Assembly (NCBI GenBank): GCA_003224085.1
Contig: QHYK01000080.1
Span: 1 to 46,685, forward strand
Length of the DNA: 46,685 bases
Direction of reading: 5' to 3'
Source of the DNA: Acidobacteriota bacterium
Lineage (GTDB): Bacteria > Acidobacteriota > Terriglobia > Acidiferrales > UBA7541
The position numbers and the translations under genes are program-made. The notes beneath the pieces were generated by a model, which saw only the letters and a list, made by a program, of their open reading frames with translations, ran no database searches and was not told where the DNA came from. How positions within the stretch are numbered: position 1 is the first letter of the stretch; every line of letters begins with the position of its first letter. Positions 1-46,685 of the stretch are shown here, one piece after another.

Positions 1-1
1 G

Positions 2-112
2 ATGGAGAGACACATTACTTCGATCAAGAGGCTTGGGGAAGTCTTGCAAAAGTCGATTGGCAGTGATTACCACGCTATCGCACTGCAGCTTCGCGGTGAG
101 TTCTCGAAATAG
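2..112 (+). CDS. C-terminal tail of a possible unknown protein, cut by window edge
   Basis: An open frame runs from the window edge to a TAG at 110-112 and ends in the residues LQLRGEFSK. The composition is mixed polar and helical, as in a real protein tail, but only about 36 residues are visible. No family is recognised. It could also be a chance open frame, because a stretch this short carries little statistical weight. The upstream DNA would decide it. Confidence 0.3.
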   Translation: MERHITSIKRLGEVLQKSIGSDYHAIALQLRGEFSK

Positions 113-230
113 ATGCGTCAACAGGAGAGACTCACCGGGATTCCTGACGATTTAGCCTGGGCGTGCCTGAGGGAATACAACCGGTATCTGCTTAGCAGCG
201 AAGTAAGGGAGCTGGCGAGGCCAGAAGGCA

Positions 231-584
231 GAAAGCGGAAATTCGAAAATCGAGATGGATTCATCAAGCCAAAGGCGCGCTCGATGGAGCAGAACACCTC
301 GTCGCTTTCGATCTCGCAAAACCATCCGGGATGGAAACGGCGCAAAGGACAGCGGGTGACAGGCAAGAATCCAGTCCCGCAACAGGCGGCCCCGCAACGG
401 AAAGTCCACGCCACCGCCGAAACCGGTGCCGGCCGCATGCTAGGAAAGGGACGGCCTGAAGGCCGCCCCGACACCGCCTGTGGTTTTCGATGCCTGGGCT
501 TGGCGCGAGGTTGCCGCGTGGTTGTGGTGCGCCCTGTTGAAAATTCGAAAGTCGAAACTCAAATTGGAAAGCGGAAATTCGAAA
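231..584 (+). repeat. Pair of 18-base direct repeats in intergenic DNA
   Basis: The 18-mer GAAAGCGGAAATTCGAAA occurs at 231-248 and again, identically, at 567-584. Its core AAATTCGAAA occurs a third time at 541-550. All copies lie in DNA without a supported gene. The function is unknown; such degenerate purine/TTCGAA filler may simply be a drifting intergenic repeat. Confidence 0.7.
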
Positions 585-642
585 CTAGGCGCAGTTAAGG
601 CGAGGCCTTCGCAGTGACCGGGGCAATGCTTCAGCGCAGCTA

Positions 643-674
643 GGATCCCTCGCTTCGCTCGGTTCGGAATGACA
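643..674 (+). repeat. Dispersed intergenic repeat (cgcttcgctcggttcgg type)
   Basis: The segment contains CCTCGCTTCGCTCGGTTCGG followed by AATGACA. From memory, closely similar strings with the GAAGCGAG/CTCGCTTC self-complementary core recur between genes in many high-GC bacterial genomes. Only one copy is present in this window, so the repeat status rests on recognition rather than on repetition seen here. Confidence 0.5.
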
Positions 675-832
675 GCGGGGGGCGGGAGCGCCGAGAAGGC
701 GCAGCGGGCTGCGCCTTTCCATGTACGACCTGTCGTGCACCGTACAAAACGCGGCAAAAGAACGGGCCGGCTTCGGCAAGAAGCCCCAGCCTAAAGAAGA
801 ACCGCCTGCGACGCTTGCCCACGCTGCTCGCC

Positions 833-3289
833 TCACAAGAGGCTGAGAGGATCCATATCTACGAGCACGGCGGTTTGCGGGATTTCTTTTGCGCCACAAT
901 AGGCCAGCGCACCGGAAAGCAGCTTCGTGAGGACGGAGCGCTTCGGAGACTTCAGTAGAAATTGGAAACGATGCTCCTTTTTTAGCCGCGCGAGCGGAGC
1001 GGTGGCAGGTCCCAGAATGCGGACCTTCTCACCGCCGTGAGGAGAAAAATATTCGGAGAGTTGACGCGACCAGCGAATCGCTTTTTCGAGGCTGATGTCG
1101 CGCACGATGACGTTGGCGAGCGAAGTAAACGGCGGGTAAGCCATGATGTGCCGGAAATGCAGTTCGCGCTCGAAAAAGGAAAGGTAGTCCTGCTTGACCG
1201 CGTCCTGAATGGCGTAGTGCTCGGGGTAAAAAGTTTGGATAAGGACGCGGCCGGCGAGTTCGCCGCGACCGGCGCGGCCGGCGACTTGCGTGAGGAGTTG
1301 AAAAGTGCGCTCGGCGGCGCGAAAGTCCGGCAGGCTGAGCGAGGAATCCGCGGTGACGACGCCGACCAGAGTGACGCGCTGAAAATCGTGGCCTTTGGCG
1401 AGCATTTGCGTGCCCACGAGAATGTCGAGCGCGCCGCCGGCGAACGCGCCGAGCGTTTCCTGATATTGGCGCTTGGTGCGCGCCGTGTCGCGGTCGAGAC
1501 GCGCGATGCGCGCACCGGGGAATTCCTTGCGGAGGCGTTCTTCGAGTTGCTCGGAACCTTCCCCGAAAAAATAAATGTATTTGGACTGGCATTTTGGGCA
1601 AAGCTTCGGAATAGGTTGAATCGAGCCACAGTAATGACATTCCAGGCGATTGCGCTGCTTGTGATGCGTCATGGAGATGCTGCAATTGACGCACTGCACG
1701 GAAGCGCCGCAACTGCGGCAGAGCACGGACCAGGAGTAGCCGCGGCGGTTGATGAGCACGAGCGCCTGTGTTTGATTGGTGAGACATTCTTGAATGCCGG
1801 CGTGGAGCTTAGAGGAAATTGGACTAGTCAGATGCGTTTGCTGAAATTCTTCGCGCAGGTCCACAATCTCCACGCAGGCGAGAGAACGATCGGCAACGCG
1901 GGAAGTCAGCCTGAGTAATTCGTACTTCCCGTTGCGCGCGTGATGGTAGCTCTCCATGGATGGCGTGGCCGAGCCGAGAAGCGCGACGGCGTTTTCCATT
2001 TTTGCGCGCACGATGGCGACGTCGCGGCCGTGATAGCGAGGCGTCTCTTCCTGCTTGTAGCTGCTCTCCTGCTCCTCGTCGACGATGATGAGGCCAACGT
2101 TTTCAAGCGGTGCAAAAATCGCCGAGCGCGTGCCCACTACGACGCGGGCTTCGCCGTTTCGAACGCGCCACCATTCGCGGGCCCGCTCGACGTCGCTCAG
2201 GGCAGAGTGCAAGACCGCGACGCCCTCGAATCGCGCGCCAAACCAGGAACGGCACTGGCGGCCGATCCAAAGCGTCAGGGCAATTTCGGGGACAAGAACG
2301 ATGGCCGATTTCCCGCGAGCGAGAGTTTCTTGCACTGCGCGGAGATACACTTCGGTTTTACCGCTGCCGGTGACGCCATGAAGCAAATGGACGCCAAAAA
2401 CGCCCAATTGGAATCGCGCGCGGATTTGTGCGAGAGCGTTTTCCTGTTCGGTGTTCAGTTCGTGCGCGGGGGGCGAATAGCCCGCGTCGAAAGGATCTTC
2501 GGCGGGATCGAGCGGCTCTTCCCAGCTTTCGAGCAGGCCGTCGCGCAGCATGCGGTCGATCAGGGATCGCCTGGCGTTCGCAAGACGCAAAAGCCGCGGC
2601 AGAGGAAGCGGGCCGCGCTCGGTCTCGAGCAGCATGCGGATTTTGTCTTCTTTGTCGGCTAGCGGCTTGTCGGTTTCGCCAGGAGCTGGTGCGGACCTCC
2701 AGGCGATCACGCGCTGCGTTTTTCGCTTTTTTGCCTGGATGCTCTCGCGAAATTCAATCAGACCAAGCCGCTGGAGTTTTTGGAGCGAGGAAACGTCCAG
2801 GCCCAGTTTTGTTTGCCGCGCGAAGAGTGTGGCTCCTCGTTTCTCTTTCAGCTTTGCGAGGAATGCGACCTCCTCGGTCTTCAAACCGCGGGAATATTCG
2901 CTGCCACCGATGCTCCCTGAAGCTGCAAGTTCGGATTCCGTCAAAACGATTTGCCGTTGCGTTTTCAGCTCTGTGAGCGGAGGAAGCAAAGTGCGAAAGA
3001 CTTCGCCGATGGGTGCCAGATAGTAGCTGGCAATCCACTGCGCCAGCTCGATGAGTTTGGGGGCAAGAGCGGGAACCAGATCGAGGGCGCGGGCGATTTC
3101 GCGGACTTGTGTTTCTTTGGGAGCGGCTTCGACGAATTCCACAACGACGCCGACCAGCGATTTTTTGCGGAAAGGCACAAGGACGCGGCTGCCCGGTTGC
3201 AATGTGACGTGCATCGACTCCGGTATTGCGTAGGTAAAAGTCGTGCGCAGCGGGACAGGCAAGGCCACGTTGCAGAAGGAGAAATTCAT
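833..3289 (-). CDS. priA: Primosomal protein N' (PriA helicase)
   Basis: PriA is a 3'-5' superfamily 2 helicase that recognises stalled replication forks and loads the primosome for restart. Visible features of the 818-residue protein are an N-terminal fork-binding region starting MNFSFCNVALPVP, Walker A GVTGSGKTE, a DEEQ box in place of the usual DEEH, a four-pair Cys zinc module (CRSCG, CVNC, CHYCG, CPKC) inserted in the helicase core, GTQMLAKGHDF and the motif VI-like QVAGRAGRG. The frame stays open to 3523, but the extra 78 residues are unlike PriA, and ATG at 3289 gives the family's usual N-terminus. It is the last gene of the block, separated from the upstream EamA gene by a terminator, so it probably has its own promoter. 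Confidence 0.96.
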   Translation of the reverse strand: MNFSFCNVALPVPLRTTFTYAIPESMHVTLQPGSRVLVPFRKKSLVGVVVEFVEAAPKETQVREIARALDLVPALAPKLIELAQWIASYYLAPIGEVFRTLLPPLTELKTQRQIVLTESELAASGSIGGSEYSRGLKTEEVAFLAKLKEKRGATLFARQTKLGLDVSSLQKLQRLGLIEFRESIQAKKRKTQRVIAWRSAPAPGETDKPLADKEDKIRMLLETERGPLPLPRLLRLANARRSLIDRMLRDGLLESWEEPLDPAEDPFDAGYSPPAHELNTEQENALAQIRARFQLGVFGVHLLHGVTGSGKTEVYLRAVQETLARGKSAIVLVPEIALTLWIGRQCRSWFGARFEGVAVLHSALSDVERAREWWRVRNGEARVVVGTRSAIFAPLENVGLIIVDEEQESSYKQEETPRYHGRDVAIVRAKMENAVALLGSATPSMESYHHARNGKYELLRLTSRVADRSLACVEIVDLREEFQQTHLTSPISSKLHAGIQECLTNQTQALVLINRRGYSWSVLCRSCGASVQCVNCSISMTHHKQRNRLECHYCGSIQPIPKLCPKCQSKYIYFFGEGSEQLEERLRKEFPGARIARLDRDTARTKRQYQETLGAFAGGALDILVGTQMLAKGHDFQRVTLVGVVTADSSLSLPDFRAAERTFQLLTQVAGRAGRGELAGRVLIQTFYPEHYAIQDAVKQDYLSFFERELHFRHIMAYPPFTSLANVIVRDISLEKAIRWSRQLSEYFSPHGGEKVRILGPATAPLARLKKEHRFQFLLKSPKRSVLTKLLSGALAYCGAKEIPQTAVLVDMDPLSLL

Positions 3290-3398
3290 CGCGGCGAGTA
3301 GTGTATCAGGCTGAGGAAGTTCAAGAGAGTTCAAGAGTCGAAGAGTCAAGAGTTGAAAAGAGAAAAAGCGGATCAGCAGGGCAAGGAGTGCGGGTACC

Positions 3399-3425
3399 AG
3401 AGAAAAGCGGCAGCCGGGCTGCCGC
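3399..3425 (-). terminator. Intrinsic terminator downstream of the EamA gene
   Basis: Read on the minus strand, GCGGCAGC-CCG-GCTGCCGC forms a perfect 8-bp GC-rich stem with a 3-nt loop, followed by TTTTCTCT. It lies 52 bases past the EamA stop and 110 bases before the priA start, so it should end the operon before priA. Confidence 0.8.
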
Positions 3426-3476
3426 ACTCCCAAATGGCTTCGCCAAAATATTTTGCAGGACTCGGCCGGCGCGGAA

Positions 3477-4349
3477 TCATCGGCTGATGAGGAAAATTCC
3501 TGCGAAGATGGTGGCGATTCCAATCCATTGCCAGCGGGAGATATGTTCGCGAAGAAAAATGGCAGCGAGCCCTACGGTGACAGCTCCATAGAGCGAGCCA
3601 AGAACGCTGATGACGGCAACGTGCTCCAATTGCATGCCGCGGTTGCTGAACACAAAAGCGAGAGTATCAAACATGCCCATGCCGAGCGCCATCCAGCGCG
3701 CGCTGCCGCGCGGCAAGCGCATGGGCTGCGCGGCAGAAAAAATCACCGAGGCGGCAAGCAATGAGCTGGTCAAACGAATCATCCAAACAGCTTGGATAGC
3801 CCCGACGCGCGGGATGATACGAACGCCAAGCAGCCAGAATAAAACGCCGAATCCAAGGGCTGCGACAATGGCCAAGCCAATACCTCGAGTATTGGTTCTT
3901 GCTTGCGGCGCCGAGTTTTCCGAAGGGACATGCTCACCACCGGCAACCACGGCGACCCCGCACAGAATGAGCGCCATGCCTCCGACACGCGCGGAGGAAA
4001 GATGATCACCACCGAGCCAGGAGAGGATTAACGTGAGGGCGGGATAACTCGCGGAAAGCGGAGCAACGACGGCCATCTTTCCGATTTCGAAAGCACGATA
4101 GAGGGAAAGCGTGCCGCAGGCGTTGAGAAGACCTGCGAGAAACCCCCAGGCCCAGGGTTGCCATCCCGAGCCATCGGCCAGGTGTCCCCAACCGCCGAGC
4201 CAGTGCATGGAAATGGTCAGAAGAAGGAATCCAATGAACTGCATGTAAAACATGGTGCGAAGCGTGCCAATGCGATGCGTGGAGAAGCGCGCGACGAAGT
4301 CAGCTCCGCCCCAGGTCAGAGCGGTAATCAGCCCAAGCAGGATTCCCAT
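3477..4349 (-). CDS. EamA/DMT-family membrane transporter
   Basis: This 290-residue, highly hydrophobic protein has about ten predicted membrane segments arranged as two homologous halves, which is the drug/metabolite transporter (EamA) layout. The first half begins MGILLGLITALTWGGADF, where the TWGG motif is typical of the family. Substrates vary widely in this family (amino acids, nucleotides, exported metabolites), and nothing here fixes the substrate. The gene starts only 6 bases after the glycosylase gene stop and is therefore probably co-transcribed with it. A strong terminator follows. Confidence 0.88.
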   Translation of the reverse strand: MGILLGLITALTWGGADFVARFSTHRIGTLRTMFYMQFIGFLLLTISMHWLGGWGHLADGSGWQPWAWGFLAGLLNACGTLSLYRAFEIGKMAVVAPLSASYPALTLILSWLGGDHLSSARVGGMALILCGVAVVAGGEHVPSENSAPQARTNTRGIGLAIVAALGFGVLFWLLGVRIIPRVGAIQAVWMIRLTSSLLAASVIFSAAQPMRLPRGSARWMALGMGMFDTLAFVFSNRGMQLEHVAVISVLGSLYGAVTVGLAAIFLREHISRWQWIGIATIFAGIFLISR

Positions 4350-4355
4350 GACGGA

Positions 4356-5240
4356 TCAGGCGGATTTGCCTTTTGCGCGGAGGCCGAGGGCGGCCATCAC
4401 TTTTTGAAGGTCTTTCCAGACTTCGCTTTTGGCGCTGGGATTACGCAGGAGATAAGCAGGGTGGTATGTGGCTATGAGCTTGCTGCCGCGGTAGTCGAGC
4501 CACTGGCCACGGAACTGGGAAACTCCGCGATTCGTCTTCAAGAGAGTCTTGGCTGCCACGGCGCCAAGGCAAACAATGACTTTGGGCGCGATGACTTCGA
4601 GCTGGCGGAGCAGGAATGGAGAGCAGGTGGAGATCTCGTCGTCTTCGGGGGTGCGATTCTCGGGCGGGCGGCATTTCACCACATTGCAAATATAAACGTC
4701 CTTGCGCTGCAGTCCCATGGCTTCGATCATCTGCGTGAGAAGTTTTCCGGCGCGCCCAACAAAGGGCAGCCCTTGCGCGTCTTCATCGGCGCCGGGACCT
4801 TCGCCCACGAAAACGAGCTCGGCTTTGGGATTGCCGTCGCCGAAAACGATGGTGTGACGATGTTTATGAAGCTTGCAGCGCGTACATTCTCCTATATCCT
4901 CGCGAATGCGCAAGAGCGTGTCGTCCACGATTTTGTCGGCGGCGTCGAACAAAGAAGGTCCAGGCGCAGCGGGCAGAGGCAAGGGGGCAATCTTAGGTTG
5001 CGCTGCTGCGGCTGCTTTTTGGAAGTCGGACTTCCGAAGAAGAGTCTTGGGCAAGGGGGATTCCTCATGTGGAATTGGAGTTGAAGCGGACATGCCTGCG
5101 GCCGGTTCCACCGATTGTTCTTGCTGGAAGACCGCTTCCGAGTGACGATCGCCGTAGAACGGGCCGATACCCAGGTCGTGATAAAACGCCAACCGGTCCG
5201 CGACTTTTTTCTGAAGGCTCTCTGGAATTTGAGCTGGCAT
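4356..5240 (-). CDS. Uracil-DNA glycosylase, family 4-like, with extended N-terminus
   Basis: The enzyme removes uracil from DNA as the first step of base excision repair. The catalytic domain starts near residue 115 of 294. Cys119 and Cys122 (GECTRC), Cys190 (VVKC) and Cys206 are placed to bind the 4Fe-4S cluster of family 4 enzymes. Motif A is GEGPGADED and the second motif is HPAYLLRNP. Ahead of this are about 110 residues rich in Ala and Pro that look like a flexible linker, plus a short helical start; family 4 enzymes are often near 200 residues, so this version is long. It sits between coaBC (6-base gap) and EamA (6-base gap) in one transcript. Related families such as SPO1-type glycosylases cannot be fully excluded. 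Confidence 0.93.
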   Translation of the reverse strand: MPAQIPESLQKKVADRLAFYHDLGIGPFYGDRHSEAVFQQEQSVEPAAGMSASTPIPHEESPLPKTLLRKSDFQKAAAAAQPKIAPLPLPAAPGPSLFDAADKIVDDTLLRIREDIGECTRCKLHKHRHTIVFGDGNPKAELVFVGEGPGADEDAQGLPFVGRAGKLLTQMIEAMGLQRKDVYICNVVKCRPPENRTPEDDEISTCSPFLLRQLEVIAPKVIVCLGAVAAKTLLKTNRGVSQFRGQWLDYRGSKLIATYHPAYLLRNPSAKSEVWKDLQKVMAALGLRAKGKSA

Positions 5241-5246
5241 CGAGGA

Positions 5247-6482
5247 TCAGACGTTCGAGCGCCGGGCCGCCGGCGCTTGGAGCGCAACGCGCAAACGGAT
5301 GACCTCGTCCAGAATGCGCTGGGCCACTTCGCCCTTGGACATCTTGGGAAGAGCGAGATCGCGGCCGTCACGAGAGAACAGAGTAACGACATTGGTGTCG
5401 CGATCGAAGCCGGCGCCTTCCGCCGTAACGTCGTTCGCCACAATCAGGTCGGCATTCTTGGAGACAAGCTTTTTGCGCGCATTTTCCGCGACATGATCCG
5501 TCTCGGCGGCGAAACCCACCACAACCTTGCGACCTTTGTTCATGGTTACGTCCGCAAGGATGTCGGTGGTTGGTTCGAATGATATGGTTAGAGGTCTGGC
5601 GCTTTTTTTGATCTTCTCTGTCGCGCGTTCCACGGGCCGGTAATCCGCCACGGCTGCGGCGAGGATAGCCATCGAAGCCCCGGGAAGCCGCTCCATGATT
5701 GCACGATGCATTTCCTGGGCCGTGCGAACATCCATGCGCTCGACGCCCGCAGGGGTTTCCAAATTGACTGGGCCGCTTATCAGGATTACTTTTGCGCCGC
5801 GCTTCGCAGCCGCTTCCGCGACGGCGTAGCCCATTTTGCCGGACGAGCGATTGCTGATGAAGCGAACGGGATCGAGGTCTTCCCAAGTCGGCCCCGCCGA
5901 AACAAGGATCGTTTCGCCCTCCAAGTCGCGCTGGGCTTTGGCGACGTCACCTACAGCCGCAAGAATCTCTTCGATGCCAGCAAGACGACCCGGTCCGGTC
6001 ATACCGCAAGCGAGATAGCCCTCATCCGGTTGCACTATTTTCACGCCGCGCCTCCGCAGCGTCTCGACATTTTCCTGCGTGGCCGCGTGGTTCCACATGT
6101 TCACGTTCATGGCCGGAGCAACGACAACTGGCGCGGTGGAAGCAAGGTACAGCGTGGTGAGAAATTCGTCGGCAACCCCGCGCGCGAGTTTCGCGATGAT
6201 ATCGGCTGTGGCGGGCGCTATTAGAAGAAGGTCCGTGCGCTGCGCAACCGCAATGTGCTCAATCGCGCTTTCGAGATTGGCTTCGCCGCCGGAAGAATCG
6301 CTGAAGAGGTCGGTAATGACTTTCTGGCCGCTCAGCGCCGCGAAAGTAAGCGGAGTCACAAATTCGCGCGCGGCGCGGGTCATCACCACTTGTACGGTGT
6401 GGCCCTCTTGTTGCAGCCGACGCACGAGTTCCGCCGCTTTGTACGCCGCCACGCCGCCGCTGACTCCCAATGTGATTCGCAT
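5247..6482 (-). CDS. coaBC: Bifunctional phosphopantothenoylcysteine decarboxylase / phosphopantothenate-cysteine ligase
   Basis: CoaBC carries out two successive steps of coenzyme A synthesis: ligation of Cys to 4'-phosphopantothenate, then FMN-dependent decarboxylation. The N-terminal CoaC part shows the flavoprotein start LGVSGGVAAYKA, the catalytic-His region SAIEHIAVA, the PAMNVNMW substrate clamp and the YLACGMTG Cys motif. The C-terminal CoaB part shows SAGPTWEDLDPVRFISN and RSSGKMG. The frame extends upstream to 6632, but ATG at 6482 gives the canonical start MRITLGVSGG and a normal length of 411 residues. It lies 19 bases after rpoZ in the common gmk-rpoZ-coaBC order. Confidence 0.96.
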   Translation of the reverse strand: MRITLGVSGGVAAYKAAELVRRLQQEGHTVQVVMTRAAREFVTPLTFAALSGQKVITDLFSDSSGGEANLESAIEHIAVAQRTDLLLIAPATADIIAKLARGVADEFLTTLYLASTAPVVVAPAMNVNMWNHAATQENVETLRRRGVKIVQPDEGYLACGMTGPGRLAGIEEILAAVGDVAKAQRDLEGETILVSAGPTWEDLDPVRFISNRSSGKMGYAVAEAAAKRGAKVILISGPVNLETPAGVERMDVRTAQEMHRAIMERLPGASMAILAAAVADYRPVERATEKIKKSARPLTISFEPTTDILADVTMNKGRKVVVGFAAETDHVAENARKKLVSKNADLIVANDVTAEGAGFDRDTNVVTLFSRDGRDLALPKMSKGEVAQRILDEVIRLRVALQAPAARRSNV

Positions 6483-6501
6483 TTCTTCCTTCAGCAGAGA
6501 G

Positions 6502-6732
6502 CTACTTCTTTCTCTTGTTGCCGTCCTTGTCTTCGTCGACGGAAGTCGCCTCGGGAACATCGAATTCGAGCAAGCCGTGCTCCAGTTCTTCGCAAGCGAG
6601 ACGCGTGGCCTTCTGCGTCCTGGGGTTCTCAATCAACGGAGGCGCACCAGCCATGAGCTGCCGCGCGCGCCTTGCCGCGAGCACTACGTACGCAAACTGG
6701 CTCTCCGGAGCTTTCGTTTGCACGGTCATCAA
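6502..6732 (-). CDS. rpoZ: RNA polymerase omega subunit
   Basis: This is a 76-residue omega subunit, which helps assemble and stabilise RNA polymerase. The pattern SQFAYVVLAARRARQLMAG followed by ATRLACEELEHG matches the conserved RpoZ core, here with SQFAYVV in the place of the usual RFxLVxxAxxRA segment. The tail is acidic then basic (DEDKDGNKRKK). It begins 2 bases after gmk and precedes coaBC, the usual neighbourhood. Two adjacent ATG codons could serve as the start; the choice changes one residue. Confidence 0.92.
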   Translation of the reverse strand: MMTVQTKAPESQFAYVVLAARRARQLMAGAPPLIENPRTQKATRLACEELEHGLLEFDVPEATSVDEDKDGNKRKK

Positions 6733-6734
6733 TT

Positions 6735-7367
6735 CTACCCCCCAAATGATGCCAGAAGTCTCTGCACCTGGTCCCGGCGGCGGGAGCTAGTGCAGCGCAA
6801 AGCAGTGACAATCGCCTGCACTTCACGTCCCGCGCGCTCCACGTCCTCGTTCACTACGCAGAAATCATAATACTTGCCGAAAGCGGCGATTTCCTCGCGT
6901 GCCTCGGCCAGCCGCCGCGCAATCTCCTCTTCGGAATCCTGCCCGCGGCTGCGCAAGCGGCGCTCCAGCTCTTCCCTCGAAGGCGGCAAGATGAAGATAG
7001 CCACCGATTTGGGCAGTTTTTCCTTGACCTGCGCCGCTCCCTGAACGTCTATTTCGAGCACGAGGTCAAGTCCCCTTTTGCGCGACTCCTCCAGCCACTT
7101 TTTTGGCGTGCCGTAGGAATGTCTTCCGAAGACCCGCGCGTATTCGAGGAACTCGCCACGCGCCGCCATGGCGTCAAATTCCGCCTCGGAGACAAAATCA
7201 TAACATTTCCCGCTGGACTCCGTCGCGCGGCGCGGCCTAGTGGTACAGGAGACTGAGGGCATGGTTCCCGGCAGCTCAAGAATTTTCTGCACCAAGGTAG
7301 ACTTGCCCGAGCCGGAAGGCCCTGAAACGATCAACACCAGGGGAGCGATCTCCTTCTCGACGCTCAT
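6735..7367 (-). CDS. gmk: Guanylate kinase
   Basis: Gmk phosphorylates GMP to GDP. The 210-residue protein shows the P-loop SGPSGSGKSTL, the GMP-binding SCTTRPRR, the YDFVSEAEF segment, EFLEYARVFGRHSYGT, the LEIDVQGAAQVKE helix and the lid-region RLRSRGQDSEEEIARRL. The tail is slightly extended and basic. The start overlaps the yicC stop by 4 bases, giving translational coupling, and rpoZ follows 2 bases later. Confidence 0.97.
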   Translation of the reverse strand: MSVEKEIAPLVLIVSGPSGSGKSTLVQKILELPGTMPSVSCTTRPRRATESSGKCYDFVSEAEFDAMAARGEFLEYARVFGRHSYGTPKKWLEESRKRGLDLVLEIDVQGAAQVKEKLPKSVAIFILPPSREELERRLRSRGQDSEEEIARRLAEAREEIAAFGKYYDFCVVNEDVERAGREVQAIVTALRCTSSRRRDQVQRLLASFGG

Positions 7368-8302
7368 TCGATGTTCTGTACCTGTTCGCGCAGTTTTTCG
7401 ATCTCCGCCTTGATCTCCAGGGCCAATCCAGTAATCGCGAGGGCCTCGCTTTCCACCCCAGGCGTTTTGGAAAGCATGGTGTTGGCCTCGCGATGCATCT
7501 CCTGTAGAAGAAAATCCAGTTTCTTGCCGAGTTCGCCCGCGCCGTCCAATAACTTCGTGAATTGTTGCAGGTGGCTGCGCAGGCGGTCTAATTCTTCACT
7601 GATGTCGCTCCGTTCCGCAAGCAGCGCCGCCTCTTGCGCCAGGCGCCCTTGATCGATGGCCGTTCCACCAAGCAATTCCTTGAGGCGCGTTTCGAGTCGC
7701 CGGGCAAATGCGGGACGCAACGACATTGCCAGTTCGCGTACCTCCTCGACCTGGCCCGCGATACGAGCAAGCCGATCACGCAGCTCCGTGACGAGATGCT
7801 TCCCTTCCGCGCGACGCATCTCATCTAGCTTGAAGAGAGCTTCACGCAAACTGGTTTCGAGCGCCTGCCCCAGCTTTTCCTGGTCTTCCACTTCCTCCGG
7901 GACAGCGCCGTTGACTCCGGCAATCACCCCGGGAAGACGCAGCAAGGAAACCACGTCCAGTTTTCCGGCTTCCGATGTTCCACGCATCAAGGATTCTGCT
8001 GCCCGCAGGTACGCTTGCGCCAGTTCTTTATTAACCTGGACTGGCGCGGCCGTTCCCGGCTCGGCGTTTACGTAAATTTCCAGATGACCGCGATGAATGC
8101 GCTCTCGAACAATCTGTCGCAATCGCAAGTCGTAGAGATCGAAACCTTCCGGCAGGCGCATCTTCAAGTCGAGAAAGCGGTGATTCACGCTTTTGACGGT
8201 GACGCGCACGGCCCAGCCATGCTTTTCGAGGCGCGCCTGGGCGTAGCCGGTCATCGAGAGGCATTCGGGTTGCTTTGTTGTCGCTGTATGTTTTTCGCTC
8301 AT
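7364..8302 (-). CDS. yicC: YicC family endoribonuclease-like protein
   Basis: The 312-residue protein begins with the family hallmark SMTGYAQARLEKHGW and contains VKSVNHRFLDLKMRLPEGF. It ends with the conserved tail HREANTMLSKTPG then LALEIKAEIEKLREQVQNIE. YicC proteins are implicated in RNA turnover (E. coli YicC is an endoribonuclease); the conserved C-terminal HREANT segment is the best family marker. It overlaps the exporter gene upstream and gmk downstream by 4 bases each, so all three are translationally coupled. Confidence 0.93.
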   Translation of the reverse strand: MSEKHTATTKQPECLSMTGYAQARLEKHGWAVRVTVKSVNHRFLDLKMRLPEGFDLYDLRLRQIVRERIHRGHLEIYVNAEPGTAAPVQVNKELAQAYLRAAESLMRGTSEAGKLDVVSLLRLPGVIAGVNGAVPEEVEDQEKLGQALETSLREALFKLDEMRRAEGKHLVTELRDRLARIAGQVEEVRELAMSLRPAFARRLETRLKELLGGTAIDQGRLAQEAALLAERSDISEELDRLRSHLQQFTKLLDGAGELGKKLDFLLQEMHREANTMLSKTPGVESEALAITGLALEIKAEIEKLREQVQNIE

Positions 8303-10200
8303 GAAATGTTTTGCGAGGACCCCGCGTTGGCAGGCGCGGCTTGAGCTGGCGCGAGCATTTCGTCATCGGCAAACTGCAAATCGTGGAGCCGCGCATAGGT
8401 GCCACCGCGGGCAATGAGTTCCGCGTGCGTACCGCATTCGCGAATCTGGCCATCTTCCAACACAAGGATTTTGTCGGCGCGCCGGATGGTGGCCAAGCGG
8501 TGGGCAATCACAAAGGTAGTTCGGCCCACCATCAAATTCGCAAGCGCTTTCTGCACGTAGAGCTCGGATTCCGCATCAAGTTCTGAAGTGGCTTCATCAA
8601 GAATGAGAATCGGCGAATCTTTCAAAATGGCGCGCGCAATGGCGATTCGCTGGCGCTGCCCTCCGCTCAACCGCGTTCCGCGCTCCCCGATGAGCGTGTT
8701 ATACCCCTGAGGAAGCTCCCGAATGAAGTCGTGAGCCAGGGCTGCCTGCGCCGCTTCGACAACTTTTTGCTTGGGAACATTGGCCATGCCGTAGCAGATA
8801 TTGTTCCAGACCGTGTCGTGGAAAAGGATATTTTCCTGCGTAACCATCGCGATTTGCGCGCGCAAGGAGCGCAGGGTGACCGAGCGAATATCCACGCCGT
8901 CAATACGAATCGCCCCTGAACTGACTTCGTAAAACCGGGGAATCAGGTTGACCAGAGTCGTTTTCCCCGCGCCGCTCGAGCCCACGAGCGCGATCACCTC
9001 GCCTTTTGCGGCGCGAAGACTAATTCCTCGCAAGATGGGAGCCGAGTCATAGGAGAAACTGACGTTTTCAAACTGAATTTCGCTCGAGAACGCCGGGAGA
9101 GGCTGCCCGCCCGGGGCGTCCTGCTCTTCCTCGGCAAGGTCAAGAAACTTGAAAACCTGAATGGTGGCCCCTTCCGCCTGTTGGAATTGTTGATAAACCG
9201 AGCCCATTCGCTTGACAGGCTCATAGGACTTGAAAAGCGCTACCACAAAAGCGAAAAACATGCCCAAAGTCATCTGTTTCGCGAGGATTTTGTCACGGGC
9301 ATAAAGCAATAGCAGCGAGATGACCACTGGCTGAAGCAAGTCCATGAGCGGCGAACTGGCCACATAAGCGCGAACCCAGCGCATGGTTTCTCGAAGCAGC
9401 CGGTGCGCCGCCCCGCGGAACTTCCGGATTTCAAACTCTTCCATGCCGAAAGCCTTGACTACGCGGTTTCCGCTCACGGTTTCCTGAAGAATTTGGCTGA
9501 GTTCTCCCAGGCGCGTCTGACTGTCCTGCACCGAACGGCGGATGCGCTGCCCCAGTTTTCCCACGGGCCAAATTACCAGCGGCAAAAAGACCGCCGAACC
9601 AACCGCCATGGCCCAATCGAGCCGAAGGAGCACGGCGACGAATACGATTAAGGAGAAACTCTGGCGGAAGAGGTCGGCGAGGTACTCCGAAACAGCCAGA
9701 CGCGCGCGCTCCACATCGTTGATCACTGTCGACATAAGCCGTCCAGCCGGTTGGTGCTGGAAGAACCCGATGGGCTGGCGGATGAGCTTGGCATAAATCT
9801 CATTGCGCAAATCGGTTACGGCAGAATGCCCGACAAATTGAATGAGCCCGTTGCCGATAAGTTCGGCAATTGCCTTGACGACGAACACAACCAGCAGAGA
9901 AATAGACACAACCGCCCAAACGTGATGAATCCTGGGCGGAAAGAAGTGATTCAGGTAGATGGTTTTTCCGGTGAAGGGAACGGTAAAGAGGAGAAGCGCC
10001 GAATCGACCGCAGCCGGATTTAGAACCCGGTCGATGATTGGCACGATCAGAAATACGATGGCGCCCTCCGCTATCGCCACTACCGCCAGGAATATGACGC
10101 CTATAACCATCCGGAAAAAGTATGGGCGGACATAGCCCAACAGGCGTTTTAACTGTGGCGATAACAACGGGTCGCTCCGGTAAACTCCCGATTTAGACAC
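8299..10200 (-). CDS. MsbA-type ABC exporter (fused membrane and ATPase domains)
   Basis: This is a half-transporter of 633 residues: about 340 residues with six membrane helices, then a nucleotide-binding domain. The latter shows Walker A GSSGAGKTT, the signature LSGGQRQR, Walker B ILILDEATSELD and the switch His in FVIAHRLATI. MsbA-like exporters flip lipid A-core or other lipids across the inner membrane. The genomic company of lptB, a LptC/OstA protein and rpoN supports a lipid or LPS role, but multidrug export is possible. It follows rapZ by 78 bases and overlaps yicC by 4. Confidence 0.9.
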   Translation of the reverse strand: MSKSGVYRSDPLLSPQLKRLLGYVRPYFFRMVIGVIFLAVVAIAEGAIVFLIVPIIDRVLNPAAVDSALLLFTVPFTGKTIYLNHFFPPRIHHVWAVVSISLLVVFVVKAIAELIGNGLIQFVGHSAVTDLRNEIYAKLIRQPIGFFQHQPAGRLMSTVINDVERARLAVSEYLADLFRQSFSLIVFVAVLLRLDWAMAVGSAVFLPLVIWPVGKLGQRIRRSVQDSQTRLGELSQILQETVSGNRVVKAFGMEEFEIRKFRGAAHRLLRETMRWVRAYVASSPLMDLLQPVVISLLLLYARDKILAKQMTLGMFFAFVVALFKSYEPVKRMGSVYQQFQQAEGATIQVFKFLDLAEEEQDAPGGQPLPAFSSEIQFENVSFSYDSAPILRGISLRAAKGEVIALVGSSGAGKTTLVNLIPRFYEVSSGAIRIDGVDIRSVTLRSLRAQIAMVTQENILFHDTVWNNICYGMANVPKQKVVEAAQAALAHDFIRELPQGYNTLIGERGTRLSGGQRQRIAIARAILKDSPILILDEATSELDAESELYVQKALANLMVGRTTFVIAHRLATIRRADKILVLEDGQIRECGTHAELIARGGTYARLHDLQFADDEMLAPAQAAPANAGSSQNIS

Positions 10201-10278
10201 TTGCTACGCTATTCGCGGTGCTGCGGCGTGTCAAGTTTCCGCGGCCATTTGCTTTCGGAAAACAAACCTGGGGAAGGC

Positions 10279-11154
10279 TCATTTTTCTATGTCGCGATGA
10301 ACAACTTTGGCCGAGTATCCGTGCTTGGCCAAAGCCTTTTGCACCGATTCCGCCAGCATCACCGAACGGTGCTTTCCCCCAGTGCATCCAAACGCAATCG
10401 TCAGATAGCTTTTCCCTTCACGGATATAGTGCGGTATCAAATAGCTGAGCAGGCTTTCGATGCGACGCAGGAACTCGCCGGTTTGCGGAAATGAGCGGAT
10501 GTACTGCCGGACTTTGGGATCCGTGCCGTTGTACGGGCGCAACCGCAGAACAAAATGCGGATTTGGCAGAAAACGAACGTCAAAAACCAGGTCCGCATCC
10601 GAGGGCACGCCATAGCGATAGCCGAAGCTGACCACGGACACCAGCAGCGGGCGCGTGTCAGGATTCTTGAAGCGCGTGGTAACGAAATGGCGAAGCTCAT
10701 GCACGTTGAACCGCGACGAGTCGATGACCACGTCCGCCAGCTTGCGGATGGGCTCCATCAGCGCGCGCTCATGGCTCAGGCTTTCGCGCACGGAATAATT
10801 CTTTCCCAGCGGGTGCGGGCGGCGGGTTTCACTGTAGCGCCGCAGCAATGCGTCCTCGCTGGCTTCGATGAAAACCAGCGTTATCGGATGATCTTTCTTT
10901 AGGTGTTTCAGCAGCGCGGGGAGCTTCTCAAGCTGCAAACCCTCGCGGGCGTCCACCAGCAGGGCGGCGCGGGCAAAGTCGCCTTCACCGGCAGCGTGAA
11001 GTTCGGCAAAAATGGGAATGAGGTCCACCGGGAGGTTGTCTACGCAGTAGAAGCCCATGTCCTCAAAAGCGCGGAGGACTGTGCTTTTGCCGGAACCGGA
11101 GAGTCCGGTGAGGATGACGAGTTGGCGCGCGTCCTTTCGGGTGGGCGGCTTCAC
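10279..11154 (-). CDS. rapZ: RNase adapter / nucleotide-binding protein RapZ
   Basis: RapZ is a P-loop protein that, in enterobacteria, binds small RNAs or glucosamine-6-phosphate and controls GlmS level. Visible motifs are LTGLSGSGKST, GFYCVDNLP, DAREG, TRRPHPL, VIDSS, SFGYRYG, DVRFLPNPHF and the C-terminal TIAFGCTGGKHRSV. An open frame continues far upstream, but that part lies antiparallel in another frame of rpoN and is not RapZ-like. GTG at 11154, 11 bases after the rpoN stop, gives 291 residues, the normal length. The start codon is inferred because no ATG is available and the ribosome site is weak. Confidence 0.92.
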   Translation of the reverse strand: MKPPTRKDARQLVILTGLSGSGKSTVLRAFEDMGFYCVDNLPVDLIPIFAELHAAGEGDFARAALLVDAREGLQLEKLPALLKHLKKDHPITLVFIEASEDALLRRYSETRRPHPLGKNYSVRESLSHERALMEPIRKLADVVIDSSRFNVHELRHFVTTRFKNPDTRPLLVSVVSFGYRYGVPSDADLVFDVRFLPNPHFVLRLRPYNGTDPKVRQYIRSFPQTGEFLRRIESLLSYLIPHYIREGKSYLTIAFGCTGGKHRSVMLAESVQKALAKHGYSAKVVHRDIEK

Positions 11155-11165
11155 AGGCGAGCGGC

Positions 11166-12608
11166 TCAGCTCTTTACGCGGCGCTGATGAGTGCTGGGAA
11201 TGCGCATGTCCTCCCGGTATTTCGCAACCGTGCGCCGCGTGACGTGTATGCCGGCATCGTCCAGCTTCTTGGCGATTTGTTCGTCGGTGAGCGGCTTGGA
11301 AGAATCTTCCTCCTCGATCATTTTCTTGACCAGGCGCTTTAGCGTCAGCAGGGACATGCCGCCGCCTTCCGGGCCATTCACGGATTCGCTGAAGAAGGAA
11401 CGCAGCTCCAGAACCCCTTGCGGCGTGTGCGCGTACTTGCTGGCCACCGCGCGGCTTACCGTGGACGGATGCACGCCGACTTCTTCCGCCACTTCCTTGA
11501 TCATCATGGGCTTGAGCGCGTCGGGGCCGTGATCCAGGAATTCGCCCTGCCTGGCGATGATGGACTGGCAAACGCGCAGAATGGTGTGCTTGCGCTGCTC
11601 GATGTTTTTCATCAACTGCACGGCCGCGGTGAAACGCTCTTTGACGTAGTTGCGCACATCGCGGTCCGCAGCGTCTTTCACCAGGAGCCGGCGGTACGTA
11701 GGGCTTAAACGCAATTGCGGCATATCGTCTTCGTTGAGGTACGCCTGCCACTGGCCGTCCGCTTTGCGGAAATAGACGTCCGGCTCGACCAAGCGCGGCT
11801 CTGCTTTGTTGTAGCGCAGGCCCGGGCGAGGATCGAGCTTCTTAATCACGTCAATGGCGCGCTTCACGACTTCCAGCGGACGGTTCAGCGCGCGGGCAAT
11901 TTCCTTGAGCTGGTTGGATTGGACTTGCTTGAGGTATTCGGAAACGATTTGCTGCGCGAGGGTATTCTGAGGATCGAAGGCCTTCAATTGCAGCAGCAGG
12001 CACTCGCGCAGATCGCGGGCGCCGACGCCGATAGGGTCAAATTCCTGAACCACAGCCACGGCATCTTCCAAATCGTCTTGCGAATGCTTTCCGTTCTCGG
12101 TGAGTTCTTCGGCGGAAGCCGTCAGATAACCGTTCTCGTCCAGGTTGCCGATGATATTTTCCGCAACCTGGCGGACGGAATCGGAGCAGATGGTTACGCT
12201 CAATTGCCACTGAAGGTGGTCGGTCAACCCGGTGGGAGAGGAGAGGAACTTCTCAAAGGAAGGTCTTTCGGAAATCTCACGCTCTTGCGACTGGCCCCCG
12301 TCTCCCCCCGTATCCAGGTAATGGTTGAAAAAAGTGCCGACGTCGAACTCGTCAAAGGGATTGGGCTCCGGTTTCTCCGGAACTTTTTCCGTTTCTTCTT
12401 TCAGAAAATTCTCGTCGCTGTAATTGTCGGCCTGAGTGGGCTCTTCACTCTGTTCTTCGAGCACCGGGTTGGCGATCATCTCCTGATTGATCATTTCCTT
12501 GAGCTCGAGCCGATTCAGCGCGAGCACGCTGACCATCTGGACAAGGCCAGGTGTCAGAATCTGCTTCTGCGCGACTTTCAGGTTGAGTTTGAGCCCTTGC
12601 CAAGCCAT
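11166..12608 (-). CDS. rpoN: RNA polymerase sigma-54 factor
   Basis: RpoN directs polymerase to -24/-12 promoters that need ATP-dependent activators. The 480-residue protein has the N-terminal glutamine/leucine activator-response region (LKLNLKVAQKQILTPGLVQM), an acidic linker near residues 50-110, the core-binding domain, the helix-turn-helix VGVHPSTVSRAVASKY, and the C-terminal RpoN box read as TRRTVAKYREDMRIPST. It lies 30 bases after lptB and immediately before rapZ. The lptB-rpoN pairing is widespread; here no hpf or hprK gene separates rpoN from rapZ. Confidence 0.97.
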   Translation of the reverse strand: MAWQGLKLNLKVAQKQILTPGLVQMVSVLALNRLELKEMINQEMIANPVLEEQSEEPTQADNYSDENFLKEETEKVPEKPEPNPFDEFDVGTFFNHYLDTGGDGGQSQEREISERPSFEKFLSSPTGLTDHLQWQLSVTICSDSVRQVAENIIGNLDENGYLTASAEELTENGKHSQDDLEDAVAVVQEFDPIGVGARDLRECLLLQLKAFDPQNTLAQQIVSEYLKQVQSNQLKEIARALNRPLEVVKRAIDVIKKLDPRPGLRYNKAEPRLVEPDVYFRKADGQWQAYLNEDDMPQLRLSPTYRRLLVKDAADRDVRNYVKERFTAAVQLMKNIEQRKHTILRVCQSIIARQGEFLDHGPDALKPMMIKEVAEEVGVHPSTVSRAVASKYAHTPQGVLELRSFFSESVNGPEGGGMSLLTLKRLVKKMIEEEDSSKPLTDEQIAKKLDDAGIHVTRRTVAKYREDMRIPSTHQRRVKS

Positions 12609-12638
12609 CTATGGTCTCGTTCGTCTCATTGCTTGAAA

Positions 12639-13364
12639 TCAGTTCAGCCGGAAATGATCGCCGAGATAGACGCGCCGGACTTCCGGATCGGCGCTCAACT
12701 CCTCGGGGCGGCCCTTCCGGAATATTCTCCCATTTTTCAGGATGTAAGCGTGATCCGTTACGCTGAGAGTTTCGCGGACGTTATGATCGGTAATCAGCAC
12801 CCCGATCCCCGACTTTGCCAGATCACGAATAATTTCCTGAAGATCCTTGACGGTTAGAGGGTCAATCCCCGAAAAAGGTTCGTCGAGTAGAATAAAGGAA
12901 GGTTGGAGGGTTAGGGAACGGGCAATTTCGAGGCGGCGTCGTTCCCCGCCCGAGAGCGTGTAAGCTTTACTCGTTCTGACCGTTTCCAACCCCATTTGGA
13001 CGAGCAACTCCTCCAGCCGATCGCGCTGCTGCTCCGGCGTAAGAGGGAGGGTTTCCAGCACCGCGAGCAAATTCTCTTCGCTCGTAAGTTGCCGAAAGAC
13101 CGAGGGTTCCTGAGGAAGATAGCTGATGCCACTTCGCGCCCTGAGATACATGGGCAGGTCGGTGATTTCGTCGCCGTTGAGCAACACGCGGCCGGAGTCT
13201 GGCCGGGCGAGACCGACAAGAATGTAAAACGTTGTCGTCTTTCCTGCGCCGTTCGGGCCAAGCAGCCCGACAACTTCACCCTGACCGATCTCCAGTTCGA
13301 CGTCGTCAACGACTCTGCGGCCACGGTAAGACTTGCTTAACTCGAGGGCCTGGAGCTTCAGCAT
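12639..13364 (-). CDS. lptB: LPS export ABC transporter ATP-binding protein LptB
   Basis: LptB is the cytoplasmic ATPase that drives LPS extraction from the inner membrane with LptFG and LptC. The 241-residue protein shows [11 protein letters not shown], the LptB-typical [17 protein letters not shown] in the Q-loop region, [27 protein letters not shown] and the [11 protein letters not shown] switch His. Seven bases separate it from the LptC/OstA gene upstream. LptF and LptG are not in this window. The C-terminus YLGDHFRLN is typical of LptB. Confidence 0.96.
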
Positions 13365-13370
13365 ACCTCG

Positions 13371-15755
13371 TCATTTCTCGACTCGGTGCTTCGTCAACGT
13401 CCGCGAACCATTTTCGGAGTCCACGATGATGGTATCATCCGCTAAAAAGAAGGTCAATTGACGGCCTGTAGTGGTCCCTTCGGAAGCGTCGAAAATCGTG
13501 GGATTTCCGCCGCTCATGACGAATTTTCCATCGGCAGCGAAGTATTCGCCCCGCTCCGCAGTGGCTCTCCGGGAACCCTGCTCCACAATCACGCCTCCTG
13601 TGGCCATGGCGCGGCTGATTCGTTGCGCTCCCGTTGGCGCAGTCGAGGAAGAAGAGCCGCCGGGAACCGGAGCGCCTTTTTCGCTCCGCATGAAATACAA
13701 GTCCATCACCGGAGCGCGTATTTCTTGCTCGGCGGACTGCGCCACGACGTTCTTTTCCAGGTGCGCGCGGCTGTCGGCAGCGCTGTAAACCAATATCCCC
13801 GCAGTGACGTGCCAAAGCTTTGGCTTCTTCGATGCGGGCTGCCGCGCTGCCAATGCCTGCGCTTGGGTTTGGCCCGAGCTCTGCGGAAACACCGCGCGCA
13901 CATTTCCCGAAGCAATCAGGATCTTCGTCTCGCGCAATAGTTCCATGGAATCGGCTTCCATCACCGAGTCACCCTGCCATAAGCGCGCGTGCCCGGTGTA
14001 GAGAGCTCTGCCCGTCCTGGAATTCGCGCGTAGAGTATCGGCCGATAGGTTTGTGGGCGCTGCCGCCAGTTGCAGGCTGCTCCCTTTCGATGAGAAATCC
14101 GTCGATCGCACGCCGCCCTCCGCGCGGATCTCACCTGAGCTTTGCATAAAAGTGATGCGTGGGGCCCGCGTCTCCGTTGCCACGTCACGCACGATAGCGT
14201 TCCCCGTTAGCGTGGCAGTCTGCGGAGACCGCATAAACACAACTCGCTCTCCCTGGCCGCTTCGATCCCCTTCTTTCAGCTGTACATCACCCTGCAATTC
14301 CATTTGCGTCCAACCACTCCCCACCAATTGCGCACTGCCATTTTGCGCCGTGGCCGTCTGCAGCGGCTTTCCTGGCAGCGTTCTTTCCGTCGTTACGCCG
14401 CCATTCGCAAGGAGCTGACTCGCCTTTCCATCAGCATCGAACTTCAGCTCAAGTTTGTCTGCGGTCAATTTTGTTCGCCCTGCGTCAGTTTCGACGGCAG
14501 TTGCCGGCGTCGCTATCTGTGGTGCCGGATCGGTCCACTCCAGCGTGCCTTTGGCTAGCGTTTCAGCTCGCTCCGGCCTGCTTCTTTCGCCTTTCCTGCC
14601 CTCGGCAAATTCCACCAGGAGTGCGCTGGTTTGCAGCGTTCGGGATTCCCCCGTTTGCTCCATCCTGGACCTCAACCGCACATTCCCTTTCAAATTCAGC
14701 TCCTTGGGCTGATTTACCTTTGGCCACAGCTCCAACCAAGCAGTTTCGGCGATGAACTCATCCGCAATTTTTCCGCTTTGCTGGGAGCCTTTGATAGCGC
14801 CGGATGCTTCGATTCTGGTCAGCCAGCCCTCTGCCGCGAAACTCGCTGTTAATGTTTCGACGCTCAAGTGCGTTTGGCGGTCTTTTCCGCGAGACTCCAG
14901 TTCAGGGCTTTTGTCGCTACCGCCAGGGCTGGCCACCAATCTCTCGGCGTGGAAGGCCTTGTCCAGGGCCAGCGTGATTTCGCCTGCCAGCAAACGAGTC
15001 GTGGCCGTTTGCGCTTCCACAGACCCGCGAAGATGCATGATTCTGGAGTCGCGCTCAAAATCGGCACTCTTCGCGGTCACCCGGACGGGTTCATGCAATG
15101 TGCTTCCAGGACTCTTGCCTTTTGGACTGGCATCAGCGGTGGTAAGTAAAAAAGTGACGTTTCGCAATAGCCGCACCGCTCCCTCTTCGGAGTGATACTC
15201 CACACCTACTGCTTGTCCTTGGCCGTTGGGGAAAACGAATTTGACCTGCTGGTCTGACCGCGCGATACCAGTGCTGCGGCTGAAGGTCACACCACGTGTC
15301 TCTACATGAACTTTTTGTGCCGCCGTTCCTTGGTTTTTCTCGGAACGCGCGCCATCCTCCGCGCTCTGCAGGTCGAGCTGCACGTCACCGCCGCAAACGA
15401 TGCTTTGCCCCTCTTTTTCGTACTCGCAGCTATGCGTGTGTATTACGTCGTGCCGTTCGCCGGCCTTTCCGAAAATGGTGATCTTGACGTCTTCCAACAA
15501 GCTCGCGGCACTATTCTTGAAATTCGTCGCTCTCGAGGCCTCCACAGTAAAAAGCTTTTGCGCGCCCAATCCTTTGGAAAAAGTGAGGCCGCTTTCTTGC
15601 CGCGTGACGCCCTCGGGCGCCGGGGGAGGCGCTTTTTTCTCTTCCCGGCGTGCAACCCACTTTCGCTCCAGATACACGCCTGCCGTGAGCATCGCCAATA
15701 GGCAAGCAACTGCCGCCGACCAGCGCGCATACCTGGCCGCTTCGCTTCTCCTCAT
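13371..15755 (-). CDS. Large LptC/OstA-like LPS-export periplasmic protein
   Basis: The 794-residue protein starts with a cytoplasmic stub, one membrane anchor (about residues 13-28, AAVACLLAMLTAGVYL) and then a long soluble region. The first 200 residues fit LptC (QESGLTFSKGLGAQKLFTVEA). The rest repeats OstA/LptA-like beta-jellyroll segments, for instance DSMELLRETKILIASGNV and RATAERGEYFAADGKFVMSG. This would form an LPS bridge in the periplasm. Normal LptC is near 190 residues and LptA near 180, so this looks like LptC, LptA and extra OstA copies in one chain. The adjacent lptB supports the role. The fusion reading is inference from repeat-like strands, not from an alignment. Confidence 0.85.
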   Translation of the reverse strand: MRRSEAARYARWSAAVACLLAMLTAGVYLERKWVARREEKKAPPPAPEGVTRQESGLTFSKGLGAQKLFTVEASRATNFKNSAASLLEDVKITIFGKAGERHDVIHTHSCEYEKEGQSIVCGGDVQLDLQSAEDGARSEKNQGTAAQKVHVETRGVTFSRSTGIARSDQQVKFVFPNGQGQAVGVEYHSEEGAVRLLRNVTFLLTTADASPKGKSPGSTLHEPVRVTAKSADFERDSRIMHLRGSVEAQTATTRLLAGEITLALDKAFHAERLVASPGGSDKSPELESRGKDRQTHLSVETLTASFAAEGWLTRIEASGAIKGSQQSGKIADEFIAETAWLELWPKVNQPKELNLKGNVRLRSRMEQTGESRTLQTSALLVEFAEGRKGERSRPERAETLAKGTLEWTDPAPQIATPATAVETDAGRTKLTADKLELKFDADGKASQLLANGGVTTERTLPGKPLQTATAQNGSAQLVGSGWTQMELQGDVQLKEGDRSGQGERVVFMRSPQTATLTGNAIVRDVATETRAPRITFMQSSGEIRAEGGVRSTDFSSKGSSLQLAAAPTNLSADTLRANSRTGRALYTGHARLWQGDSVMEADSMELLRETKILIASGNVRAVFPQSSGQTQAQALAARQPASKKPKLWHVTAGILVYSAADSRAHLEKNVVAQSAEQEIRAPVMDLYFMRSEKGAPVPGGSSSSTAPTGAQRISRAMATGGVIVEQGSRRATAERGEYFAADGKFVMSGGNPTIFDASEGTTTGRQLTFFLADDTIIVDSENGSRTLTKHRVEK

Positions 15756-15853
15756 ATTTTCAGTTAAGCAGAATTTTGGGATGCTGTATACAAAAGCTGC
15801 TGCGCCAGGCGTGATTCCCGCTCCGTGGCGCCAATGGATAAGACCGGATGCCG

Positions 15854-16030
15854 CTACGCTCTACTTCTGGCCTTGGATGCCGACGCGGAAATGGGCCGGT
15901 AGCCGGAGCAGCGACAATCGGGGTAATTGCACTTGGCCGGGCCGGTTCGTTTGCGCTGGAAAATTCCCGCATGGATGCTCTTGCCATGACCGCACTTGCA
16001 CATTTTGATGGAAGTCTGGGCACGCTTCAT
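15854..16030 (-). CDS. Small Cys/His-rich, probably zinc-binding protein
   Basis: This is a 58-residue basic protein with the metal-site-like pattern CKCGHGKSIHA, then KCNYPDCRCSGY. The spacing CxCGH-x4-H ... C-x4-CxC looks like a compact zinc site rather than chance. ATG at 16030 is chosen because the metal motif starts ten residues later; the frame continues upstream for 37 less structured residues. It lies between the LptC/OstA gene and the GAF-GGDEF gene, on the same strand. The function is unknown; similar small CxCGH proteins are familiar to me only as uncharacterised. Confidence 0.6.
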   Translation of the reverse strand: MKRAQTSIKMCKCGHGKSIHAGIFQRKRTGPAKCNYPDCRCSGYRPISASASKARSRA

Positions 16031-16179
16031 AACCACCAGGTTCCTTTCTTCTTCGTCGCGCCGCCGAGCCAGGACCGGCCAGCATTGTACTTCGAGCTGC
16101 GTCCCGCAGTCGCGCCAAATTTTGATCCGGCAATCTTTCAACTGGAGTAATAGAGGCGGTGAGCTTGCTGAAAGTGCGA

Positions 16180-17295
16180 TTATCCCGCGGTTTCTGCCGT
16201 TGCCGTGTTGGGCAGGATTCCGATGTTTGCCGCCGCCACGCTGTCGCGGTTGTTGTTTTTCACCAGGTACATGGCTTCATCGGCGAGATGGAGCAGGCCT
16301 TCCTTGGTACGAGAGTCCATGGGGTAAGAAGCTACGCCGAGGCTGGACGTCAGGCGGATGTTCAAGCCTTCTTTTTCAAGCCACACGCTCTCGCGGATCA
16401 GTTTGTGTAAACGTCGCGCGACGTTCAGTGCGTTGTCCTTGGAAGTCTGTGGCAGCAAGAGTACGAATTCGTCCCCCCCATACCGGAATGCAAAATCGAT
16501 CAAGCGGCAATGCGCCTTCAAGGCGTTCCCGATTTCCGCCAGCAGCCGCGACCCCACCAGATGGCCGTGCGTATCGTTCACCATTTTGAAATGGTCCAAG
16601 TCGATGAATACCAGAGAAAATTCGTAGTTGTAGCGCTGGGAACGGTAGATTTCCGTCTCCAGGATGAAGCCCATGTGCCGCGCGTTATAGAGCGTCGTGC
16701 AATCGTCGCGGATGGTCAGGTCGTGAATTTTCTTGACGTGCCGCGCATTTTCCAGCGCGATAGCAGCGAAGTCTGAAAGCGCCTCGAGCAGCTTCAAGTC
16801 CCGCGGATCAAACCCTTCAGGCCCAACGCAATTGATCAGTTCGATGACGCCCAGGCAGGTGTCGCGAAAACGCACCGGCACAGCCACAATGGACTGCGTT
16901 TCCAACTTGGTTTTCTCATCGACTTTGGAGAAAAAGCGAGTGTCTTTGGAAGTGTCGGGCACCACCACGGTTTCCCCGTGTTGCGCCACCCAGCCGGCGA
17001 TGCCCTGCCCCATCTTGATGCGCACGTCCCTCAACGCTTGCGAGGCTTTCCCGACAGCCAGCTCAAAATAAAGCTCCTGCTTTTCTTCATCCAGCAGCAG
17101 CAAGGACCAGTTGTCCGGGCGCAAAAATTCGTCGATCTTTTCCATGATGGTGCGGAGAACCTGGTCGAGCTGCAGTGACGACGTGAGCGCCTTCCCTAAT
17201 TCCTGGAAGACGGCTACTTCCCCCTTCTCGCGGTCCAACGACGTTGAAACGTTGCGTCGCCTCTCTACAGCTGGAAACTGTTTTACTTCTTCCAC
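16180..17295 (-). CDS. GAF-GGDEF diguanylate cyclase
   Basis: This protein should make cyclic di-GMP from two GTP. In its 371 residues, a GAF sensor domain spans about 25-185 and a GGDEF domain about 195-355. The active site is RYGGDEF (GGDEF at 273-277), and the inhibitory I-site RxxD (RLID, 264-267) sits exactly five residues before it, so product feedback is likely. There is no membrane segment, so the protein is cytoplasmic and the GAF domain would sense a small ligand. The start is GTG at 17295. It is transcribed away from the RodZ-like gene, with about 280 bases between their probable promoters. Confidence 0.93.
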   Translation of the reverse strand: MEEVKQFPAVERRRNVSTSLDREKGEVAVFQELGKALTSSLQLDQVLRTIMEKIDEFLRPDNWSLLLLDEEKQELYFELAVGKASQALRDVRIKMGQGIAGWVAQHGETVVVPDTSKDTRFFSKVDEKTKLETQSIVAVPVRFRDTCLGVIELINCVGPEGFDPRDLKLLEALSDFAAIALENARHVKKIHDLTIRDDCTTLYNARHMGFILETEIYRSQRYNYEFSLVFIDLDHFKMVNDTHGHLVGSRLLAEIGNALKAHCRLIDFAFRYGGDEFVLLLPQTSKDNALNVARRLHKLIRESVWLEKEGLNIRLTSSLGVASYPMDSRTKEGLLHLADEAMYLVKNNNRDSVAAANIGILPNTATAETAG

Positions 17296-17573
17296 GCCTT
17301 GGTAAGCCTATCCTTTCTCATTTTCGTGACTTTCCAACCGCCCTGGACTTCGCCTCTTTTACGCCCTGGCCTTCTCCAGACGCGAAAAATTCCGCCGCTG
17401 CAAGCCCGGTACAAACACAAATATCCCCTTCGCGCCCCAAGTGGCGAATCCACCTCAGTATAGGCCCCTATTAAAAAAAGGCGCAATATGCTTGTGGTAC
17501 CGGCGTCGCGATCTCGCCATCCTGTGCGAACGATTCAGGGCCTCACTTTCCACAATCCCCCCAAGTCCTTCAT

Positions 17574-17602
17574 TTGACAGACCTTCCCGCCCCGCCTATA
17601 GT
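17574..17602 (+). promoter_or_regulatory. Sigma-70 promoter for the RodZ-like gene
   Basis: A perfect -35 box TTGACA (17574-17579) and -10 box TATAGT (17597-17602) are separated by exactly 17 bases. The start codon of the RodZ-like gene is about 70 bases downstream, so a short 5' leader is expected. Confidence 0.8.
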
Positions 17603-17671
17603 CCGTCAAGGGCTCGCGTGCCGCTCACGCTAGAGCCCCACCATTATGTCAACGAGGGACAGGTCCTTTCT

Positions 17672-18352
17672 ATGGCCAGGGGAAGATTCGGCGAACACCT
17701 CAAGCGCGAGCGCGAACTCCGTGAAGTTTCCCTGGAGGAACTAAGCAAGGCTACGCGAATTAGCAACCGCTTCCTCCAAGCCCTGGAAAACGAAGAGTGG
17801 GAAAAGCTGCCCGGCGGAGTCTTCGGACATGGCTTTGTGCGCAGCATTGCCCGATATCTGGGCCTTTCCGAGGAGGCGCTCCTTGGTGAATACGACTCGG
17901 CACGCGCGGAGAAGTCGCTGCCTATCCCCCCCAAGCCCGCCGCGCCCATTCCTCCCCCGCCGAAATGGATTCCTGCCGCAGCAGCCCTGATCGGACTTCT
18001 TCTACTTGTTGCGTGTTTTTACATAGCGAGGTACGCATGGCACCACCTCGCCGACTATCGAGCCGCGAAGCAGGCGGCGGTCTCCATTGCTTCCTCGCCT
18101 AATGTCCCCTTGGAACTCACCGTTTCGGCCACAGCAAGCACGCATGTTCGCGTGATTGCGGACGACAAACTTCTTCTAGACGCCGAAGTGTACGTGGGCG
18201 AAACTTTGCGTTTCACGGCCAAACAGCAGTTTGACGTCAGCGCGACCAACTCCACGGCAGTGTTGCTGACATTGAACGGCAAAGCGATGCCGCCCCTCGG
18301 CTCTCCTGGAACCTTCGGTAGAATGGTGTTCAGCCACAAGAATTTAAGGTAG
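17672..18352 (+). CDS. RodZ-like membrane-anchored helix-turn-helix protein
   Basis: This 226-residue protein has an N-terminal Xre-type helix-turn-helix (residues about 5-70; LKRERELREVSLEELSKATR, then RFLQALENEEWEKLPGG and GFVRSIARYLGL), a Pro-rich linker, one membrane segment (about 100-120) and a C-terminal periplasmic beta domain (DUF4115-like). This is the RodZ layout. RodZ links MreB to the cell wall and sets rod shape. The frame is open upstream to 17441, but ATG at 17672 puts the HTH at the normal N-terminal position, downstream of a good promoter. The HEAT-like gene begins 7 bases after the stop. Confidence 0.87.
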   Translation: MARGRFGEHLKRERELREVSLEELSKATRISNRFLQALENEEWEKLPGGVFGHGFVRSIARYLGLSEEALLGEYDSARAEKSLPIPPKPAAPIPPPPKWIPAAAALIGLLLLVACFYIARYAWHHLADYRAAKQAAVSIASSPNVPLELTVSATASTHVRVIADDKLLLDAEVYVGETLRFTAKQQFDVSATNSTAVLLTLNGKAMPPLGSPGTFGRMVFSHKNLR

Positions 18353-18359
18353 GGACCCG

Positions 18360-19331
18360 GTGGAGACTCTCAGCCCCGAAGTTGTCGAGGATCTGCGGCA
18401 CGGCCGTGCCACTCGCGAAAGAAAACTTGCGGTTTGCGCCGGCGGCGCACACCTTGCTCCAGCAGACCGCGCCGAGGTTCTTGCCGTGCTCGCCAGCGAC
18501 CCCGACGAAATGATCGCGACGCGCGCGGCCGAAGCCATCCTCTCTCTTACACCGGAAACCTTTATCGAAGCCATCAAGCGCGAGAACGCTCTTCCGGCTC
18601 TTTTTGCCTACGCCTCGCGGCACTTGGCTGACAAGCCCGGCATCGGCGATGCGCTCGTACAGAGCAAGAATTGTGGCGCAGAGCATCTCCTTCATGCCGT
18701 GCGCCATCTTTCTCCCAGCGCCATTCAGGCCCTAGCCGAAGATCTCGACCGCGTCAGTGCTTCTCCCACACTGGCCGCTGCTCTGCAACAATCCGCTTCG
18801 CTCACTGCGGAACAGAAGAACCATCTTCGTGAACTTCACGGGCCGGGCCATCCCATCGACGAGTCGGCGCTGGCGGAGGCTGCGGCGGCCGCGGAGCCCG
18901 ATGCCGCGCGTCGTCAAACTTTGCTCCAGCGTATCGCCACAATGACGGTCGCGCAGCGCGTGCAATTCGCGATCAAAGGCGGCTCCGATGCGCGCCGCAC
19001 GCTGATCCGCGATACCAACAAGGTCGTTCAGCGCGCCGTCCTTCAATCTCCGCGCCTGACCGACCAGGAGGTCGAAGCCTTCGCTTCCATGTCCAGTCTC
19101 ACCGATGAAATTCTGAGGCTTATCGCTGGCAACCGCGCGTTCCGCAAAAACTACGTCGTGTTGCGAAATCTCATCAACAATCCCAAAACTCCTTTAGACG
19201 TGACTTTGCATATGTTGCCCATGCTCAATCCCCAGGATCTCAAGCGCCTCACCACGAACAAGAACGTCCCTGAAACGCTGCGCACCACGGCTTGCAAACT
19301 GCAGCGCACTCGGGCCGATCAGAAAAGGTAA
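18360..19331 (+). CDS. HEAT-like alpha-helical protein of unknown function
   Basis: The 323-residue soluble, helix-rich protein starts at GTG, with an AGG-rich ribosome site overlapping the stop of the RodZ-like gene. No enzyme motif is visible. The C-terminal third has the ordered pattern GGSDARRTLIRDTNKVVQRA, SPRLTDQEVEAFA, LRLIAGNRAFRKNYVVLRNL and NNPKTPLDVTLHML, which reads as tandem helical (HEAT/ARM-like) repeats. I recall similar C-terminal segments in uncharacterised proteins of Acidobacteria and Myxococcota, but cannot name the family. Co-transcription with a RodZ-like gene suggests a link to the cell envelope or cytoskeleton; this is inference. Confidence 0.75.
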   Translation: METLSPEVVEDLRHGRATRERKLAVCAGGAHLAPADRAEVLAVLASDPDEMIATRAAEAILSLTPETFIEAIKRENALPALFAYASRHLADKPGIGDALVQSKNCGAEHLLHAVRHLSPSAIQALAEDLDRVSASPTLAAALQQSASLTAEQKNHLRELHGPGHPIDESALAEAAAAAEPDAARRQTLLQRIATMTVAQRVQFAIKGGSDARRTLIRDTNKVVQRAVLQSPRLTDQEVEAFASMSSLTDEILRLIAGNRAFRKNYVVLRNLINNPKTPLDVTLHMLPMLNPQDLKRLTTNKNVPETLRTTACKLQRTRADQKR

Positions 19332-19479
19332 CCCCCTGCTTCCGCACACGGATAAACCCCACCGCGGTTTCGGCTCGCGCGAACGAACTGCTTGTCGTCG
19401 CGCTTCTTCGGTAGTCTTGACCCGAGTAGCCTCGACCACCTACTTCGAACTACCTTCGAAAAACAGTCAGGAGGCCGTT

Positions 19480-19989
19480 GTGTTTCTCTTTCGATTGTTT
19501 CGCTCTGCGGGGCTGGCTTTTGTTTTATGGCTGATCTTTCTGTTAGCGCTGGCCCTCAGTTGTTTTCGCGTAAAGATCGCCAGCGGGGATGAAAAGAAAT
19601 CGGCCGATCCTTGGCCCAGCTCGCAAACCCTGCAGCCAGCGCAACTTGCCAAGATGCTCACGGACAAATACCCGCCGGTTCCTGCTGTCGTTTTCGTTGG
19701 CTTTCGTTCGCTCTACGTAGGCGGGCACGTCCCTGATGCAATCTTTCACGGTACTGCTTCCACCGAACAAGGCCTTGCTGAGTTGAAATCCTGGGCGGCA
19801 CGGTTGGCCCGCTCAACCGAGCTGGTCATCTATTGCGGTTGCTGTCCGTTCGATAAGTGCCCCAACATTCGCCCGGCATACACCGCCCTAACCAGCATGG
19901 GGTTCAAGAATGTTCGCGTGCTCGTCCTTCCGACGAGCTTCGCCGTTGATTGGGCCGACGAAGGCTATCCCCTGCAGAAGGGCATGTAG
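19480..19989 (+). CDS. Membrane-anchored rhodanese-like protein
   Basis: The 169-residue protein has an N-terminal hydrophobic anchor (about residues 8-27, AGLAFVLWLIFLLALAL) followed by a single rhodanese-type domain. That domain shows VVFVGFRSLYVGGHVPDAIF, the active-site strand VIYCGCCPFDKCPNI and the tail LPTSFAVDWADEGYPLQKG. The multiple Cys in the loop suggests a persulfide- or metal-handling variant in the periplasm. GTG at 19480 is chosen over 19417 because a perfect AGGAGG lies five bases before it. It follows the HEAT-like gene by about 150 bases. Confidence 0.8.
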   Translation: MFLFRLFRSAGLAFVLWLIFLLALALSCFRVKIASGDEKKSADPWPSSQTLQPAQLAKMLTDKYPPVPAVVFVGFRSLYVGGHVPDAIFHGTASTEQGLAELKSWAARLARSTELVIYCGCCPFDKCPNIRPAYTALTSMGFKNVRVLVLPTSFAVDWADEGYPLQKGM

Positions 19990-20138
19990 ATCGTTGGGCT
20001 GACCTCAGACGCCGGCACGCCGGACCTAACGAATATTCCTCAGCGTTGTATTTATAAAGACCCACTCTTCCCGACCGCAGTCGGTCGAGAAAATACGCCG
20101 GTCTGCACGCGAGGCGTCCACTTGTTCGTCTTGGGTAG

Positions 20139-20255
20139 TTAAAAAGACTTACCACATTCTGGGCACTTGACTCGTGCAGCTGGATTACGGGGCAATTCGG
20201 AGGCAGCCTCAGCCCATTTCTTTTGTCTCCTGTCAGACGCCACCAGCGCCCTCAC
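20139..20255 (-). CDS. Possible short zinc-ribbon-like peptide, perhaps a gene remnant
   Basis: A 38-residue frame starting at GTG lies directly after the amidase stop and ends at a TAA. It contains RRQKKWAEAASELPRNPAAR followed by VKCPECGKSF at its C-terminus. The CxxC knuckle and the preceding basic helix look protein-like, but only one CxxC is present, so a complete zinc ribbon cannot form. It may be the start of a truncated gene. Confidence is low because of its length. Confidence 0.3.
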   Translation of the reverse strand: MRALVASDRRQKKWAEAASELPRNPAARVKCPECGKSF

Positions 20256-20257
20256 CC

Positions 20258-22102
20258 CTATAGCTTGGGATGCTGCAGATGAAATTCCGTTGCCTGTTGG
20301 TACGCGCGCGCAAACGCGAGTAACTCTGCTTCGCCATACAGCTTTCCCAGGAATGTCAAACTAGTGGGCGTTTCCGGGCCGCCCGCATTCTGAAAATCGC
20401 TGGGATCCTCGAACGGATACTTCGGCGCGTCGTCTCCGCGCAACCCGTTCGGCAGAATCACTGAAGGATGCCCCGTCAGATTCGTGATCACTAACTGCTG
20501 GCTTCCGTTCGTTGGTGCCACGATCACATCTACGCTGTCGAACACTTTTGCCATCGCTTCCATGGCCAGCTTTCGCGCGCGCGCCGCTTGAATGTACTCC
20601 ACCGCAGGAATGAACCGCGCGGAACGAAAAGTGTTCGGCCAGTCGTAGTCTTTCTGTGAGGTCAGCAGCTTATCTCTTCCCGATCGCGTCAAGTCGTCAA
20701 ACGCGGCGGCCGATTCGGCCGTCAGCATTACCGTAATCGCGCTGTACGGGAATTTCGGCAGTTCCACGGGAATCAGGTGCACGCCCATCTCGCGCAGTTT
20801 TGCGAGCGCCGCATCGTTATATTTTCGGTCGTATTCCGCGCGCCACCGGAGCGCATCGCGCTGTTTCTTTTGCTTGTCCCGCTTCTTCTGTTCCTCGGGA
20901 GTTTTCGCGGGCCCTTCCTTTTCTTCTTGCGGCGGCTCGGGTTTGTGCTCGAAATCCGCCTTCAAATAACCCACGTGCAATTTTCTCCAATCCAGATGCG
21001 CGTCCCAATTGAACGCAGCGGCGTGCACCGTCCGGTCGTGTCCGTCTGGACCATAAATCGCATCCAGGACCAGCGCGCAATCTTCCACGCTCCGGCAGAT
21101 CGGCCCGAGCTTGTCCATGCTCCACGAAAGCGCCATCGCCCCGGTTCGCGGCACCAGCCCGAAAGTCGGCCGCAATCCCGTACATCCGCATCTTGTGCAA
21201 GGAGACGAAATCGAGCCCAGCGTCTCCGAACCGATGCTGAACGCGACGCAGCCCGCCGCCGTCGCCGAAGCCGGACCGGCCGAGGATCCACTCGATCCCT
21301 GATTCGTGTTCCACGGATTCCGCGTCACTCCACCGAACCAGACGTCACCCAGTGCCAGTGCGCCCAGCGTCAATTTCGCCACGAGCACCGCGCCCGCTTC
21401 ATCCAGCCGCTTCACGACGGTCGCGTCTTCGTCGATCATCTGGTTTTCGAAGCCGCCCGCGCCCCACGTTGTCCGGTACGCTTTTGTCGCCAGCAAATCT
21501 TTTGCGCCCCACGGCAATCCGTGCAGCGGCCCGCGGTATTTTCCCGCAGCGATTTCCGCATCCGCTTTCTTCGCCTGCGTCAGCGCGCGTTCTTCCGTCA
21601 GCGTCACCACAAACTTCAGCGTCGGGTCGTACTTTTTCAGCCTCTGCAGATACATTTGCGTCAGCGCCAGCGACGAAACTTTTTTCGTTCGCACCAGCTC
21701 CGCCAATTCCCTCACGCTGGCAAACGCCAAATCTTCGAGATTCTTCGGCGCGCTCGCCGTTGCGTTCGGAGCCTTCGACAGGCGCATTGGCTTTCGCTCG
21801 GTTTCGAATTTCGTTCCCGGCAGCACCGCATCAAATATCAGCGCGGGATCCACGGCATTAGAGATCTTCAGTTTGTAAATCTCTTCATAGCCTTTGGCGC
21901 GGTCATTCAAGTCCTCCAGCATCATTTCTTTGTACTCGTCCGCAATCGCCACGTCGGCGATGGCTGCCGCGTTTTCGATCATCTCTTTTGTGATTTTCGT
22001 CCCGCCTTGCGCCTGTGCCCACAGCACCCCCGGAAACAGCGTCCCCGCCAACCCCAACCCCGAGCAGGTCTTCATGAAATTGCGCCGGTCCAGCATCTTC
22101 AA
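20258..22102 (-). CDS. Tat-exported amidase-signature family hydrolase
   Basis: The 614-residue protein starts MKMLDRRNFMKTCSGLGLAG, a twin-arginine-type signal ending near the LWAQAQ cleavage region. The amidase-signature fold follows: GLPWGAKDLLATK holds the catalytic Lys, NQGSSGSSAGPASATAAG the Gly/Ser-rich core with the cis-Ser, and GSETLGSISSPC the nucleophile Ser. A charged insert rich in Lys, Glu and Gln (EEKEGPAKTPEEQKKRDKQK) lies near residue 415. Such enzymes hydrolyse amides ranging from Glu-tRNA to peptides and nitrile-derived amides; export to the periplasm rules out GatA, but the substrate is unknown. Confidence 0.9.
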   Translation of the reverse strand: MKMLDRRNFMKTCSGLGLAGTLFPGVLWAQAQGGTKITKEMIENAAAIADVAIADEYKEMMLEDLNDRAKGYEEIYKLKISNAVDPALIFDAVLPGTKFETERKPMRLSKAPNATASAPKNLEDLAFASVRELAELVRTKKVSSLALTQMYLQRLKKYDPTLKFVVTLTEERALTQAKKADAEIAAGKYRGPLHGLPWGAKDLLATKAYRTTWGAGGFENQMIDEDATVVKRLDEAGAVLVAKLTLGALALGDVWFGGVTRNPWNTNQGSSGSSAGPASATAAGCVAFSIGSETLGSISSPCTRCGCTGLRPTFGLVPRTGAMALSWSMDKLGPICRSVEDCALVLDAIYGPDGHDRTVHAAAFNWDAHLDWRKLHVGYLKADFEHKPEPPQEEKEGPAKTPEEQKKRDKQKKQRDALRWRAEYDRKYNDAALAKLREMGVHLIPVELPKFPYSAITVMLTAESAAAFDDLTRSGRDKLLTSQKDYDWPNTFRSARFIPAVEYIQAARARKLAMEAMAKVFDSVDVIVAPTNGSQQLVITNLTGHPSVILPNGLRGDDAPKYPFEDPSDFQNAGGPETPTSLTFLGKLYGEAELLAFARAYQQATEFHLQHPKL

Positions 22103-22296
22103 TCCTCCCGAGCAACCGCTCGCGCGAGCGCGCGTAACATATCACACCCTCCCGGCCGCCTTTTCTCATTTTGTTTTCTAAATACGAACGGCCGAAGCGC
22201 CAACGCTCCGGCGGTTATTGACCCAAAAACGTTTCTCCGTTCTTGGCTCTGGTGTATCGAATCCTGTACCATGCCGTTATCTGGAAAGGAGTTACA

Positions 22297-22839
22297 ATGA
22301 GACTCTCTGCGAAGCTCGTTGTGTTTCTGTCTTTATTGCTTTTGGCTTTTTCCCTCCGCAATGCGTTCACCGCCGAATCAGGCGGCCCACCCGCCGGGCA
22401 AGACGCTGTCCTTAAGGCCTCTGACATCACTCCCAGAACCTTCCCTGAGCATGTCTTTTTCCGTGGTCAGGTGGCCCCCGCTCAACTTCGCAACACGGGC
22501 GGGCTGCATTTTGCTGATGACCTCTACGTTCTGGCCGGTCTCGTCGATAGCTCCGGCTACTCCACTGCCATTAAGGAGAAATATCAAGCTTATTTGCTCA
22601 GTGAAGTCGCGCTGGAGATTGGCGGTCAAACCCTGAAGCCCGGTGCCTACGGCTTCGGCTTCGTCTCTGGAAAATTCATTGTGATGGATCTCGCGGCCAA
22701 TAACCTCATCGAAGCCGCGGGGCAGCACGACGCCGAATTGAAACGGCCCATTCCCCTTCGGGTTGTAGCCTCCTCCGCTGCAGGAACCTACCGGTTGTAC
22801 ATCGGCCGCGATTTCATCGAATTCCGCCGCACGAGTTGA
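22297..22839 (+). CDS. Secreted protein of unknown function
   Basis: The 180-residue protein starts MRLSAKLVVFLSLLLLAFSL, a clear Sec signal peptide with likely cleavage after FTA. The mature part has alternating beta-type segments (YQAYLLSEVALEIGG, LKPGAYGFGFVSGKFIVMDL, GTYRLYIGRDFIEF) and probably forms a small beta-sandwich. A strong AAAGGAG site six bases before ATG 22297 fixes the start, although the frame is open from 22243. An intrinsic terminator follows 24 bases after the stop, so the gene is likely monocistronic. No family is recognised with certainty. Confidence 0.82.
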   Translation: MRLSAKLVVFLSLLLLAFSLRNAFTAESGGPPAGQDAVLKASDITPRTFPEHVFFRGQVAPAQLRNTGGLHFADDLYVLAGLVDSSGYSTAIKEKYQAYLLSEVALEIGGQTLKPGAYGFGFVSGKFIVMDLAANNLIEAAGQHDAELKRPIPLRVVASSAAGTYRLYIGRDFIEFRRTS

Positions 22840-22863
22840 TCCGCGCTCTTTTTGCAAAAAGCA

Positions 22864-22900
22864 AAGCCCGAGCTGTTCTTCACCAGCCCGGGCTTGTTTT
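22864..22900 (+). terminator. Intrinsic terminator after the secreted-protein gene
   Basis: AAGCCCG-a-GCTG pairs with CAGC-c-CGGGCTT around an 8-base loop, giving 11 pairs with one mismatch, followed by GTTTT. It lies between two converging genes and serves the plus-strand gene; the minus-strand side lacks an equally good T tract. Confidence 0.75.
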
Positions 22901-22941
22901 GAACATTTACTGCCAGGCCGCCCCCCGGCGCTTCTGGCTAA

Positions 22942-23220
22942 CTAATCCTTGTCAAACTTCAGGCAAATCTCCAACTGCCGAATGGCTTCTTCCGTCGCCC
23001 TCAAGGCGTCCACGCGATGCCCGCCGAAATCGTGGGCGGCGCGTTCCATGTGTTCCTTCGCGCGGCGCAAGGCACCCAGCGCTTCGCGAATCTGCGGATG
23101 CGGTTCGGCCGGAGTTGCTGGAGTGTTGGCCTTGTTAGCCCGGGCGTGCGTTGATACCAAGAATACAAAAGCCAGGATCAACGATGCAGTAACCACGAAA
23201 CTCACGATTCTTACTTTTAT
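22942..23220 (-). CDS. Small secreted helical protein, possible AUA start codon
   Basis: The protein has about 92 residues: a signal peptide (KVRIVSFVVTASLILAFVFL, cleavage near THARA) and a mature helical region (HPQIREALGALRRAKEHMER then GHRVDALRATEEAIRQLEIC). No ATG is available at the signal peptide. A perfect AGGAGG ends eight bases before an in-frame ATA at 23220, which would give the ideal start (M)KVRIVSF. The alternatives are GTG at 23205, with worse spacing, or an upstream ATG that would add unnatural residues. The function is unknown. The mature part resembles small periplasmic helical proteins with regularly spaced Ala and Arg. Confidence 0.65.
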   Translation of the reverse strand: MKVRIVSFVVTASLILAFVFLVSTHARANKANTPATPAEPHPQIREALGALRRAKEHMERAAHDFGGHRVDALRATEEAIRQLEICLKFDKD

Positions 23221-23562
23221 AAACCATTCCTCCTCGTCCGAATTGCGGCTCGGACCGCCGTGATTTGCCCCTTTCCCCGTCTGCATGACCTTCGCTTGGG
23301 CCACACGCTGGAGAGCGATTGGCATGCGCCACATAGGGGCGAAGACACATCGTCAGGTTGCGTTGCCTGAGTTCCTTTTCTTTTAAGACATTTTCATCCA
23401 TGAGGATAATTTCAGGCCGGTCACCGAAGAGTGACTACTCCCGTTCCCACTGTTCTCCGCCTTGGCCTCCCGTTTCTCTCTTTTTCCTTTGCATCCCGTT
23501 CCGCTGCGTCATACCATACCGCCCACCTTTTCCTCTGCAAACGCTCATAAAGGAGATCCTGC

Positions 23563-23988
23563 ATGCACATGCATAGCTTGAATTGGCTTGCCATTCTCGC
23601 GGCCGCCATTTCCACGATGATTCTCGGCTTCCTCTGGTACTCGCCATTCCTCTTCGGCAAAGCCTGGGCTCGCGAGATGGGCTACGATTTGAAAGACAAG
23701 GCGAAAATGGACGAAATGCGCAAGAGTGCCGGCCCCGCCTACGCCGGCTCTTTTGTTGCCAGTTTGATTTCGGCTTTTACTCTCGCGCTCATTCTTCATG
23801 GCTTGCGGGCGGAATCTCTCCATTTCGGCTTGATGGCCAGCTTTCATATCTGGCTCGGCTTTGTCGCCACCGTGCAATTCACTGGAGCTCTCTTCACCAA
23901 ACAAAGCCTGAAGCTCTTCGCCATCAACGCCGCCTACCAGCTCGTCTGCTATCTCCTCATGGGCGCAGTCTTCGTCCTCTGGAAATAG
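23563..23988 (+). CDS. DUF1761 domain membrane protein
   Basis: The 141-residue protein has four predicted membrane segments. The N-terminal NWLAILAAAISTMILGFLWY followed by SPFLFGKAWAREMGY is the hallmark of DUF1761. Further on are SAGPAYAGSFVASLISAFTL and the C-terminal INAAYQLVCYLLMGAVFVLW. The function of the family is unknown. A GGAG ribosome site lies upstream of ATG 23563. It is monocistronic; the next gene converges on it. Confidence 0.88.
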   Translation: MHMHSLNWLAILAAAISTMILGFLWYSPFLFGKAWAREMGYDLKDKAKMDEMRKSAGPAYAGSFVASLISAFTLALILHGLRAESLHFGLMASFHIWLGFVATVQFTGALFTKQSLKLFAINAAYQLVCYLLMGAVFVLWK

Positions 23989-24032
23989 GTTCCCGGGCGC
24001 GCCTCTTTTGCTGGCGGGTTCTTTAGTGAGGC

Positions 24033-24470
24033 TTACTGAGAGGGTGGACTGATTTTGTTCTGTGCCCAGCGCTGGCGAATTTGTGCCAAGAATTTCTCTT
24101 TGTCCTTCTGCATCAGCCGGATGAGCGGCCGGTTTTCGGTTTTTTCGTGCTTGCCCGCCCACAGCACCATTTCCGTCAACACCGGGGCAAGGTCCATTCC
24201 CTTTGGCGTCAGCAGATAAATCAGCTTTCGCCCATCGGACCGGTCGCGCTTGGCCCGGATAATTCCGTACGCTTTCAGCCTGCGCAACCGGTCGGCCAAT
24301 ATGTTCGACGCCGGGCGTTCGTAGGAACTCAGGAATTCCTTGAACGTTCGGCGCCCCAACAGCATCATGTCCCGGATGATCAGCAGAGACCACCGGTCTC
24401 CCAGCATCTCCACAGAAGCATTCAGCGGGCAGCCTGACCGGCGCTTTGCACTTGGCTTTTCCCTTGGCAC
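24033..24470 (-). CDS. HxlR-family transcriptional regulator
   Basis: The 145-residue winged-helix protein has the HxlR signature: an N-terminal Cys (SGCPLNASVEMLGDRWSLLI), then RTFKEFLSSYERPASNILADR and the wing AKRDRSDGRKLIYLLTPKG. HxlR proteins usually dimerise and repress or activate divergent genes in response to electrophiles, oxidants or small ligands via the N-terminal Cys. It is divergent from a GyrI-like ligand-binding gene, and a perfect palindrome lies in the 89-base gap between them, a likely operator. The tail is extended by about 25 charged residues. Confidence 0.9.
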   Translation of the reverse strand: MPREKPSAKRRSGCPLNASVEMLGDRWSLLIIRDMMLLGRRTFKEFLSSYERPASNILADRLRRLKAYGIIRAKRDRSDGRKLIYLLTPKGMDLAPVLTEMVLWAGKHEKTENRPLIRLMQKDKEKFLAQIRQRWAQNKISPPSQ

Positions 24471-24491
24471 TTTTCCACGCTAGCATTTTTC

Positions 24492-24508
24492 ACTTGCATT
24501 TTGCAAGT
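24492..24508. promoter_or_regulatory. Perfect palindrome, probable HxlR operator
   Basis: ACTTGCA-TTT-TGCAAGT is a perfect 7-bp inverted repeat with a 3-base centre. It lies 22 bases ahead of the HxlR start and 52 bases ahead of the divergent GyrI-like gene, where a dimeric winged-helix regulator would bind. The assignment to HxlR is inference. Confidence 0.6.
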
Positions 24509-24559
24509 TGGTTGTGCACACTGGCAACCTGCTTGCTATCTCACTTTGGAGAACAGAAA

Positions 24560-25073
24560 ATGGGCCACACACCCGCAAAACAATCACCGGCAATCAAACT
24601 CGAACCGCCGCGCTTCGAAAACGGCAAACCTCTCCTCATCGCCGGACTGCGAAACAGTTATGCTCCGCAAGCAATGAGTGGCATTCCCGCGCAGTGGCAG
24701 ACCCTTGCGCCGCACATTGGTAAAATCCCGGCGCAGCTTGGCCGCACCGCCTACGGCATTTGCTGGCAGGCGGCAGATAACGAAAGCATTGAGTATTTGT
24801 CGGGCGTGGAAGTTTCCGGCTTCACAGGCGTCCCCGCCGATTTCACGGTGGTAAGCATTCCCGCTCTGCGATATGCCGTTTTTCCCCATCGCGCGCAACG
24901 TTTCGAAACTGCATGAAACCTGCGACGCCATCTCCAAGTGGCTGCCGGACTCCGGCTACCAACCCGCCGCAGCCGACGCTGAAACACCGGCCTTCTTCGA
25001 ACGTTATAGTGAAGAATTCGATCCCCAAACCGGAATGGGCGGGATCGAAGTTTGGGTACCGATTAAACCGTAA
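24560..25073 (+). pseudogene. GyrI-like effector-binding protein, split by a frameshift
   Basis: The first part starts at ATG 24560 behind GGAG and reads IKLEPPRFENGKPLLIAGLR, then GRTAYGICWQA and YLSGVEVSGFTGVPADFTVV, reaching RYAVFPHRAQ before a stop at 24914-24916. The expected continuation VSKLHETCDAISKWLPDSGY, then PAFFERYSEEF and IEVWVPIKP, is read in the next frame and stops at 25071-25073. One extra base in the GCGCGC run at 24891-24896 explains the break. The family (GyrI/AraC effector-binding domain) binds small amphipathic ligands. It could be a true pseudogene or a sequencing error. If restored, it would be about 170 residues. Confidence 0.8.
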
Positions 25074-25236
25074 GCAGGTGCGATATCTGCGAGGGACGCT
25101 ACGTGGAGAGGTCCATCGAGTTGGCCGGGGCAAGGTGGGGCGACAAAGTACGCATTTTCGTCGCGCTCGCGCTAGAAATTTCTGTTCGTTGCTTTGCGTA
25201 AGAAGAACATCAGCTCTTTTTCGGAAAGGATGACCG

Positions 25237-26424
25237 ATGAGCAAGGTGCGTGTGTTGGTGGGAACCAGAAAAGGCGCGTTCATTCTGACCTCGGACGGCA
25301 AGCGCGAGAAGTGGGACGTGAGCGGCCCGCATTTCGCCGGCTGGGAGATTTACCACATGAAGGGATCGCCGGCGAATCCGAACCGCATTTACGCGTCGCA
25401 GACCAGCGGCTGGTTCGGACAAATCATTCAGCGCTCCGATGATGGAGGCAAAACTTGGATTCAGCCGGGTACCCCTCCTGGCGAGCCGACCACAGGCCCC
25501 GGCGGAATGCCCAAGGGCGAAAGCAACAAATTCGTGTACGACACTTCCGCCGAAACCGGCGCGCCTCTCACCACGCATCAGTGGTACGACGGCACGCAGC
25601 ATCCCTGGGAATTCAAGCGCGTGTGGCACATTGAACCCTCGCTTGCCGAACCGGATGTGGTCTACGCGGGCGTGGAAGACGCCGCTATTTTCCGGTCGAA
25701 AGACGGGGGCAAGTCCTGGCAGGAACTTTCCGCACTTCGCGGCCATGGCACCGGCCCGAAGTGGCAACCCGGCGCGGGCGGTATGTGCCTACACACACTG
25801 ATTCTTGATCCGGGCAACGTGAAGCGCATTTACATCGCCATCTCCGCCGCGGGCGCGTTTCGCACCGAGGACGGCGGCAAGACGTGGAAGCCCGTCAACC
25901 AAGGTCTCTACTCGCAACACATTCCCAATCCCGCTGCCGAAGTGGGCCATTGCGTCCATCACATCGCGATGAACCCAAAGCGTCCCAACGTTTTGTTCAT
26001 GCAAAAGCATTGGGACGTCATGCGCAGCGATGACGCTGGTGATAACTGGAAAGAAATCAGCGGCAATTTGCCGACGGACTTTGGCTTCGTCATCGACGTT
26101 CACGCCCATGAACCGGAAACCATCTACGTCGTTCCCATCAAGAGCGACGGCGAGCACTACGTGCACGAAGGGAAATTGCGCGTCTATCGCAGCCGCTCCG
26201 GCGGAAACGAGTGGGAAGCTCTCACGAAAGGTCTGCCGCAAAGCCATTGCTACGTAAACGTGCTGCGCGATGCCATGGCGGTCGATTCACTAGATAAGTG
26301 CGGCGTCTACTTCGGCACGACTGGCGGCCAGGTCTACTGTTCCGCCGACGCCGGCGACAATTGGGCGCCCATCGTGCGCGATCTCCCTGCTGTGCTTTCC
26401 GTCGAAGTGCAGACACTTGCGTGA
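25237..26424 (+). CDS. BNR/Asp-box repeat beta-propeller protein
   Basis: The 395-residue cytoplasmic protein has no signal peptide. Five Asp-box repeats are visible: [32 protein letters not shown] and SADAGDNW, each closing a propeller blade. Other segments are [18 protein letters not shown] at the start and [21 protein letters not shown] in the middle. Asp-box propellers occur in sialidases and in sortilin-like and photosystem assembly proteins; the catalytic Arg triad and Tyr of sialidases are not evident, so a binding or scaffold role is more likely. The stop overlaps the start region of the MoaD/ThiS-like gene, so the two are translationally coupled. Confidence 0.85.
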
Positions 26425-26429
26425 GTTCG

Positions 26430-26738
26430 ATGCCGCCGGTCAACATTCGCATCCTCCTTCCGCCACACTTGCGCGCGTTGGCGCACATCAAAGGCGAACT
26501 TCACGTGGAAGTCGCGGGGACGCCAACCGTGCGGTCCGTTTTGGATGCGCTCGAAGCCGCTTACCCGATGCTGACCGGAACGATTCGCGATCACGTCACG
26601 CAGCAACGACGGCCGTTCTTGCGCTTCTTCGCGTGCGAGGAGGATCTTTCGCACGAATCGCCCGATACGCCGCTGCCCGAAGCGGTCGTCTCAGGAAAAG
26701 AGCCGCTGCTCATCCTCGGCGCCATTGCCGGCGGCTAG
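26430..26738 (+). CDS. MoaD/ThiS-like ubiquitin-fold protein ending in Gly-Gly
   Basis: The 102-residue protein begins [17 protein letters not shown]. It has the beta-grasp features of MoaD/Thi[20 protein letters not shown] near the middle and the C-terminal [11 protein letters not shown] terminal Gly-Gly is the site where E1-like enzymes adenylate and thiocarboxylate these proteins for sulfur transfer to molybdopterin or thiazole. No E1, MoaE or ThiG gene is nearby. An alternative GTG start at 26421 overlaps the propeller stop (GTGA) and would add three residues. Pairing with the propeller suggests one pathway of unknown purpose. Confidence 0.85.
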
Positions 26739-27080
26739 TTTCGCCTGACAGGGACGGGCAGTTTGGCTCCGGCAAATACCCTAGATATTTGCCTATACTT
26801 TTTTTACAGGTGGCTGCCCTTATGCGAGAGGACGGCTGCGCTAAGGCTCACAGGGCACTTGGCGAGTCTAGCTTGATCAAAGACTCGCTTGGCGATGCCA
26901 TCAGCGCGCCGTCCACTTCGCTGCCCCCGACCGGGCCGAGACCGGGGAGCTGCCGCGTTTCGTGTGTTCCGGCGCGGTCCCCGGCCCTCCCCGGCCTCAC
27001 CGCGCGTGCGACTGCTCGCCACGGGGCCAAACGCGATTTCGCGTCCCCCGTGCGCTCCGGTGCCGTAGCTTCTGCGCAAC
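26739..27080. other. Intergenic stretch between converging genes
   Basis: I see no supported gene or RNA. The longer open frames here are Arg/Pro-rich and without family features. The first 80 bases are A/T-richer, with a T7 run at 26799-26805, and could hold a weak terminator for the propeller operon, but no clean stem precedes the run. Confidence 0.5.
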
Positions 27081-27488
27081 TCATTGGACAAACGGGTAAA
27101 TTTCGTCCGCAATCCAATAATTTTCGAACACGAGCGCCAAAAGTGTGCCCACTACCCAGATGGCCCAGCGTTGGCGGTTCCACGATGCGGTGCTGGTGGC
27201 GTTCTGGATGAGGATTTCCGCAAGATACGCCGCGCAATAACAAACATTCGCAAGTAATCCGAGACCTGACGCGAGGCCGAGACCCTCCAGATTCATCGCG
27301 GGGCGAAAATGTGGCCAAGTCTTAGTCACCCAAATCACAACGACGACGAACAAAAGCAAGTTGTACAGCAACCGGCGCGGCTCCCAGAATCGCGCCGCGC
27401 CGATGAGACCTTTCCACCCCGACCCCTGTGCTGAGCCGCGTGTTGCTTGGCCGGACTCCGGCATGGGCTGCGAATCCTGTTTTTCCAT
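27081..27488 (-). CDS. Membrane protein of unknown function
   Basis: The 134-residue protein has a hydrophilic N-terminus (MEKQDSQPMPESGQATRG) and three likely membrane segments: LLYNLLLFVVVVIWV, LGLASGLGLLANVCYCAAYL and WAIWVVGTLLALVFENYWIA. The tail is IADEIYPFVQ. ATG 27488 is chosen because the frame upstream of it is low-complexity. The family is not recognised. It converges with the propeller operon and is divergent from the DUF2277 gene. Confidence 0.72.
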   Translation of the reverse strand: MEKQDSQPMPESGQATRGSAQGSGWKGLIGAARFWEPRRLLYNLLLFVVVVIWVTKTWPHFRPAMNLEGLGLASGLGLLANVCYCAAYLAEILIQNATSTASWNRQRWAIWVVGTLLALVFENYWIADEIYPFVQ

Positions 27489-27749
27489 TTTTGTGGCTCC
27501 TCGCGACGGATGAGCGCCGCCTCCGCGGTTCTTGTGCGAGCAGCGCGAAGCGCAGCGGGACGCAGGTTGCTTCGTGCTACGACGTACTTTACATAACAAA
27601 GTACTTCGCGTCAAGCCGCATCGTCCCACGCAGGCTTCCTGCGTGCCGCACCTAAAGGCTCGGACTTTTGTGTGGCGCCGCCCTTCAGGGCGGCTTCTGC
27701 GCTTATACTGGCCACGGAAAACTGTTCTCTAAACACCGGAGGCGGTCCC

Positions 27750-28025
27750 ATGTGCCGCAACATCAAAACGCTTTTCAATTTCGATCCGCCGGTCACGCCG
27801 GAAGAAGTGCGCGCCGCTTCCCTGCAGTTCGTGCGGAAAATCACCGGCTTCCACCATCCGTCGAAAGCCAACGAAGCAGCTTTCAACGCGGCCATTGACG
27901 AACTCGCCCGCACCTCTTCGCGGCTGCTGCATTCCCTGGAAACAACTGCGCCGCGTCGCAACCGGGAGGCCCAAGCTGCCAGAGCCCGGGCCCGCGCCGC
28001 AGCGAGATTTGGAACGGCGAAGTGA
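27750..28025 (+). CDS. DUF2277 family protein
   Basis: The 91-residue protein begins MCRNIKTLFNFDPPVTPEEV, the hallmark of DUF2277. It continues with AASLQFVRKITGFHHPSKAN and ends in an Ala/Arg-rich helix (NREAQAARARARAAARFG). The function of the family is unknown; it is small, soluble and common in soil bacteria. A GGAGG site at 27738-27742, seven bases before ATG, sets the start; the frame is open from 27672. Confidence 0.92.
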   Translation: MCRNIKTLFNFDPPVTPEEVRAASLQFVRKITGFHHPSKANEAAFNAAIDELARTSSRLLHSLETTAPRRNREAQAARARARAAARFGTAK

Positions 28026-28146
28026 TGTAGAGCGGGAAGAGACGGACAAAGAGCAGCGGCGGTTCGGCACGACTGGACTCGCGCCCTAACGGAAGCGGCG
28101 TTGAACAGCCACACTGAAAAGCAGAAATCGTGCCGTAAAGTAGCCG

Positions 28147-29223
28147 CTACGCGGAGCGTTCTGAGGCGAGGAGCTGTTCCTTCCGAGCAAGGCCCCAGCG
28201 GTAGCCGGCGAGCGCGCCGTCTTCGCGAATGACACGATGGCAGGGCACGACGATAGATACAGGGTTGGCAGCGCAGGCGCGGGCGACCGCGCGGACCGCT
28301 TTTGGCCGGCCGAGCGAACGCGCAACCTGCGAATAGCTGCGCGTATGGCCGCAGGGGATGCGCTGCAACTCCTTCCAGACGCGCCGCTGGAAAGCGGTGG
28401 CCTGCAGATCGAGTGGAAGCTCCATATGGGGCGGTTGGCCACCGATGCGCAGCAAGACTTCCTTCACCCAGCGCTCGAACCCATTTGAAGCGGCGACGAT
28501 TTTCGCACGCGGATATTCTTCGCCAAGTTCCGCGACCAGTTTGTTTTCGTCGTCACCCAAATAAACGGCTGAAACGCCGCGCTCCGTGGCGGCAACAAGT
28601 ACTTTCCCGAGCGGCGATTTGGCGATAGTGTAGCCGAGCTTCATTCCCAATCCCCCCTTGCGGTACGTGGCCGGAGTCATGCCCAGTTGCGCGTTGCTGC
28701 GCTCATAAACGCGGCTGGACGAGCCGTAGCCGGTTTCGTAGAGGGCATCCGTGATGCTCTTGCCAGCGCGCATCAGCGCCTTAAAGCGCCTAAGGCGAAG
28801 CGCTTCGGCAAGTTCGCGAGGCTTGAGGCCGGTGACCTGAACAAACGCCCGGCGCAAGGTAGACGGCGTCGCGCCAAGCGTCTGGGCCAGTTGATGCAAA
28901 GTCATGCCTTCTTCGGAAGACTGGGCGAGAAGATCCGCGGCGCGCTGGACCAGTGCGACCGGTCCGGAAATTTCGTTGGGGCGGCAGCGCAGGCAGGGTC
29001 GGTAACCATGCCGCTCCGCCTCCTCGCGCGTCCGGAAGAACGTGACGTTCCGGCGCAGCGGCCGGCGTGCCGGGCAAGACGGGCGGCAATAGATACGCGT
29101 AGAGCGCACGGCAAGAACGAAAGTGCCGTCGGCGCGGGAATCGCGCGCCCGCGTGGCGCGCCAGTAACGCGCGGCGGCATGCGGCGTGATGGGTTGCGCG
29201 GGATCGATTCGAGTGTGTGTCAT
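28147..29223 (-). CDS. ada: Ada-type bifunctional regulator and O6-methylguanine-DNA methyltransferase
   Basis: Ada repairs methyl phosphotriesters and O6-methylguanine and, once methylated, activates its regulon. Domains in the 358-residue protein are the Zn-bound N-terminal repair domain with Cys in IYCRPSCPARRP and YRPCLRCRPNE, an AraC-type helix-turn-helix (GMTLHQLAQTLGATPSTLRR through GYGSSSRVYERSNAQLGMTP), and the C-terminal methyltransferase with active site IVVPCHRVIREDG. ATG 29223 follows an AAGGAG site; eight more residues are possible upstream. Usual length is about 350, so it looks complete. No alkA or alkB neighbour is present. Confidence 0.95.
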   Translation of the reverse strand: MTHTRIDPAQPITPHAAARYWRATRARDSRADGTFVLAVRSTRIYCRPSCPARRPLRRNVTFFRTREEAERHGYRPCLRCRPNEISGPVALVQRAADLLAQSSEEGMTLHQLAQTLGATPSTLRRAFVQVTGLKPRELAEALRLRRFKALMRAGKSITDALYETGYGSSSRVYERSNAQLGMTPATYRKGGLGMKLGYTIAKSPLGKVLVAATERGVSAVYLGDDENKLVAELGEEYPRAKIVAASNGFERWVKEVLLRIGGQPPHMELPLDLQATAFQRRVWKELQRIPCGHTRSYSQVARSLGRPKAVRAVARACAANPVSIVVPCHRVIREDGALAGYRWGLARKEQLLASERSA

Positions 29224-29335
29224 GCTCCTTGTCCTGTACATCAGCATCAGAATAGAACAGGGAAAAAGGCCATTCTATCCGGAAAGGCGCGGCAAAGTGA
29301 TAGAGACGAGGTTAAGGCTGACCGCCTAGGCGCGT

Positions 29336-30070
29336 TTATCCGCGGGGTTTGACGCGGGTGACGCTTTTCGGCCAATTCGGCTTGAACTGGCCGTCGCCGA
29401 CCTTGAGGTTCTTCATCTGGTTGGTGTAATGAAACAGGAAGTAATCGCCCGAGCCGGCCTCAAAGAATTTCTGTTGCACCGGGAGCCAGGACGCTTCGTC
29501 CACCCACATTTGAATCTTACTGATTTGATTGCGAACCTGCTCCGACTTGGGCGTCAGCTCGAGGACAACCGTCTTCTTATTGTCGAAATCTTCCTCTCCG
29601 ATCACGGAAACGAGGTAACCCTTTTTGATGTTTTCGCCCTTCGTGCCGAAGCCCAGCAGCACGTATTGATCGACCAACTGGCGATTCTTGCCCAGATTGT
29701 ATTCTTCCACACGATTGATTTTGGGGTTGAAGATAAACAAGTTATCGCCCTCGCGCAGAATCGTGCGCGGATCCGGCTTGGTGATTTCGATGCGCATCTT
29801 TTCGTCGCGCCGGACGAAAATGCGCCCCGTTTCCGTGGACGTGTCTTCCACCACGGCGGTGTACTTTGTGTGCTCGATATCCGCGGTGAGCGTGTGGAAG
29901 TCCTGCGCGGCCTTGTCCATCATACCCAGCACGCCTTCAATCGTCCATCGTCCATTCGATTGTGCATGCCGTGTTGAGCCTTCACCTGTAAAGCAGCAAA
30001 GCCCCGCCATGGCCAAGGCGAGCAGGGAACGCCGCAAACACCTGGACCAAAGGAATCTGCTGTGGCTCAT
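29336..30070 (-). CDS. LolA-family outer-membrane lipoprotein carrier-like protein
   Basis: The 244-residue protein has a signal peptide (RCLRRSLLALAMAGLCCF) and a LolA-type fold: VLGMMDKAAQDFHTLTADIE, FVRRDEKMRIEITKPDPRTI, DNLFIFNPKINRVEEYNL and VLELTPKSE, with ISKIQMWVDEASWLPVQQKF later. LolA carries lipoproteins across the periplasm; relatives carry other lipids. ATG 30070 gives the signal peptide directly, and the frame upstream is junk-like. It is the last gene of the Lol-like cluster, 165 bases after the one-TM protein. Whether it is true LolA or a paralogue cannot be told from sequence alone. Confidence 0.87.
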   Translation of the reverse strand: MSHSRFLWSRCLRRSLLALAMAGLCCFTGEGSTRHAQSNGRWTIEGVLGMMDKAAQDFHTLTADIEHTKYTAVVEDTSTETGRIFVRRDEKMRIEITKPDPRTILREGDNLFIFNPKINRVEEYNLGKNRQLVDQYVLLGFGTKGENIKKGYLVSVIGEEDFDNKKTVVLELTPKSEQVRNQISKIQMWVDEASWLPVQQKFFEAGSGDYFLFHYTNQMKNLKVGDGQFKPNWPKSVTRVKPRG

Positions 30071-30235
30071 AAACAGTCCGGCAATCGTAACATATATAAG
30101 AAGATGCGCGAACCGGCAGCCGCGTTTCGGAACCACACCTGCGCACGGACGCTCACGCAAGAGCGCTCTCAAGAAACAAATCCCTCATCCACTTCGAACG
30201 GTGCGGTGTGGCACCCTCGCGGCGCTTGCAAAGAG

Positions 30236-30619
30236 TCAGCGCCGGATCTCCACTCGATAAGCAATTACCGTGCCTTGCTCATCGCGCACCGGCTCGATTT
30301 TGGAAATCGAGAAGTTGCCCTTGTGCAATGCGGGCAACGCCTGCTGCAGTGCGGTGTGGAGATCATTTTGTAGCGCAAATTTGGGCGGCGTCAGGAGCCG
30401 TGCATCCACGCGATAGGTCTGCCGGCCGCCCTCTTCCAAAAGAAGTTGCACTTGCCCGGCCACAGCGGGCCCGCTGGCTTCCGGAAGATCGCGGAACCAG
30501 TGTCTTGGAGTGGCGAGGACGAACGCGAGAATGAGAATCACGGCCAGGTCATATTGCCAAGTGCCGCGCTCGTACGACCAGAAGAATGTTTTCGAGAGGA
30601 TCCGTCCGGGGCTTGCCAT
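30236..30619 (-). CDS. Single-pass membrane protein of unknown function in the Lol-like cluster
   Basis: The 127-residue protein has an N-terminal cytoplasmic part (SKTFFWSYERGTWQYD), one membrane segment (LAVILILAFVLATP) and a periplasmic domain with LPEASGPAVAGQVQLLLEEG and KIEPVRDEQGTVIAYRVEIR. ATG 30619 follows the ATPase stop by a single base, indicating tight coupling. The family is not recognised. Position suggests a partner of the ABC transporter or of the LolA-like carrier. Confidence 0.75.
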   Translation of the reverse strand: MASPGRILSKTFFWSYERGTWQYDLAVILILAFVLATPRHWFRDLPEASGPAVAGQVQLLLEEGGRQTYRVDARLLTPPKFALQNDLHTALQQALPALHKGNFSISKIEPVRDEQGTVIAYRVEIRR

Positions 30620-30620
30620 G

Positions 30621-31304
30621 TCAGTCTGCAGGCACGCCGTCAACAATGAGGCCGTCGCGCATGTGTACCACGCGATCGAAGCAAGTTGTTGCTTCCGGAT
30701 TATGAGTGATCATCACGATGGTTTGGCCGAGCTCTTTGTTCAATTGCCGTAGCATCTGCAGCACGATTTCGGAGTTCTTGGAATCGAGGTTGCCAGTGGG
30801 CTCGTCGGCCAGAAGAATTTTGGGCTCATTGATGATCGCGCGTGCGATGGCCACGCGTTGCTGCTCGCCGCCAGAAAGCTCGGAGGGCTTGTGGTGGAGG
30901 CGTCCGGCCAGCCCGAGCATTTGCGTAACGACTTCGAAGCGGTGCGGGTCGAAGCCGTCGCCGTGAATAAATTGCGCAATGGCGATGTTGCCCTTGGCTG
31001 TGAGCGTCGGAAGCAGGTTGAAGCGCTGGAAGACGAAACCGATTTTACTCCGGCGGAGTTTGGTGCGCGCCGAGTCGCTCAGCGCGGTGAGGTCATTGCC
31101 GTCCACCAGGACTTTGCCACGCGTCGCTTGCGCGAGCCCTCCGATTAAATAGAGGAGCGAGGACTTGCCGCATCCCGACGGCCCCATTACCGCGACAGAT
31201 TCTCCGGGAAGGACTTCGAAATTCACACCACGCAGGGCCGGCACTTCCACTTTGCCCGCGCGGTAAAGCTTCCATAAGTTTTCGGTCCTGAGTATCGGCT
31301 CCAC
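30621..31304 (-). CDS. LolD/MacB-type ABC transporter ATPase
   Basis: The 227-residue ATPase shows [44 protein letters not shown] and the LolD/MacB-typical [13 protein letters not shown]. This class of ATPase powers mechanotransmission by FtsX-fold permeases rather than substrate passage. The partner permease gene lies upstream, 174 bases away, and a coupled one-TM protein gene follows by one base. Confidence 0.93.
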
Positions 31305-31478
31305 GCTTTTTTCCCGGAGGATCTAACTTTCCGCAGGTTCCGCTATTGTAGCTGCGATTGTCATCCGTGCCTAGCCGTGCCGCGACTGCGCCCCTTTCTT
31401 CTCTCCTTCGCGAACTCTGTGCCTCGATTCTCAGTGCATCCGTGTTCCCTGTGAAAGCTGTGTAGATCTCCTTTGCAT

Positions 31479-32579
31479 TTAGTCGTAAGACAAAGCCTCC
31501 ACGGCATCTTTTCGGCTGGCCATCCAGGCGGGATAACAAGCGCCCAGCACCGCTCCCGCGAGCGCAATCGCGGCTGCGCGCAGAATCCATCCCGTTGTAA
31601 TCGAAATAGACAAAGTCGGAAAACCCTCAAGAAACCCCGCGCGAACAAGATAACTTAAACCGACGCCGGCGAAGATGCCCAAGACACAGAGCGCCGCGGA
31701 CTCCGACAACAACGAACGGACAATGAAAGAGCTGTCCGCCCCCAACGATTTCAGCACGCCAATATCGCGTGTGCGCTCCAGAACGGTCGTGTACATGGTT
31801 AGAAAGATCACCAGCAAACCGATACTGACCGCCAGTGCAATCATCGAGTCGATGAAAGACTGCAGGCCCGGAATATTGGTAGAGGTCATGAGCGAAAGAA
31901 AATCTTTCAAGGGCCGCACGGTGTAATTGGGGAGCAGGTGCCGTATTTCCTCCATGACGTCGTCGGTGTGCTCCGCCCGAGTGCACTTCAACAGAAAAAT
32001 CGAAGCCTTATCGTGCGCGCCGACCAAGTCCTGCAAGGTTCCCAATGGAACAAAAAGCCGGGAGCCTTTTCCATGCTCGACGATCCCGGCAACGTGCCAG
32101 TCGTGATTCAGCAGATTGTAGGTGTCACCCACTTTGAGATGCTTGGCTTTGGCCGCCCAATCATCCACTAGCAAATCGTCCGGGCCTTCCATATCATGTC
32201 CCTGGAGAAAAACAAAACCGCCGGAGACGGCGCGAAAACTGACTGGATCGATTCCCCAGACCGTTTCGACGGCGCCGGAAGAGTTGAACTGGAGAAGGGC
32301 GGGGGCTACGTCTCTCACGTATTTCAATTCGGCAAGTTTTTCGCCGATCTTAATTGGCATAGGGGAGCCGCTGAAGTTAATCAACATCGATGCGGCAGGC
32401 GGCTGCAGCATGATGTCCGCGCCGATGCCTTCGATTCTCTTGGCCGTTTCGGTAAGCAGGCCGCTGGTCAGCCCCACGATGATTATGATCAGCATCACTT
32501 CAAAACCAATGCCCGTCAGCGCGATGAGCGTGCGCATCGGGCGATGCAGCAGGTTTCGAATGATGAGTTCGCCCATCAT
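31479..32579 (-). CDS. FtsX/LolCE-like ABC transporter permease
   Basis: The 366-residue permease has the FtsX/MacB four-helix layout: an N-terminal helix (MRTLIALTGIGFEVMLIIII), a large periplasmic domain (about residues 40-240), then three C-terminal helices including LAVSIGLLVIFLTMYTTVLE, followed by RTRDIGVLKSLGADSSFIV, the typical coupling segment. LolC/E are near 400 residues. Its start overlaps the upstream lipoprotein gene by 4 bases. Only one permease gene is present, so a homodimer (LolF-like or MacB-like) is expected. Confidence 0.9.
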   Translation of the reverse strand: MMGELIIRNLLHRPMRTLIALTGIGFEVMLIIIIVGLTSGLLTETAKRIEGIGADIMLQPPAASMLINFSGSPMPIKIGEKLAELKYVRDVAPALLQFNSSGAVETVWGIDPVSFRAVSGGFVFLQGHDMEGPDDLLVDDWAAKAKHLKVGDTYNLLNHDWHVAGIVEHGKGSRLFVPLGTLQDLVGAHDKASIFLLKCTRAEHTDDVMEEIRHLLPNYTVRPLKDFLSLMTSTNIPGLQSFIDSMIALAVSIGLLVIFLTMYTTVLERTRDIGVLKSLGADSSFIVRSLLSESAALCVLGIFAGVGLSYLVRAGFLEGFPTLSISITTGWILRAAAIALAGAVLGACYPAWMASRKDAVEALSYD

Positions 32580-33541
32580 TGGGGCTTCTCCATAGGAGGC
32601 TTATTCTCCGTGGATGGCTTGTTCTCCGCGGTTTCTCCGACGCGCACCAATTCCGAGCCAGCGGGCTGCTCGAGTTTGAAGCGGTCGGCGGGAATATCCT
32701 CGTTCAAGGCAATCCTAGTTACTTGCAATTCGAGCTTGTAATCATCGTGCGGCCGCTCGATCACGATGGCCCGCGGAAACGAAGACACGGCAGGCGCCGG
32801 AGTCGTCGGTGCGAAGACCGAGGCGCTGCTTTGCGCCGGGGCAGAGTCCAGCGGCTCCCAATCGGAGAAGGAGACATCGGAGAGCAGCGTACCTTTCGGT
32901 CCGAAAGTCTCGATGCGGGCAACTTGAAGATTCGAACGGTCAAACCAAATCTCGCGCAGGACTTCCAACTGATAGCCGCCGCGCAAGACAGTCAGCACGT
33001 AGTACCGTCCCTGTTCGTTGTTGAATTCGCGCACGGTCACGGCTTCTTCCTTGCGGATTTCGGGCCAAAGCAATGCGTCCAAGAGATGCTGCGGGCGCAG
33101 ATTCTCAATCGGTTTCGCGCTATTCCTTTCGCCTGCCACAGAGCCCACGAGGAACTTGTTCTTCGTGGGAATGGAAACGCGGAACGTATCCCCGTCGCTG
33201 GCCATATCGAATACCGTTTTCCCAATCACCGGCGCTTGCCCAATCATGCGGATTTCTGCCGGTCGCGCCGCCAAGAGAAATGCCTTTACTTCGTGATACT
33301 CATCGATGACCCCGCTGTATTTCGATCCCGCGATGGGCTTGAGCTCCACCGTGGCGTTCAGCGTTTTCATGTTGCGCGCAAACGCGTTGTACGCGTCGAG
33401 CAGTTCCTCGCGCGTAGCATCCTTTGCCACGGGCCTTTCTGCAGCGGGGATTTGCCTGTGGGACGTGATGGTTTTGCCATGGCAGCCGCAAGAAATAGCC
33501 GCCAGTGTCGCAGCAAGCAGGCATGTCTCGACACATCGCAT
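32576..33541 (-). CDS. Lipoprotein of unknown function, LolA/LolB-like size
   Basis: The 321-residue protein starts MRCVETCLLAATLAAISCGC; the residues LAAISC form a lipobox with the lipidated Cys near 18. The mature part has LolA/LolB-type beta features (TLNATVELKPIAGSKYSGVI, AEIRMIGQAPVIGKTVFDMA, REIWFDRSNLQVARIETFGP) and a Pro/Glu/Lys-rich tail (ENKPSTENKPPMEKPQ). ATG 33541 places the signal correctly; the frame is open to 33661. It overlaps the permease start by 4 bases and is therefore translated together with it. It could be an outer-membrane acceptor. Confidence 0.8.
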   Translation of the reverse strand: MRCVETCLLAATLAAISCGCHGKTITSHRQIPAAERPVAKDATREELLDAYNAFARNMKTLNATVELKPIAGSKYSGVIDEYHEVKAFLLAARPAEIRMIGQAPVIGKTVFDMASDGDTFRVSIPTKNKFLVGSVAGERNSAKPIENLRPQHLLDALLWPEIRKEEAVTVREFNNEQGRYYVLTVLRGGYQLEVLREIWFDRSNLQVARIETFGPKGTLLSDVSFSDWEPLDSAPAQSSASVFAPTTPAPAVSSFPRAIVIERPHDDYKLELQVTRIALNEDIPADRFKLEQPAGSELVRVGETAENKPSTENKPPMEKPQ

Positions 33542-33632
33542 CAATAAGTTGCGCTCTCCCACGCACAAATGAAGCAATCTAACAACCACTCGGATGCCCG
33601 TCAATGGAAGACGGGCGCATAAGGACACAGGC

Positions 33633-34235
33633 TCAATTCGGCCGCGCAATATGGAGATCAAATCGTTGCACCACCGGGCGCACCCGCCGGATGATTTCGC
33701 TCGGCCAGAGGGCTTCGCTTAAAATCGTGACCCAGCCGCCCTCCTGTTCGCAAACCGCGCAAAAAGCGTAGCCGGTATAGGCTTGCTGGTAGGCATCCAA
33801 CCCGCGCTTGGAAAGATCGCCTTCGAGCGCCGCATCGGGCGTCTGCGCTGAGCTTCCCGCGCGAATGCCAAAAGTTTCTCCTTCGAAGCGCTCAAGGAGG
33901 TGGCGCAGCTCTTCCATACTGGGCGAAGGAATCACAACGCATCGCTCCGCAGCTTCTCGCCACCCGATTTTCCGCGTTTTGCAGAATTCCCGCACGCGAT
34001 CGACGTGGCTGAAGAAATCCACGGCATACGGTTCTTTCGCCGCAAGTGCACGGAAAATCTCGGCCCAGATTTCCGCGCCTTCGTTCCCGCGCACCGGCTC
34101 GCGGTTTTTGGTTTCTACCAATTCCAAACCCACGGCCTTCACGCCGGCGCCGAGGTTCAGCGCCTCCACGTCCAGAGAATAAGGGGGGAGCTCAAGCGCG
34201 CCGTTCCCCATGGCTGGAACGCCGGGAGTGCTCAT
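33633..34235 (-). CDS. Protein of unknown function (200 residues)
   Basis: This soluble, mixed alpha/beta protein has no signal peptide. Visible segments are WAEIFRALAAKEPYAVDFFS, HVDRVREFCKTRKIGWREAA and GWVTILSEALWPSEIIRRVR. No catalytic motif or family is recognised. It overlaps the 185-residue protein gene by 4 bases and sits in the mltG operon. The conserved-looking position between mltG and the lipoprotein may link it to envelope work, but that is position only. Confidence 0.7.
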   Translation of the reverse strand: MSTPGVPAMGNGALELPPYSLDVEALNLGAGVKAVGLELVETKNREPVRGNEGAEIWAEIFRALAAKEPYAVDFFSHVDRVREFCKTRKIGWREAAERCVVIPSPSMEELRHLLERFEGETFGIRAGSSAQTPDAALEGDLSKRGLDAYQQAYTGYAFCAVCEQEGGWVTILSEALWPSEIIRRVRPVVQRFDLHIARPN

Positions 34236-34789
34236 TCTTCATCCTCGCTGGGAGGAAACTTTTCTTGGAATTCGGGCGACTGCTTGCGTACGTCCAACCA
34301 GTCAAAGAAAGCGTCCGGCGTTTCCAGCCAGATGCGAAACCAATTGGCAATCTCGACTTTCTCCGCGCGCTTTTGCGGCTCAACTTTATGGTTGCGCGAA
34401 ATCATCTCGGCGCGGCGCTTGCCCAGCCGGGCGACTTCCAACACCCGCTGCACCGCGGCTTTCTCTCCCTGATCGCGGAATTTTCGCATCAGTTCGTCCA
34501 GCCGCATGATGCTGACTTCCGCGTCCTCCAGCGTCTTAAAGTGCAATAGGTCTTCAAATTCCTCTTCGTATTGCTCTTCGGCCTCCTCCTGCATCGAAAG
34601 CAGAACTTTGTGCCCCGCGTCTTTCAAAACGTCGGCAATGTATTCGGAGCCGGTTTTGCCCGCTTCACCGTGTTCCGCCAGGAGCCGCAAACGCAATTGC
34701 TCGATTTCTGCGGGCGTCCATTTTGGCGCGTTAATTTCGCGGGCTGTTTCCAGGATTAGCGCTTTCTTGTTCTTGAGGGCCTGGCTCAT
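34232..34789 (-). CDS. Acidic helical protein of unknown function (185 residues)
   Basis: This is a highly charged, helical, probably coiled protein. Segments include AREINAPKWTPAEIEQLRLR, MQEEAEEQYEEEFEDLLHFK and WFRIWLETPDAFFDWLDVRK. It has no membrane segment or signal. It overlaps mltG by 4 bases and the next gene by 4 bases, so it belongs to the same transcript. The family is not recognised. Confidence 0.72.
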   Translation of the reverse strand: MSQALKNKKALILETAREINAPKWTPAEIEQLRLRLLAEHGEAGKTGSEYIADVLKDAGHKVLLSMQEEAEEQYEEEFEDLLHFKTLEDAEVSIMRLDELMRKFRDQGEKAAVQRVLEVARLGKRRAEMISRNHKVEPQKRAEKVEIANWFRIWLETPDAFFDWLDVRKQSPEFQEKFPPSEDEE

Positions 34790-36000
34790 CGACCTTTGCC
34801 TTTGTTCTGCTTCTGCATCTGCGAATGCGCCACTGGCTTCGCCTGTTTCTTTTTCGCGTCCGGGGGCGGTGGCGGTGGCGGTGGGTCCGCAGGCAGCCCG
34901 GCCAGCAGCCGCCGGTACTTCACCACATTCTTATTATGCTCCGCCAGAGTGGAGCTGAAAAAATGTCCGCCCTGCGTGTTTGCCACAAAGTATAAGTAAC
35001 TGGTCTCGGCCGGATGCAATGCCGCGCGCAGCGACGCTTCCCCCGGATTTCCTATCGGGCCGGGAGGAAGTCCGCCGTGTTCATAGGTATTGTAGGGGGA
35101 CTCAAAGCTCAAATCTTTTCCAGTCAGCGTCCCCATATATCGTCCCGAGCGCTCCATGGCATAAATCACCGTGGGATCGCATTGTAGACGCATTCTCTTG
35201 TGCAGCCGGTTTTCAAAGACGCTGGCCACCAGGGGACGCTCTACCGGCTTGGGGGTTTCGCGCTCGACCAGAGAAGCGAGCGTGACCAGTTGCAGCCGCT
35301 GGCGGGGGTTTTCTGCTGCCGCGGGTGCCCTTGAGCTGGCTTGTCCATTGGAATGCGACAGTCCCTTCGAGCTACTCTCCCCGCTTGTTTGTGCATTCGA
35401 AGCCGTTGGGCCATTCGACTCGGAAGCCTCAATGTGCTTCCACTCCTCCTTGAACTTGTGCACCATTTCCGCGGTCAATTCGCTCCCCGAGGGATACCGG
35501 GGAAGCTCGTAAGTGGCAGGGAAGAGAAATCCTTCCAGAGTCAGCGCATCGGGCGCGAAATCGCGGATCAACGATGGATCGCTTGCGGCAAAGAGGAAGT
35601 CGCTACCTGGCATGAACTTCCCGGCTTCTAACTCGTGGGCGATTTCAAACATGGTCTCGCCTTCGCGCACGGTGAAGGGCTGCTCAAAAATTTGCCCATT
35701 GGCTATTTTCCAGAACACGTCGCGTCCGGTCATGGAGTGGTCGAAGAAATATTCGCCAGCCTGCAGCGTGCGCTTGGGATGGCGCCGCGCGTAAATCTCG
35801 AAGGCCAGCTTGCTGCGCACCACGCCGTTTTGTTTAAGCAAATAACCGACATACCGCCGGGAAGCTCCATGTGGAACCTCGACGAACACTCCTTCTCTCG
35901 GGAAGCCCTGGTAAGGATACGTGATGCTATACCACATCCACGCCGCGTATCCTGCCGCGGCCAGCACGAGCACAAGAATTACGTACAGGAGATGTTTCAA
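34786..36000 (-). CDS. mltG: Endolytic murein transglycosylase MltG (YceG)
   Basis: MltG cuts nascent peptidoglycan strands and terminates glycan elongation. The 404-residue protein has one N-terminal membrane anchor (LLYVILVLVLAAAGYAAWMW), a LysM-like region (EVPHGASRRYVGYLLKQNG) and the YceG catalytic domain with LEGFLFPATYELP, the catalytic Glu in LASLVERETP (near 246), LQCDPTVIYAM and PYNTYEHGGLPPGPIGNPG. Two oddities are a Ser/Asn/Gly-rich insert at about 191-233, inside the domain just before the catalytic loop, and a tail with eight Pro in a row and many Lys. It follows ruvX by 30 bases. Confidence 0.95.
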   Translation of the reverse strand: MKHLLYVILVLVLAAAGYAAWMWYSITYPYQGFPREGVFVEVPHGASRRYVGYLLKQNGVVRSKLAFEIYARRHPKRTLQAGEYFFDHSMTGRDVFWKIANGQIFEQPFTVREGETMFEIAHELEAGKFMPGSDFLFAASDPSLIRDFAPDALTLEGFLFPATYELPRYPSGSELTAEMVHKFKEEWKHIEASESNGPTASNAQTSGESSSKGLSHSNGQASSRAPAAAENPRQRLQLVTLASLVERETPKPVERPLVASVFENRLHKRMRLQCDPTVIYAMERSGRYMGTLTGKDLSFESPYNTYEHGGLPPGPIGNPGEASLRAALHPAETSYLYFVANTQGGHFFSSTLAEHNKNVVKYRRLLAGLPADPPPPPPPPDAKKKQAKPVAHSQMQKQNKGKGR

Positions 36001-36030
36001 TCCTGCCTCACGTTCCCATTTTTTCGAATC

Positions 36031-36561
36031 TCAACGTGGTCTTGCCGCTTGCCCCTGCCGCTCGAGGTATTCGTCCAGAATCACAGCGGCGGCTATGGCA
36101 TCCACGGTGGATCTTTCCGGCGTCCTTTTGCGCTTCCTGGAGCCGCCCAATTTCTCAGCGTGGAGGAATCTTCCTTGCGTTTCTTCGAGCAAGCGTTCCG
36201 CCTCCCAGCTGGTCAACCGCTCGTCAACCATTTCGACGGGCACGCCAATCTGCTTTCGCACGCGCCGCGCAAACCGTTCCGCTTCCTCCGCCATTTCGCT
36301 ACGTGTGCCATCCAGCTTGAGCGGCAATCCCATGACGATCTGCTTGACGCCGTAAACGCGCACGAGTTCGCGAAGCCGCCGCATGTCTTCATTCCTATTA
36401 ATTCGCTCTATCGTGCTGAGCGGCTGGGCTATCCTCGCATTCCCATCCGCAATCGCTAGCCCCATTCTCCCCCGGCCATAGTCGATGGAGAGAACCGAGC
36501 CTGCTGCGCGCGCCTCCGCCGGCGGGGCTTCCTTCTGCAGTTCAGTTCCTTCTTGATTCAT
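36031..36561 (-). CDS. ruvX: Putative pre-16S rRNA nuclease / Holliday junction resolvase-like RuvX (YqgF)
   Basis: YqgF-family RNase H-fold enzymes mature 16S rRNA or resolve junctions. The 176-residue protein shows the acidic first strand LSIDYGRGRMGLAIAD, VMGLPLKLDGTRSEMAEEAE, VDERLTSWEAERLL and the last catalytic Asp in TVDAIAAAVILDEYL. ATG 36561 gives MNQEGTELQKE; the frame is open to 36717 but the added part is not family-like. It heads the mltG operon, a common order (yqgF-mltG). Confidence 0.93.
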   Translation of the reverse strand: MNQEGTELQKEAPPAEARAAGSVLSIDYGRGRMGLAIADGNARIAQPLSTIERINRNEDMRRLRELVRVYGVKQIVMGLPLKLDGTRSEMAEEAERFARRVRKQIGVPVEMVDERLTSWEAERLLEETQGRFLHAEKLGGSRKRKRTPERSTVDAIAAAVILDEYLERQGQAARPR

Positions 36562-36783
36562 CCTCTCCAGTATAACTTGAGGATAGCGCCCGCGCCGAAA
36601 CGCAGTGCTCCATGTGTTAGTCGGCGGTGCAGGGCTCAGGGAAGGGCAAGAACGAGTTACTCGCAGCCGGAACGTGAACAGAAAATGCAGGATTTCGTCA
36701 GCCAGGAGCTTCCGCATTCGGTGTGCGTGCAGGACCTAAGACAAAGAAGTCCTCAGCAGGCTGGAGTACAGTCGCTTGCCTTG

Positions 36784-37041
36784 CTAGGAGGCCGCTGTCT
36801 CCAGCTTTTGGCGAATCTGCGACAGGGTAGTTTCGAGGTTCGGCGAGTTCAATCGGTCGATAATGACACGCAACGTCGTGCAAATGGCAGCACCCGGGCG
36901 GGCACTGACCGCCAAATAGACGGCTTCGAGTTCGGCGGCATGCGTGGCCTGTGCGGCCTCGTCCACCAACTTCTTCAATTCCAGCAGGGCCAGATGGGCA
37001 TCATGAGCCGCCAGTGCTCGGGTTCTCATATCGGTATTCAT
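36784..37041 (-). CDS. Small helical protein of unknown function (85 residues)
   Basis: A compact soluble protein, probably two to three helices: RALAAHDAHLALLELKKLVD, AAQATHAAELEAVYLAVSAR and the tail LETTLSQIRQKLETAAS. A GGGGAGAG site precedes ATG 37041. It has no signal or membrane part. The family is not recognised. It lies downstream of the ECF sigma gene on the same strand, about 360 bases away. Confidence 0.6.
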   Translation of the reverse strand: MNTDMRTRALAAHDAHLALLELKKLVDEAAQATHAAELEAVYLAVSARPGAAICTTLRVIIDRLNSPNLETTLSQIRQKLETAAS

Positions 37042-37401
37042 CGAATCACTCTCCCCGGGGGCTTTGATTTTGAGGGGCCACAGACTACACCAATGAGCCT
37101 CTCCCGCAAAGGGCTTTCGTCAAGCGGTCAAGCAGATATGCGCTTTATGAACCCGGCGCAGAGCGCGGATCGCAAAACAAGCACGTTCAGTGGGTTAGTA
37201 GTCGGGCGCCGGATTTCAACCGGGGACGCCTAAGCAATTTGCGCCGGGGTTCGAAAGCGCACGAAGACCGTTTGCCTGTTCTTCGCTTCGATTTTGGCTT
37301 GGCCTCGGCGACAAGAAGGAACACTTAGCGATCAGCTCCTGGAGCCGCTCAAGGTCAGCGGAATCGACGTCGGAGACAACGCACGTATGGTGCGATCGTT
37401 G
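37042..37401. other. Intergenic stretch downstream of the ECF sigma gene
   Basis: No supported gene is seen. An anti-sigma gene would be expected here, and I searched for one in the minus-strand frames; open stretches exist but none shows a zinc HxxxCxxC motif or a membrane segment. Confidence 0.5.
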
Positions 37402-37935
37402 TCACCGCTCACGGGCGGCCTCCCCTTTGACGGGCTTCACGAGTGCCAATTGAAGCTGACGGCGGGCACGCGAAAGCGAGGACATAACCGTGCCCATAGG
37501 AATAGACAGGATGACGGCGATCTCTTTATAAGAGCAGCCCTCGAGCTCCCGCAAGACAATTAATTCACGAGAGCGTGGAGGTAGGGATTCCAGATCTCGG
37601 GCCAAGCGTTCTCGGTCTTCACCTGCCCTTGCGAGCGCCTCTGGTGTTGGATTCACGGGACTGTGCAAATCCTCGTCAAACTCGCTCAGGCATTCGACTG
37701 GCCGATTTTTGCGCAGCCACGTGTAACAGCCATTGCGCACGATCTGCAAAAGCCAGGGGCGCGCATCACGCCCGTGAAAGGTCGGAAAGAACTGGTACGA
37801 ACGCAGCAAAGCCTGCTGCACCACATCCTCCGCATCGGTTCGGCTACGCAATAACCACACAGCCAGATTGAAAGCTGTGTCCAGATGTGGCAGCACGAGT
37901 TGCTCGAAGCCTGGCGGATCCTCGGAGTTCAGCAC
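37402..37935 (-). CDS. ECF-family RNA polymerase sigma factor
   Basis: The sigma factor has about 178 residues. Region 2 reads LDTAFNLAVWLLRSRTDAED then VVQQALLRSYQFFPTFHGRD and ARPWLLQIVRNGCYTWLRKN. Region 4 reads LPPRSRELIVLRELEGCSYK then EIAVILSIPMGTVMSSLSRA. The frame is open to a TTG at 38037; GTG at 37935 gives the normal distance to region 2, so it is preferred, without a strong ribosome site for either. No anti-sigma gene is next to it, which is unusual for ECF factors and suggests control by another route or from elsewhere. Confidence 0.85.
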   Translation of the reverse strand: MLNSEDPPGFEQLVLPHLDTAFNLAVWLLRSRTDAEDVVQQALLRSYQFFPTFHGRDARPWLLQIVRNGCYTWLRKNRPVECLSEFDEDLHSPVNPTPEALARAGEDRERLARDLESLPPRSRELIVLRELEGCSYKEIAVILSIPMGTVMSSLSRARRQLQLALVKPVKGEAARER

Positions 37936-38238
37936 ACGCCCACCCCCAAATAATTGGCGGTCCGGTACAGACCGTTGAAACCTGGTTTGTTCCAGTTTGC
38001 ACGTTTCCGTGCAGCTTTTTGAGGGGGGATTTGTCAACTACTTGTCATTTATCTGTCTCAAGGGGGAGATAGTGGGGGTGCCCAGTCGTTCGACTGGCAG
38101 CACGATTGCGCCGGTGTTCTCGGCTATCTGATTAGTTCGTCTAGCTTTGTTCTACGTCATGGTATACGGTTTTGGACTGCATCCGGCTGTAGTTGGACCT
38201 AACTTTCCTCGCAAGTAGGCAGACGGCATGCAGGCGGC

Positions 38239-38541
38239 CTATGCGCCCTTCGCTGCCTTCGCGTCGGCGACGCGAATAATTACGCGCTTGCCGAGCGCCC
38301 GTGCCGCGCGGGTGATCGTATCAAGCGTCACCGAAACATTCCGAGGATCGAGCAGGCGATCCAGTTGCGACCTGCTTGTATGAAGCTGCCTCGCCATCGC
38401 CTGCTTCGTCTTTTGCTGTTTCCGCATGGCCCGTTCCAGTTGCCACGCCAGTACTCGCTTGATAGCGATTGCCTCGACTTCTTCGCGGATTCCTTCCCGC
38501 TCCAGAAAGCTATCGAAGCTCGACCCACTGTGGTCCATCAT
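38239..38541 (-). CDS. Xre/HigA-like antitoxin
   Basis: The 100-residue helix-turn-helix protein has AIKRVLAWQLERAMRKQQKT, then KQAMARQLHTSRSQLDRLLD and ITRAARALGKRVIIRVADAK. This is the antitoxin type found with Gp49/RelE-fold toxins. The order toxin then antitoxin, with a 4-base overlap, is that of higBA-type modules. The frame is intact, unlike that of its partner. Confidence 0.83.
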   Translation of the reverse strand: MMDHSGSSFDSFLEREGIREEVEAIAIKRVLAWQLERAMRKQQKTKQAMARQLHTSRSQLDRLLDPRNVSVTLDTITRAARALGKRVIIRVADAKAAKGA

Positions 38542-38882
38542 TGCAGTCCCCTTTCGTGCTTGCTCTTGTTGCTCCTCGCCAGTTTCAAATCCTCGTCCGG
38601 CGTCTTGTCGATGTAGAAGAGCACCCTCGCAATTCGGTTCTGGGCCAGGCTCGTCCGCACCTCATGGATCCCGCCACCCAACAGCCTGCAAACAGGCATC
38701 CCGATGGGCCAGCCGAACTCCACCGTTTTGATGTCTTGCCCGATGCGTCTCCGACCCTGCGGCGATAGCCCCCTCAGCCATTCCCGCACCGGCTCTCCAC
38801 CCGCGTCCGTGCGATAGAAGATCGCCGGAACCCGTTTACCCTAACCTTCGGATTCGCCGGGGGATTTGGGCTTTTCACTCAC
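38538..38882 (-). pseudogene. RelE/Gp49-like (HigB-type) toxin gene, inactivated
   Basis: Read from GTG 38882 the frame gives SEKPKSPGESEG, then an in-frame TAG at 38843-38841, then GKRVPAIFYRTDAGGEPVRE, WLRGLSPQGRRRIGQDIKTV, EFGWPIGMPVCRLLGGGIHE and RIARVLFYIDKTPDEDLKLA. Family members normally carry a hydrophobic strand of the type MVLLHGFIKKT between the FYID-like strand and KTPDEDL; here about 15 residues are missing in frame. Thus there are two independent lesions. Translation restarting at GTG 38789 would yield 83 residues lacking both the N-terminal strand and the core strand, so activity is unlikely. Confidence 0.8.
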
Positions 38883-39320
38883 TTGGTGTAGTGTACCATC
38901 CAAGGTACATAAAGGCAAGAATCAGCTGACATCGGCGGTTGATTGTCGTCCGCCCGTGCCTCCCACGCAGCTTGCCGATGGCTCTTCCCAATCGTAGGCT
39001 GAGAGGCTCCGGTCGGGTACCCCATGATATCTCCGGCACACAGTGCAACCAAAACGTTGCATAGGGAGCCTACCAGGAAGTATTCGGCAAATTCCCGCTC
39101 CTGCACGTTCCTCTGAGCGAATTAGGCCCTTTGCTGCGACGACAAAGCCCAACGCCGCATATCTCCCCCGCAACCGCGACCAGGGTTAGAACCAAGCGCT
39201 CCAAATTTCCAATCAGGCGGCCGCGGTTCATCTCCACTAGATCAAGTCTCTTCGTTCCGGTATCGCTATCTGCTTCCGTGCTGCGCAATGAAAGTTGCGG
39301 AAGGGTTTCGGTTTTCCGGA
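38883..39320. other. Stretch without recognisable genes before the recombinase remnant
   Basis: Open frames on both strands are short and compositionally unremarkable. The catalytic (N-terminal) part of the serine recombinase whose tail follows is not found here, so it was presumably deleted. Confidence 0.5.
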
Positions 39321-39324
39321 CCGT

Positions 39325-39880
39325 TACCACGGAATTGCAGAAAGGCAAGTATGTCTACAGCCGGTGCTCCCACGGGCGGCAAGTGTTCACTGCCCTACAT
39401 GCGCGAGCAGGACGTATCGGATAGACTGGGCGAATTGCTCAAGCAAATCTACGTGCCGGAAACCATTTGCAAGCGGACCTGAATCGCAGCGAACAAAAGC
39501 GGCAAGAACGGATCGCGGCTCTGGGGCTGCGACTTGCTGCGCTGCGCAGGGATCAGCTTTACGAAGACAAGCTGGATGGGAAGATCACCGAGGAGCGCTG
39601 GACGCGCAAGCACCGCGGAGTATTCCGACCAGGAGCGGAGCCTCGAAACAGCACTGTCAAGCTTGAACCGCCCGATTACACCGGAGCGTCTCTTGACCGT
39701 GGCGAGAACTTTTGAACTCGCGCAAAAGGCGCATTCTCTGTACCTTACGCGAAAGCACACGAAAAGAGGCCGACTGCTGAAAACATTGCTTTTGAACTGC
39801 GCCACCGATGGGGTAAATCTCTGGCCTACTTACAGAAAGCCCTTCGATCTGATCTTCCTGAGGGCCAGAAATCAAAAATG
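39325..39880 (+). pseudogene. Large serine recombinase, C-terminal remnant with several frameshifts
   Basis: Pieces in three frames line up as one recombinase tail: ELQKGKYVYSRCSHG (zinc ribbon), then GGKCSLPYMREQDVSDRLGE and LLKQIYVPET, then LNRSEQKRQERIAALGLRLA and YEDKLDGKITEERWTRK, then AEYSDQERSLETALSSLNRP, ERLLTVARTFELAQKAHSLY and LLNCATDGVNLWPTYRKPFD. The pattern is that of the recombinase zinc-ribbon and coiled-coil region of phage or transposon integrases. At least three frameshifts are needed and the resolvase domain is absent. The remnant ends exactly at the tRNA-Pro 3' end, pointing to a past integration there. Confidence 0.82.
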
Positions 39881-39955
39881 GTCGGGGCGCCGAGATTTGA
39901 ACTCGGGACCTCCTGCGCCCAAGGCAGGCGCGCTACCAGGCTGCGCTACGCCCCG
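39879..39955 (-). tRNA. tRNA-Pro (anticodon TGG)
   Basis: Read on the minus strand, the acceptor stem CGGGGCG pairs with CGCCCCG, with discriminator A and an encoded CCA at 39881-39879. The D-arm contains GCGCAGCCTGGTAGCGC, the anticodon stem is CCTGC/GCAGG with loop CTTGGGC, giving anticodon TGG, and the T-arm is CCGAG-TTCAAAT-CTCGG. It is a complete cloverleaf of 77 bases. Confidence 0.95.
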
Positions 39956-40005
39956 ACATGAAGTGCGCCCCTATTCTAAAGCAGTTTGCGATTTTGCGCC
40001 TAGCC

Positions 40006-40042
40006 TGTCTGAATGCGAGTCAGACACCCCCCGCGTAGCGGG
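40006..40042. repeat. Two adjacent hairpins downstream of tRNA-Pro
   Basis: TGTCTGA-ATGCGAG-TCAGACA (40006-40026) is a perfect 7-bp inverted repeat, followed by CCCGC-GTA-GCGGG (40030-40042). They lie just outside the IS200/IS605 remnant end. They could be a REP-like pair or part of that element's end. No T tract follows either, so they are not obvious terminators. Confidence 0.5.
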
Positions 40043-40096
40043 TGGCCTGGTGAGTGGGGCTGCCTCAAAGCCGGTGCTCCCGTTGGTTTAACCCGT

Positions 40097-40110
40097 CGCG
40101 CTAAAGCGCG
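40097..40110 (-). repeat. Short hairpin near the right end of the IS200/IS605 remnant
   Basis: CGCGC-TAAA-GCGCG forms a perfect 5-bp stem 15 bases past the transposase stop. IS200/IS605 elements carry subterminal hairpins that the Y1 transposase recognises as single-stranded DNA, and the placement fits that role. The exact element end cannot be set without an intact copy. Confidence 0.55.
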
Positions 40111-40125
40111 CCTGGGTGGACGAGA

Positions 40126-40266
40126 TTAGAAGCCGCCGCTGTTACCATCCGCGGATTCTTGCTCACGGATGTATTTGCGGACTTGCTCCAGCTCGAAGCC
40201 CACGGTGGACACGGCGTACCCCCGGGCCCAAAAGTGCTTGCCCGTGAAATTCCGCTCCTTGCCGCA
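40126..40266 (-). mobile_element. IS200/IS605-type transposase (TnpA), C-terminal remnant
   Basis: About 46 residues remain: GKERNFTGKHFWARGYAVST then VGFELEQVRKYIREQE, ending ADGNSGGF at a stop. The FWARGYxVSTVG and YIREQE segments are the signature tail of Y1 HUH transposases of the IS200/IS605 group. The HUH motif and catalytic Tyr region upstream are missing. It joins directly to the acyl-CoA ligase remnant, so a deletion or recombination removed the rest of the element. Confidence 0.78.
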
Positions 40267-41150
40267 CATCTCTTGCTCGCGGATTTTGAATTTCTGGACT
40301 TTGCCGCTACGGTCATAGGAAAGCTGTCAACAAATCGGATGTACTCCGGGATTTTGAAATAGGCGATCTTGCCCTCGCAAAAATCGCGAATTTCTTTTTC
40401 GCTGCAGGTTTCTCCAGCTTTCAAGCGGATCCAGGCCAGCACGACTTCTCCATGCTTGGCGTCGGGCAAGCTGACAATCTGCACTTCCATGATTTTGGGG
40501 TACGAATAAAGGAACTCTTCCACTTCGCGCGGATAAATGTTTCGATCATTTCCTTTCCACGCCCGGTGATCCGGAAATAGCCGTCCGGCCTCATCGTCGC
40601 CAGGTCGCCCGTGTGCAGCCAGCCGTCAGCGTCAATCGCTTTGCGCGCGGCTTCCGGATCTTCGTCGTAACCCTTCATGACGAGGTAGCCTCGTGCCGAG
40701 TTTGCCTGTTCTCCGATGGGCAAGGTTTCCCCGGTGCAGGTCGAAACGATTTTGACCTCCGTATTCAGCGCCGCGCATCAATCGTGGACACGCGGTGTTC
40801 AAGGCTGTCTTTGGGCCGCGACATCGTTACCAGAGGCGAACTCTCGGTTTGACCGTAGATCACACCATCATCCCGCTACAGTGTATCTCCTCCACAATAC
40901 ATTTCATGATCTCTGCAGGACAGGGCGCTCCGCCCATCGCTCCTGTTCGCGAAGTAAGATTAAACCGTCGAAACTCCGGGTGCCCAAGCTGGGCAATAAA
41001 CATCGTCGGTGAGCCCATCAGCGCCGTAGCACGTTCTCCTTCCACTGCTTCAACCGCTTTCCCCGCGTCAAATTGCGGTGCAGCAAGAATGAGCCCGCTG
41101 ACCAAACACGCGTGTCAATGTATCTATCAAGAAAAAGGGGCAGCGTAAAG
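40267..41150 (-). pseudogene. Fatty acyl-CoA synthetase / AMP-dependent ligase remnant
   Basis: Pieces of one ligase are read in several frames: LILAAPQFDAGKAVEAVEGE, then TALMGSPTMFIAQLGHPEFR, GAMGGAPCPAEIMKCIVEEI, YGQTESSPLVTMSRP, WLHTGDLATMRPDGYFRITG with RGKEMI, then EEFLYSYPKIMEVQIVSLPD, KIAYFKIPEYIRFVDSFPMT and GKVQKFKIREQEM. These are the AMP-binding enzyme motifs A5, A7, A8 and A10, respectively YGQTESSP, TGD, GRGKEMI and GKVQK. The N-terminal half is missing and at least three frameshifts are needed. It ends at the fusion with the IS remnant. Confidence 0.83.
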
Positions 41151-41277
41151 AATGCAGTGAGATTCGATCGCCAGGGACTCAGTTGCACCTTTCCTGGCGT
41201 TTTCAGCGCAGGGATTCTCGCGTTGGATGGGTCTGGGCGCCTTGTTGGGGCGGGCCGGAAACACCGACCGCGTACTG

Positions 41278-41306
41278 TTGCCAAGGGCGAGCCATCCATG
41301 TAGCAT
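41278..41306 (+). promoter_or_regulatory. Possible sigma-70 promoter upstream of the sulfurtransferase
   Basis: TTGCCA (41278-41283) and TAGCAT (41301-41306) are 17 bases apart. It would start a leader of roughly 220 bases containing a short open frame and a terminator-like hairpin before the sulfurtransferase gene. The -10 box is only partly consensus. Confidence 0.45.
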
Positions 41307-41436
41307 AAAAAGCATGAAAGATCGCAGCCGGAGGAATGTATTCCTGTGCATCTGTTGTCTCTGTTGTACGAGTTTGTCTTCTGGCGCGGGGAGGCCGAGC
41401 TTCTAAAGATTTAATCCAGCCTCAAAGTTTTTCGAG

Positions 41437-41472
41437 CCCACCGCCAGGAACGACATGGCGGGTGGGTTTTTT
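41437..41472 (+). terminator. Terminator or attenuator hairpin ahead of the sulfurtransferase gene
   Basis: CCCACC-GCCA pairs with TGGC-g-GGTGGG (one bulged G) around a 9-base loop and is followed at once by TTTTTT. It lies 69 bases before the sulfurtransferase start codon on the same strand, with no plus-strand gene upstream that would need it, so it may act as an attenuator. Confidence 0.7.
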
Positions 41473-41540
41473 ATTTGCTAAAGCGATGCGATCAAACGAG
41501 TTTCCAAGCCAAGTATTTAAAGTAAACGAGGAGAATGCCA

Positions 41541-42425
41541 ATGTCAGAGTATAAGCACCCCGAAGTTCTGGTTTCTACGGAGTGGGCCGCGAAGAATCTC
41601 AACGCACCAAACACGCGTTTCGTGGAAATCGACGTGGACACTACGGCTTACGATCAGGGCCACATCCCCGGCGCCGTTGGCTGGAACTGGCAAACCCAGC
41701 TTCAGGATGGCATCCGTCGCGACTTGATTGAGAAAACCGCGCTCGAAAAGCTGCTCGGAGCGTCCGGCATTTCGAACGACACCGCCGTCATTCTCTACGG
41801 CGACAACAACAACTGGTTTGCGGCCTACTCTTTCTGGCAATTGAAGCTTTACGGCCACAAGGAGGTGCGCCTCATCAACGGCGGCCGGAAGAAATGGCTC
41901 GAGGAGAAGCGTCCGCTCACCAAGGATGGTCCCAACGTGAGCCCGACCACGTACCGTGTCACGGCCACCGACGCGAGCATCCGTGCCTTCAAAGAAGATG
42001 TTTCCGCGATCCTCGACGGCAAGAAGCGCGGCCAGCTTGTGGATGTTCGTTCCGTCGACGAATTCACCGGCAAAATCATTGCGCCTCCGGGCATGACGGA
42101 AACGGCTCAGCGCGCCGGCCACATTCCGCAGGCTGCCAATATCCCTTGGGCGCAAGCTGCCAACGAAGACGGCACTTTCAAATCCTTCGACGAGTTGAAG
42201 AGGCTCTACGACGACAAGGGCATCAACGGCTCTAACGAAGTCATCGCCTACTGCCGCATCGGTGAACGCAGCTCACACACCTGGTTCGTGCTCAAGTATC
42301 TGCTGGGCTTCGAAAAGGTGCGCAATTACGACGGCTCTTGGACCGAGTGGGGAAATCTCGTCGGCGCGCCCATTGTGAACGAGACTCGCGCCGCGCAATC
42401 CGGCGTTGCCGTAACCGCTCGTTGA
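41541..42425 (+). CDS. Thiosulfate / 3-mercaptopyruvate sulfurtransferase (two rhodanese domains)
   Basis: The enzyme moves sulfane sulfur to a thiophilic acceptor through a Cys persulfide. In the 294-residue protein, the N-terminal inactive rhodanese domain (FVEIDVDTTAYDQGHIPGAV) precedes the active domain with RGQLVDVRSVDEFTGKII, RAGHIPQAANIPWAQAA and active-site loop AYCRIGERSSHTWF. The Cys-Arg-Ile-Gly-Glu-Arg loop is the thiosulfate-type (TST) rather than the mercaptopyruvate type (CGSGVTA). GAGGAG at 41528-41533 is seven bases before ATG 41541, which is preferred over ATG 41535, one base away. The cytoplasmic gene stands alone. Confidence 0.93.
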   Translation: MSEYKHPEVLVSTEWAAKNLNAPNTRFVEIDVDTTAYDQGHIPGAVGWNWQTQLQDGIRRDLIEKTALEKLLGASGISNDTAVILYGDNNNWFAAYSFWQLKLYGHKEVRLINGGRKKWLEEKRPLTKDGPNVSPTTYRVTATDASIRAFKEDVSAILDGKKRGQLVDVRSVDEFTGKIIAPPGMTETAQRAGHIPQAANIPWAQAANEDGTFKSFDELKRLYDDKGINGSNEVIAYCRIGERSSHTWFVLKYLLGFEKVRNYDGSWTEWGNLVGAPIVNETRAAQSGVAVTAR

Positions 42426-42567
42426 CGCGGCAGCCCGGCGAATCGAGTCGCAGAATTGGTGAGAGGCAAACTGGACGGCGGGGGTTAACTCTCCCTGCCT
42501 TCGCCGCTCCTGTTAGAAACGGTTCTTCTTTTTGAAGTTTTGAACCGACTACTTACAACTTTCTTGT

Positions 42568-42610
42568 GGCGCAGTAGCCAAGTGGCAATGGCAAAGGTCC
42601 GGCAAAATCT
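42568..42610 (+). other. tRNA-like 5' remnant (tRNA-Cys type)
   Basis: GGCGCAGTAGCCAAGTGGCA then ATGGCAAAGGTCCGGCAAAA resembles the 5' half of a tRNA-Cys (acceptor start, D-arm and a distorted anticodon arm). No T-arm or matching 3' acceptor strand follows. It lies 180 bases upstream of the complete tRNA-Cys. It is probably a decayed tRNA or an attachment-site relic. Confidence 0.4.
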
Positions 42611-42681
42611 GCCGAAAAAGCGGGCCTCGAATAGCGTCAATAGTTTACAAAGGCGAAATGAGGGGTAAATAGGGGCTGCGA

Positions 42682-42705
42682 AGGCATTTTGGGAGGCATT
42701 TTGGG
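42682..42705 (+). repeat. Perfect 12-base tandem duplication
   Basis: AGGCATTTTGGG occurs twice in direct succession, and a third, weaker variant (AGGTTTGGG) follows at 42710-42718. The repeat sits between a tRNA-like remnant and tRNA-Cys. It could be arm-type integrase sites or a slippage product. Confidence 0.65.
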
Positions 42706-42790
42706 TACAGGTTTGGGTATAGCCTTAACTAAAAAAATCCGGCTTTACCAAACCCGGGCGAAACCTTTGTCGACCGTGCTGCTTGCCAGA

Positions 42791-42867
42791 GGTGGCGATG
42801 CCGAAGTGGTCGAGGCGTCGGCCTGCAAAGCCGATCTTAGTGGGTTCGAATCCCACCGCTTCCTCCA
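42791..42867 (+). tRNA. tRNA-Cys (anticodon GCA)
   Basis: The acceptor strand GGTGGCG pairs with CGCTTCC with one T-T mismatch and one G-T pair. The anticodon stem TCGGC/GCCGA carries loop CTGCAAA (anticodon GCA), the T-arm is GTGGG-TTCGAAT-CCCAC, and CCA is encoded at 42865-42867. The mismatch in the acceptor stem leaves some doubt about full function, but all arms are otherwise intact. Confidence 0.8.
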
Positions 42868-42980
42868 TCTTTTTGTCAGCTTGTAGCATCGTCGTTCTCA
42901 CCTTTGCAGGTCGATTTAGTTTAGCCCCCTTATCGTTTCGACACACCCTATATAGACAAAGAGTCAGACGGTGTGATTGA

Positions 42981-43526
42981 ATGGCTTCTACGAAAATTAG
43001 GAATAAGCCCATGCTCTCCCCGTTCCACGTATCCAAGGTGTACAACGACGGCAGCCTCCACTGGCTGGAAGGGGCAGTGAATATGGAACGTGCGACCGCG
43101 CGTGTGAGAGTGCTCGCGGCATCCTCGCCCGGCGAATACGTCATCACCAACTTGACCGGCAAGAAGATTTCAGTCGAATTCCCGGCCAAGCAGATAATGT
43201 TTCAGATTGGCTACGACGAAAAAGACCTGAACGCGAGGGCCGAACTGTTTCGGCGCTGTGGCCACAAAGTCATATCGGTCGCTGACAACGAAGCTGCAAA
43301 GCGTGTTCTTCCCTCGATTCACAGTGTCGATGTATTCGTCGTTGGCCACACGGCACCCGAACAAACGAGAGAAGAAATGGTCAAGTGGCTGAAAGCGAAT
43401 TTTCCAAAGGTCAAAATTGTTGCTCTGATTCCGTCCGGCAATCGTCAGGTGCCGCGTGCCGATTACAATATCGTTGTGAATGATTGGGACAAGTGGCCGT
43501 CACTTCTCGCAGCCGCCGCGAGTTGA
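42981..43526 (+). CDS. Receiver-like protein lacking the phosphoacceptor Asp
   Basis: The 181-residue protein has an N-terminal region (about 1-65, with NDGSLHWLEGAVNMERATAR and SSPGEYVITNLTGKK) and a CheY-like fold from about residue 70. In the latter, GYDEKDLNARAELFRRCGHK matches the first strand and helix with an acidic pair, but the third strand reads VDVFVVGHTAP, where the usual Asp is Gly, and the conserved Lys/Thr near VALIPSG is also absent. It should not be phosphorylated in the normal way. The start has only a weak ribosome site. The gene lies between tRNA-Cys and a tRNA fragment. Confidence 0.78.
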   Translation: MASTKIRNKPMLSPFHVSKVYNDGSLHWLEGAVNMERATARVRVLAASSPGEYVITNLTGKKISVEFPAKQIMFQIGYDEKDLNARAELFRRCGHKVISVADNEAAKRVLPSIHSVDVFVVGHTAPEQTREEMVKWLKANFPKVKIVALIPSGNRQVPRADYNIVVNDWDKWPSLLAAAAS

Positions 43527-43584
43527 GCCACCGCCCGACCAACAAAAGACCGCGTATTTCGGCCCACTATAATAATTCTTCCGA

Positions 43585-43624
43585 ATTAGCGTCTGTGTGC
43601 TCTATCCAGTTGAGCTACGGCCCC
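43585..43624 (-). other. Truncated tRNA: 5' half only
   Basis: Minus-strand GGGGCCGTAGCTCAACTGGA then TAGAGCACACAGA is an intact tRNA 5' acceptor strand and D-arm. After the start of the anticodon arm it switches to unrelated sequence with a 6-bp hairpin TAATTC-GGAA-GAATTA. There is no T-arm, 3' acceptor strand or CCA. This is a broken tRNA, as is left by integration or excision at a tRNA gene. Confidence 0.65.
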
Positions 43625-43687
43625 ACTACTGCTAATCGCCCGCAGTGTTGCCGCTTTCAGTGAGTTATGTCAAGAAGCCCGTATACT

Positions 43688-43739
43688 GTGAATGGTTTAG
43701 ATTTCCATAGGGCATGAAGTGAATGGTTGTGGATTTCCA
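43688..43739 (+). repeat. Imperfect direct repeat of about 20 bases
   Basis: GTGAATGGTTTAGATTTCCA (43688-43707) recurs as GTGAATGGTTGTGGATTTCC at 43719-43738, a few bases apart. It lies at the upstream edge of the LigD remnant, and the second copy covers that remnant's possible GTG start. It may be a duplication made at a rearrangement point. Confidence 0.5.
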
Positions 43740-44111
43740 CGGATACTAATGCGTATGCGGCAAGTTGCAAGCAAGCGGTTCGGTTCTCTCCAAAAACGAG
43801 AAGCCGAATTTATCGAGCCAATGGAGTGCGCACCTGTCACGAAGCTGCCTAACGGACCGGAATGGATTTACGAAATTAGACTCGATGGCTACCGCGCCGT
43901 AGCGGTCAAATCTGATCGCGGCGTGAACCTATATTCCCGGCGACACAAATCCTTCAATCATCAATACCCCCACCTCGTCGAAGCTCTTGGCGAGCTACCG
44001 GAAGGCACGGTTGTTGTCTCGCGCTGTACATTCAAACCCAAGTGCATGCATCGGACGATAGACTCCCATGCCTTAAAAATCCCCGCCCCGAAGGGGCGGA
44101 ATTTTCACTAA
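43719..44111 (+). pseudogene. LigD-type ATP-dependent DNA ligase, truncated N-terminal fragment
   Basis: The fragment FIEPMECAPVTKLPNGPEWI, YEIRLDGYRAVAVKSDRGV and LYSRRHKSFNHQYPHLVEAL is the start of the adenylation domain of LigD-type ligases. The family motif is EIKLDGYRA, in which Lys becomes adenylated; here it reads EIRLDGYRA, so the catalytic Lys is Arg. After LPEGTVVV the expected DGEVVALD is replaced by unrelated residues and the frame soon ends. Thus both the nucleophile and most of the domain are lost. It is most likely a non-functional relic of a non-homologous end-joining locus; no ku gene is seen. Confidence 0.8.
44077..44105. terminator. Bidirectional terminator-like hairpin
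   Basis: CCGCCCC-GAA-GGGGCGG is a perfect 7-bp stem with a triloop, flanked by AAAAAT on the left and AATTTT on the right, so it has a T tract on either strand. It lies in the tail of the LigD remnant and before the sigma-factor operon. A mobile-element end is an alternative. Confidence 0.65.
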
Positions 44112-44245
44112 CGGAAACGTCACCTCTCCATTTCAGGCTGAGCCAGCACAGGACTAGTCTCCTCAGATTTCCGAAGAGTTGCAGAAGTAGCATTTGGGGT
44201 AGACAAATCCTAGGTTCTTGATTGTCTTACTATTGAGACCGCAAC

Positions 44246-44752
44246 TTGCACCGAACTGACGGAAATACCGCCGAGATCGAGTCTCTTTATCGCCGGCACG
44301 GGCCGGCGCTCCTACTCTTCGCCCTGGCGATTACGGGCGAACGGGGCCGCGCTCAAGATGCGGTGCACCAGGTGTTCCTAAGCTTGATCGAGAAAGGGAG
44401 TCTAAGCCGGGCGGTGGACAAGAAAGCATATCTATTCGCGTGCGTACGCAACGCCGCTCTCAATGAAGACAAGCTTCGTGACCGAACAACGCCACTTGAC
44501 CCGGACGCGGCGTGGTTTAGTCCCCCAGACAGAGACTACGCGGCCGAACAGAATCTCAGACGTGCCCTGGACGCCCTTCCCGATGACCAGCGACAAGTCA
44601 TCGTTCTCCACATATGGGGCGAACTCACTTTCTCCCAGATAAGTGACCTGTTGGGTCTTAGCTCGAACACGGTAGCGTCGCGATACCGTTATGCCCTTGC
44701 CAAGCTGCGCGACTCAATGTTCGCGAAGGAGAATTCCTATGTCAACTCCTGA
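44246..44752 (+). CDS. ECF-family RNA polymerase sigma factor
   Basis: The 168-residue sigma factor has region 2 as IESLYRRHGPALLLFALAIT, RAQDAVHQVFLSLIEKG and KKAYLFACVRNAALNEDKLR. Region 4 is LDALPDDQRQVIVLHIWGEL then TFSQISDLLGLSSNTVASRY and RYALAKLRDSM. An in-frame stop lies 12 bases upstream and no ATG is available, so TTG 44246 is the likely start. Its end overlaps the next gene by 14 bases, as is common for sigma/anti-sigma pairs. The target promoter is unknown; self-activation is expected for the class. Confidence 0.87.
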   Translation: MHRTDGNTAEIESLYRRHGPALLLFALAITGERGRAQDAVHQVFLSLIEKGSLSRAVDKKAYLFACVRNAALNEDKLRDRTTPLDPDAAWFSPPDRDYAAEQNLRRALDALPDDQRQVIVLHIWGELTFSQISDLLGLSSNTVASRYRYALAKLRDSMFAKENSYVNS

Positions 44753-45143
44753 TGATGAGCGATTCGAAGTCTATTTGAAGCAGTTCCGCCCGCTTGCTCC
44801 CGAGCCTCTACGGACCGTGTGGCCTGGCCATCGGGCTCGGCGCACGTTCGGGCTGTGGACGTCGATTGCAGCAGCTGCGGCCATCCTTGTGATGGGTGTG
44901 CTTACGTTACACATTCGCTCTAACCGAGCCAGGGTAACCGAAAGTGTTAGAAATGTCGGAAACTCCGAACACTTTGTGGACGACCGACCGCTAACGATCT
45001 GGAGTGCAAATGCTTTGCTGGCGAAAGCGCCGTCCTTTAAAGCGATGGTCGACGACATGGCCTTTCGTTCCCAAACCATTCCAGTCCCGAAGGGCAAACG
45101 TAGTGCGATTGCCATACTAGGCCAGGAGAAGATCAAGCTATGA
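44739..45143 (+). CDS. Probable anti-sigma factor (single-pass membrane protein)
   Basis: The 134-residue protein has a cytoplasmic N-terminus of about 45 residues (FEVYLKQFRPLAPEPLRTVW), one membrane helix (SIAAAAAILVMGVLTLHI) and a short periplasmic tail. This is the layout of membrane anti-sigma factors. The zinc HxxxCxxC motif is absent, so it is not a ZAS type. An AAGGAG site precedes ATG 44739, which lies inside the sigma gene, giving strong coupling. The next gene overlaps its stop by 4 bases. Confidence 0.75.
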   Translation: MSTPDDERFEVYLKQFRPLAPEPLRTVWPGHRARRTFGLWTSIAAAAAILVMGVLTLHIRSNRARVTESVRNVGNSEHFVDDRPLTIWSANALLAKAPSFKAMVDDMAFRSQTIPVPKGKRSAIAILGQEKIKL

Positions 45144-46012
45144 AACACATCCGTGCAGTTCCACTGATAATCCTCGCTGTACTACTATCGGGTGTTTCTG
45201 CATCCGCTCAGAAACACGTGCCTCTTTCGGACAATGCGGCTTTACGCTACTGGTCCGCATTCTCGCAAGTGCAAGACGTCGCTATAACGGACCAGCAAGC
45301 AAGAGAACTGAACGCCATCCTCGATGGCACGGCTCCCTACGATGACTTGAAGTACAAAGACTTGCTTGAGAAAAATACGTTGGCCCTTGAAATCATGGCC
45401 CGTGGGACCTCTCTTTCGAACTGTGACTGGGGCTTGGATTACGGACTTGGGGAAGAAGTACCCGTAGACTATGCGAGAAAGGCATTGGTGCTTGGGCGGC
45501 TCAACGTTCTCTATGCGTTTCACTTGTTTATTGCGGGCAACAAAGATGGGGGAGTTCGCGCTCTCACAGCTGGACTGAGGTTTTCGCATGATATCGCGAA
45601 TGGTGGATCCCTTTTTGCAACGCTGATCGCAAAAGATCTTCTGGTCAGTCACCTTAGAGCCATAGGGGACATACTCCACCTGGAGCAGCTTTCTTCCGCC
45701 CAGAGAGCGCAGTTGTGGGAAATGGTTACGCGATTAGGGGAAGGACTGGATTGGCGAACGGCAGCAAAGCGGGATTTGGAAGCCCTTCGCGGGCATTACG
45801 CAGAAGACTCACAGACGTCAGCGGCTTTAACGCGGATTATTTCATCGTATGTTGCTGTTCTCGATGATCCGTCTAAGCTGCCGATGCTAAATGTAGCGAT
45901 TGACAGCGCGCCACAGCAACTTGCGAACGTCATCCCCAATGCAAAACGGGTTCTGGAGCAAAAGCAGGACTTTATCAATAGGCTTCTGCAAACGCGGTCA
46001 TTACTGCAGTGA
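45140..46012 (+). CDS. Secreted helical protein of unknown function in the sigma-factor operon
   Basis: The 290-residue protein begins with a clear signal peptide (AVPLIILAVLLSGVSASAQ). The mature part is almost wholly helical: LRYWSAFSQVQDVAITDQQA, LNVLYAFHLFIAGNKDGGVR, GLRFSHDIANGGSLFATLIA and IPNAKRVLEQKQDFINRLLQ, reminiscent of TPR-like repeats. No enzyme motif is seen. It overlaps the anti-sigma stop (ATGA), so all three genes are one operon and this protein is probably either the output or the sensor of the system. Confidence 0.8.
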   Translation: MKHIRAVPLIILAVLLSGVSASAQKHVPLSDNAALRYWSAFSQVQDVAITDQQARELNAILDGTAPYDDLKYKDLLEKNTLALEIMARGTSLSNCDWGLDYGLGEEVPVDYARKALVLGRLNVLYAFHLFIAGNKDGGVRALTAGLRFSHDIANGGSLFATLIAKDLLVSHLRAIGDILHLEQLSSAQRAQLWEMVTRLGEGLDWRTAAKRDLEALRGHYAEDSQTSAALTRIISSYVAVLDDPSKLPMLNVAIDSAPQQLANVIPNAKRVLEQKQDFINRLLQTRSLLQ

Positions 46013-46285
46013 TTGTGGGAAGAATGGCCGACCCCCGGAACTAGCAGTGGGAGTCCCGATTATCGGGCGAACCGGCCATTTAAATTGACTTCTCCGGTTT
46101 CGGCACTCCCTATTATAACGCACTCCTATTTTCCTCGAAACTTTTGGGCCTCTCGCACTCCGTAGCTCCCCCTTTTATCTCGTACACCCTGGAAAGGTTT
46201 TTAGGTCTGATAAACGCTAATCGCCCAAGTTGATTTGGGTGCAGGGAATCTTACCGGTTTGAAGACTAATCAGAGTCGAAAATAA

Positions 46286-46685
46286 CTACGCCTGTGCTTG
46301 GCTGGCGTCAGGATTCGGTAATTCGATCCGATAACCGAGATTTCGGAGTTGCCGAATCATTCTCCACGTGCCCTGATATCTGGATCGTTTGGTGACTGCT
46401 GGGCCCCGTTCTTCGTAACGGGTTCCCTGATGCAGAATCAGCCAGATCAGGCGACACTGTCGATGCGCGATGACCCCGATGGCTTGATTATGCCCGAGGC
46501 GCGGGACGCAACGGCGATAGATGATCTCGAAGATGCTTCCTTTGGCTTTTACGGCGGCGTTAGCAGTCTGATTGAGCAAGCGCCGCATGTGACGGTTGCC
46601 CTTCGGAGAGCGGTGACTGTAGTTCACGCCGGCGCTCTCTTCTTCGCCGGGGCAGGCACCGACCCACGAAGAGAGGCATTTCTCG
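46286..46685 (-). mobile_element. IS110-family transposase, C-terminal part (runs off the right edge)
   Basis: The frame enters from the window edge as EKCLSSWVGACPGEEESAG, then NYSHRSPKGNRHMRRLLNQT, ANAAVKAKGSIFEIIYRR, LGHNQAIGVIAHRQCRLIWL and a final LRNLGYRIELPNPDASQAQA. This is the IS116/IS110/IS902 domain with its typical WVGACPG and GNRHMRRLL motifs. The N-terminal DEDD catalytic part is outside the window. About 270 bases of non-coding DNA separate it from the sigma-factor operon; IS110 elements carry a bridge RNA in their flanks, which may lie in that stretch or beyond the edge. Confidence 0.9.

Follow-up and report, generated by a model that had tools for sequence, protein, structure and literature searches.

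An Asp-box beta-propeller paired with a ubiquitin-fold Gly-Gly protein in many bacterial phyla: a candidate sulfur-carrier system

Two overlapping genes and their products

We analysed a stretch of 46,685 nucleotides from an Acidobacteriota bacterium (contig QHYK01000080.1 of assembly GCA_003224085.1), hereafter the window, in which two genes follow each other on the forward strand. Judged from its open reading frame (ORF) and from domain and sequence matches, the upstream gene (25237..26424, +) encodes an Asp-box beta-propeller of 395 amino acids belonging to the family of PDB entry 3b7f; its seven-bladed fold is assigned from fold searches made with models of relatives rather than of the window protein. 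A motif scan located five canonical Asp-boxes on the same strand: SDDGGKTW at residue 67 (25435..25458), SKDGGKSW at residue 154 (25696..25719), TEDGGKTW at residue 210 (25864..25887), SDDAGDNW at residue 264 (26026..26049), and SADAGDNW at residue 369 (26341..26364). The five boxes counted in an earlier note on this DNA were thus recovered, together with a degenerate sixth, SRSGGNEW, at residue 319 (26191..26214). By eye, the N terminus of the propeller carries no signal-peptide-like stretch, in keeping with the cytoplasmic location that the same note had given it.

The downstream gene (26421..26738, +) encodes a ThiS/MoaD/CysO-like ubiquitin-fold protein, referred to below as the carrier, which ends in AIAGG; the codons of the two terminal glycines (26730..26735) are followed by a TAG stop. 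Read from GTG 26421, the carrier has 105 residues and its start overlaps the propeller stop in the tetranucleotide GTGA (26421..26424, +), an arrangement that suggests translational coupling. Read from the alternative ATG at 26430, it has 102 residues and begins five bases after the propeller TGA, and not six as had been noted before. GTG 26421 appears the likelier start: in the nearest relative (L010), the gene begins with a stop-overlapping ATG at the homologous position. The spacing fits a 4-base overlap in 34 of the 76 paired loci of the named genome collection described below. None of the three matches of the window genome to the activating enzyme E1 (PF00899, E<=1e-3), nor its single MoaE match, lies on the window contig, which agrees with the earlier remark that neither gene is near the pair. 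Upstream of the pair, at 24446-25073, we observed an ORF for a GyrI-like effector (family assigned by eye) that is apparently split over two frames (24446-24916 and 24873-25073), through either a frameshift or gene decay.

Taken alone, the window carrier scored below the cut-offs of both Pfam ThiS (12.4 bits; cut-off, 22.5) and NCBIfam SAMP1 (18.4 bits; cut-off, 60), and tblastn with this single query found no match in a plasmid collection. A profile of 49 paired relatives matched ThiS/MoaD-type carrier structures, MoaD (2m19), and SAMP1 at 1e-18 to about 5e-10; the top structures were 4n6e_B and 3dwg_C (about 1e-18), which we take to be CysO-type sulfur carriers. Among the individual members, SAMP1 was the NCBIfam model matched most often (35 of 49 at E<=0.01), while Pfam ThiS was matched by 29 at the same threshold and TIGR01682 moaD by five (best, 0.00046), the window member being in neither of the latter two groups. 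The window protein has the C-terminal Gly-Gly and, by way of the 49-member profile, the beta-grasp homology of the ThiS/MoaD/CysO carriers, so that the basic reading of the locus, an Asp-box propeller gene overlapping a beta-grasp Gly-Gly gene, was confirmed from the ORFs and this profile. The cysteine of its FFACEED motif (codon 26634..26636, +) stands in a conserved column: 100 of 101 window-type carriers have it, versus 2 of 61 other rows, and it may be catalytic or carry a persulfide. The window genome also encodes a second CysO-like carrier (L088:7956-9608, minus strand), directly downstream of an ORF that by eye resembles threonine synthase; these two possibly form a carrier-PLP-enzyme pair.

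The window propeller matched Sortilin-Vps10 and BNR in Pfam, and its nearest solved structure was 3b7f ("glycosyl hydrolase, BNR repeat"; E=2.6e-65), with the best stretch at residues 132-390. Similarly, 3b7f was the first-ranked Foldseek hit of the propeller modeled in a natural fusion (TMt 0.88; see below), and in VIA-align the propeller of a second model (L203) superposed on it with a Z score of 49.9 over 355 residues (rmsd 1.9). Fold, sequence, and about five Asp-boxes all place the protein in the 3b7f family, and matches to this fold carry no information on function. A RIP motif ahead of the repeats marks GH33 sialidases; no RIP-like tripeptide is present in the window propeller. Across 162 paired and 13 solitary propellers (one of the latter, L146, near a contig end), residues T10, K12, S203, H241, Q256, and H258 are invariant, and H186 and R344 are kept in 161 of the 162 paired and in all 13 solitary ones. 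These residues probably line a pocket. Solitary propellers that share them with the paired ones include L031, L032, L034, L029, and L021-L025, indicating that the carrier gene need not adjoin the propeller gene.

Distribution and co-inheritance of the pair

We then asked how widely the two genes occur together, as the earlier note had proposed. A carrier with an adjacent upstream propeller is present in 12 of the 13 genomes of the genus, that of the window included; in G008 the propeller is split across contigs by contig ends, and G006, the thirteenth genome, has neither gene. Four genomes of the same order (G013-G016) encode propellers 44-51% identical with no carrier adjoining, and other MoaD-like genes were found elsewhere in G013, G014, and G016, with no match in G015. 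Of two further relatives, G019 has one unpaired propeller and a second one adjoining a carrier gene, and in G020, from the same class, the carrier comes first.

In a phylum sample of 297 genomes, searched with a carrier profile (A1) and a propeller profile (A2), the carrier profile matched in 175 genomes (E<=1e-3) and the propeller profile gave 111 matches in 103 genomes (E<=1e-40). A carrier lies within 3 kb on the same strand for at least 96 of these 111 propeller matches, and within 160 bases for at least 92 of the 96, rates that describe the A2 family and not all Asp-box propellers, because the A2 seeds were themselves paired. Both gene orders occur among the 96 pairs, with the propeller first in 56 and the carrier first in 40. 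When the remaining 15 matches were rescanned with a less strict threshold, ten proved to have a neighbouring carrier, leaving unpaired L138, L146, L152, L156, and L143, where the gene is cut by the contig end.

Pairing was equally apparent in a named genome collection, where we inspected the best 80 of 565 related stretches (74-93% identity to the window propeller). A carrier follows downstream in 76 of these 80, within 200 bases in 64 and within 1.9 kb in the remainder; two of the four unpaired loci (L205 and L264) lie at contig ends. According to the record titles, the paired loci span at least nine phyla; the titles name, among others, Acidobacteriota, Nitrospirota, Planctomycetota, Gemmatimonadota, Chloroflexi, Verrucomicrobia (Spartobacteria), Omnitrophota, Armatimonadota, Gammaproteobacteria, and Deltaproteobacteria (Anaeromyxobacter), although single titles may be wrong because most records are metagenome bins. 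The pairing is strongly conserved across phyla, and the named-genome scan and the phylum tables ruled out that the pair is a local accident of one genus.

The propeller is also found in 15 records of the plasmid collection, ten of which we examined. The carrier comes first in those from Burkholderia cenocepacia, Cupriavidus metallidurans, Mitsuaria, and Pseudomonas aeruginosa and the propeller first in those from Arthrobacter and Nonomuraea; three Rhodobacterales records and one Streptomyces record contain no carrier. The automatic name given in plasmid records is "exo-alpha-sialidase".

No third gene recurs next to the pair. Among 44 non-redundant regions (representatives at 80% propeller identity), the commonest neighbour family, ABC-F-like by eye, occurs in five, in a count that used simple ORF calling and missed E1 neighbours. 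The idea that the pair belongs to a larger operon with an informative third gene was accordingly rejected.

The two proteins diverge together: over 162 pairs the distance matrices of propeller and carrier correlate with r=0.96, compared with at most 0.14 in 300 shuffles. The two fusions were left out of this non-redundant set, as were near-copies recognized by shared 4-mers and any copy that contained stops or gave a short match. In a tree of 80 carrier rows (99 columns), the window type forms one clade of 34 rows on a long branch with full support (100/100), apart from ten E1-linked or other carriers; many other forks of the tree have no resolution.

Gly-Gly ends, activating enzymes, and JAMM peptidases

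Of 184 evaluable unfused carriers, 183 retain the C-terminal Gly-Gly, 164 ending exactly in GG and 19 in GG followed by a tail, as counted over loci and not over independent genomes, because some genomes are present twice. The single carrier lacking it (L030, Nonomuraea) is paired. One further carrier, L145, had initially been classed by script as lacking Gly-Gly, but its printed end reads SGG followed by a tail. In a similarity-thinned set with the residues after Gly-Gly trimmed, both glycines are kept in 160 of 161 rows. Furthermore, two natural fusions (L153 and L154) join carrier, Gly-Gly, a short linker, and propeller in a single frame, and retain the internal Gly-Gly. Residues after the Gly-Gly are therefore found in these two fusions and the 19 tailed copies; the window carrier has no tail. 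In G157, a paired carrier reads through its Gly-Gly into an ORF for a TypA/BipA-like GTPase (L132:3738-5999, minus strand; about 600 residues, by eye), which is either a real fusion or the result of a lost stop.

The earlier note had also named entry of the Gly-Gly tail into the propeller pocket as a check of its idea, and such entry found no support in AlphaFold2 models. In the model of fusion L154 (pLDDT 92, pTM 0.79), residues 83-87, comprising the Gly-Gly and the start of the linker, fall under pLDDT 50, as do residues 523-525 in the model of L203, a read-through chain in which the propeller is followed by the carrier and its free tail (pLDDT 86, pTM 0.73); in both, the Gly-Gly region is disordered. 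Since both proteins were present together in six rows of one underlying alignment and four of the other, the models are weak evidence against docking. Earlier joint alignments were discarded for badly placed carrier-only rows with 5-25% identity to the first row (A3 and A4) or, because they held plasmid-record rows, replaced by A7 and A8 (A5 and A6).

The ThiS/MoaD/CysO sulfur carriers depend on an E1 for their thiocarboxylate, and we looked for its distribution. PF00899 is present in 20 of 21 relatives, including the window genome and G006, and in 272 of the 297 phylum genomes (102 of 103 with the propeller versus 170 of 194 without; here and below, presence of E1, JAMM, and MoaE per genome was read by eye from tables of all matching genomes). 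With an E1 profile, 7 of the 194 regions scanned proved to contain an E1, always directly beside the pair or the propeller with gaps of about 20-190 bases. L071 and L204 are one locus by coordinates and score, so that, with L083, L086, L143, L254, and L269, six distinct loci remain, compared with a rough chance expectation of about 0.2 loci if two E1 genes are placed at random among 4000 genes. In L143 the carrier is not on the contig and the E1 lies about 70 bases from the propeller match. Among three adjacent E1s run against Pfam, two combine ThiF and rhodanese and that of L254 is ThiF alone. The co-distribution with an E1 that the earlier note had named as a check is seen in these counts, though no E1 adjoins the window pair. 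In L179 a homologous carrier is fused to an E1-rhodanese, and ORFs of similar length contain further carrier matches. Away from its pair, the window genome has a Prok-JAB gene adjoining an E1 gene (PF00899; G000:C103:3439-5196).

The masked Gly-Gly ends led us to JAMM peptidases. Matches to PF14464 (Prok-JAB) are bimodal over 99 genomes, being either <=1.5e-19 or >=2.8e-9 or absent, and we defined E<1e-15 as a strong JAMM. Of the 103 propeller genomes, the 99 with a paired carrier of readable end entered the comparison; the tail-bearing loci L246, L249, and L250, from the named collection, were left out. A strong JAMM is present in 16 of 16 genomes with a tail or fusion versus 43 of 83 others (p=1e-4), in a test that was formed after part of the data had been seen. 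Counted by genus, the figures are 15 of 15 versus 32 of 49, with genera partly non-independent, and by family 12 of 12 versus 13 of 23. Omitting the long read-through ORFs L117 and L132 gave 14 of 14 versus 43 of 83, and omitting in addition four one-residue tails gave 10 of 10. Both propeller fusions occur in strong-JAMM genomes. A strong JAMM is absent from 40 of the 99 pair genomes, so the peptidase probably does not belong to the basic cycle, and we rejected it as a general requirement.

Proposed function and known systems

A two-gene unit in many unrelated bacteria, one member of which ends in Gly-Gly, suggests a widespread sulfur-transfer pair. We give about even chances to the proposal that the pair consists of a dedicated, E1-activated sulfur carrier and a propeller that serves as its acceptor enzyme. 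By analogy with established sulfur-carrier biochemistry, the two genes would encode one functional unit, in which the cellular E1-rhodanese, mostly encoded elsewhere and sometimes adjoining, would adenylate and thiocarboxylate the C-terminal glycine of the carrier. The charged carrier would then dock on the propeller, whose conserved Thr/Lys/His/Gln/Arg set would bind a small-molecule substrate and accept the sulfur, as MoaE, ThiG, CysM, and BexX accept sulfur from their carriers. Where a tail or fusion masks the Gly-Gly, a JAMM (Prok-JAB) peptidase would expose it first. Solitary propellers, which share the invariant residues, may make use of some other carrier, in the manner of BexX.

Speaking for this proposal are the adjacency in both orders, the fusions, the correlated divergence (r=0.96), Gly-Gly retention, E1 neighbours, the association of masked Gly-Gly with JAMM, the CysO-type structure matches, the invariant propeller residues, and the precedents of MoaX, DRJAMM, and MoeZ. 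Against it stand the lack of a recurrent neighbour that would name a substrate, the disordered Gly-Gly of the models, the solitary propellers, the L030 carrier, the post hoc nature of the JAMM test, and the 40 of 99 pair genomes with no strong JAMM. The earlier suggestion of a sulfur-transfer or protein-conjugation pair is supported in part, by conserved pairing, fusions, and E1 presence, and not as regards tail docking. More tentatively, and at somewhat less than even chances, we propose that the widespread propellers of the 3b7f type, which go under sialidase or glycosyl hydrolase labels, form a new class of sulfur-inserting enzymes. Each would receive sulfur from the thiocarboxylate of a dedicated CysO-like carrier protein, a role new among beta-propellers, and would act on a metabolite in a pathway common to many phyla.

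Several of these observations could also be read in terms of a ubiquitin-like modifier, an E1-activated carrier conjugated to protein lysines with the propeller as receptor, substrate adaptor, or conjugation factor; WD40 propellers serve ubiquitin systems in eukaryotes. The matches of most members to SAMP1 (sub-threshold for the window), the adjoining E1 genes, and the link between JAMM and masked Gly-Gly would all be expected of a modifier. However, the strong JAMM that would remove conjugates is missing from two-fifths of the pair genomes, and the two best structure matches are presumably sulfur carriers with a small-molecule role. We consider a modifier unlikely and favour sulfur transfer over protein conjugation. 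The tight operon and the fusions would fit any obligate complex, including one in which the carrier fold serves as a stable subunit, stabilizing or closing the propeller, and its Gly-Gly is never activated, as the loss of Gly-Gly in L030 would allow. On such a purely structural role, near-complete retention of Gly-Gly over deep divergence, confinement of masked Gly-Gly to JAMM genomes, and E1 neighbours would all be unexpected, and we regard it as likewise unlikely.

A role in a side branch of molybdenum cofactor metabolism, in which the pair would act at or after molybdopterin and might, for instance, sulfurate a cofactor or a molybdenum enzyme, draws on the presence of MoaE in 98 of 103 propeller genomes versus 118 of 194 others. 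This co-occurrence may reflect lifestyle, with genome size as another possible confounder, and five propeller genomes (G025, G086, G100, G130, and G205), four of them at least 95% complete, have no MoaE match; we hold such a branch to be improbable. The same five genomes and the separate, fully supported carrier clade indicate, on sequence grounds, that the small protein of the window is not the ordinary MoaD of a MoaD-MoaE pair; membership in the ordinary MoaD clade was what the earlier note had named as fatal to its idea. Finally, the Asp-boxes and the automatic sialidase names would suggest a secreted glycosidase or sialidase of the ordinary kind that has the carrier gene beside it by chance. 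The propeller has neither a RIP-like motif nor, by eye, an export signal, and the pairing in 76 of the best 80 named loci and the fusions to a carrier domain already contradict a chance neighbour, which makes this reading scarcely credible.

The interest of the pair lies in the fact that it spans many phyla under misleading annotations, and that we found no function for the related crystal structure 3b7f, released in 2007. Known carrier-acceptor pairs led to sulfur-containing products such as thiamine, the molybdenum cofactor, cysteine, and thiosugars. A defined two-gene target with a predicted activator and a mass-spectrometric test opens this large orphan propeller family to direct testing. 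Should the JAMM association hold, it would point to a general route by which bacteria expose masked Gly-Gly ends.

The closest solved relative of the propeller, by sequence and fold, is the seven-bladed Asp-box protein 3b7f itself (Reut_B4987, YP_299179.1, of Ralstonia eutropha JMP134). The sections of PMC2716378 available to us describe it as seven-bladed with five Asp-boxes and a function "not known", and mention no partner. Among the open-access PMC papers listed by our searches, we found no description of the carrier-propeller pair. ThiS/MoaD-E1-rhodanese-JAB operons described by Iyer, Burroughs, and Aravind in 2006 involve the same carrier superfamily and the E1-rhodanese type of activator, comparable to the L179 fusion, but sections 12 and 15 of that survey (PMC1779556) describe no propeller partner, and BNR, sialidase, WD40, and propeller do not occur in its main text. 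In the excerpt of PMC1949818 at hand, the lone mention of a propeller is in the legend of a domain-architecture figure, in a passage with no MoaD.

With regard to the carrier, the systems ranked first by its profile are 3dwg and 4n6e (named cfp10A and ThiS/MoaD family protein in the PDB table), presumably the CysO-CysM and carrier-BexX systems. The window pair differs from these in that the putative acceptor is a propeller and in that the window-type carrier, with its near-invariant cysteine, forms a clade separate from the sampled E1-linked carriers. One E1, MoeZR, charges both MoaD and CysO, according to the abstract of PMC3227635, and MoeZ serves BexX in trans with carriers from primary metabolism, as stated in the portion of PMC5321127 consulted. 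The fused molybdopterin synthases MoaX and DRMoaD-MoaE have carrier, Gly-Gly, and partner in one chain, as do L153 and L154, although the partner there is MoaE and here a propeller, and cleavage of the propeller fusions is only predicted. In extracts of the respective papers, MoaX must be cut after the Gly-Gly, between Gly82 and Ser83 (PMC4326299), and DRJAMM cuts DRMoaD-MoaE, leaving a C-terminal Gly (PMC8832034). The association between masked Gly-Gly and JAMM agrees with these MoaD-fusion precedents, and overall we rate the pair as a candidate sulfur-carrier system in which the partner is of a new class.
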